Source: a virus. From it: DNA of 27,194 bases. This document shows positions 1-27,194 of the stretch, piece after piece. Location: IMG/VR virus record IMGVR_UViG_3300010413_000139, positions 1 to 27,194 of that record, one strand, 5' to 3'. Within the stretch, counting starts at the first letter, position 1. Each line of letters opens with the position of its first letter. Under the pieces are notes generated by a model. That model saw nothing but the letters and a program-made list of their open reading frames with translations, was not told the DNA's origin and made no database searches. A program made the position numbers and the translations under genes.

Positions 1-2
1 TT

Positions 3-635
3 GAGATTAGAAAGTCAGTTCCATATATCAAAAAGGGAGCGAGAGGGTTTGGATACGTCTATGTTGATGAAATGAGCGTGCTAGAAGCTTTGAGACCAAA
101 AATGGACGAGCTTGGAGTTCTATTAGAAGTTGATATGGATGAGCCACGCGTTCTAAGCGAATCGTTAAAGAAGTTTAGCGAGGGAGAGGAGTATGATAAA
201 AAGATGAAGAAAGAAATCCCTTTCAAGTCGGAATCAATGCAATACATATTTCAAGTGGGAATCAACTTTACATTTATCAATTCTGAAGCTCCAAACGAAA
301 AAGTACATAAGACGATTTACATGCAAGAGACGGCAGGAGATCCAAAGATTCTTGGTGGTTTGCTTACTTATGCTACGAGATTCTTCCTTACAAAATATTT
401 TAACATTCCAACAAATGAAATGGATCCAGATGACTGGTATGAGAAGAATGACAAGGTTAATCCAGCTCAATTTGAGCTTCTTCATAATCTGCTAAAAGAT
501 GAAGACGATCTAAAAGAAAGGATGTTGAAGTGGGCAGGCGTGAAAGAGATTGAAGACATTCCAGCTAGCAAGATTAAATCCGTCATTAAAACTGTAAACA
601 CCTATATGAAGGATGAAAAAGAGGAAGAAAAATGA
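3..635 (+). CDS. ERF-family single-strand annealing protein (5' partial)
   Basis: ERF-type recombinases bind single-stranded DNA and anneal complementary strands during phage recombination. The frame is open from base 3, so the gene begins left of the window and the ATG at 72 is internal. The upstream codons read GFGYVYVDEMSVLEALRP, the expected ERF N-terminal pattern (aromatic Y-x-Y, then x-x-VL-x-x-x-x-P). From the ATG, residues 92-115 carry the ERF core GGLLTYATRFFL...FNIP followed by acidic DPDD. The C-terminal part is helical and ends in a charged tail. The stop overlaps the next start (ATGA at 632-635), so it is coupled to the exonuclease, its usual partner. Family assignment rests on motif recognition only. 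Confidence 0.82.
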   Translation, partial: EIRKSVPYIKKGARGFGYVYVDEMSVLEALRPKMDELGVLLEVDMDEPRVLSESLKKFSEGEEYDKKMKKEIPFKSESMQYIFQVGINFTFINSEAPNEKVHKTIYMQETAGDPKILGGLLTYATRFFLTKYFNIPTNEMDPDDWYEKNDKVNPAQFELLHNLLKDEDDLKERMLKWAGVKEIEDIPASKIKSVIKTVNTYMKDEKEEEK

Positions 636-1534
636 GAACTGTAGATTTAGAGCAGGGAACAGAGAAGTGGCTAGAATGGCGAAAAGATAAGATAACAGCT
701 TCTGACGTAGCAAAGATTTGTAATAAGTCTCCTTATGGAACCCCATATTCTTTATGGCTAGAGAAAAAAGGGATAACTCAAGCGAAACCCTTTAACAATA
801 ACATGCAATACGGCTCTATGATGGAGCCGTTTATTCGATCATATATTGAAGAGAAGACAGGCGTTGGATATATCCCTGTTTGCGTAGAATCAGAGAAGTA
901 TCCATTCATTGCAGCTTCACTGGATGGAATTAGCTTTGATAATGATCTGATTGAGATAAAATGCTGTTCAAGAGAAGTCTTTGAGAAAGCTCAGCAGGGT
1001 GAAGTTGTTGAACACTATCTAATTCAAGTTCTTGCTCAGCTATATTGCGTTCCAGAGTCTAGTCATTGCGATGTTTACTTCTACTTTAACAATAGCAATT
1101 CAGGTAAAGTAATGGATGAAGATATCGCTATGGTTAGAGTTGAAAAGTTTGCTTGCGAGCTAATGATTGATGATATCGAAAAAGCAATCGTAGATTTTTG
1201 GAACTCTTTGCTGGAGAATAAACCTCCAGAGCCTTCAAAAGCTGACTATATACATAAAGAAGATGAAGCTTTCATTATAGCTGAAAAGAACTGGATTGAA
1301 GCATACGAAGAATTTGCGCTAGCTAAGAAAAAGGAAGAAGTCGCCAGACGATGCCTGATTCAGCTTGCTAATGATGCTAATGTGATAGGAAACAGTGTTA
1401 AGCTTTCTAAAGTTTACAGATCAGGAACAGTGGACTGGAAGTCTCTATGTCAAAACTATAACATATCAGATGATGTTGTTGATCTTTACAGAAAAGATCC
1501 CATTGAATATTATAAACCAACTATCCTGCCCTAA
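632..1534 (+). CDS. YqaJ/lambda-exonuclease-type recombination nuclease
   Basis: A predicted 5'-3' exonuclease of the PD-(D/E)XK fold, 300 residues, that would create single-stranded tails for the upstream annealase. Visible motifs are W-x-x-WR...ITASD (residues 13-25), GSMMEP with E65, AASLDG with D98, IEIK with E108 and K110, and H-x-x-x-Q (128-132), which together match the YqaJ viral recombinase family. The region after about residue 215 is a charged helical segment (EEFALAKKKEEVARR) typical of phage members. Translation is coupled to the annealase gene by an ATGA overlap. A hairpin follows just past the stop. Intact family length; no catalytic residue appears missing. Confidence 0.88.
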   Translation: MRTVDLEQGTEKWLEWRKDKITASDVAKICNKSPYGTPYSLWLEKKGITQAKPFNNNMQYGSMMEPFIRSYIEEKTGVGYIPVCVESEKYPFIAASLDGISFDNDLIEIKCCSREVFEKAQQGEVVEHYLIQVLAQLYCVPESSHCDVYFYFNNSNSGKVMDEDIAMVRVEKFACELMIDDIEKAIVDFWNSLLENKPPEPSKADYIHKEDEAFIIAEKNWIEAYEEFALAKKKEEVARRCLIQLANDANVIGNSVKLSKVYRSGTVDWKSLCQNYNISDDVVDLYRKDPIEYYKPTILP

Positions 1535-1545
1535 AGGGTTATCCC

Positions 1546-1589
1546 AGCGACGAGATGTTTTGTTAGTCCTTACTCTCGTCGCTCTTTTG
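1546..1589 (+). terminator. Rho-independent terminator after exonuclease gene
   Basis: A perfect 10-bp inverted repeat (agcgacgaga at 1546-1555 and tctcgtcgct at 1574-1583) encloses an 18-base loop and is followed by cttttgttt. The T-rich side favours termination of rightward transcripts. The stop codon of the leftward DUF1064 gene (1563-1565) lies inside the loop. In the leftward direction no U-tract follows, so it is probably one-directional. Confidence 0.6.
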
Positions 1590-1925
1590 TTTCATCAGCT
1601 CTTTAAGATCTTTGACAGATTTAACAACGTGAATCTGTATATTATAACGTTTCTCAGCACCCTTCCTTTTCATCTTTCCTTGAGTTAAATCACGACCTTT
1701 GGCTTCTATAAAGATTACTTCATGTTTAAAAAACACCATAAAATCAACTTGATGTCTTCCAAAGTCTAGATCGAATGGTACTTGTCGTAGAAAAAATAGA
1801 ATATCACCTTTTGATTGATATTCTTTAAGTGCAATGTAAACGTTTCTCTCAAGTTTAGATGGAAACTTAATTCCATCATGCTCACATCGGACAGCATTGA
1901 ATTTGTGCTTTAGAGTCTTATACAT
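1563..1925 (-). CDS. DUF1064-family PD-(D/E)XK nuclease, possible Holliday-junction resolvase
   Basis: A 120-residue protein with the DUF1064 layout: KFNAVRCEHDGIKFPSKLE (S23, E26), a Q-x-x-F-D-L segment (48-53), D61 in QVDFMVF, and the E-x-K pair E74/K76 in IEAKGRDLTQGK. E26, D61, E74 and K76 are the expected nuclease quartet. DUF1064 proteins are common in phage recombination/replication modules and are often suggested to act like RusA/VSR-type resolvases; that role is inference here. It runs opposite to its neighbours, converging with the exonuclease gene. A good RBS (aaaggt, read leftward) precedes the ATG. Weak -10/-35-like boxes lie at 1958-1986 on the minus strand, so it may be an independently transcribed unit. 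Confidence 0.75.
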   Translation of the reverse strand: MYKTLKHKFNAVRCEHDGIKFPSKLERNVYIALKEYQSKGDILFFLRQVPFDLDFGRHQVDFMVFFKHEVIFIEAKGRDLTQGKMKRKGAEKRYNIQIHVVKSVKDLKELMKQKSDESKD

Positions 1926-1959
1926 ATCAAACCTTTTAGCATTAAAATAATATATCGTA

Positions 1960-1988
1960 TAGACTTAAATATGTTACATGTGTAAAAT
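1960..1988 (+). promoter_or_regulatory. Candidate sigma70-type promoter for the small-gene cluster
   Basis: TAGACT (1960-1965) and TAAAAT (1983-1988) are separated by exactly 17 bases, matching 4/6 and 5/6 of the consensus. It lies just before the 29-codon ORF at 2008. The same stretch read leftward holds TTTACA with weak -10 options, so this may be a divergent promoter region serving the DUF1064 gene as well. Confidence 0.4.
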
Positions 1989-2007
1989 ATATGGAAAAAG
2001 GATAGAG

Positions 2008-2097
2008 ATGATTAGATTTATCAATTGGCTGTTCAAGCCCAAGAAAAACTTTAGAGATAACCCTGAAAACATTAGGTATAACACAAGGATATTGTAA
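2008..2097 (+). CDS. 29-residue leader-like small protein
   Basis: ATG at 2008 is preceded by a good SD (aaggatagag). It encodes MIRFINWLFKPKK followed by a basic, Asn-rich tail ending in YNTRIL. The N-terminus is a short amphipathic/hydrophobic stretch followed by lysines. Its TAA overlaps the ATG of the lipoprotein gene (TAATG at 2095-2099), so the two are translationally coupled. No family is recognised. It may be a real micro-protein or a coupling leader. The strong SD, the coupling and a plausible promoter just upstream support translation. Confidence 0.5.
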   Translation: MIRFINWLFKPKKNFRDNPENIRYNTRIL

Positions 2098-2297
2098 TGA
2101 AAGCAATTATATTTGGTTTGTTAACAGCCTGCGCATTGACTAGCTGTTCTGGAACTGCACGAGTCGGATACATTCTTGAAGGAGAATGGGATTATGAAGG
2201 ATGGAAACATTCTAAAAATTCTGATGATAAGGTTGCATGTGTCATTATTACTGGCGATGGAACATATACAGTCGATAAAGGTGGCTGCATTTCTTAA
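2097..2297 (+). CDS. Small predicted lipoprotein
   Basis: A 66-residue protein. Residues 1-16 form a signal peptide (MKAIIFGLLTACALTS) with lipobox L14-T-S-C17, so the mature protein would start at lipidated Cys17. The 49-residue remainder is polar, with paired cysteines (C48, C64) and a WDYEGW segment. No homologue is recognised. SD aaggat lies 8 bases upstream of the start, which overlaps the previous stop. A strong terminator follows at 2327. Phage lipoproteins of this size can block receptors or conjugate with the outer membrane (for example T5 Llp); such a role here is only inferred from size and signal. Confidence 0.7.
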   Translation: MKAIIFGLLTACALTSCSGTARVGYILEGEWDYEGWKHSKNSDDKVACVIITGDGTYTVDKGGCIS

Positions 2298-2326
2298 TTC
2301 ATAGGCAAGGATGCCTTCAAAATCTT

Positions 2327-2382
2327 GCACCCTGCCATTAACCTCCATTGGGTTATTTAGTCTCATTTGGTAGGGTGCTTTT
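2327..2382 (+). terminator. Rho-independent terminator with inner hairpin
   Basis: gcaccctgcca (2327-2337) pairs with tggtagggtgc (2368-2378) over 11 bp with one G-U, followed by TTTTAAGTTT. Inside the loop a second 5-bp hairpin, taacc/ggtta (2339-2343 and 2351-2355), can form. It ends the 29-residue/lipoprotein unit and precedes the next gene by about 15 bases. Confidence 0.72.
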
Positions 2383-2397
2383 AAGTTTAGGGGTAAA

Positions 2398-2748
2398 ATG
2401 AAAAACAAAACTATCAAAACTGATGAAAAAAAAGAAGTTAAAGAAACAAAAGAAGCTTTAAAAAATATCATAAAAGAACTTAAAGCTGAAAATATGAATC
2501 TTATTGTTAGACTGAAAGACTCTGACAATGACATCAAAAAACTAAATGAAATATGTGAACATAATGATAAACATATTTTAAAAATGGAAAGTCATTATAG
2601 CGATCAAACGCTTCTTTCTGAAAGACTATTACAAAACAAAGATTCTGAAATAAAAAGAATAATCAAAAAATATAATATATTATCTGGTCTTCTTACAGGA
2701 GCAATATTGTTTAATGTTATTAGATGGATCTATATAGCGTGCAGTTAA
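2398..2748 (+). CDS. Coiled-coil protein with C-terminal membrane anchor
   Basis: A 116-residue protein. Residues about 1-90 are extremely charged and heptad-like (KKEVKETKEALKNIIKEL...), consistent with a long coiled coil. Residues about 93-114 are hydrophobic (NILSGLLTGAILFNVIRWIYIA), giving one C-terminal transmembrane segment. SD aggggt precedes the ATG. No family is recognised. The shape (cytoplasmic coiled coil, tail anchor) loosely resembles spanin-like or exclusion proteins, but i-spanins carry the membrane segment at the N-terminus, so a lysis role is not supported. It overlaps the next ORF by 25 bases. Confidence 0.6.
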   Translation: MKNKTIKTDEKKEVKETKEALKNIIKELKAENMNLIVRLKDSDNDIKKLNEICEHNDKHILKMESHYSDQTLLSERLLQNKDSEIKRIIKKYNILSGLLTGAILFNVIRWIYIACS

Positions 2749-2945
2749 AATTTAATTTTTCAGGAAAGACAGAGATTGAAATGCTCTGGGATGAGCTATT
2801 AGAAGCTGAATCCAAGCTTAACAATCTCCGTAGAGGATTGTTTAAGCGTTATAATGAGCTTGATAGAAAGCAAAGAGAACTAGATTCAAGGCTAAAAGCT
2901 ATAGAGCAGCCATGTAAATTTTTACCTTTATTTGACAGTATTTAG
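2724..2945 (+). CDS. Small coiled-coil protein of unknown function
   Basis: A 73-residue ORF whose central part (MLWDELLEAESKLNNLRRGL, then FKRYNELDRKQRELDSRLKAIE) is a clear amphipathic coiled coil. The start is uncertain. ATG 2724 lies in the preceding gene without a good SD. ATG 2781 (54 residues) has agaga 7 bases upstream and begins exactly at the helix, so it may be the true start. The N-terminal extension MDLYSVQLKFNFSGKTE has little coiled-coil character. No homologue recognised. Confidence 0.5.
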   Translation: MDLYSVQLKFNFSGKTEIEMLWDELLEAESKLNNLRRGLFKRYNELDRKQRELDSRLKAIEQPCKFLPLFDSI

Positions 2946-2947
2946 TA

Positions 2948-3076
2948 ATGACTATTTTAAAACTTATCGCAATATTGGCATCACTATCAGCAATGAACTG
3001 GGAAGACGTAGACCCAAAAGATTACCCCATCGAAGAAGAGACACATGAAAAGAATCAGATCAATCTCACTGAATAA
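2948..3076 (+). CDS. 42-residue protein with hydrophobic N-terminus
   Basis: The ORF begins three bases after the previous stop and encodes MTILKLIAILASLSAMNWED followed by an acidic, charged tail. Residues 2-15 are hydrophobic and could be a signal peptide or membrane anchor. The stretch ILKLIAILASLSA recurs, with mostly synonymous DNA differences, in the ORF ending at 3415, which supports selection on the protein. No strong SD is visible. The 3' end overlaps the next ORF. Function unknown. Confidence 0.5.
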   Translation: MTILKLIAILASLSAMNWEDVDPKDYPIEEETHEKNQINLTE

Positions 3077-3239
3077 TGAAACACAGGCGTATGCTATGGT
3101 GCAGAAAAGCCCTGCGTATGATTGCCTTGCGTGTGCTGCTGGACTGCATGTGCATGAGACTAATCAGAAGATTCAGCAGGTAAAAGAGAATGTGCTTAAC
3201 GCAAAACAAAATAATGCCTCTCCTCCCTTACACTGCTAG
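3045..3239 (+). CDS. Hypothetical 64-residue protein with CLAC motif
   Basis: Starts inside the preceding ORF with gaagaag as a fair SD. The product has C-L-A-C (residues 27-30) followed by AGLHVHETNQKIQQVKENV and ends in C64. One C-x-x-C pair with a nearby H-x-H could bind a metal or form a disulfide, but no known fold is recognised. It is the last gene before a structured non-coding stretch. Confidence 0.42.
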   Translation: MKRIRSISLNNETQAYAMVQKSPAYDCLACAAGLHVHETNQKIQQVKENVLNAKQNNASPPLHC

Positions 3240-3336
3240 CGTGTTGCTCGGATAGAACCGTGATGTATTTTCGAACGGCGGGAAAATTCTTGTTACCTTG
3301 GCCAAGGTGGGGATTAAAGGAGAGGCCGTTTTTTAT
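3216..3336 (+). ncRNA. Candidate structured leader/attenuator RNA
   Basis: Several pairings can form. gcctctcct (3216-3224) is a perfect 9-base complement of aggagaggc (3318-3326), which contains an SD-like aaggag. aacggc (3274-3279) pairs with gccgtt (3325-3330), which runs straight into a T6 tract like a terminator. accttggccaaggt (3295-3308) is a perfect 14-base palindrome. The two long-range pairings share bases 3325-3326 and so exclude each other, as in attenuators. This is by-eye folding only. A possible ORF (3263-3415) overlaps it. Confidence 0.35.
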
Positions 3337-3415
3337 TAGAATTATTCTAATATTAAAACTAATAGCAATTTTAACATCTCTTAGTTCAATATACATGGGA
3401 GATCCAAATGATTAG
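3263..3415 (+). CDS. 50-residue membrane micro-protein related to the 2948 ORF
   Basis: The frame from ATG 3263 encodes 50 residues. The C-terminal half RIILILKLIAILTSLSSIY is strongly hydrophobic and copies ILKLIAILASLSA of the 2948-3076 product. Codons differ mostly at third positions, indicating protein-level conservation. The SD for ATG 3263 is weak. A strong aaggag at 3317-3322 lies upstream of an in-frame ATT (3335), raising the possibility of a shorter product starting with a non-standard codon. The stop overlaps the ORF beginning at 3408. Confidence 0.38.
   Translation: MYFRTAGKFLLPWPRWGLKERPFFIRIILILKLIAILTSLSSIYMGDPND
3335..3351. repeat. 17-bp AT-rich dyad
   Basis: attagaat (3335-3342), one central base, attctaat (3344-3351): a perfect dyad of the size of a dimeric repressor operator. 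It lies directly after the T6 tract. Whether it binds a protein is unknown. Confidence 0.35.
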
Positions 3416-3492
3416 ATATGATGGTGCTTTAGGTCTATATGTTTTGATTTTGAAAAGGGAAAGTTTCTATATAGTAAGAAAGAATAAAGAAA

Positions 3493-3696
3493 ATGATAGC
3501 AACGCTAACAGCCTCACAAATGGGCAAACCTGTGACTCATCCGTGCCCCAGTGTGAAAGCAGGAAAACATGGGGAGACGATCGTTCAATCTATAGGCCGT
3601 TTAAATCCAGAAATGATTGGCAAGAAACTATGTGTGAATTGGGTGGAATGGTTAATGGGGTATCCCATACAATGGACACAAATCAAAAAGGAGTGA
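3493..3696 (+). pseudogene. C5-methyltransferase-like remnant, upstream part
   Basis: 67 codons starting MIATLTASQMGK and containing PCPSVKAGKHGETI, IGRLNP and WVEWLMGYPIQWT. The last motif is characteristic of the C-terminal region of phage cytosine-C5-methyltransferase-like proteins (normally ...LNPRFVEWLMGFPIGWT). No catalytic PCQ loop or SAM-binding motifs are present upstream, where the frame is closed at 3475. The continuation expected after GYP-x-x-WT is found about 500 bases further on in another frame (4194-4355). The break point holds an HNH endonuclease gene, so this is read as a gene fragment split by insertion. It could also be expressed as a short protein. Confidence 0.62.
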
Positions 3697-3699
3697 TTT

Positions 3700-4224
3700 G
3701 TGCCAAGAAAACCCAAGACATTAACAAAGAAATGCAATCAATGCCAGAAACTCTTCAAGAGGAAAAGGTTTGGGAATCGTTTAGAAGATTTTACGAGATA
3801 CAAAAAAAGGAAATTCTGTTCGATTCAATGTTCTGCTCAGAACAAAATGAAGGATTTTCCTACACGGTCGAGTATTGGAAAACGTTATCAGAAGAAAAGA
3901 AAGAAGTTTTGCGAGAGTTGTTCATCTATAGAAAATTTATGTCTGCATCACAAGGATGGCAATCGTTACAACAATCATCCTTCAAACTGGATGACGCTTT
4001 GCAGTTCCTGTCACACAAAATTGCATCATTTACAGGGAGACATTTTACAAGAGAAAGAGAAAAAGGAATGCGTTTGTTGCAAGAAATTATCTCATCGACG
4101 TGGATTGTGTCACATGCATTTAGCACGATTAAAGAGAAATGGGCATCCCTTAGCGAAGAAGAAAAAGATTGGGCAGTCATGGGTTGTCTTTATGGAATGT
4201 GGTGGGCAGAACCCCCAGATGTAG
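3700..4224 (+). CDS. HNH homing-type endonuclease with zinc fingers
   Basis: 174 residues from a GTG start with SD aaggag 7 bases upstream. Paired cysteines at C12/C15 and C40/C44 form a first zinc knuckle. C71/C74 precede the HNH core L-C-L-H83-H84-K-D, with N91-N92 and N97-W, then L-C101-S-S-C104-H105...H109. A third cysteine group (C124, C127, C137, H140: ECVCCKK...RGLCHMH) lies near the C-terminus. This is a typical phage HNH nuclease that nicks or cuts DNA and promotes its own spread. It lies between two halves of a methyltransferase-like gene, its likely insertion target. The 3' end overlaps the methyltransferase tail in a different frame. Confidence 0.85.
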   Translation: MPRKPKTLTKKCNQCQKLFKRKRFGNRLEDFTRYKKRKFCSIQCSAQNKMKDFPTRSSIGKRYQKKRKKFCESCSSIENLCLHHKDGNRYNNHPSNWMTLCSSCHTKLHHLQGDILQEKEKKECVCCKKLSHRRGLCHMHLARLKRNGHPLAKKKKIGQSWVVFMECGGQNPQM

Positions 4225-4355
4225 AAAGAGCAAATATTGGGTTACCCTATCAAGTGGACCGACTTAAAGCCCTTGGAAATGCAGTAGTCCCCCAACAGGT
4301 GAGACAGGCATGGGAAATTTTAACAGGTTTAACTTACATTAAGGATAAGCTATGA
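4194..4355 (+). pseudogene. C5-methyltransferase-like remnant, downstream part
   Basis: This frame reads WWAEPPDVERANIG, then YQVDRLKALGNAVVPQQ and AWEILTGL, the canonical C-terminal motif X of C5-methyltransferase-like proteins (x-x-R-x-x-x-LGNAVVPQ). It is offset in frame from the matching upstream piece at 3493-3696, with the HNH gene between them. An ATG at 4197 could start a 52-residue product inside the HNH 3' end. Its TGA overlaps the Dam start (ATGA at 4352-4355), so the tail still looks translationally linked to the next gene. The same frame is open all the way back to 3408. Confidence 0.62.
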
Positions 4356-4837
4356 GTGTTTTAACAAATCTTTCACCTATAAAAAAAAATGATGAATGGA
4401 GTACTCCACAAGATTTATTTGATAAATATAATAGCTTATTTAATTTCACATTAGATGTTTCAGCATCAGATGAAAATAATAAATGTAAAAAATATTTTAC
4501 AAAAGAAATCGACGGTTTAAATCAAAGCTGGAAAGACAATAGATGCTGGATGAACCCACCATATTCAGAAGTATCGAAATGGATAAAAAAAGCAGATGAG
4601 GAATCAATTCACGCTATTACAGTAGCTCTTGTTTTTGCTAAGACAGATACTCGATGGTTTCACCAACATGTATACAAAAAATGGGAAGTAGAATTTATAA
4701 AAGGAAGAATTAAGTTTAGTAATTCAAAAAACCCAGCACCTTATCCATCAATGCTTATTTTTTTTGGAAAACCTTATGTCGATCATAAAAGATTTAATAT
4801 ATATAAAGGAGAGCAATGCGATACATCTTACTTTTAG
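4352..4837 (+). CDS. Phage DNA N6-adenine methyltransferase (Dam type)
   Basis: 161 residues matching the small phage Dam family. Visible motifs are E-W-S-T-P-Q-D-L-F-D (15-24) at the N-terminus, FTLDVSAS (32-39), W-M-NPPY (66-71, catalytic motif IV) and RIKFSNSKNPAPYPSML (119-134). The product would transfer a methyl group from S-adenosylmethionine to adenine N6, protecting phage DNA from host restriction. Start is coupled to the upstream tail frame by ATGA. Local base composition is visibly more AT-rich than neighbouring genes, which may indicate separate acquisition. The last codons contain the SD of the next small gene. Confidence 0.9.
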   Translation: MSVLTNLSPIKKNDEWSTPQDLFDKYNSLFNFTLDVSASDENNKCKKYFTKEIDGLNQSWKDNRCWMNPPYSEVSKWIKKADEESIHAITVALVFAKTDTRWFHQHVYKKWEVEFIKGRIKFSNSKNPAPYPSMLIFFGKPYVDHKRFNIYKGEQCDTSYF

Positions 4838-4941
4838 TCGTACTAACTGGATGCTCAAAGACATTTACGTACGAGTTCAAAGGTCATACAGGACATGCTT
4901 ATGTTGAGTCTGTCAATGCAGCATTAGAAATTGAATCATGA
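4816..4941 (+). CDS. 41-residue predicted lipoprotein
   Basis: ATG 4816 has a strong SD (aaaggag, 4 bases before the start) inside the end of the Dam gene. It encodes MRYILLLVVL then T-G-C: a classic lipobox L10-T-G-C13 after a very short signal peptide. The mature part is only 29 residues (SKTFTYEFKGHTGHAYVES... ending in ES). Its TGA overlaps the ATG of the phosphatase gene (4938-4941), so it is sandwiched between two coupled genes. Function unknown; same class as the lipoproteins at 2097 and 6394. Confidence 0.68.
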   Translation: MRYILLLVVLTGCSKTFTYEFKGHTGHAYVESVNAALEIES

Positions 4942-5381
4942 TTATATTTGACTTAGATGGAACACTAGCAGATTGCGAACATAGGCGACATTTTGTTGAA
5001 AACAAAAAAAATTCTGACTGGAAAGCATTCTTTGAAGCTTGTGATGATGACATTCCAATTTGGCCCGTAATTTATGCATTAATGATTCATTCACAAAAAT
5101 ACGAGATTCAAATTTGGTCTGGTCGATGTGAATCAGTAAGGAACAAAACAGAGTGGTGGTTAACATATGTTGGAATTGATAATTTATATTCTAAATTAAA
5201 GATGCGTCAAGTTGGAGATTACACGCCCGATGATGAGCTAAAGGAAAGTTGGTTAAGAGAAGCATTAGAAAGAGGTGAAAAGATTGAGGCAGTCTATGAT
5301 GATCGCCCAAAAGTTGTTAGAATGTGGCGGAGAAATGGAATTTTTGTCTTTGACTGTAATCAATCTGGAAAAGAGTTTTAA
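4938..5381 (+). CDS. HAD-superfamily phosphatase, polynucleotide 3'-phosphatase-like
   Basis: 147 residues with complete HAD motifs: D5-L-D7-G-T-L (nucleophile and acid/base), I-W-S61-G-R63 (motif II), L-K102 (motif III lysine region) and Y-D121-D122-R (motif IV). The extended pattern DLDGTLADCEHRRH, WKAFFEACDDDIP, M-R90-x-x-GD and VVRMWRRNGIFVF closely follows the phosphatase domain of T4 PseT-type polynucleotide kinases, here without a kinase domain. It would remove 3'-phosphates or act on a nucleotide substrate, supporting DNA/RNA end repair. Substrate is inferred. Confidence 0.8.
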   Translation: MIIFDLDGTLADCEHRRHFVENKKNSDWKAFFEACDDDIPIWPVIYALMIHSQKYEIQIWSGRCESVRNKTEWWLTYVGIDNLYSKLKMRQVGDYTPDDELKESWLREALERGEKIEAVYDDRPKVVRMWRRNGIFVFDCNQSGKEF

Positions 5382-5399
5382 TCATCAAAGGAAAATGTG

Positions 5400-5693
5400 A
5401 TGACTCAAAAATTGTATTGTAAGAAAAAACCGTTTCCAGAAGTAAAAGTTACACGTAGAGGATTTGAAATCATTCAATTTGTCGATCACAATGGAGAAGA
5501 ATGCAGTCTTCAAAAATCGTCAATTATTGATGAAGAAGAATGTATATGGCTTGGATGCGATAATAATAGGAAACCTCATCATGTAACTGGTGATGAATTA
5601 AGTCCAAGAATGCACTTAACACAATCACAGGCAAAATGGATCGGAAAACTTTTAATTAAATTTTCAAAAACAGGTAGATTTAGCGATGAGTGA
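5400..5693 (+). CDS. Conserved phage protein of unknown function
   Basis: 97 residues from ATG 5400; a GTG at 5397 adds one codon, but ATG has the better spacing from SD aaagg. Recognisable segments are D-H-N-G-E-E-CSLQKSS, IWLGCD and RMHLTQSQAKWI, ending KFSKTGRF. I recall this arrangement from many short phage and prophage hypothetical proteins; no biochemical role is known to me. It probably belongs to the accessory DNA-metabolism block. Confidence 0.65.
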   Translation: MTQKLYCKKKPFPEVKVTRRGFEIIQFVDHNGEECSLQKSSIIDEEECIWLGCDNNRKPHHVTGDELSPRMHLTQSQAKWIGKLLIKFSKTGRFSDE

Positions 5694-5750
5694 ATGGGTT
5701 TCATATAATAAATGATTACCAGAAGATACTGAATTTGAAAAAACTTTAAA

Positions 5751-6116
5751 TTAGTTGTTAATCTCTTTTTTAAGCTCATGAATTGCATCAACAATCTCAG
5801 CTAATCTCTGATCAGTGATCTTTTCTCCGCTATTTGGATCAAACCCTATTTTAGCTTTCAATCTTTCAAAAGCTTTATCGTTTTCAATAGGATCATCGTC
5901 AAACTTCATTTTAATGATCTCAGCGAGTTTCTTGGTCGCTTCGACTCTTTCTCTAAACTTTAACTTTTCTTTGCTTACAAGCTCGTTACATGAGTTTATA
6001 GCGTAAATTTTCTTAGGCTTCGATCTCCAAAAACAACAACATCCGCTCGACTCCGTTTCTGGTGCAAAGTGGAACTCTGGATGATATTCTGTATGTAGTA
6101 TAGGGCTAATAGTCAT
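5751..6116 (-). CDS. Independent accessory gene (moron-like), unknown function
   Basis: The start is set at 6116 (MTISPILH...), giving 121 residues. A GGAGGT SD at 6123-6128 sits 7 bases before it. A possible upstream ATG (6137) lies within the predicted -10 box and would put the SD inside the coding region. The protein has a C-C-C-F-W cluster (about residues 26-30) and a long helical, charged second half (KLKFRERVEATKKLAEIIK...AIHELKKEINN). It runs against its neighbours and has its own promoter, which is typical of a moron. The pattern loosely recalls small protein families of amoeba-associated Chlamydiae; this is from memory and unverified. Confidence 0.6.
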   Translation of the reverse strand: MTISPILHTEYHPEFHFAPETESSGCCCFWRSKPKKIYAINSCNELVSKEKLKFRERVEATKKLAEIIKMKFDDDPIENDKAFERLKAKIGFDPNSGEKITDQRLAEIVDAIHELKKEINN

Positions 6117-6134
6117 AGCATTACCTCCGATCCT

Positions 6135-6163
6135 CATTTATCAAAAATATTTTTAATTGTCAA
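6135..6163 (-). promoter_or_regulatory. Strong sigma70-type promoter, leftward
   Basis: Read leftward: consensus TTGACA (6158-6163), 17-base spacer, TAAATG (6135-6140) with an extended -10 TGA just upstream. Transcription would begin around 6128, so the leader is only about a dozen bases and the SD lies almost at the transcript 5' end. It serves only the 5751-6116 gene. Confidence 0.6.
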
Positions 6164-6191
6164 AATTTAAAGAAAGGAATACAACTAGATT

Positions 6192-6380
6192 ATGATTAAA
6201 CAGCTTCCTTATTACGAACGTTTTGATAAAAAAAAATGTGCATTAGGTCATATTTTGATCTTCAATGAAAGGTATGACTCTTATTATTGCCCAGAATGCA
6301 ATCTCTGGGAGTGTCCAGTATGCTCAGATACGGAGTGTTTTTATTGTCGTGAAAGACCAACAAAACCAATTAGAAAATAA
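6192..6380 (+). CDS. Small zinc-ribbon protein
   Basis: 62 residues with C16, then C33-P-E-C36, C41-P-V-C44 and C49-F-Y-C52. Three closely spaced C-x-x-C knuckles suggest one or two bound zinc ions. The N-terminus MIKQLPYYERFDKKKCALGH has one more cysteine and a histidine. SD aagga is about 13 bases upstream, a longer gap than usual. Such small zinc ribbons in phages may bind nucleic acid or host enzymes; nothing here shows which. Confidence 0.55.
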   Translation: MIKQLPYYERFDKKKCALGHILIFNERYDSYYCPECNLWECPVCSDTECFYCRERPTKPIRK

Positions 6381-6393
6381 TATATCAAAAATT

Positions 6394-6567
6394 ATGAAAT
6401 ATACATTTATTCTTATAGGTTCTATGGCAATCTTTATCAACGCTTGTTCATCAAGCAAAGATCCAGAGCTATCCAAGAAGATTTTGGAGATAGCTATAGA
6501 TGATGCTGAAGACTTGATCGAGTATAAAACTGGTGTTGATATTGATCTAAATCAGAACGGAAAGTAA
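6394..6567 (+). CDS. 57-residue predicted lipoprotein
   Basis: ATG 6394 gives MKYTFILIGSMAIFINAC18SSSKD: a signal peptide and lipobox-like I-N-A-C, then a polar mature part with an acidic helix (ELSKKILEIAIDDAEDLIEY) and the tail DLNQNGK. A longer in-frame opening at 6265 overlaps the zinc-ribbon gene and would destroy the signal peptide, so it is rejected. No clear SD is visible. Its TAA abuts the stop of the convergent gene. Confidence 0.58.
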   Translation: MKYTFILIGSMAIFINACSSSKDPELSKKILEIAIDDAEDLIEYKTGVDIDLNQNGK

Positions 6568-6807
6568 TTATAGCTGAAGAAGCTTGCTTTTGAATACTGC
6601 TTTTTGTTCAGTCGTCAATGATTGAGTCTCTAAAAAAGAGTCCACAATTCTTTCCCATTCAATAATTCTTTGTGTTTCTTCGAGATAATGTTCTCTTTTT
6701 ATTTGAAGAAATTCTGACTTTTGAAGTTCTCTCTCTTCAATTTCTGATTTAGTTAACTCTACTCGAATAGGTTCTTCACCTGATTTGACTGCATAGGAAT
6801 TAAACAT
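6568..6807 (-). CDS. Small helical protein at the end of the late operon
   Basis: 79 residues, almost wholly charged helix (VELTKSEIEERELQKSEFLQ...ERIVDSFLETQSL) after a short N-terminal MFNSYAVKSGEEPIR. It starts two bases after the fibre-like gene ends and is the last leftward late gene. Possibly a tail-fibre assembly chaperone by position; no motif proves this. Stop codons of this gene and of the rightward lipoprotein gene touch (TAATTA). Confidence 0.5.
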   Translation of the reverse strand: MFNSYAVKSGEEPIRVELTKSEIEERELQKSEFLQIKREHYLEETQRIIEWERIVDSFLETQSLTTEQKAVFKSKLLQL

Positions 6808-6809
6808 AA

Positions 6810-7520
6810 TTAGCTCTTTGATAAACCATATAAATAAATTGAACCAGAAGTAAAGTTATTACCAAACCATACAAGGAATCTAACAGCATCAACATCCGCA
6901 GCAGAGTTTCTTTGGTTTGATTGATTGAAATAGTTTAATGCTCCTGCTGTATTGCTTGAAACGGAATGACTCATAAACTTAGTATAGCTTGTATTTGAAG
7001 GAGAGTGCATATACAATATACCGCTGACCGTTTCTCCAGCAGCAATGCCAATATTTGTAGCTATTCTTGCTACTGAATCAGTAGTATTATAAGTACCAGC
7101 ATTTCCATAATCAGTAGCCCCACCATCCCATGTACTACCACCATCTGTTGAAGTCTGAAAGGAAAATTCCCATCCATCCGTATCAGATACCATATCTTCA
7201 TAGACAAACATATAGAGGTCATAAGTGCTGTCAATGCCAGATGTAAATGCAAGCTGAGCATCACTGCCCGAAGACGTTACAGAGCTAATAAAGTTCCATG
7301 CTCCACCAGCGGAATTTGTAGCCCACTTTAATCCTGTAGTCTGCGTAGAATCAGCAGTAAGCACTTGTCCATCACTTCCAACGCCTAAACGTGCATAAGC
7401 TGTACTATAGCTAAGCAAATCACCTTTAGTCGTAAGATCAATAGCTGTGAATTGTCCAGTTGTAGGATCGTAAACCTGTAAACCTTCACTAGTAATATTT
7501 AACGCATTGTTAGAAGCCAT
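6810..7520 (-). CDS. Tail-fibre/appendage protein
   Basis: 236 residues. The N-terminal part contains TTKGDLLSYSTAYARLGVGSDGQVLTADS and TTGLKW, a pattern very common in phage tail-fibre and appendage proteins (G-D-L-L/GQVLTA repeats). The C-terminal part is Ser/Thr/Gly/aromatic-rich beta-structure (WEFSFQTSTDGGSTWDGG) ending SGSIYLYGLSKS, a frequent C-terminal strand of small virion proteins. SD aggtga precedes the ATG. It probably forms a distal fibre or host-binding domain. Confidence 0.68.
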   Translation of the reverse strand: MASNNALNITSEGLQVYDPTTGQFTAIDLTTKGDLLSYSTAYARLGVGSDGQVLTADSTQTTGLKWATNSAGGAWNFISSVTSSGSDAQLAFTSGIDSTYDLYMFVYEDMVSDTDGWEFSFQTSTDGGSTWDGGATDYGNAGTYNTTDSVARIATNIGIAAGETVSGILYMHSPSNTSYTKFMSHSVSSNTAGALNYFNQSNQRNSAADVDAVRFLVWFGNNFTSGSIYLYGLSKS

Positions 7521-7527
7521 ATTTCAC

Positions 7528-8697
7528 CTAAACTATAGTCCAAGAGCCTTCCGAAGAAATTACTCGGAAATTATGATCTGAAAGACAAATTATCATAACT
7601 GAATCACCCGTATTTAGCGATTCAATATAACCACCAACACCTGATGTTGTCGTAGAATTACCAAATCGTATTTGATCTGAAGCATTTTGAGCTATACGAA
7701 CTTTCCCAGCTCCTTCCATATATGCTGCAAATGCTTCTCCACCTGAACATCCAGTTGGCAGAGTAAGAGTGACAGTGCCAGCATTATTAGCAAAGATACC
7801 TTCATTAGCTACATACGTAGCTGATGTCGTCGTTTCTTCTCTCCAAACGAATCCAGCACTTGCTCCCCCTTTAGGAGTGACATATCCATTAGTATCTACA
7901 TCAAAATAGACGTCATCAAAAACACACATTCCGACGTCATTCTTATTAGCAGGGGCACCAGTACGAGCTTTAGAAACCTGTACTTCACATTTGAAAGCAT
8001 TGGCAGCTCTAGAGTGCATATCAACAGGAATTGAATGAGCAGCAACAGCATCTCCCTGTAAAGTGATTCCTCCAGTTGCATCCGCAACAACTGGATTAGT
8101 ACCCGGAGCCGTATTGTTATCTATGGTAATAGAATCTATAGCTGATCCAGCACCACCTTTCCTAGTAACATACCCATTTTCATCAACATCGAAGGCCGTA
8201 TCATCAAAGCAACAGATTCCACAATTATTCTTATCGGATGGAGAACCAGTCCTAGCTTTAGCCACTTGAATCTGATGACGCATCGTATTAGCGTCGTATT
8301 TGACAGTTTCCAATGGAATACTGGAAGGATTCGCACCAGCAGCAACAGTAAGTCCGTCCCAGTCAGTAATTCCTGCCAAAGTAGGAACAACTTCCGCATT
8401 AACTTGGTCTCTAAAAGTTAAAGCAGGAGGCGTGCTTCCTCCGCTTAAAGGAAGCCAGATAGCATTTCCGCTAGCATCAAACTCTGAAAGATAATAAAGA
8501 GTTCCTTCCGTTCCACTTTGAACAGGAATGCCATTGACAGGATTACGTCCAATAATGCCTAATGCCCCAACTTCATAGAACTTATTAGTCATAGGATCTT
8601 TTTTATCTGAAGTCGTAGGTGGGCGAGAAAAATAATATTTAGGAGTTAATGACTGTTGATGCCTTACTCCTTTAAGATGGTTATTTCTTACTGACAT
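7528..8697 (-). CDS. Tail-fibre-like structural protein with internal duplication
   Basis: 389 residues. Residues about 35-85 form a capping-type region (TNKFYEVGALG...TLYYLSEFDASGNAIWLPL). Two related units follow, about 141-184 and 235-280, each with V-x-KARTG-x-P-x-x-KN-x-x-G-x-C, FDD-x-x-FDVD-x-NGYVT-x-KGGA. The C-terminal quarter is a beta-rich domain ending FRVISSEGSWTIV, a segment shared by many phage appendages. The start lacks a clear SD; ATG 8592 (MTNKFYE) is an alternative. Likely an elongated trimeric fibre. Confidence 0.68.
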   Translation of the reverse strand: MSVRNNHLKGVRHQQSLTPKYYFSRPPTTSDKKDPMTNKFYEVGALGIIGRNPVNGIPVQSGTEGTLYYLSEFDASGNAIWLPLSGGSTPPALTFRDQVNAEVVPTLAGITDWDGLTVAAGANPSSIPLETVKYDANTMRHQIQVAKARTGSPSDKNNCGICCFDDTAFDVDENGYVTRKGGAGSAIDSITIDNNTAPGTNPVVADATGGITLQGDAVAAHSIPVDMHSRAANAFKCEVQVSKARTGAPANKNDVGMCVFDDVYFDVDTNGYVTPKGGASAGFVWREETTTSATYVANEGIFANNAGTVTLTLPTGCSGGEAFAAYMEGAGKVRIAQNASDQIRFGNSTTTSGVGGYIESLNTGDSVMIICLSDHNFRVISSEGSWTIV

Positions 8698-8707
8698 TCT
8701 TATATAC

Positions 8708-9277
8708 TTATACTAAATAGTTAAAAGATATTCTAAATAGATCACCTGATGCAACAGCAGATAAAGGTACAACGCTTACAGCAGCATTATCTTTCGACTC
8801 AACGAAGATAGCTGTCTGTGCGTTTGTATTTACTAACAGGTTAACATAAGCAGTTGAAGTAGAAAAATCCACATTACTAGTAACTACATTTCCTACAGCT
8901 AAGACTCCATTATTTGCTGATGTTACTGGAAGTCCAGTTAATGTCAAATTTCCTGCTCCAGACCCAAGAGTAAAAGCGTTGATTTGAACTATACAATGGC
9001 AAAATACTACATTTCCAATCCGTGTATAAACACCAGATTGGTTTGTATAAGTAATACTGTCAGGAGCTACACTTGAACCAGTTAATCCAGCAGTCCATGT
9101 TCCAGTTACGTATGTAGACGCTAAAGTGTCTAAGTCAGCATCCCAAGCTTGTACATCCGATCCAATTGCAACTCCTAAAGCTGTTCTGGCATCAGAAGCA
9201 GTGGAACTTCCTGTTCCCCCATTAGCAATAGAAACAGGCGTTGAAAGCTGAGTATTCTTATCAATATTTCCGTTCAT
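8708..9277 (-). CDS. Tail-fibre/appendage protein with NGGTG repeat motif
   Basis: 189 residues. The N-terminal block PVSIANGGTGSSTASDA then RTALGVAIGSDVQAWDADLD is a well-known phage tail-fibre signature. The remainder is a beta-rich jelly-roll-like C-terminal domain (VYTRIGNVVFCHCIVQIN ... DLFRISFNYLV) of the type found at fibre ends. SD agagag precedes the ATG. It sits directly downstream of the 9279-9614 gene with one base between. Confidence 0.75.
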   Translation of the reverse strand: MNGNIDKNTQLSTPVSIANGGTGSSTASDARTALGVAIGSDVQAWDADLDTLASTYVTGTWTAGLTGSSVAPDSITYTNQSGVYTRIGNVVFCHCIVQINAFTLGSGAGNLTLTGLPVTSANNGVLAVGNVVTSNVDFSTSTAYVNLLVNTNAQTAIFVESKDNAAVSVVPLSAVASGDLFRISFNYLV

Positions 9278-9278
9278 T

Positions 9279-9614
9279 TTACTCTCTTTTAAGATTAACG
9301 ATTAGGTCACCAGAAGTTCCAGCACCAGTAACTTGCTTAACTTGTATTTGTGCGTTAGGAGGAAGACAATAACGAGAGTTATCAGTAGATCCATCCCAAT
9401 TATCTCTATTGTCTCCAAACGTTCCACCAGCAGGTATAATTGGTCCATTTGTCGTACCATCATCAAAGGATATTTGCATATCAACATCTGAAGTATTGTA
9501 CATCATGAATCCATATACACGACTTCCAGTAACTGCTCCTACATCTTGATAGCTTCCTGTTAGATTTGTAGCATCAAATGTTCTAGCTGCATCGTATACA
9601 GGTAGTTTTGACAT
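9279..9614 (-). CDS. Small virion-associated beta-protein
   Basis: 111 residues beginning MSKLPVYDAARTFDATNLTG; the middle has MMYNTSDVDMQISFDDG and IPAGGTF, and the end LIVNLKRE. The pattern (surface beta-sandwich with an aliphatic C-terminal strand) resembles small head or tail decoration proteins. SD aaggaaa precedes the ATG. No specific family recognised; placement within the fibre cluster supports a structural role. Confidence 0.55.
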   Translation of the reverse strand: MSKLPVYDAARTFDATNLTGSYQDVGAVTGSRVYGFMMYNTSDVDMQISFDDGTTNGPIIPAGGTFGDNRDNWDGSTDNSRYCLPPNAQIQVKQVTGAGTSGDLIVNLKRE

Positions 9615-9626
9615 ATCTTTTTCCTT

Positions 9627-9962
9627 TTAATAAATTCCTGTAAAGCAGAAGCCATCTGGAGGATCTGTTGGGACTGCTTGAGAAACTGTTATTCCTAAAA
9701 TTTGTGTAGATCCTCCAAAAAATAGTATCCTACAATACGATTTAGTTCGATCCTTAATAATATAATTAATATTTAAAATATTAGTGGAATGTATTGAACA
9801 AGAGATTCCATAATAATCTTTTGGGAAATATTCCAAAAAATGTATCGTAAAATCTCCTGTTCCATTCTTCTCAACAGATGAGACATATCTGTTTGCAAGA
9901 AGGTTATTAGACCCATCAACCACACACCAAATATATCGTATTTGAGAAGAAGCTATCGACAT
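9627..9962 (-). CDS. Small fibre-tip-like protein
   Basis: 111 residues. Segments such as IRYIWCVVDGSNNLLANRYV, TIHFLEYFPKDYYGISCS and ITVSQAVPTDPPDGFCFTGIY are typical of the single C-terminal beta-domain found at the end of phage appendages. Its start overlaps the stop of the previous gene (TAATG at 9960-9964). Likely a virion protein; specific role unknown. Confidence 0.5.
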   Translation of the reverse strand: MSIASSQIRYIWCVVDGSNNLLANRYVSSVEKNGTGDFTIHFLEYFPKDYYGISCSIHSTNILNINYIIKDRTKSYCRILFFGGSTQILGITVSQAVPTDPPDGFCFTGIY

Positions 9963-10639
9963 TACAGTGCCTGAGTTACGTAATATGTACGAACTGTCAC
10001 TGTAGAATCATTTGAAGCATTTCCAGTAATGTTTGATCCTAAGTTATCTAATACGAGAGCTTGAGCTTCGGCAGAAGTAGCAGCTACAATCGCATCTTGA
10101 GCAGCGATAGCATTGGTAATCGTATCAGCAGATTGGTCAATCCATCCAGTAGTTTCAATGGTACTTGAAACCTGTACGCCAGAAGCATCAGTATACTTAA
10201 CTCCAAGGTTGTCACCAGCCTCAGCAAAGACTTCCGAACCATAGTTAAGCTTGAATACTGCACCAATAAACTGATGAAATGATCCAGCAGCAGGAGCAGC
10301 TACAAGCTCAATTGGAGTAGTTGCAAGTGCTTTAACTTCGGCAGCGGTAATCGTAACATCAGCCCATTGCAAGAATCCACTAGCTGCTAAGTTTGAAGCT
10401 GTGATAACTGTACTGCCTGATTTTCCTTGAGCTTCTGCATCAGTAGAAAGTTCAACTTTACCCTTTACTGAAGTCGTAGCATCGGGAATTAAAGATGTAT
10501 AGGATTCATAGAATCTTTTTGGTGAAAGTGCCACTTTATCATTGGTTACATCAGCAGCCTCGGAAGCATTGGCAAACTTCATAGCTCCATAATGATTCTC
10601 GTCGGCTGTTCTCCTCGTATCAGGATATAATTTTGTCAT
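9962..10639 (-). CDS. Fibre or capsid-decoration protein
   Basis: 225 residues. The N-terminal half contains SEAADVTNDKVALSPKRFYESY and SVKGKVELSTDAEAQGK, the kind of V-K-G-x-V-x-L-S/T-D-x-E-A repeat seen in tail-fibre and appendage shafts. The second half (ITAAEVKALATTPIELVAAP, FIGAVFKLNYGSEVF, NASNDSTVTVRTYYVTQAL) is a beta-domain found in small phage structural proteins. Coupled to the preceding gene by ATGA. Could be a fibre shaft plus head-binding domain or a decoration protein. Confidence 0.6.
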   Translation of the reverse strand: MTKLYPDTRRTADENHYGAMKFANASEAADVTNDKVALSPKRFYESYTSLIPDATTSVKGKVELSTDAEAQGKSGSTVITASNLAASGFLQWADVTITAAEVKALATTPIELVAAPAAGSFHQFIGAVFKLNYGSEVFAEAGDNLGVKYTDASGVQVSSTIETTGWIDQSADTITNAIAAQDAIVAATSAEAQALVLDNLGSNITGNASNDSTVTVRTYYVTQAL

Positions 10640-12027
10640 TGTTGTTCCTTTTCATTAACTAAATCTAAAAACTCTTGTATATCCTTTTCGGATACATCTT
10701 GAAATTTGTCAATAATTTCTTGACTAACTCCCTGTTTACGCAATTGACGAACCATTTGACTATAGATATTTTTTGCTATAGGAAGTTTATTTTTCTTTGT
10801 AGCAGTTATAAATTGCTTAGATAAATTTTGAAAACGTGGATTTGTAAGAAGTTCTCTAGCTACTTTTCTAGAACCTACTTCTCCAATGAGTTCTCCTAAT
10901 GCGACCATATCACCGCTGATTAATCCATAAATTCCTTGAACAAGATTCTTTACGCTTAATCCTGTTTCTATCGCATTTGTTATAGGTGTATTCTTTAGTC
11001 TTTTTGTGATTGAATAGTATCTTGAAGCTAAGTCATTTGTTAATTCAAATTTATTTGCAAAGTTAGGATTTTTCTTTTTCAATGCCTTGACAATTGGTTC
11101 TTTAATTGTCTGAATAATATCTCTTTCACCCTTAAATTCTGCATTGACATCTCGATAAAAATTGACTACATCTTCTATAGATCCCTTTGAGTTAATAAGA
11201 TCTTTTAAATCTTCAGTAATACGACTTCTTTGACTGTTTGGCATATTCCTAAGTTTTTCAGAAATTGAATTATATAATTCAGCCTGTTCTACACCATTTA
11301 GAACTTCATTGACAGCTGCATCTTTTTTCAACTGCTCAAATAGATGATTTTGTCCCATCTTTGCGACGTCAAGCCTTTCTTGAGTCTTACCGCCTTTAGG
11401 AGATATATGTGATAAAAAGTTTTTAAAACCTTTTTCTTCTTGCAATAGAGGAGCAATTTCATTTTCTGTTAACCCTTGTTCCCTAGCAAAATCTATAAGC
11501 TTTTGTTGTTGAGCATTTTTACCTATGATTCTTTTGCTAAAACTAGGAAGAGCAAATCCAATATTTTCACCAATGGCTTGAGGAATTGGGCCTCCGCCTT
11601 TTTCTTGAATAGCTTGACCTAGAATAGCTCCTATTCCAGTTCGAGCCAAAGATTCAGGTAACTTTATTCCTCCACCAACCGCATATGGAGCCAACTCTCC
11701 AAAACGTTCTAATGTTCGGCTTGTCGCATTGCCTTGTGTTGGCAAATATTGCATCAATGCAGCTTCTAAATCTGTTTCTTGTGGTTCATCTAAAGGACTA
11801 GCTGATTGTCCAATTCTAGTGATTCCCTTTATTCCACCTCTTACTAAAGCGTTTTCGCTTGATTTCAAGTTTCTTAATGTCTGTTCGACTAAACTTCTTT
11901 GCTCTTCAAGGGGACGATTGCGCAAAACACCAGATTCATCCATATATTGCTGAGTATTTGGATTCTGAACAGGGAGTTCTTCTTCATCTATAAGTGAGAA
12001 AAAATCTAAATCTTCTTGTCTAGACAC
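10636..12027 (-). CDS. Putative internal virion (ejection) protein
   Basis: The start is placed at GTG 12027 (MSRQEDLDFFSL...), giving 463 residues. It has SD aagga 5 bases upstream and overlaps the previous stop by 8 bases, like the rest of the operon. The ATG at 12117 would overlap the upstream gene by 98 bases. The protein is rich in charged helices, with a Gly/Ala hydrophobic stretch (SLARTGIGAILGQAIQE) and another near residue 370 (VQGIYGLISGDMVALGELIGEV). Position after two similar proteins suits the third DNA-ejection protein of a podovirus. No enzymatic motif seen. Confidence 0.58.
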   Translation of the reverse strand: MSRQEDLDFFSLIDEEELPVQNPNTQQYMDESGVLRNRPLEEQRSLVEQTLRNLKSSENALVRGGIKGITRIGQSASPLDEPQETDLEAALMQYLPTQGNATSRTLERFGELAPYAVGGGIKLPESLARTGIGAILGQAIQEKGGGPIPQAIGENIGFALPSFSKRIIGKNAQQQKLIDFAREQGLTENEIAPLLQEEKGFKNFLSHISPKGGKTQERLDVAKMGQNHLFEQLKKDAAVNEVLNGVEQAELYNSISEKLRNMPNSQRSRITEDLKDLINSKGSIEDVVNFYRDVNAEFKGERDIIQTIKEPIVKALKKKNPNFANKFELTNDLASRYYSITKRLKNTPITNAIETGLSVKNLVQGIYGLISGDMVALGELIGEVGSRKVARELLTNPRFQNLSKQFITATKKNKLPIAKNIYSQMVRQLRKQGVSQEIIDKFQDVSEKDIQEFLDLVNEKEQQ

Positions 12028-13288
12028 CGCTTTCCTTCCATCTTTGATATTCTGCTGGAGTGGGAATCTTGTAATTGTGTTTTTTTGCCCAGTTAATAGC
12101 TTTTTCACTATCTCCATTAAATTTTTGTTTTAAAATCTTAGCTCTTTCAACTGTTAAAATTTTACCTTTTATATCTTTCTTTTCATTTTCCATTTCTCTC
12201 AATATAGCTTCTTGTCCTTTTTCTCTATCAATTAAAACTTGTATTCTATATGCAAGTTTATCCTGTATTTCATTAGCAATTGGCTTAATATTTTTTTCAA
12301 CTTGTTGTGCTATGTCTTCTGGATAATAACCATTATCTCTTAGAGAGTTACTCGCTATTTCATTCGATAATTTAATTTTTTCTCTTTTAAGTTCTGTTTC
12401 AGAAAGTTTAGCAATTACTGCTATCTCTTGAGCTTCTGGACTCGTACCTATTTTTGGCAATGCAGTTGAAATTTGTTGCTCAATCCACATATTAGGTCTA
12501 GCTCCAGCTCTTGATAAGTCACCAAGTAACCATTCTTTTCCTGATGTTAAGAATAGTTGTCCACTTCCTGTTCTAAATCCTATTGCTAAGTTTTCAGGCA
12601 TAAAATTAGCCAAATTATCTGAAGAAAAGAAATCTAAGTTTCCAGTTCTAATAGCTTGTAGCATTTGCCTTCCAGCATTTTCTTGCAGTGATAATGATTT
12701 TGATTCTTTATCTATCTCTTGCAGATACGGCAATGCTCTCTTGTTAGAAATTTCTGCAAAATCTCGTTTTGATTTAGCAATTCTATCACGTCTCTTTTGC
12801 TCAGATTCAACCGCTTTTGGATATAACTGAGAAAGGACAGCTAAATCCTGATCGCTTGCATTTGTAAAATTGATTGATCCATCCTGATTAATATAAGATG
12901 GTAAATCCTCATTTTGTTGTGACTGATTACCTGATTGAAAATTACCAAACAACATTTGTTCATTAAGTAATTTATTTAAATCTAATTTATCCTTTACAGA
13001 TAGATTTGAATCTCTTAAAGCTTGTCTAGGATTATCAGATTGAAGAATCCTGTTAGATTCTTTAATTCTACCAAGTTCCTGTTGTTTTGTTATTCTATTG
13101 TTCAATGCTTGAGTAATAGCATTTCTTCGATTAGGATCTTGAATCTTCATTGCATCAATAAGCATCTGATCGATTGTATAGTTATTATCTTTACTTCTAT
13201 TAAGTATGGTATTAAGCGTCTGATCTTCTGCAATACTCTGAATCTGCCTATTAGCATTAGCAGCGAATCGGGAACCTAAAGATGTCAT
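12020..13288 (-). CDS. Putative internal virion (ejection) protein
   Basis: 422 residues, largely helical and Gln/Asn/Lys-rich, with a conserved-looking centre (AIGFRTGSGQLFLTSGKEWL, LSRAGARPNMWIEQQI, STALPKIGTS). The C-terminus GKILTVERAKILKQKF, INWAKKHNYKIPTPAEY resembles C-terminal segments I know from phage internal or DNA-transfer proteins. It starts with an ATGA overlap and has SD gaggag. By position (capsid, connector, nozzle, then three ejection proteins) it matches the P22 gp7/20/16 slot; sequence similarity to those is not obvious. Confidence 0.58.
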   Translation of the reverse strand: MTSLGSRFAANANRQIQSIAEDQTLNTILNRSKDNNYTIDQMLIDAMKIQDPNRRNAITQALNNRITKQQELGRIKESNRILQSDNPRQALRDSNLSVKDKLDLNKLLNEQMLFGNFQSGNQSQQNEDLPSYINQDGSINFTNASDQDLAVLSQLYPKAVESEQKRRDRIAKSKRDFAEISNKRALPYLQEIDKESKSLSLQENAGRQMLQAIRTGNLDFFSSDNLANFMPENLAIGFRTGSGQLFLTSGKEWLLGDLSRAGARPNMWIEQQISTALPKIGTSPEAQEIAVIAKLSETELKREKIKLSNEIASNSLRDNGYYPEDIAQQVEKNIKPIANEIQDKLAYRIQVLIDREKGQEAILREMENEKKDIKGKILTVERAKILKQKFNGDSEKAINWAKKHNYKIPTPAEYQRWKESGV

Positions 13289-13905
13289 CTTCCATACTCC
13301 TCTTTAAATGCACCACCCTGGAATCCTTGGCTTGATGTTCCTGTTGGATTATTGGCTGCTGTACTATCTTGTGAATTTTGATTCAAAGTTTTTAAAAGAT
13401 TTTGTAGATCAAAATCAGCTAAGAACTCTAAACCACCCCTTAATCCACCCGTGAAAGCACTTTCTCCCTGTTTAGGCTCATTTCCCTGAGCTTTTAAAGC
13501 AGCATTGAGAAGATTAACTAGATTGTTCTCTCTACTTGACTGATAATCTAGTAAGTTTTTGTTAATCATATCTTGCAAATTGATACCAGATCGAGCTATT
13601 GCATCATTTATCCCAGTACCTCCCTGCAATCTATTCTTAATAAAGCTCTGTTGGATCGCTGGTACAGTCTGATTCTGAAACTGATTAAGCAATGGATTAG
13701 CTACTGATTGTTGGAAAGCATTTTCGTCAGCATTTATTAATCCAGCTAATGGCCCTTCTCCTCGAACAGCCTGCATAATCAATTCAATAATGTTATTTTG
13801 ATTCTTTTGGATATCAGTAAGTGGACTACCTCTTTCTCTTCCAAATACTCCTGACCCTATAGATGCTGCTGCATTGATTAACGCTGCTATTATTGCTGGA
13901 TCCAT
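13285..13905 (-). CDS. Putative internal virion protein with hydrophobic N-terminus
   Basis: 206 residues from ATG 13905 (MDPAIIAALINAAASIGSGVFG), which has SD agagg 6 bases upstream and follows the previous stop by 8 bases. An ATG at 13932 would overlap the upstream gene and put that SD inside the coding region. An Ala/Ile-rich N-terminal helix followed by Gln/Asn-rich helices (NPLLNQFQNQTVPAIQQSFI, INDAIARSGINLQDMINKNL) resembles small ejection proteins of podoviruses, which insert in the host membrane. The C-terminus is low-complexity Asn/Gly/Ser. Confidence 0.58.
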   Translation of the reverse strand: MDPAIIAALINAAASIGSGVFGRERGSPLTDIQKNQNNIIELIMQAVRGEGPLAGLINADENAFQQSVANPLLNQFQNQTVPAIQQSFIKNRLQGGTGINDAIARSGINLQDMINKNLLDYQSSRENNLVNLLNAALKAQGNEPKQGESAFTGGLRGGLEFLADFDLQNLLKTLNQNSQDSTAANNPTGTSSQGFQGGAFKEEYGR

Positions 13906-13913
13906 TTTATCCT

Positions 13914-14192
13914 CTAACTTACTGTTGTCCATGTAACAGCACTTGGGCTTGTGTGCTGAGTTAATACTTCAACTTTATCAGTTGATTGATTGACGTTAAT
14001 TGTTCCTATTGCAAGATTCGTATCATCTGCTTGACCATCAATACCTGTTCCACTTGAATCAAATCTAGTAATTACGTCTGGTTTCAAATTGATTGCTGAG
14101 GCTAACTGACGATACATATTCTTTAGATCACGGACTAGCTCTTCATTGCCCTCTGAACTAGCAAATTGATATTCTTCTGGGATCTTAGTCAT
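13914..14192 (-). CDS. Hypothetical virion-region protein
   Basis: 92 residues, no recognised family. The first 45 residues are helical (EGNEELVRDLKNMYRQLASAI); the second half is Thr/Asp/Asn-rich beta (TGIDGQADDTNLAIGTINVN ... AVTWTTVS). It overlaps the 3' end of the 917-residue gene by 8 bases and has SD aggat. Its place between the nozzle-like and ejection genes suggests a small tail or virion component. Confidence 0.5.
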   Translation of the reverse strand: MTKIPEEYQFASSEGNEELVRDLKNMYRQLASAINLKPDVITRFDSSGTGIDGQADDTNLAIGTINVNQSTDKVEVLTQHTSPSAVTWTTVS

Positions 14193-16938
14193 TTGTAAAT
14201 CCTGCTCTCTCAGCTCTTATACGTAAAGACTTAATTATCAATTGATTGCTTCTTGACAATTGTTCCATCTTTATTGTATGGAAATCCGCAATGTTTTCAA
14301 CAGATAATTTAACATATTCTTTCTTTTTAACAGTAGAAGTTGGTTGTATAATAACATTTTTAATATAGTCATTATCTCCATTGCTATCTTCAAGGCTTAC
14401 GAGCATTGAAGCTCCATTGTTATCGATAAGAAACTCAATCTCTTTTAGGTAGCATTGTCTACCTTCTTCACGCCAAGGATTAAACTCATTAAGTACAGCT
14501 CTAAAGTCGATAACCTTCGAAACTAATCCACCAGTTGAATAGGCTGTGAATGAAGTTGTATCAACATTAAGAGTAATTGTATTCGTAGTTTTTGCTGTTA
14601 TAGTGTAATACTCAAGTCCACTATCATTTGAATTAATTCCACTATTTCCATCATCATCTTCCATACCTTCTACATTTTCGATCTTAACAGTATCTCCAAC
14701 TTCAAAAGCATGTTCATCTATAGTCAATACTGCTGAAGAAGCTTGTGTGATCCCAAAGATACGATTCGTGTAGTCATCAAAATCTTGATTAAGCTCATAG
14801 ATAAACCCATAGTCATCGCCTGCTAAATCTTTTTTATAAGCTTGACTTAACCCTAAAGTATTCAATGTTTCTTCAGTTGTGTTTAATGAAACCCAACTAG
14901 CCTTTACGCTTTCATCAATCTGATTCAAAATTAATGAATAACCAGTTTCACTATGTCCAAAGCAAGAAAATCGCTGATTAAACTTTGACCAAGATTTTTC
15001 CTGCCAATTATGAGTTAATACCTTATCTTGAGTATCTGTTAGTGTATTTTCAGAACTGCTGTAAGCAAACATTATCTGACGATTTGTATTGTCATATCCT
15101 CCATAGGTAAGATCAATATCGACTGGATCAACTTCATCCCTAGTAAAATTTGGAATATCATCATCGACTAGCAACACTCTATTCGTATCGTTATCCATGA
15201 TTCCAATCTTACCAAATGATTCCACTTTAGACGATCTAGCTACACTAGCAAATGAAGCTTCCGTACCAAACTCATTTGACAGTTCTCTTGTTGAATAGGG
15301 GTTAAATGGATCTACAGTCTTCTCAAGCATCCAATTAGACTCATAGAGTGTCAATGCGACCATATCATCAACTATCTGATATCCACTTAGAAAATCCCTA
15401 GTATCGAGATTGATAAGCCCTGATCCTGATGTATTGAACTTATCTCCATTTCCTGATGAATTGCGTATAGCAGAATAGAGTATTCCTTGCTGATAAGCTA
15501 TGCCTGCAAGCGTTGGATAGACAAAGTTAATCCTTTCACCATAGAAAAATACATGCTTAGCTCTTGTCAAAGTCTGAGGACTAGCCCCAAATGCTTCATA
15601 ATCTGCATTATCGACTGCATTTGTAAACCTTTTTATCCCATAACCATCATAGAAATAGACATCATCCAATCCCTGACCAGTAAAGACAAATCGTCCATTG
15701 TAATCCTTATCAGGATACGATGTCCCACTCACATAGTCTTCATTGTTGGTTATCCCAAGAGTAGTAATAGGATCTGAGCTTGTAAAAGGAACCTGTTGGA
15801 GCGTATTTGTATTGCCATCATACTTGTATAGATAGTTCTTATCAAAGACAAGCATCTCTCTGGTTTCGTTTTCATCAATATGCTCAAATATTCCCATTAT
15901 TCGTAGAGAAGCATAGTAATAATAGGTAAGAGAAAGTGTTGTGGCTGTCAACGCTCCATCAAATCCTACTTCAATTTCTCCCGTAGTCCAATTGATCGTA
16001 TTGTCCAAACTACAATCGACATTGCCTACAAAGATAGCTCCATCATTATTCAAATAATCTATTGTAAATAGGTCTCCACCAGTCAAAGGTGTATCAAATG
16101 TAACAATGACTTCACCTGTTGTTTCATCAACAGAGTTCGTACCACCAGCATTATAATCCCCTGAAAAAGACCATCCTCCTGAGTAAGAAGCAACGATCTC
16201 CTTAACGCCTAGCAAAGAATCCGTTATTGATATCGTAATATCAGATAAATCTAATGGTATTGGTGTCAAACAGAAAGTGAATGTATTTGTATTAGTGCTA
16301 TATCCTGCATGAGGAGCTGCATAGATATTGACAGTTTTAGATTTATCATCGTTATAGACTGTGACATAGTTTCTAACCAATGGAATATTAGCGATAGTAA
16401 AAGTCTGCTGAGCAGTTGCAGTAGCTGTTAAGGAATTGTCAGTAGTAATTTCATAAGTTACTAATATTGAATCTCCACCTGTCAAAGTAGTATCAAATGT
16501 AACCGTTATATCCCCTGAAGAAGCATTGATTGAATTTGTTCCTCCACTATCATAATCACCTGAGAATACCCAAGTAGTTCCATTATATGTTGATTTTATC
16601 TGTTTTGCACCTAAAACAGAATCATCTACATTAATAATAATATAGGTTGTCTTAACTGGTGTAATAGATAAATTAAATGTTTGTTCCGCATTATTATCAG
16701 AATTTTTAACATCTTCATCCTTTATTAAGTCACTTGAAGGCAACATCCCCTTAGAAGCTACAAGTGGCCAATCACTCAATCCACCTGTCGCAAATTGTTG
16801 GAACCCTAAACGAGATTTAAGCTCTTGACGATAGATGAAACCATCTTCTAAGTCAGAATAAGAACCTGAAGGCTCTAAAAATGTTACACCACTCTTAGAA
16901 ATACCTTTATTAAATCCTGATATTTCAAAAATTGGCAC
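14185..16938 (-). CDS. Tail nozzle / DNA-stabilisation-like protein with inserted beta repeats
   Basis: 917 residues from a GTG start with SD ggaggt. The N-terminus MPIFEISGFNKGISKSG and the segment RQELKSRLGFQQFATGG are typical of podoviral hub/nozzle proteins (P22 gp10-like, T7 gp12-like). The middle has propeller-like blades: FNPYSTRELSNEFGTEASFA, GKIGIMDNDTNRVLLVDDD, TYGGYDNTNRQIMFAYSS, VLTHNWQEKSWSKFNQRFSC. Residues about 88-341 hold two full tandem domains plus a partial one, each with L-G-x-K/E-x-I, W-x-FSGDY-x-x-GGTNS and G-x-I/V-x-VTFDT-x-LTGGD. Without this block the protein is near 660 residues. It would close the portal channel beneath the adaptor. Confidence 0.65.
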   Translation of the reverse strand: MPIFEISGFNKGISKSGVTFLEPSGSYSDLEDGFIYRQELKSRLGFQQFATGGLSDWPLVASKGMLPSSDLIKDEDVKNSDNNAEQTFNLSITPVKTTYIIINVDDSVLGAKQIKSTYNGTTWVFSGDYDSGGTNSINASSGDITVTFDTTLTGGDSILVTYEITTDNSLTATATAQQTFTIANIPLVRNYVTVYNDDKSKTVNIYAAPHAGYSTNTNTFTFCLTPIPLDLSDITISITDSLLGVKEIVASYSGGWSFSGDYNAGGTNSVDETTGEVIVTFDTPLTGGDLFTIDYLNNDGAIFVGNVDCSLDNTINWTTGEIEVGFDGALTATTLSLTYYYYASLRIMGIFEHIDENETREMLVFDKNYLYKYDGNTNTLQQVPFTSSDPITTLGITNNEDYVSGTSYPDKDYNGRFVFTGQGLDDVYFYDGYGIKRFTNAVDNADYEAFGASPQTLTRAKHVFFYGERINFVYPTLAGIAYQQGILYSAIRNSSGNGDKFNTSGSGLINLDTRDFLSGYQIVDDMVALTLYESNWMLEKTVDPFNPYSTRELSNEFGTEASFASVARSSKVESFGKIGIMDNDTNRVLLVDDDIPNFTRDEVDPVDIDLTYGGYDNTNRQIMFAYSSSENTLTDTQDKVLTHNWQEKSWSKFNQRFSCFGHSETGYSLILNQIDESVKASWVSLNTTEETLNTLGLSQAYKKDLAGDDYGFIYELNQDFDDYTNRIFGITQASSAVLTIDEHAFEVGDTVKIENVEGMEDDDGNSGINSNDSGLEYYTITAKTTNTITLNVDTTSFTAYSTGGLVSKVIDFRAVLNEFNPWREEGRQCYLKEIEFLIDNNGASMLVSLEDSNGDNDYIKNVIIQPTSTVKKKEYVKLSVENIADFHTIKMEQLSRSNQLIIKSLRIRAERAGFTND

Positions 16939-17589
16939 TTAACCTCCGACTATGCTAATCATTCCGACTAATGGATCTCTTAGACTTCCTGAGCTTGTTG
17001 AAGAAAATGAAACCATAACACTATTTTCACTTATATAGGTATTTTTTGATGTGTCTGATGGGATTCCTACACTTAGCGGTGATTCATTTGTTGATGAAGA
17101 TCGCATAGCAGAACCATTGACAATGTAATTTTTTGAAGGGAGTGCATTAGTAAAGGTAATCAAATATTTTCCAGTTGAATCTTGTTTTACACTTGCTACA
17201 TTGTGAGAATATTTGATCGTTGTTGTAAAAGTTGTTTGATTTACTTCAAAATGTACTATTGCTCTCATTCCAAGTTGAAGATAATGATCCGCACTGGAAA
17301 TCTTCTTATAGAAATAGGGTTCTTCTGACTGTACGTCAGGAGCTTCTCCTGCTGTCTTATTTCTACAGTAGTACATCCCATCTAATCCAGTAGGCAACGA
17401 AGTAGGATCAGCAGACTGAACAGTCATATTGACTTGCTTATGATATCCATTCTTACTAGAATCCTCATTCCAATAATGATCTAAAGGCATCTTATTGGTA
17501 ATATAGGTCGTATTCTGTTGCTGAAAGGGCACATTCGCTTTTGCACTTTTTGTCCCATCAGGACTTACTGTATTCCATGTATCTGTCAT
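16939..17589 (-). CDS. Structural protein of unknown function
   Basis: 216 residues, beta-rich. The N-terminal half mentions SVQ-like surface segments (NKMPLDHYWNEDSSKNGYHK, PTSLPTGLDGMYYCRN, EEPYFYKKISSADHYLQLG), and the end ...LRDPLVGMISIVGG resembles C-terminal strands of tail-associated proteins. It is coupled to its neighbour by ATGA. Its location between adaptor-like and nozzle-like genes suggests a tail or head-completion component, possibly a small spike or fibre-anchor. Confidence 0.52.
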   Translation of the reverse strand: MTDTWNTVSPDGTKSAKANVPFQQQNTTYITNKMPLDHYWNEDSSKNGYHKQVNMTVQSADPTSLPTGLDGMYYCRNKTAGEAPDVQSEEPYFYKKISSADHYLQLGMRAIVHFEVNQTTFTTTIKYSHNVASVKQDSTGKYLITFTNALPSKNYIVNGSAMRSSSTNESPLSVGIPSDTSKNTYISENSVMVSFSSTSSGSLRDPLVGMISIVGG

Positions 17590-18263
17590 ATGAAACTCGG
17601 CTTTGTTCTTCCAATTTTAAGTTGATGATGTGTTCTAGCCATCAAATTCTTCTTTTCACGTTTGAAACCCATCTTAATCTTATTAAGTCTCTCGTCATCA
17701 TAATTATTGTCTAGAGCGAAGTTTAAAGCTCCTCCATACGCAAAATAACGCACATAATAAGAAAATGGAAGGTCTTCATTGCCAGCGTCTGTTGTGCTTT
17801 CATCGAACTCTTGAATTTGCGTATATCCAAAGATTCTAACGGTGTAACTTTGATCGGGTATTCCCCTAAAGACAAATTGGTTTCCATAATAAAGCATGTC
17901 TATTGGCATACCAGTTGGTATATCTGCTACAGTAAACTGATCCCATTTTCCATAGAAATCGACTGGATTTAGGTATACATTTAGTGGATTATTATCCACA
18001 TATGCAGTCAATGAAATACTAGCGAAATCGGATGAAGCTCCAACATCATTAAATGTATATACTCCATCCGCTGGTGTCGTATTTATGGTAAACTCTAGCG
18101 TACCATTTAACTCGATGAAACGAGTTATATGAGGAAAAGCAGTTATTACGAAATCGTTTAGGTGTCTAATAAGTATGGCATCAGAGCTAGAAGGATCATT
18201 TGTATTCCTACGAGATAATACATTTCTCATTATCGTTAAACAATCATCGACTTGTCTGCTCAT
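17586..18263 (-). CDS. Putative head-tail adaptor/connector protein
   Basis: 225 residues. The N-terminal helix-rich part (MSRQVDDCLTIMRNVLSRRN, AILIRHLNDFVITAFPHITRF) leads into a beta domain (FYGKWDQFTVADIPTGMPIDMLYYGN), then PFSYYVRYFAYGGALNFALDNN and a basic C-terminus (GFKREKKNLMARTHHQLKIGRT). This helical-beta-helical order and size, next to the nozzle gene, suit a P22 gp4-like or T7 gp11-like adaptor that binds beneath the portal. Identification is by architecture and position. Start overlaps the previous stop (TAATG). Confidence 0.55.
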   Translation of the reverse strand: MSRQVDDCLTIMRNVLSRRNTNDPSSSDAILIRHLNDFVITAFPHITRFIELNGTLEFTINTTPADGVYTFNDVGASSDFASISLTAYVDNNPLNVYLNPVDFYGKWDQFTVADIPTGMPIDMLYYGNQFVFRGIPDQSYTVRIFGYTQIQEFDESTTDAGNEDLPFSYYVRYFAYGGALNFALDNNYDDERLNKIKMGFKREKKNLMARTHHQLKIGRTKPSFI

Positions 18264-18769
18264 TAATCCTCTTCAAATACACTTCTTAAAGCAAATCTCT
18301 TCTCATAATGAGAGATTCTTGTTTCTTTTGAACCATCAGCATTCTCAAACCAATCCCAGATCGGCACACCTTTTTGAGCTAAAAACTTTAATACAGCTAT
18401 AGGAAGATCATAGACTTTCCCAGGGTATAAAGTTTTTTGAAAATCAATCATATCTGTACAGAGTTTAACAGGTAAAGCATTCTTAGGCTGATCTACTCTT
18501 TCAAAGACTACTCTCTGAGTTGGATGATATTCTAATGGACATTGCTTAATTGGATAAATACAACGTTTTGCTCTCTTATTCTCAAGTCTGGCTCTGCGGT
18601 TATATTCTTTATAATCTGCATAGCATTCTAATGGCAAAAACTCTATAGGAGTTTCTTTTTGAACTGCTTCCTTCTTTTCTTCAAGTATCTGAGGAAGAGT
18701 AAGTTTAGCAACTTCTTCTTCCCGGACCTCTTCCACAGGATTTACTTTTTTAGGTCTTCCTCTCGGCAT
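18263..18769 (-). CDS. Conserved virion-region protein with AT-hook-like N-terminus
   Basis: 168 residues. The N-terminus MPRGRPKKVNP contains an AT-hook-like R-G-R-P-K-K. The second half VFERVDQPKNALPVKLCTDM, LYPGKVYDLPIAVLKFLAQKG, W...E-x-RISHYEKRFALRSVFEED resembles a widespread short phage protein found between capsid and connector genes. Function unknown; DNA contact is a possibility from the N-terminus. SD aggag precedes the ATG. Confidence 0.55.
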   Translation of the reverse strand: MPRGRPKKVNPVEEVREEEVAKLTLPQILEEKKEAVQKETPIEFLPLECYADYKEYNRRARLENKRAKRCIYPIKQCPLEYHPTQRVVFERVDQPKNALPVKLCTDMIDFQKTLYPGKVYDLPIAVLKFLAQKGVPIWDWFENADGSKETRISHYEKRFALRSVFEED

Positions 18770-18777
18770 TTTATCTC

Positions 18778-19095
18778 CTAATTTGAGTTATATATAAAAT
18801 CGAACTGTATCAAATTGCTTTGACCATTTGATACATAGGTTTTTTGGTTACTCGTATCAATATTTTCATTAGTATAGGGATCATGCAAACTAAAGCTAGT
18901 AGAATCTATAACTTTTATCTTGAATCTTCCATTTACTAAAGAATCCATACCATACGAGTGATTACCAGCTTCACCCATATTGGTGAGTCTGACAAATTGA
19001 TTACTTGAAAGATTATGAGCTGTGCTAGTCGTAACTACTGCTGGCGAAGCTTTAGTTATTGTACTGATATCTCTTTTGTAATCGGTAACGCCCAT
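18778..19095 (-). CDS. Small protein made of one FCCH-like beta domain
   Basis: 105 residues. The core, residues about 8-85, is I-S-T-I-TKASPAVVTTS-x-AHNLS then V-R-L-T-N-M-G-EAG...YGMDSLVNGRFKIKVID-x-T-S-FSLHDP and D-T-S-x-x-x-TYVS. It copies residues 101-183 of the capsid-associated protein encoded at 19288-20001. Domains of this kind (ubiquitin-activating-enzyme FCCH-like) recur in phage virion proteins. Its ATG overlaps the stop of the 48-residue gene (TAATG at 19093-19097). Probably a decoration or head-associated protein. Confidence 0.58.
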   Translation of the reverse strand: MGVTDYKRDISTITKASPAVVTTSTAHNLSSNQFVRLTNMGEAGNHSYGMDSLVNGRFKIKVIDSTSFSLHDPYTNENIDTSNQKTYVSNGQSNLIQFDFIYNSN

Positions 19096-19241
19096 TATTT
19101 CTTTTTCTTTTTAGACTTTCCAGCATAGCTATATGCGATAGCTACAGCCTGCTTAACAGGTTTTCCTGCTTTTACTTCTGTAGCTACATTCTTTGAAAAC
19201 CCTTTCTTCGTTTTGGCCTTCTTTCCTTTGACTAATGGCAT
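19095..19241 (-). CDS. 48-residue basic protein, DUF6496-like
   Basis: ATG 19241 has an ideal SD (ggaggaaag). The product MPLVKGKKAKTKKGFSKNVA, TEVKAGKPVKQAVAIAYSYA, GKSKKKKK is lysine-rich with the S-K-N-x-x-x-E-x-x-AGKPVKQAVAIAY-x-x-AGKS pattern. I recognise this as the short conserved phage family DUF6496, often found near capsid and terminase genes. Function is unknown; strong positive charge suggests contact with packaged DNA. It is coupled to the next gene by TAATG. It is too short for most gene callers. Confidence 0.78.
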   Translation of the reverse strand: MPLVKGKKAKTKKGFSKNVATEVKAGKPVKQAVAIAYSYAGKSKKKKK

Positions 19242-19255
19242 CTTTCCTCCAAAGA

Positions 19256-19278
19256 ACCGTACCCACTAGGGGTACGGT
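19256..19278 (-). terminator. Hairpin after capsid-associated gene (attenuating terminator)
   Basis: accgtaccc (19256-19264) and gggtacggt (19270-19278) form a perfect 9-bp GC-rich stem with a 5-base loop. Read leftward it is followed only by tctttgg, a poor U-tract, then the SD of the 48-residue gene. It may partly stop transcription after the highly expressed capsid genes or protect the upstream mRNA 3' end. Confidence 0.55.
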
Positions 19279-19287
19279 ATATTAAAT

Positions 19288-20001
19288 TTAAGCGATATCT
19301 CCAAGAGTATCATAAGTACCAAATTTGATAGCTTCGAAGTAAACGACATCACTGTCATCACCTGCTACAGCAGTACCAAATGTTAGTTTATAGACAACTG
19401 GATCATAGCTAAACTTACGAGAATCTACACGAGTCTCTAGGTTAACTTCACCACCACTTACATAAGTCTGATAGCTTGTAGAATCAATATCTTCACCAGA
19501 TACAGGGTCTTGTAGACTAAATGTAGTCGTAGTCAAGACAACGATCTTATAGCGTTGATTATTGAGTTCATCCATTCCATAGTCAACTTTACCAGCATCT
19601 CCCAACTGAGTGATTCTAACAATATCACCTGTTGAGTATCCATGAGCTGCTGATGTTGTAACTACACAAGGATCAGCTTTAGTGACACCTGAGATAGTTG
19701 CTCTATAAGCAGTTGCTCCACCTGTAGTATTTGCCTCAGTGAAACCATTAGTAGTCTCCTGCAATACAGAAGAACCGTCTCCACCTCCATCGTTAGCAAT
19801 CTTTTGAATTTGGATTGCATCACCAGCAGGCATCCCTCTATACCAAACAGAAATTGGCTTTTTCAAGTCTGTTCCAGCTTGCGTATAGTTCCAAACCATT
19901 ACACGGTCAGGTTGAAATGGTAGTGTAAAAGTATAAGCTCCTCCATCAGCGATGTAAGAAGCTCCGTAGGTCATCGTTTGACCTTGATCTAAATCAGCCA
20001 T
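19288..20001 (-). CDS. Capsid-associated protein with FCCH-like domain
   Basis: 237 residues. The N-terminal part (MTYGASYIADGGAYTFTLPF, DRVMVWNYTQAGTDLKKPIS, VWYRGMPAGDAIQIQKIAND) is typical of a protein that follows the capsid gene in many podoviruses. Residues 101-183 are the FCCH-like domain shared with the 18778-19095 product. The C-terminus (VYKLTFGTAVAGDDSDVVYFEAIKFG) is a final beta-hairpin. SD aaggggg, 5 bases upstream, predicts high expression. Likely a decoration or head-stabilising protein. Confidence 0.62.
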   Translation of the reverse strand: MADLDQGQTMTYGASYIADGGAYTFTLPFQPDRVMVWNYTQAGTDLKKPISVWYRGMPAGDAIQIQKIANDGGGDGSSVLQETTNGFTEANTTGGATAYRATISGVTKADPCVVTTSAAHGYSTGDIVRITQLGDAGKVDYGMDELNNQRYKIVVLTTTTFSLQDPVSGEDIDSTSYQTYVSGGEVNLETRVDSRKFSYDPVVYKLTFGTAVAGDDSDVVYFEAIKFGTYDTLGDIA

Positions 20002-20011
20002 TTATTCCCCC

Positions 20012-20956
20012 TTATGAGCTTTTAGTAGATTGAAGGATGCAGATATGTGAGTCATCCAAAATTCCAGCATTAAACCAAGCTGTAAAGCCCATAGACTGAG
20101 TTCTATTTAATCTATCATTGAAACCAAGAGGCTTCATAATCATCTCTGTAGATACTTCATCAATAGTTACATATCCGTAAGCATTAGCTCCAACAAATGT
20201 ATTGTTATACACAGGATTAGCATCAGAACTTACGGTAACAAGTGTTGAGCAACACCATCTTGCTTCATCAGTAGCACCAAACTCAGAATCAAGAATTTCT
20301 CCTGAAATGCGAGTTCCATAAGCAGCATGAGGAAGGAATGAAGGCAATGCCCGAATATCTTTTTTAAGACGAGTATGAGCCATTACCCAATAGGCTTCTT
20401 CAATTGGCCCAGTACCTACGCCATCAGATGCAGGGATAACAGGAGTCATCTTCTCTGTATCACCTTCATCTAGATATTCAACAGCACGGTTTACGTCGAT
20501 TTGATTAAGCTCAGTAATGGTCAATCCATTGGAACCGTTAACACAAGTAATTACGGAGCTGGCACTCGCCAAAACATCACGTGTAACCTTGTCCAGCATA
20601 GTCCACATGCACTGATTCAAGTTATCAGCAATGCCATTAGCTGTATCATCTTCAACAATAAGGTTTACTTTTCTAGAAAGTAGGACTAGTTTTCCAAATT
20701 CTTGAACTTGTACTTGAATATTAAAATCTTGTACAACTTCAGGAGCTGGATCAGCATCTTCAGGAAGAACAACAGGATCTGAATTAAGATTCTCTTGCCT
20801 TCTAAAAGCCATTACATCTGTTTCTTTGGTTGGAAGCAAAAAGCTTAAACCAAAGTTATTATGAATATTTTTGGGCTTAGATCGTTGCAATAAAGCACGA
20901 TGCGCCCAAGCATTAGTCATTGTTCCATATACGGTGGAATCGGTGACACCTGTCAT
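20012..20956 (-). CDS. Major capsid protein, N4-gp56 type
   Basis: 314 residues. Segments that fit the N4-gp56/HK97-fold family are the basic N-terminus WAHRALLQRSKPKNIHNNFG, FRRQENLNSDPVVLPEDADP, VQVQEFGKLVLLSRKVNLIV, LDKVTRDVLASAS, the E-A-Y-W-V-M-A-H-TRLKKDI-RAL strand, GEILDSEFGATDEARWCCST, GANAYGYVTIDE and the C-terminal MGFTAWFNAGILDDSHICIL. The last matches the usual ...K-x-x-A-x-x-IL strand. It lies just downstream of a scaffold-like gene. SD ggag precedes the ATG. It would form the icosahedral shell. Confidence 0.82.
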   Translation of the reverse strand: MTGVTDSTVYGTMTNAWAHRALLQRSKPKNIHNNFGLSFLLPTKETDVMAFRRQENLNSDPVVLPEDADPAPEVVQDFNIQVQVQEFGKLVLLSRKVNLIVEDDTANGIADNLNQCMWTMLDKVTRDVLASASSVITCVNGSNGLTITELNQIDVNRAVEYLDEGDTEKMTPVIPASDGVGTGPIEEAYWVMAHTRLKKDIRALPSFLPHAAYGTRISGEILDSEFGATDEARWCCSTLVTVSSDANPVYNNTFVGANAYGYVTIDEVSTEMIMKPLGFNDRLNRTQSMGFTAWFNAGILDDSHICILQSTKSS

Positions 20957-20974
20957 GTTTTAACACTCCATAGG

Positions 20975-21598
20975 TTATCTCCGCTTAATTTGCTTTCGCC
21001 TCCATTCATTGAACTCTTTATCAGTCATACCCATAACATCAATGGTTTGATTAACACCTGCGGACTTAGGACGGCTAGCAGGAGAAGCTGGAGCCTCAAT
21101 TTCTTTAACTGGTTCTCTTTTTTCTGCTGTTTGCACTTTTCCATGTCCTTTTAATTGATCCCATGCTTCTTGATAACGATTCTTTGAATTGGCAATCGCA
21201 TAAGCGAGATGAGGTTTTTCTTCTAATAATTCTTGTAGATGTTCATCGACATAAATAGCTTCTCTAGCATTACGCTCTTTCCACTCTTCTTCTCGAACAT
21301 CTCGTTTAATTTCTTCTTTGTCGATGTTTCTTTGACTGTCATAGTCACCTTTTGTCAATGTTTCATATCTTGAATCATCTTCCTGAGGTGCTTGTTGTCT
21401 TTGATTCATCAATTGAGCCATTTGTTCTTGAAGCATTCTATTTTGTGCTTCTAACTCTTGGCCTCTTTTTTTCTGTTTGATAAAGGTTTTAAGAGGAACA
21501 CTTTCGTTACGAGATTCATCTGACGATGTATCTTCATTTCTAATTGGTTCAGCATCTTTTACTTCATCTTGCGTCGTTGTTGGAGCTTCAACAGACAT
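20975..21598 (-). CDS. Capsid scaffolding protein
   Basis: 207 residues, acidic N-terminus (DEVKDAEPIRNEDTSSDESR) and highly charged coiled coil (KKRGQELEAQNRMLQEQMAQ; IDKEEIKRDVREEEWKERNA). The C-terminus ends in a short basic helical segment (MTDKEFNEWRRKQIKRR). Composition, size and position immediately before the capsid gene are those of a podoviral scaffold, whose C-terminal basic helix binds the capsid protein. SD aaggag, 6-7 bases upstream. No protease is seen. Confidence 0.75.
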   Translation of the reverse strand: MSVEAPTTTQDEVKDAEPIRNEDTSSDESRNESVPLKTFIKQKKRGQELEAQNRMLQEQMAQLMNQRQQAPQEDDSRYETLTKGDYDSQRNIDKEEIKRDVREEEWKERNAREAIYVDEHLQELLEEKPHLAYAIANSKNRYQEAWDQLKGHGKVQTAEKREPVKEIEAPASPASRPKSAGVNQTIDVMGMTDKEFNEWRRKQIKRR

Positions 21599-21637
21599 AT
21601 TTTTTCTCCTTATTACTAGATTTACCCTTCTAGAAGG

Positions 21638-22018
21638 TTAAGCTAGAGATTCCGCTCTAGACGGCATTGCGCCTTTTGCTTGAAGGTAGGCGACTCCCTT
21701 CGTATTAAATTCTACTTTTTTATTAGGAGTAACTGTCCATAGCCATTCACATAAGCCACGAGAGTTATCCACATAAAAAACTATTTGATTCGTCATGAAC
21801 CGTGGTAGATTTCTAACAACAGAACAAGAGGTTCCTAAAGCATTTAAATTTCTTTTATCCAGACGAGCATGAAAGACAATAAAATACCTGCCTTTTACAT
21901 TGCTATTTGCTGATAAAGTCTCTTCAACTGTTTTATTTAAATTTTCCTTTAACATTTCTTTTTCATCAAAGAATGTCGAAGGAATAAGTAAACCTGACTT
22001 GTCTCTTACTAGTTTCAA
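21638..22018 (-). CDS. Conserved phage protein, TTG start
   Basis: 126 residues. The start codon is TTG at 22018, overlapping the upstream TGA (TTGA), with SD gagg about 9 bases upstream. The body contains GRYFIVFHARLDKRNLNALG, LPRFMTNQIVFYVDNSRGLC, EWLWTVTPNKKVEFNTKGVA and YLQAKGAMP. I recall short proteins with this pattern between portal and scaffold genes in related phages; function unknown. TTG starts are rare, and here it preserves the overlap style of the operon. Confidence 0.58.
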   Translation of the reverse strand: MKLVRDKSGLLIPSTFFDEKEMLKENLNKTVEETLSANSNVKGRYFIVFHARLDKRNLNALGTSCSVVRNLPRFMTNQIVFYVDNSRGLCEWLWTVTPNKKVEFNTKGVAYLQAKGAMPSRAESLA

Positions 22019-22197
22019 TATCCTTTTCCTCGGATACTTTCTCTTCCCATATGTTCTTTTTGTAGCATACGGTTAACTTTTTTCTGGTCAGGATTCATTC
22101 CCGGGCCAACTCGAACAGAAGTTTCTTTAGCCGTATTACCTTTCAAGGGATTACCCTTTTGGGAATACATGCCTCTGATTTGTCCTAGATTTTTCAT
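22015..22197 (-). CDS. Small basic conserved protein
   Basis: 60 residues, Gly/Lys/Arg-rich and probably unstructured: MKNLGQIRGMYSQKGNPLKG, NTAKETSVRVGPGMNPDQKK, VNRMLQKEHMGRESIRGKGY. It begins immediately after the portal stop. Its SD (ttaggagga) is made from the last two Gly codons of the portal gene. It is coupled to the next gene. No known function; the position fits a small head-assembly factor. Confidence 0.55.
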   Translation of the reverse strand: MKNLGQIRGMYSQKGNPLKGNTAKETSVRVGPGMNPDQKKVNRMLQKEHMGRESIRGKGY

Positions 22198-24336
22198 TTA
22201 TCCTCCTAATGGTGGGATGTTTTCTTGAGCCATATTTTTTTCTGGCTCCTCATTCTCAACTTCATCAGAAATTTCATCGACTCTTGTTTCATTTCTAGCT
22301 TCATCAATATGAATATTCATTTTTTCTTCTTTTTCCATACGATTGACGAACTCCAAAACTCTAAACAATCTTTCGTCTTCTAATTTTGATATTTCTGTCA
22401 TTGTTTTCGCTCTTGCTAAAGCCGCTTCTGAACGATTCTGTTCAGCCTCAGCCATACGAGACAATTCAAGACCTTCGTTAGAATCCGCTCTAGCCCTTCT
22501 TTCAATAGCCAATCCAAGCTTCTCTTCAATAGTTGCCAGTTGAAGCTGAATCTTGATTCTCTCTTCCATATCAATTTTTTGTTGCTGAACTTTTCTTTGC
22601 TGTTCTTGTTCAGTAACTTCAGCTTCGACCTCAGATATACCAGTAATATTAAGAGCTTTAACAAGAGACCTTTGGCTAAAGTCAACAATACCTTCACGTT
22701 TAAGATTAACCATCTCAGAGTAAAGCGCATTTTGTTGTGTCTTCGTCTTAATACCTTGTTGCAAGACAATTTGATAGTTTTCAAACATCTTGCTATAGAA
22801 TTGATCTGTAGGTTTCTCACCAATAATCATTTCTATCTTTTCAGGTGTATAATTTATTTGAATTGCTTTCAACAACAAATCAGCATAAATTTCTTGAGTA
22901 CTTTCAATCTTATCAAAATACTTACGATTGATTCTCATTCCTTGAGCGATTCTAATCTCTGCAAGTCTTCCAGAAATGATTGTTTTAGAATCTTGATCTA
23001 TTCCAAGAGCAGATTCATTGACATTAAGCAATGTAAGTGATAAGTCATCTAGAATCTTTTGATATTCTATAAGAGAAGGATTAGCTCCTCCTCCCTTAAT
23101 CTCTTGAACAGCATTTAAACCTTCTGGATTATCCTCTGGATCAACACCAATAAGCTTATTTGATCCATTTTGTCTCATATCATCAATATCAGGAACAGTT
23201 CCAATTAAATATTTGAAACCAGTACTGATCTCTTTATCCATTTGAGCAATGATTTTCATGTGACGTTTATTAAACTGTCTCTGATTCGAATAAAGTTCAG
23301 CGGGGAACCCTTGAACCCTTAGATTCGGATCATATAAAGATGGCTCAAAGTAGCAAAGAGAAGGTACGAATGGATATCTATCTTCTATTCCAACCTTATC
23401 AATACCTTTATAGAAACAAATACCATTTAAATAGACTTGAAGTTCAATGAAATCAGATTCACGATTAACGATCTTCATAACTGGAAAATCATCTTTTCTC
23501 ATACCGTTGAACTCAGCTTCATCACGCATGATATTCATTCGGTAGATACCAGTTTTTAGTCTTTCTAACTCATCTTTGCTTAAATCTGTGATATCCTTAA
23601 AGAATCCACTTTTCTCATCGACTAGATATTTTCTTCTTCTAGAACGCTTAGAGTAATATTGATCGTAAGCTACAACTTTATTTTGCTGATACGCATTAAT
23701 ATTCGATGGCCTAAGCTCTGGAAACATGAAATTATCATAACCATATGGTATCTCTTTCTCTAGATCACCATCAATATATGAAAGCAATCTTCTAGTATCA
23801 TTCCTAGTTATAAAATCTCTAGTAGTAGCAAATCCACAATCTTTTAAATCTAATCTTTCAAATAATGGATCTAAATAAAAAGAGTTATTAGTTCTTTTAT
23901 ATGCTACTAAATCACCATTTAAAATATCTGTTGAGTAATCAAGCTCTAATCCTAAAAGACAAATACCAGCTTTACCAGCTTCATCGCATCCATCAAGAAA
24001 CTCATCATTGAACCTACCTCTATCCCAAACATAATCTAATGCCTTGGTAAGTTGATCGGCAGTCTTAGGATCAGACTTTTCTACAGAGGTAACTATAATG
24101 CTATTGATATTATCTCTAAGATACCCAGAAAAGAACTGCATTGGTCTTCGAGTAATATTAAGATTTAATGGCTCAAAACCATCTTCTATAATATCTTTAA
24201 TCTCATTCTCTGACCATGCTTGCCCAGCAGCTAAACGAGTATAGATAATTGAGTTCTCTTTTTGCGGGCCCCAATAATCCTTTGCATAACGAAAGTTCTC
24301 GTTAAACTCTAAACGATCTTCATATTCTAAGCTCAT
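22198..24336 (-). CDS. Portal protein, P22-like
   Basis: 712 residues, close to the 725 of P22 gp1. The start region (NFRYAKDYWGPQKENSIIYT, RLAAGQAWSENEIKDI, LNITRRPMQFFSGYLRDNIN) follows the P22-type portal pattern in which a W-x-x-x-E, R-P-x-x-N-x-x-x-x-x-x-G motif leads. The wing and stem contain DFPVMKIVNRESDFIELQVY and YPFVPSLCYFEPSLYDPNLR. The long C-terminal region is a charged coiled coil (QRKVQQQKIDMEERIKIQLQ), as in the P22 barrel. It would form the dodecameric DNA channel and dock the terminase. The ATG has no clear SD. Confidence 0.82.
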   Translation of the reverse strand: MSLEYEDRLEFNENFRYAKDYWGPQKENSIIYTRLAAGQAWSENEIKDIIEDGFEPLNLNITRRPMQFFSGYLRDNINSIIVTSVEKSDPKTADQLTKALDYVWDRGRFNDEFLDGCDEAGKAGICLLGLELDYSTDILNGDLVAYKRTNNSFYLDPLFERLDLKDCGFATTRDFITRNDTRRLLSYIDGDLEKEIPYGYDNFMFPELRPSNINAYQQNKVVAYDQYYSKRSRRRKYLVDEKSGFFKDITDLSKDELERLKTGIYRMNIMRDEAEFNGMRKDDFPVMKIVNRESDFIELQVYLNGICFYKGIDKVGIEDRYPFVPSLCYFEPSLYDPNLRVQGFPAELYSNQRQFNKRHMKIIAQMDKEISTGFKYLIGTVPDIDDMRQNGSNKLIGVDPEDNPEGLNAVQEIKGGGANPSLIEYQKILDDLSLTLLNVNESALGIDQDSKTIISGRLAEIRIAQGMRINRKYFDKIESTQEIYADLLLKAIQINYTPEKIEMIIGEKPTDQFYSKMFENYQIVLQQGIKTKTQQNALYSEMVNLKREGIVDFSQRSLVKALNITGISEVEAEVTEQEQQRKVQQQKIDMEERIKIQLQLATIEEKLGLAIERRARADSNEGLELSRMAEAEQNRSEAALARAKTMTEISKLEDERLFRVLEFVNRMEKEEKMNIHIDEARNETRVDEISDEVENEEPEKNMAQENIPPLGG

Positions 24337-24364
24337 ACGTTATACTAAATCATTTACTTGAATT

Positions 24365-26641
24365 TTAAACCAAGCTTTTTCTTAAACTTTTAAATTGACG
24401 ATGCTTTTCTAGTCCTATACTTACCTTTTCAGCAGCTTCTATATGCGATACAGCCCTCGCCATATAACAAAAAGCATCAGCAAAGTCAGCATGAGCGTCA
24501 TCGAATGGTTCATCAATATAGATTCCAAGTTGTTCACTCCATTTCTTACGATATTTCATCAAATGCTTTATTAATCCATTGCATCTCTTCATGAAAAAGA
24601 CGCATCTTCTTAAAATATTTCTAGCATGAGAGATTTGAATCTGCTTATCTTGTCTAGGTAATACGATTATTTTAATATCAGTATGTTCAAAATATTTTCT
24701 AAACTCTTTTTCCCAAGACATAGATAAGTCAATATTTGATCTTTTTCTTACATCATGTGGTATAAATATTCTTTGATAAAAATATTTATTTTCTTGAAGA
24801 AGATGTTGAGCGTAGAACTTAGCATCCTTATTCGTATCATCGTAATAATCAATTACTCTAACTTCACCATGCTTGATTTGAAAATAAATAATTACAGTTC
24901 TATGGTTGATTCCTATATCCATAGCAACATAAACCGGAAGGATTGGGTCATAAATCGTATTATAAAGCATCCTTTCTTCACGATTGGCTAATTCTATCCC
25001 TTCAGAAAAGAAATAGGCATCAGATTTAACTAAAAATGATTCTTCTACAGTTGACGGATACTCTTGTCTAATCTTTTCTCCAAGAAGCCGATAATACGAA
25101 GCATACCAGTTCTTTTGTCCTCTAGTTAACTCAATTCCATGCTTTTCTTGAAGCATTTTAAAATAATCAATTAACTCAATTGGCTTTTCAATATCTTGAT
25201 CTAATGTATAGCTTTTTTCATGGTGCCAAGCCCAAAAAATAAGGTTATAATCAAGTTCGCTTAACTCTTTATCCTTATTTTGAAGAGCATCCATGCACAT
25301 ATCCGCAAAATATCCTTCATTTCCTTCCGCAGTAGACTCAATAATAATTTTTCCTTTCTTAGAAACAGCTTGAAGAGTTCCCGTTACGACTTCTTCCGCA
25401 TGGATAGGATACCTAGCACATGTTTTACCAAACTCAGATACTAGAATTGCTTGATAAGCTCCTCCTCGAAGAGTTGTATCAACTCGAAGAGAGGATTTAT
25501 TGTTAAAAGTAATTTCTTTAGCCGATCTTTGAATAATTCCAGTACAATTTCTAAATTTAGGATCCATACAGTCCAAAGCATGTCCAATAATCTTTTTAAA
25601 TATATGCTGGGCATGTTCAATCGAGTAAGAAACGATTCCACAATTGAGATTAGGAGTAAAAAGACATTCATCGAGTATATAAATAACCGCAAATGTCGAA
25701 TTATGAGATACATATCCTTCAGCAATAAATGTTTTAGTTGATGTTTGAAGATCAATTAATTCCTGTTCTCCAATACATTCTATGGAAGTGATTATCGAAT
25801 AATTTCCAGACTTGATCTGAGGAACTTTCTTTCCTTCCCACCAATCTTGTTTTAAAAATCTAGATGGTCTAGTAATTCCTAAAAGCTTGAAAATTTCATC
25901 AGTTCTACTCAAAACAAGCTTATTAACGGGTCTTTTTCCATATTTACCTAGACGACAAGCTTTATCAATTTCTATTCGATAGGAATAATCATTTTTCTCA
26001 AAATATTGAACCAATCGATTCCAAACCTTTCCTTCAACTTGAGAAAGTCCAATATTTCCACCTAACCTATTTTTTTTAGCTAATGATCCTTCTCCATCAA
26101 GCATTCCTCCCATCCAGCCATCTTCATAATCTCCCTGTTCCCAGGTATCAGTCACTATACGTCTAATCTTTTGTCCAACTTTAAGTTGATACTTACCTTC
26201 ACCATGTATACTTCTCCAATGACAATCAGTTGAAGAATTTCTCGCAAGCCATCGATGTTCACCACTACAGATTAAAGATTTTCCATTTTCAAAATTTATT
26301 TTATATGTCTTTCTTATAGTCGTTTTTTTTGCTTGTACAATTGATTTTCGTAATTTTCTAGCACTTCCACGACATCTCGGATGTTCATCAACTGATACAA
26401 TTTCATCTCCAACTTTTATATCTTTTAAGCAAATCCACGAAAAATCTGACTTAAGTATTTTAGTATTAGGATCTAAGCACATTCCCAATTGTCTAGCTTT
26501 CAAAATTAAATTACGATTATGTAATACTTTAAGCGTTTCTTTTTGAATATGATTGAGTTTAAATTTAATCGAATTTCCATCTCTATCGATAATTCGATAA
26601 AGATTATTCATTCTCCATTCTTTCGATAGAATTGGGTTCAT
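24365..26641 (-). CDS. Terminase large subunit containing an in-frame intein
   Basis: 758 codons. The terminase parts are residues 1-54 and 315-758, about 498 residues after splicing. Joining them restores KARQLGM-STFAV, the Walker A-type loop of phage terminases. AILVSEFGKTCARYP (398-412) supplies Walker B/catalytic E403, IIIESTAEGNEG (432-443) the coupling motif, VAMDIG with D575 starts the RNase H-like nuclease, and DDAHADFADAF near the C-terminus gives further acidic metal ligands. Residues 55-314 are an intein. Until it is removed the ATPase loop is split, so the precursor should be inactive. SD agg lies 5 bases upstream of the ATG. Confidence 0.9.
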   Translation of the reverse strand: MNPILSKEWRMNNLYRIIDRDGNSIKFKLNHIQKETLKVLHNRNLILKARQLGMCLDPNTKILKSDFSWICLKDIKVGDEIVSVDEHPRCRGSARKLRKSIVQAKKTTIRKTYKINFENGKSLICSGEHRWLARNSSTDCHWRSIHGEGKYQLKVGQKIRRIVTDTWEQGDYEDGWMGGMLDGEGSLAKKNRLGGNIGLSQVEGKVWNRLVQYFEKNDYSYRIEIDKACRLGKYGKRPVNKLVLSRTDEIFKLLGITRPSRFLKQDWWEGKKVPQIKSGNYSIITSIECIGEQELIDLQTSTKTFIAEGYVSHNSTFAVIYILDECLFTPNLNCGIVSYSIEHAQHIFKKIIGHALDCMDPKFRNCTGIIQRSAKEITFNNKSSLRVDTTLRGGAYQAILVSEFGKTCARYPIHAEEVVTGTLQAVSKKGKIIIESTAEGNEGYFADMCMDALQNKDKELSELDYNLIFWAWHHEKSYTLDQDIEKPIELIDYFKMLQEKHGIELTRGQKNWYASYYRLLGEKIRQEYPSTVEESFLVKSDAYFFSEGIELANREERMLYNTIYDPILPVYVAMDIGINHRTVIIYFQIKHGEVRVIDYYDDTNKDAKFYAQHLLQENKYFYQRIFIPHDVRKRSNIDLSMSWEKEFRKYFEHTDIKIIVLPRQDKQIQISHARNILRRCVFFMKRCNGLIKHLMKYRKKWSEQLGIYIDEPFDDAHADFADAFCYMARAVSHIEAAEKVSIGLEKHRQFKSLRKSLV
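25700..26479 (-). mobile_element. Intein with LAGLIDADG-type homing endonuclease domain
   Basis: 260 residues, C55 to N314 of the terminase frame. Block A is C-L-D-P-N-T-K-I-L...LKDIKVGDEIVSVD. Block B is SLICSGEHRWL, with catalytic H129. The endonuclease centre has D-G-W-M-G-G-M-L-D-G-E-G-S-L (174-187), a single clear LAGLIDADG-like motif; a second is not obvious. Block F/G is TSIECIGEQELIDLQT, then TFIAEGYVSH313-N314, followed by Ser315 as the +1 nucleophile. All class-1 splicing residues are present (Cys1, block B His, His-Asn, Ser+1), so splicing is expected. The insertion divides the Walker A loop. Confidence 0.9.
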
Positions 26642-26660
26642 TTATACCTACTTATAGTGG

Positions 26661-26684
26661 GTTATATCAAGATTTAGATATAAC
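26661..26684. repeat. 8-bp inverted repeat between terminase genes
   Basis: gttatatc (26661-26668) and gatataac (26677-26684) flank an 8-base spacer in the gap between the small and large terminase genes. No T-tract follows in the leftward direction, so it is not a convincing terminator; it may only be a weak mRNA hairpin. Confidence 0.3.
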
Positions 26685-26686
26685 TT

Positions 26687-27070
26687 TTATTCAATGATTT
26701 CTTCGCTCTCAAGCGACTTGATGTATTCAATAAGATTAACGAAATTGGTTTCTTCTCCAAGGTCTTTTTTAATCATCTGCTCCGTACGCATTTGCTTGCG
26801 TTCGTAATCAGCAAGGAGAAGATCATACATGCCAATCTCTCTATTGAAGAGCGTCGAACTGTAACCCTTCTTACCTAATTTATTTCTTAGCCTCTGAGCG
26901 ATTCGAAGCTTCGTATGTTTAAGGGCAAGACTAAATGAGGCATCTTCAGCACAGAGCTTATCAATGTCATCGGGGTCGAGATTTTCGTTTACGAAGAACT
27001 CCCCTAGATACGTCGATTTCTCGTCGAGACCCCAACGTAGGAGAGATTCTGATAAATTTGACTTTTTCAT
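26687..27070 (-). CDS. Terminase small subunit (putative)
   Basis: 127 residues from ATG 27070 (MKKSNLSESLLRWGLDEKST), which has agaga as a weak SD; ATG 27091 lacks any SD. The helical, charged protein contains SLALKHTKLRIAQRLRNKLG and STLFNREIGMYDLLLADYER, and position upstream of and in line with the large terminase supports a DNA-recognition subunit. No textbook HTH is evident by eye, so the call rests mainly on context, size and composition. Its start region lies in a perfect 12-bp hairpin. Confidence 0.62.
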   Translation of the reverse strand: MKKSNLSESLLRWGLDEKSTYLGEFFVNENLDPDDIDKLCAEDASFSLALKHTKLRIAQRLRNKLGKKGYSSTLFNREIGMYDLLLADYERKQMRTEQMIKKDLGEETNFVNLIEYIKSLESEEIIE

Positions 27071-27080
27071 CAGAATCTCT
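27042..27080 (-). promoter_or_regulatory. Hairpin burying the small-terminase start codon
   Basis: A perfect 12-bp inverted repeat (27042-27053 and 27069-27080, agagattctgat and atcagaatctct) with a 15-base loop. In the leftward mRNA one arm holds the SD-like agaga and the first bases of the ATG (27070-27068); the other lies inside the gene. Such a fold would restrict ribosome access to the first late gene. Confidence 0.5.
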
Positions 27081-27094
27081 ATATAAAACATCTA

Positions 27095-27111
27095 TGTCAA
27101 TTTCATTGACA
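27095..27111. repeat. 17-bp dyad
   Basis: tgtcaat (27095-27101), 3-base centre, attgaca (27105-27111). It includes TTGACA-like sequence on the minus strand, but the distance to a -10 is unclear. It could be an operator or part of a promoter for the late operon. Confidence 0.35.
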
Positions 27112-27125
27112 AAAAAAAGATGTTA

Positions 27126-27153
27126 TATTAGGTTTACTAAAGTAAACCTAATA
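27126..27153. repeat. 28-bp near-perfect palindrome, operator-like
   Basis: Two perfect 13-bp arms (tattaggtttact and agtaaacctaata) around a 2-base centre. In an AT-rich phage the length and exactness exceed chance expectation. Its place upstream of the late operon suggests a regulator-binding site or a terminator stem of neighbouring rightward transcripts (T-rich sequence follows on the plus strand). Confidence 0.55.
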
Positions 27154-27169
27154 CAATATTTTTGTATTA
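27149..27169. repeat. Overlapping 21-bp dyad
   Basis: taatacaa (27149-27156), 5-base centre, ttgtatta (27162-27169). It shares its first five bases with the preceding palindrome, so the two hairpins or bound proteins would compete. The rest of the window to 27194 is A/T-rich with no ORF. Confidence 0.4.
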
Positions 27170-27194
27170 AAAACAAAACAAAAAAAGAGATTCA

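Follow-up and report, generated by a model that had tools for sequence, protein, structure and literature searches.

Organization of the terminase locus

The window, by which we mean the whole stretch of DNA analyzed here (27,194 nucleotides, positions 1-27,194 of the virus record IMGVR_UViG_3300010413_000139; loci related to it carry L-numbers), encodes on its minus strand a large terminase subunit (TerL) whose Walker A loop is interrupted by a long in-frame insert (Table 1). The identity of the gene is given by its match to the PHROG family of terminase large subunits (phrog_2, 3e-21) and by tblastn matches to annotated phage terminases, including those of Hafnia phage Pocitis76, of Klebsiella phages and of Pseudomonas phage PS-1. 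Direct nucleotide relatives were not found by megablast among 50,697 phage records. A frame of 134 residues directly before the terminase gene in upstream direction (window 26687-27091, minus strand) has no PHROG match and, from its location, may encode the small terminase subunit; large frames without a PHROG match are also found in the tail and structural region (window 14185-16938, 12020-13288, 10636-12117 and 7528-8697, minus strand).

Table 1. Features of the interrupted terminase gene in the window
Feature	Position	Strand	Description
TerL precursor gene	24365..26641	-	758 aa with intein, 498 aa when spliced; open frame
N-extein	26480..26641	-	Residues 1-54, ending in ...LILKARQLGM, the first part of the Walker A loop
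Class 1 intein, as assigned from residues and predicted fold	25700..26479	-	260 aa, C55-N314; Hint splicing domain enclosing a one-motif LAGLIDADG endonuclease domain
Cys1 codon	26477..26479	-	Nucleophile at the N-terminal splice junction; C in 46/46 distinct members
Block B histidine codon	26255..26257	-	Intein H75, in S-G-E-H; H in 46/46
Endonuclease domain	25826..26128	-	Intein residues ~118-218, from AlphaFold2 secondary structure
Sole LAGLIDADG motif	26087..26113	-	MGGMLDGEG, intein residues 123-131
His259 and Asn260 codons	25700..25705	-	Penultimate and terminal residues, C-terminal cleavage; both in 46/46
C-extein	24368..25699	-	444 aa from S315 (+1 nucleophile), STFAVIYILD...; stop codon 24365-24367

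In precursor numbering, Cys1 of the insert is residue 55 and the block B histidine is residue 129. The insert closes with Ser-His-Asn, the His-Asn pair being residues 313-314, and Ser315 directly after it occupies the +1 position. Upon its removal, the flanks read LILKARQLGM-STFAVIYILD. When IMG/VR was scanned with the C-extein, 80 loci were returned, of which 78 cover the junction. Occupancy among these is sporadic, with an intein in L003 and none in the other 77, whose alignment is unbroken over spliced residues 30-75 (junction 54/315). Comparison with intein-free terminase alleles, a check put forward in an earlier sequence-only reading of this DNA, aligned the N-extein residue for residue with all 77; the K, R, G and S of KxRQxGxST are invariant in them, and their consensus is K-x-R-Q-x-G-[ML]-S-[TS]. 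As the intein-free relatives read straight across the junction, the boundaries of the insert are exact.

What can be discerned about the nature of this insert? The single protein, used alone in an initial viral scan, yielded one weak relative only, and a three-row alignment was required to go further. The family comprises 46 distinct full-length members (the window plus 45 in the alignment), ranging from 254 to 283 residues. Invariant among them are C1, H75, D243, H259 and N260 as well as, in the endonuclease domain, D128-G129-E130 and Q147. Residue 72 is T in 44 members and S in the other two, giving T-x-x-H in most relatives, and the +1 residue is S in 36, T in 9 and C in one; decaying or shortened members were not encountered among the 46. 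The set of residues for class 1 chemistry is complete in the window, comprising Cys1, S72-x-x-H75, D243, H259, N260 and the +1 Ser.

The profile search for an intein (Hint) domain, likewise put forward earlier, matched Pfam Intein_splicing (8.7e-6) and TIGR01445 (0.004) with the single protein, both below the curated cut-offs, and NCBIfam rSAM_Rv_intein (2.9e-19) over the full intein length, also below its curated cut-off. Intein_splicing is matched by every member of the family, and a profile built from the 46 distinct sequences finds the solved inteins gp41-1 (1e-6) and Mxe GyrA (7.6e-6). AlphaFold2, run on the family alignment, predicts a Hint fold with one alpha-beta-beta-alpha-beta-beta-alpha unit (pLDDT 93.3, pTM 0.89), for which the best solved matches in Foldseek are the PI-PfuI, PhoVMA, TliVMA, PI-SceI, GyrA, DnaB and gp41-1 inteins. 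That there is no intein at all, the insert being a large insertion domain accommodated by the terminase or else an RNA intron, would agree with its preservation of the reading frame and with Pfam scores under the curated cut-offs; yet this is hardly credible in view of the full splice-junction chemistry kept in 46 of 46 members, the high confidence of the predicted Hint fold and the exact empty sites in relatives. The RNA intron is rejected on account of a frame that stays open through 260 codons and of conservation at the protein level. The residues, the predicted fold and the exact empty sites confirm, at the level of sequence and model, a class 1 intein, which is presumably self-splicing. 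The initial proposal of a complete intein situated precisely within the Walker A loop of the terminase is borne out by the 77 empty-site relatives and the full set of splice-junction residues.

A single-motif endonuclease domain

The predicted endonuclease domain consists of the LAGLIDADG helix (intein residues 118-130), strands 131-133 and 143-147, a helix at 151-162, strands 167-172 and 185-190, and a final helix at 193-203. The EDGWMGGMLDGEGS motif occurs once in the window intein. The sequence-only reading had likewise suspected a single LAGLIDADG motif, which agrees with one motif by sequence and one structural unit in the AlphaFold2 model; its E130 is expected to be the metal-binding acid. 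No second, degenerate motif was found by pattern in any of the sequences or in the predicted fold. All 74 full-length aligned sequences have exactly one motif per protein, and the two motifs (blocks C and E) that denote a monomeric endonuclease are not present as a pair. Modelled alone, the domain reaches a pLDDT of 85.8 and is related by Foldseek to PI-SceI, I-DmoI and I-OnuI with probabilities of 0.97-1.0, if with E-values of only ~1e-3 to 3e-2; the Pfam LAGLIDADG match is weak for the window member (E 0.075).

One-motif LAGLIDADG enzymes act as homodimers, and a count of one motif is not equivalent to a dead endonuclease. D128, G129, E130 and Q147 are unvaried throughout the core members, and the conservation of DGE is no artefact of the search, since DGE lay outside the pattern used in the viral scan, whereas that of YEDGW is in part such an artefact. 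The ratios of dN to dS for the endonuclease domain and the Hint part are 0.29 and 0.20 between the window and L090, 0.17 and 0.20 between L095 and L153, and 0.03 and 0.04 between the L139 and L146 groups, all of them rough values with synonymous rates near saturation. Roughly taken, these ratios below 1 point to purifying selection on the endonuclease domain much as on the Hint part, although this selection could partly reflect support of splicing. With a single motif in 74 of 74 sequences, an invariant acid in 46 of 46 members and dN/dS below 1, the one-motif domain is, as judged from its conservation, the standing form of this intein family and not a broken remnant.

Homodimeric intron endonucleases of the I-CreI type resemble the window domain in having one motif and one alpha-beta-beta-alpha-beta-beta-alpha unit per chain. 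They differ from it in that the window domain sits inside an intein and finds its better Foldseek matches in the two-motif enzymes PI-SceI, I-DmoI and I-OnuI, and in that a dimer is here only presumed.

Relatives, insertion site and horizontal spread

Inteins in phage terminases are well documented. P-loops are favoured by inteins, those of phage terminases included (Kelley et al., 2016; PMC5050341), just as the sequence-only reading had stated. Seven insertion sites in mycobacteriophage terminases are described, of which TerL1-a and TerL1-b fall in the P-loop; at TerL1-a, the intein separates the Walker A Lys from the Ser/Thr that follows it. In E. coli, splicing was quick for five of the terminase inteins, and intein-free alleles were cut by two inteins that have a pair of LAGLIDADG motifs (PMC5050341). 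The window intein, which lies between Met and Ser of the Walker A loop (RQLGM/ST; a slash marks the junction), shares with the TerL1-a and TerL1-b inteins (the latter in BAKA gp6) this location in a phage large terminase. By sequence, and by the published definition of site a, its position corresponds to TerL1-a, one residue before TerL1-b, because the BAKA TerL1-b site (RQNGKG/S), when aligned with RQLGM/ST, lies one residue further on. The BAKA TerL1-b intein itself differs in being longer and having two LAGLIDADG motifs, with no close sequence kinship found. P-loop terminase inteins are thus a known kind, which the window intein joins.

Among well-studied relatives, the closest in sequence is an intein in the terminase-like protein of cluster C1 mycobacteriophages (LRRHood gp245, L084), with 269 residues, class 1 chemistry and the single motif LAGFMDGEG. 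While colinear with the window intein over its full length (hhalign 100%, 6.9e-42), it is only 28% identical and resides at the C-terminal end of an ATPase remnant instead of the Walker A loop. An intein of this type, Pham3880-g, was tested in ScottMcG and splices in E. coli (PMC5050341); LRRHood and ScottMcG, sharing cluster and gene, presumably carry the same intein, and there are 120 such C1-cluster phage records at ~90% DNA identity or more. Among curated profiles, all 46 members match best, over the full intein length, to NCBIfam NF038136, which represents an intein found in Rv2578c-family radical SAM proteins; that intein differs in having a bacterial metabolic host gene, and the match stays far below the model's whole-protein cut-off. 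More relatives occur in Gordonia phage portal genes and in the polymerase gene of a Mycobacterium plasmid. In the bacterial family to which one host genome (Mesobacterium) belongs, the intein was found in 2 of 199 genomes. On the 425-kb plasmid pRA01 of Roseicitreum antarcticum (L083), a terminase among phage structural genes contains a member of this intein family.

Nearly all 46 members share one Walker A site (RQxGx/[ST] or an equivalent sequence); their host terminases are as little as 11-25% identical and of types that include KPAQVGL/ST and TKSKQIGV/SW. Of 1035 pairs, 97% show a higher similarity between the inteins than between the host proteins (54% versus 16% identity, for example). 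Slow evolution does not account for this likeness, because in near pairs the inteins change faster than their hosts, with identities of 66% versus 86% for the window and L090 and of 63% versus 80% for L110 and L117. L090 is the nearest relative of the window by host gene, the terminases being 86-90% identical; in the intein tree, it groups instead with L089 (terminase only 53-61% identical). A grouping of the window and L090 inteins is rejected with an AU p of 0.029; as this grouping was selected with the trees already in view, the value is a modest one.

The sequence-only reading had supposed that, if the second motif was lost, the intein might be immobile and kept for other reasons, and indeed the window intein has one motif only, where two are present in the BAKA TerL1-b and Bethlehem TerL1-c terminase inteins (PMC5050341). 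On such an account the intein splices, the endonuclease is a decayed remnant devoid of its second LAGLIDADG half, and the element persists as it is not precisely losable or has been co-opted. We consider this unlikely. Against it stand a single motif universal in the family, a DGE acid invariant and no decay among the 46 members, a domain predicted with high confidence as a complete unit, purifying selection on that domain and the signs of wide horizontal spread. The window intein is thus, by these sequence comparisons, probably still mobile.

A homodimeric LAGLIDADG enzyme prefers a near-palindromic target. Such a preference is not visible here, as no excess symmetry is found at the insertion site: two-fold symmetry of the DNA does not convincingly exceed codon-shuffled controls at any of 13 centres. 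A perfect 12-bp palindrome across the splice point in the window, AATG/TCGACATT, was considered as a dimer target and rejected as a chance occurrence favoured by the M-S-T-F codons; it is absent from the same-site relatives L003 and L083, and few intein-free relatives have it (L044, L076, L068). At L132 (124-972), the intein lies ~9 residues upstream of the usual site (IQVL/C...HN/CLKGRQVGIT) with Cys at +1, apparently a change of insertion site.

Proposed cycle of splicing and homing

Our analysis argues, with good though not complete confidence, for a mobile, splicing-competent intein with a complete one-motif endonuclease that would act as a homodimer on the DNA coding for the Walker A loop. 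The gene would first give rise to a 758-residue precursor devoid of a continuous ATP-binding loop, and Cys1, H75, H259, N260 and the +1 Ser would then carry it through N-S acyl shift, transesterification and Asn cyclisation to a working terminase of 498 residues and a free intein of 260. The LAGLIDADG domain of the free intein could dimerise in the manner of homodimeric LAGLIDADG enzymes, and the dimer could cut intein-free terminase alleles at their Walker-A-coding DNA, followed by homing into the cut alleles through recombination in co-infected cells. For this phage, splicing, dimerisation, DNA cleavage and homing are all steps that we infer. As the ATP-binding loop of the precursor is split, it is fair to infer that packaging depends on splicing.

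Could splicing serve a regulatory purpose? The sequence-only reading had suggested that a host condition affecting splicing, such as redox at Cys1, could time packaging; splicing would then be held back until a signal released it. Environmentally responsive inteins are known, with mycobacterial DnaB and P. horikoshii RadA as examples; ATP binding cannot do without the loop that is interrupted here, and one sub-clade has a Cys at -1 adjoining Cys1. In the window, however, the -1 residue is Met and the last 30 residues of the N-extein contain no Cys, few Cys positions are common to near relatives, and five published terminase inteins are quick to splice in E. coli (PMC5050341). For this phage, redox timing at Cys1 thus finds no support, and conditional splicing of any kind seems most improbable. 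The sub-clade in question (L134-L143 and L145-L150, L144 excepted) places Cys directly before the intein Cys1 (RQQGC/CF...), an arrangement absent from the window; a disulphide switch is possible there, and these proteins would suit the redox idea better than the window does.

To the known P-loop inteins, our analysis adds a coherent clade of small inteins. Each member carries half of the usual endonuclease in unbroken form, and the clade occupies one position in otherwise dissimilar terminases. More tentatively, and with somewhat less than even confidence, we propose that this is an undescribed, widespread clade of one-motif, homodimeric inteins which homes into the Walker A coding sequence across unrelated terminase families, a very short conserved stretch being sufficient. 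A description of a one-motif intein family was not found in the literature, searched mostly outside subscription journals, which is weak evidence of novelty. If the dimer model were true, these proteins would constitute compact, intein-borne, site-specific nucleases whose target is set by a near-universal protein motif, and would offer a clear test of homing elements crossing between unrelated host genes.

Two further kinds of interrupted terminase genes were observed. In L078 (2053-3000) and also in L079, L080 and L081, related terminase genes that lack the present intein are split after about C-extein residue 166 by an insert of ~0.95 kb, which does not continue the gene as an open frame, contains an HNH-like frame of 299 residues and has no Rfam match. 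A different terminase, in L002 (1069-4281), contains a larger intein at the coupling (C) motif (IIFG/C...AN/TGGDMESG), with two LAGLIDADG-like motifs and an Ala in place of the penultimate His.
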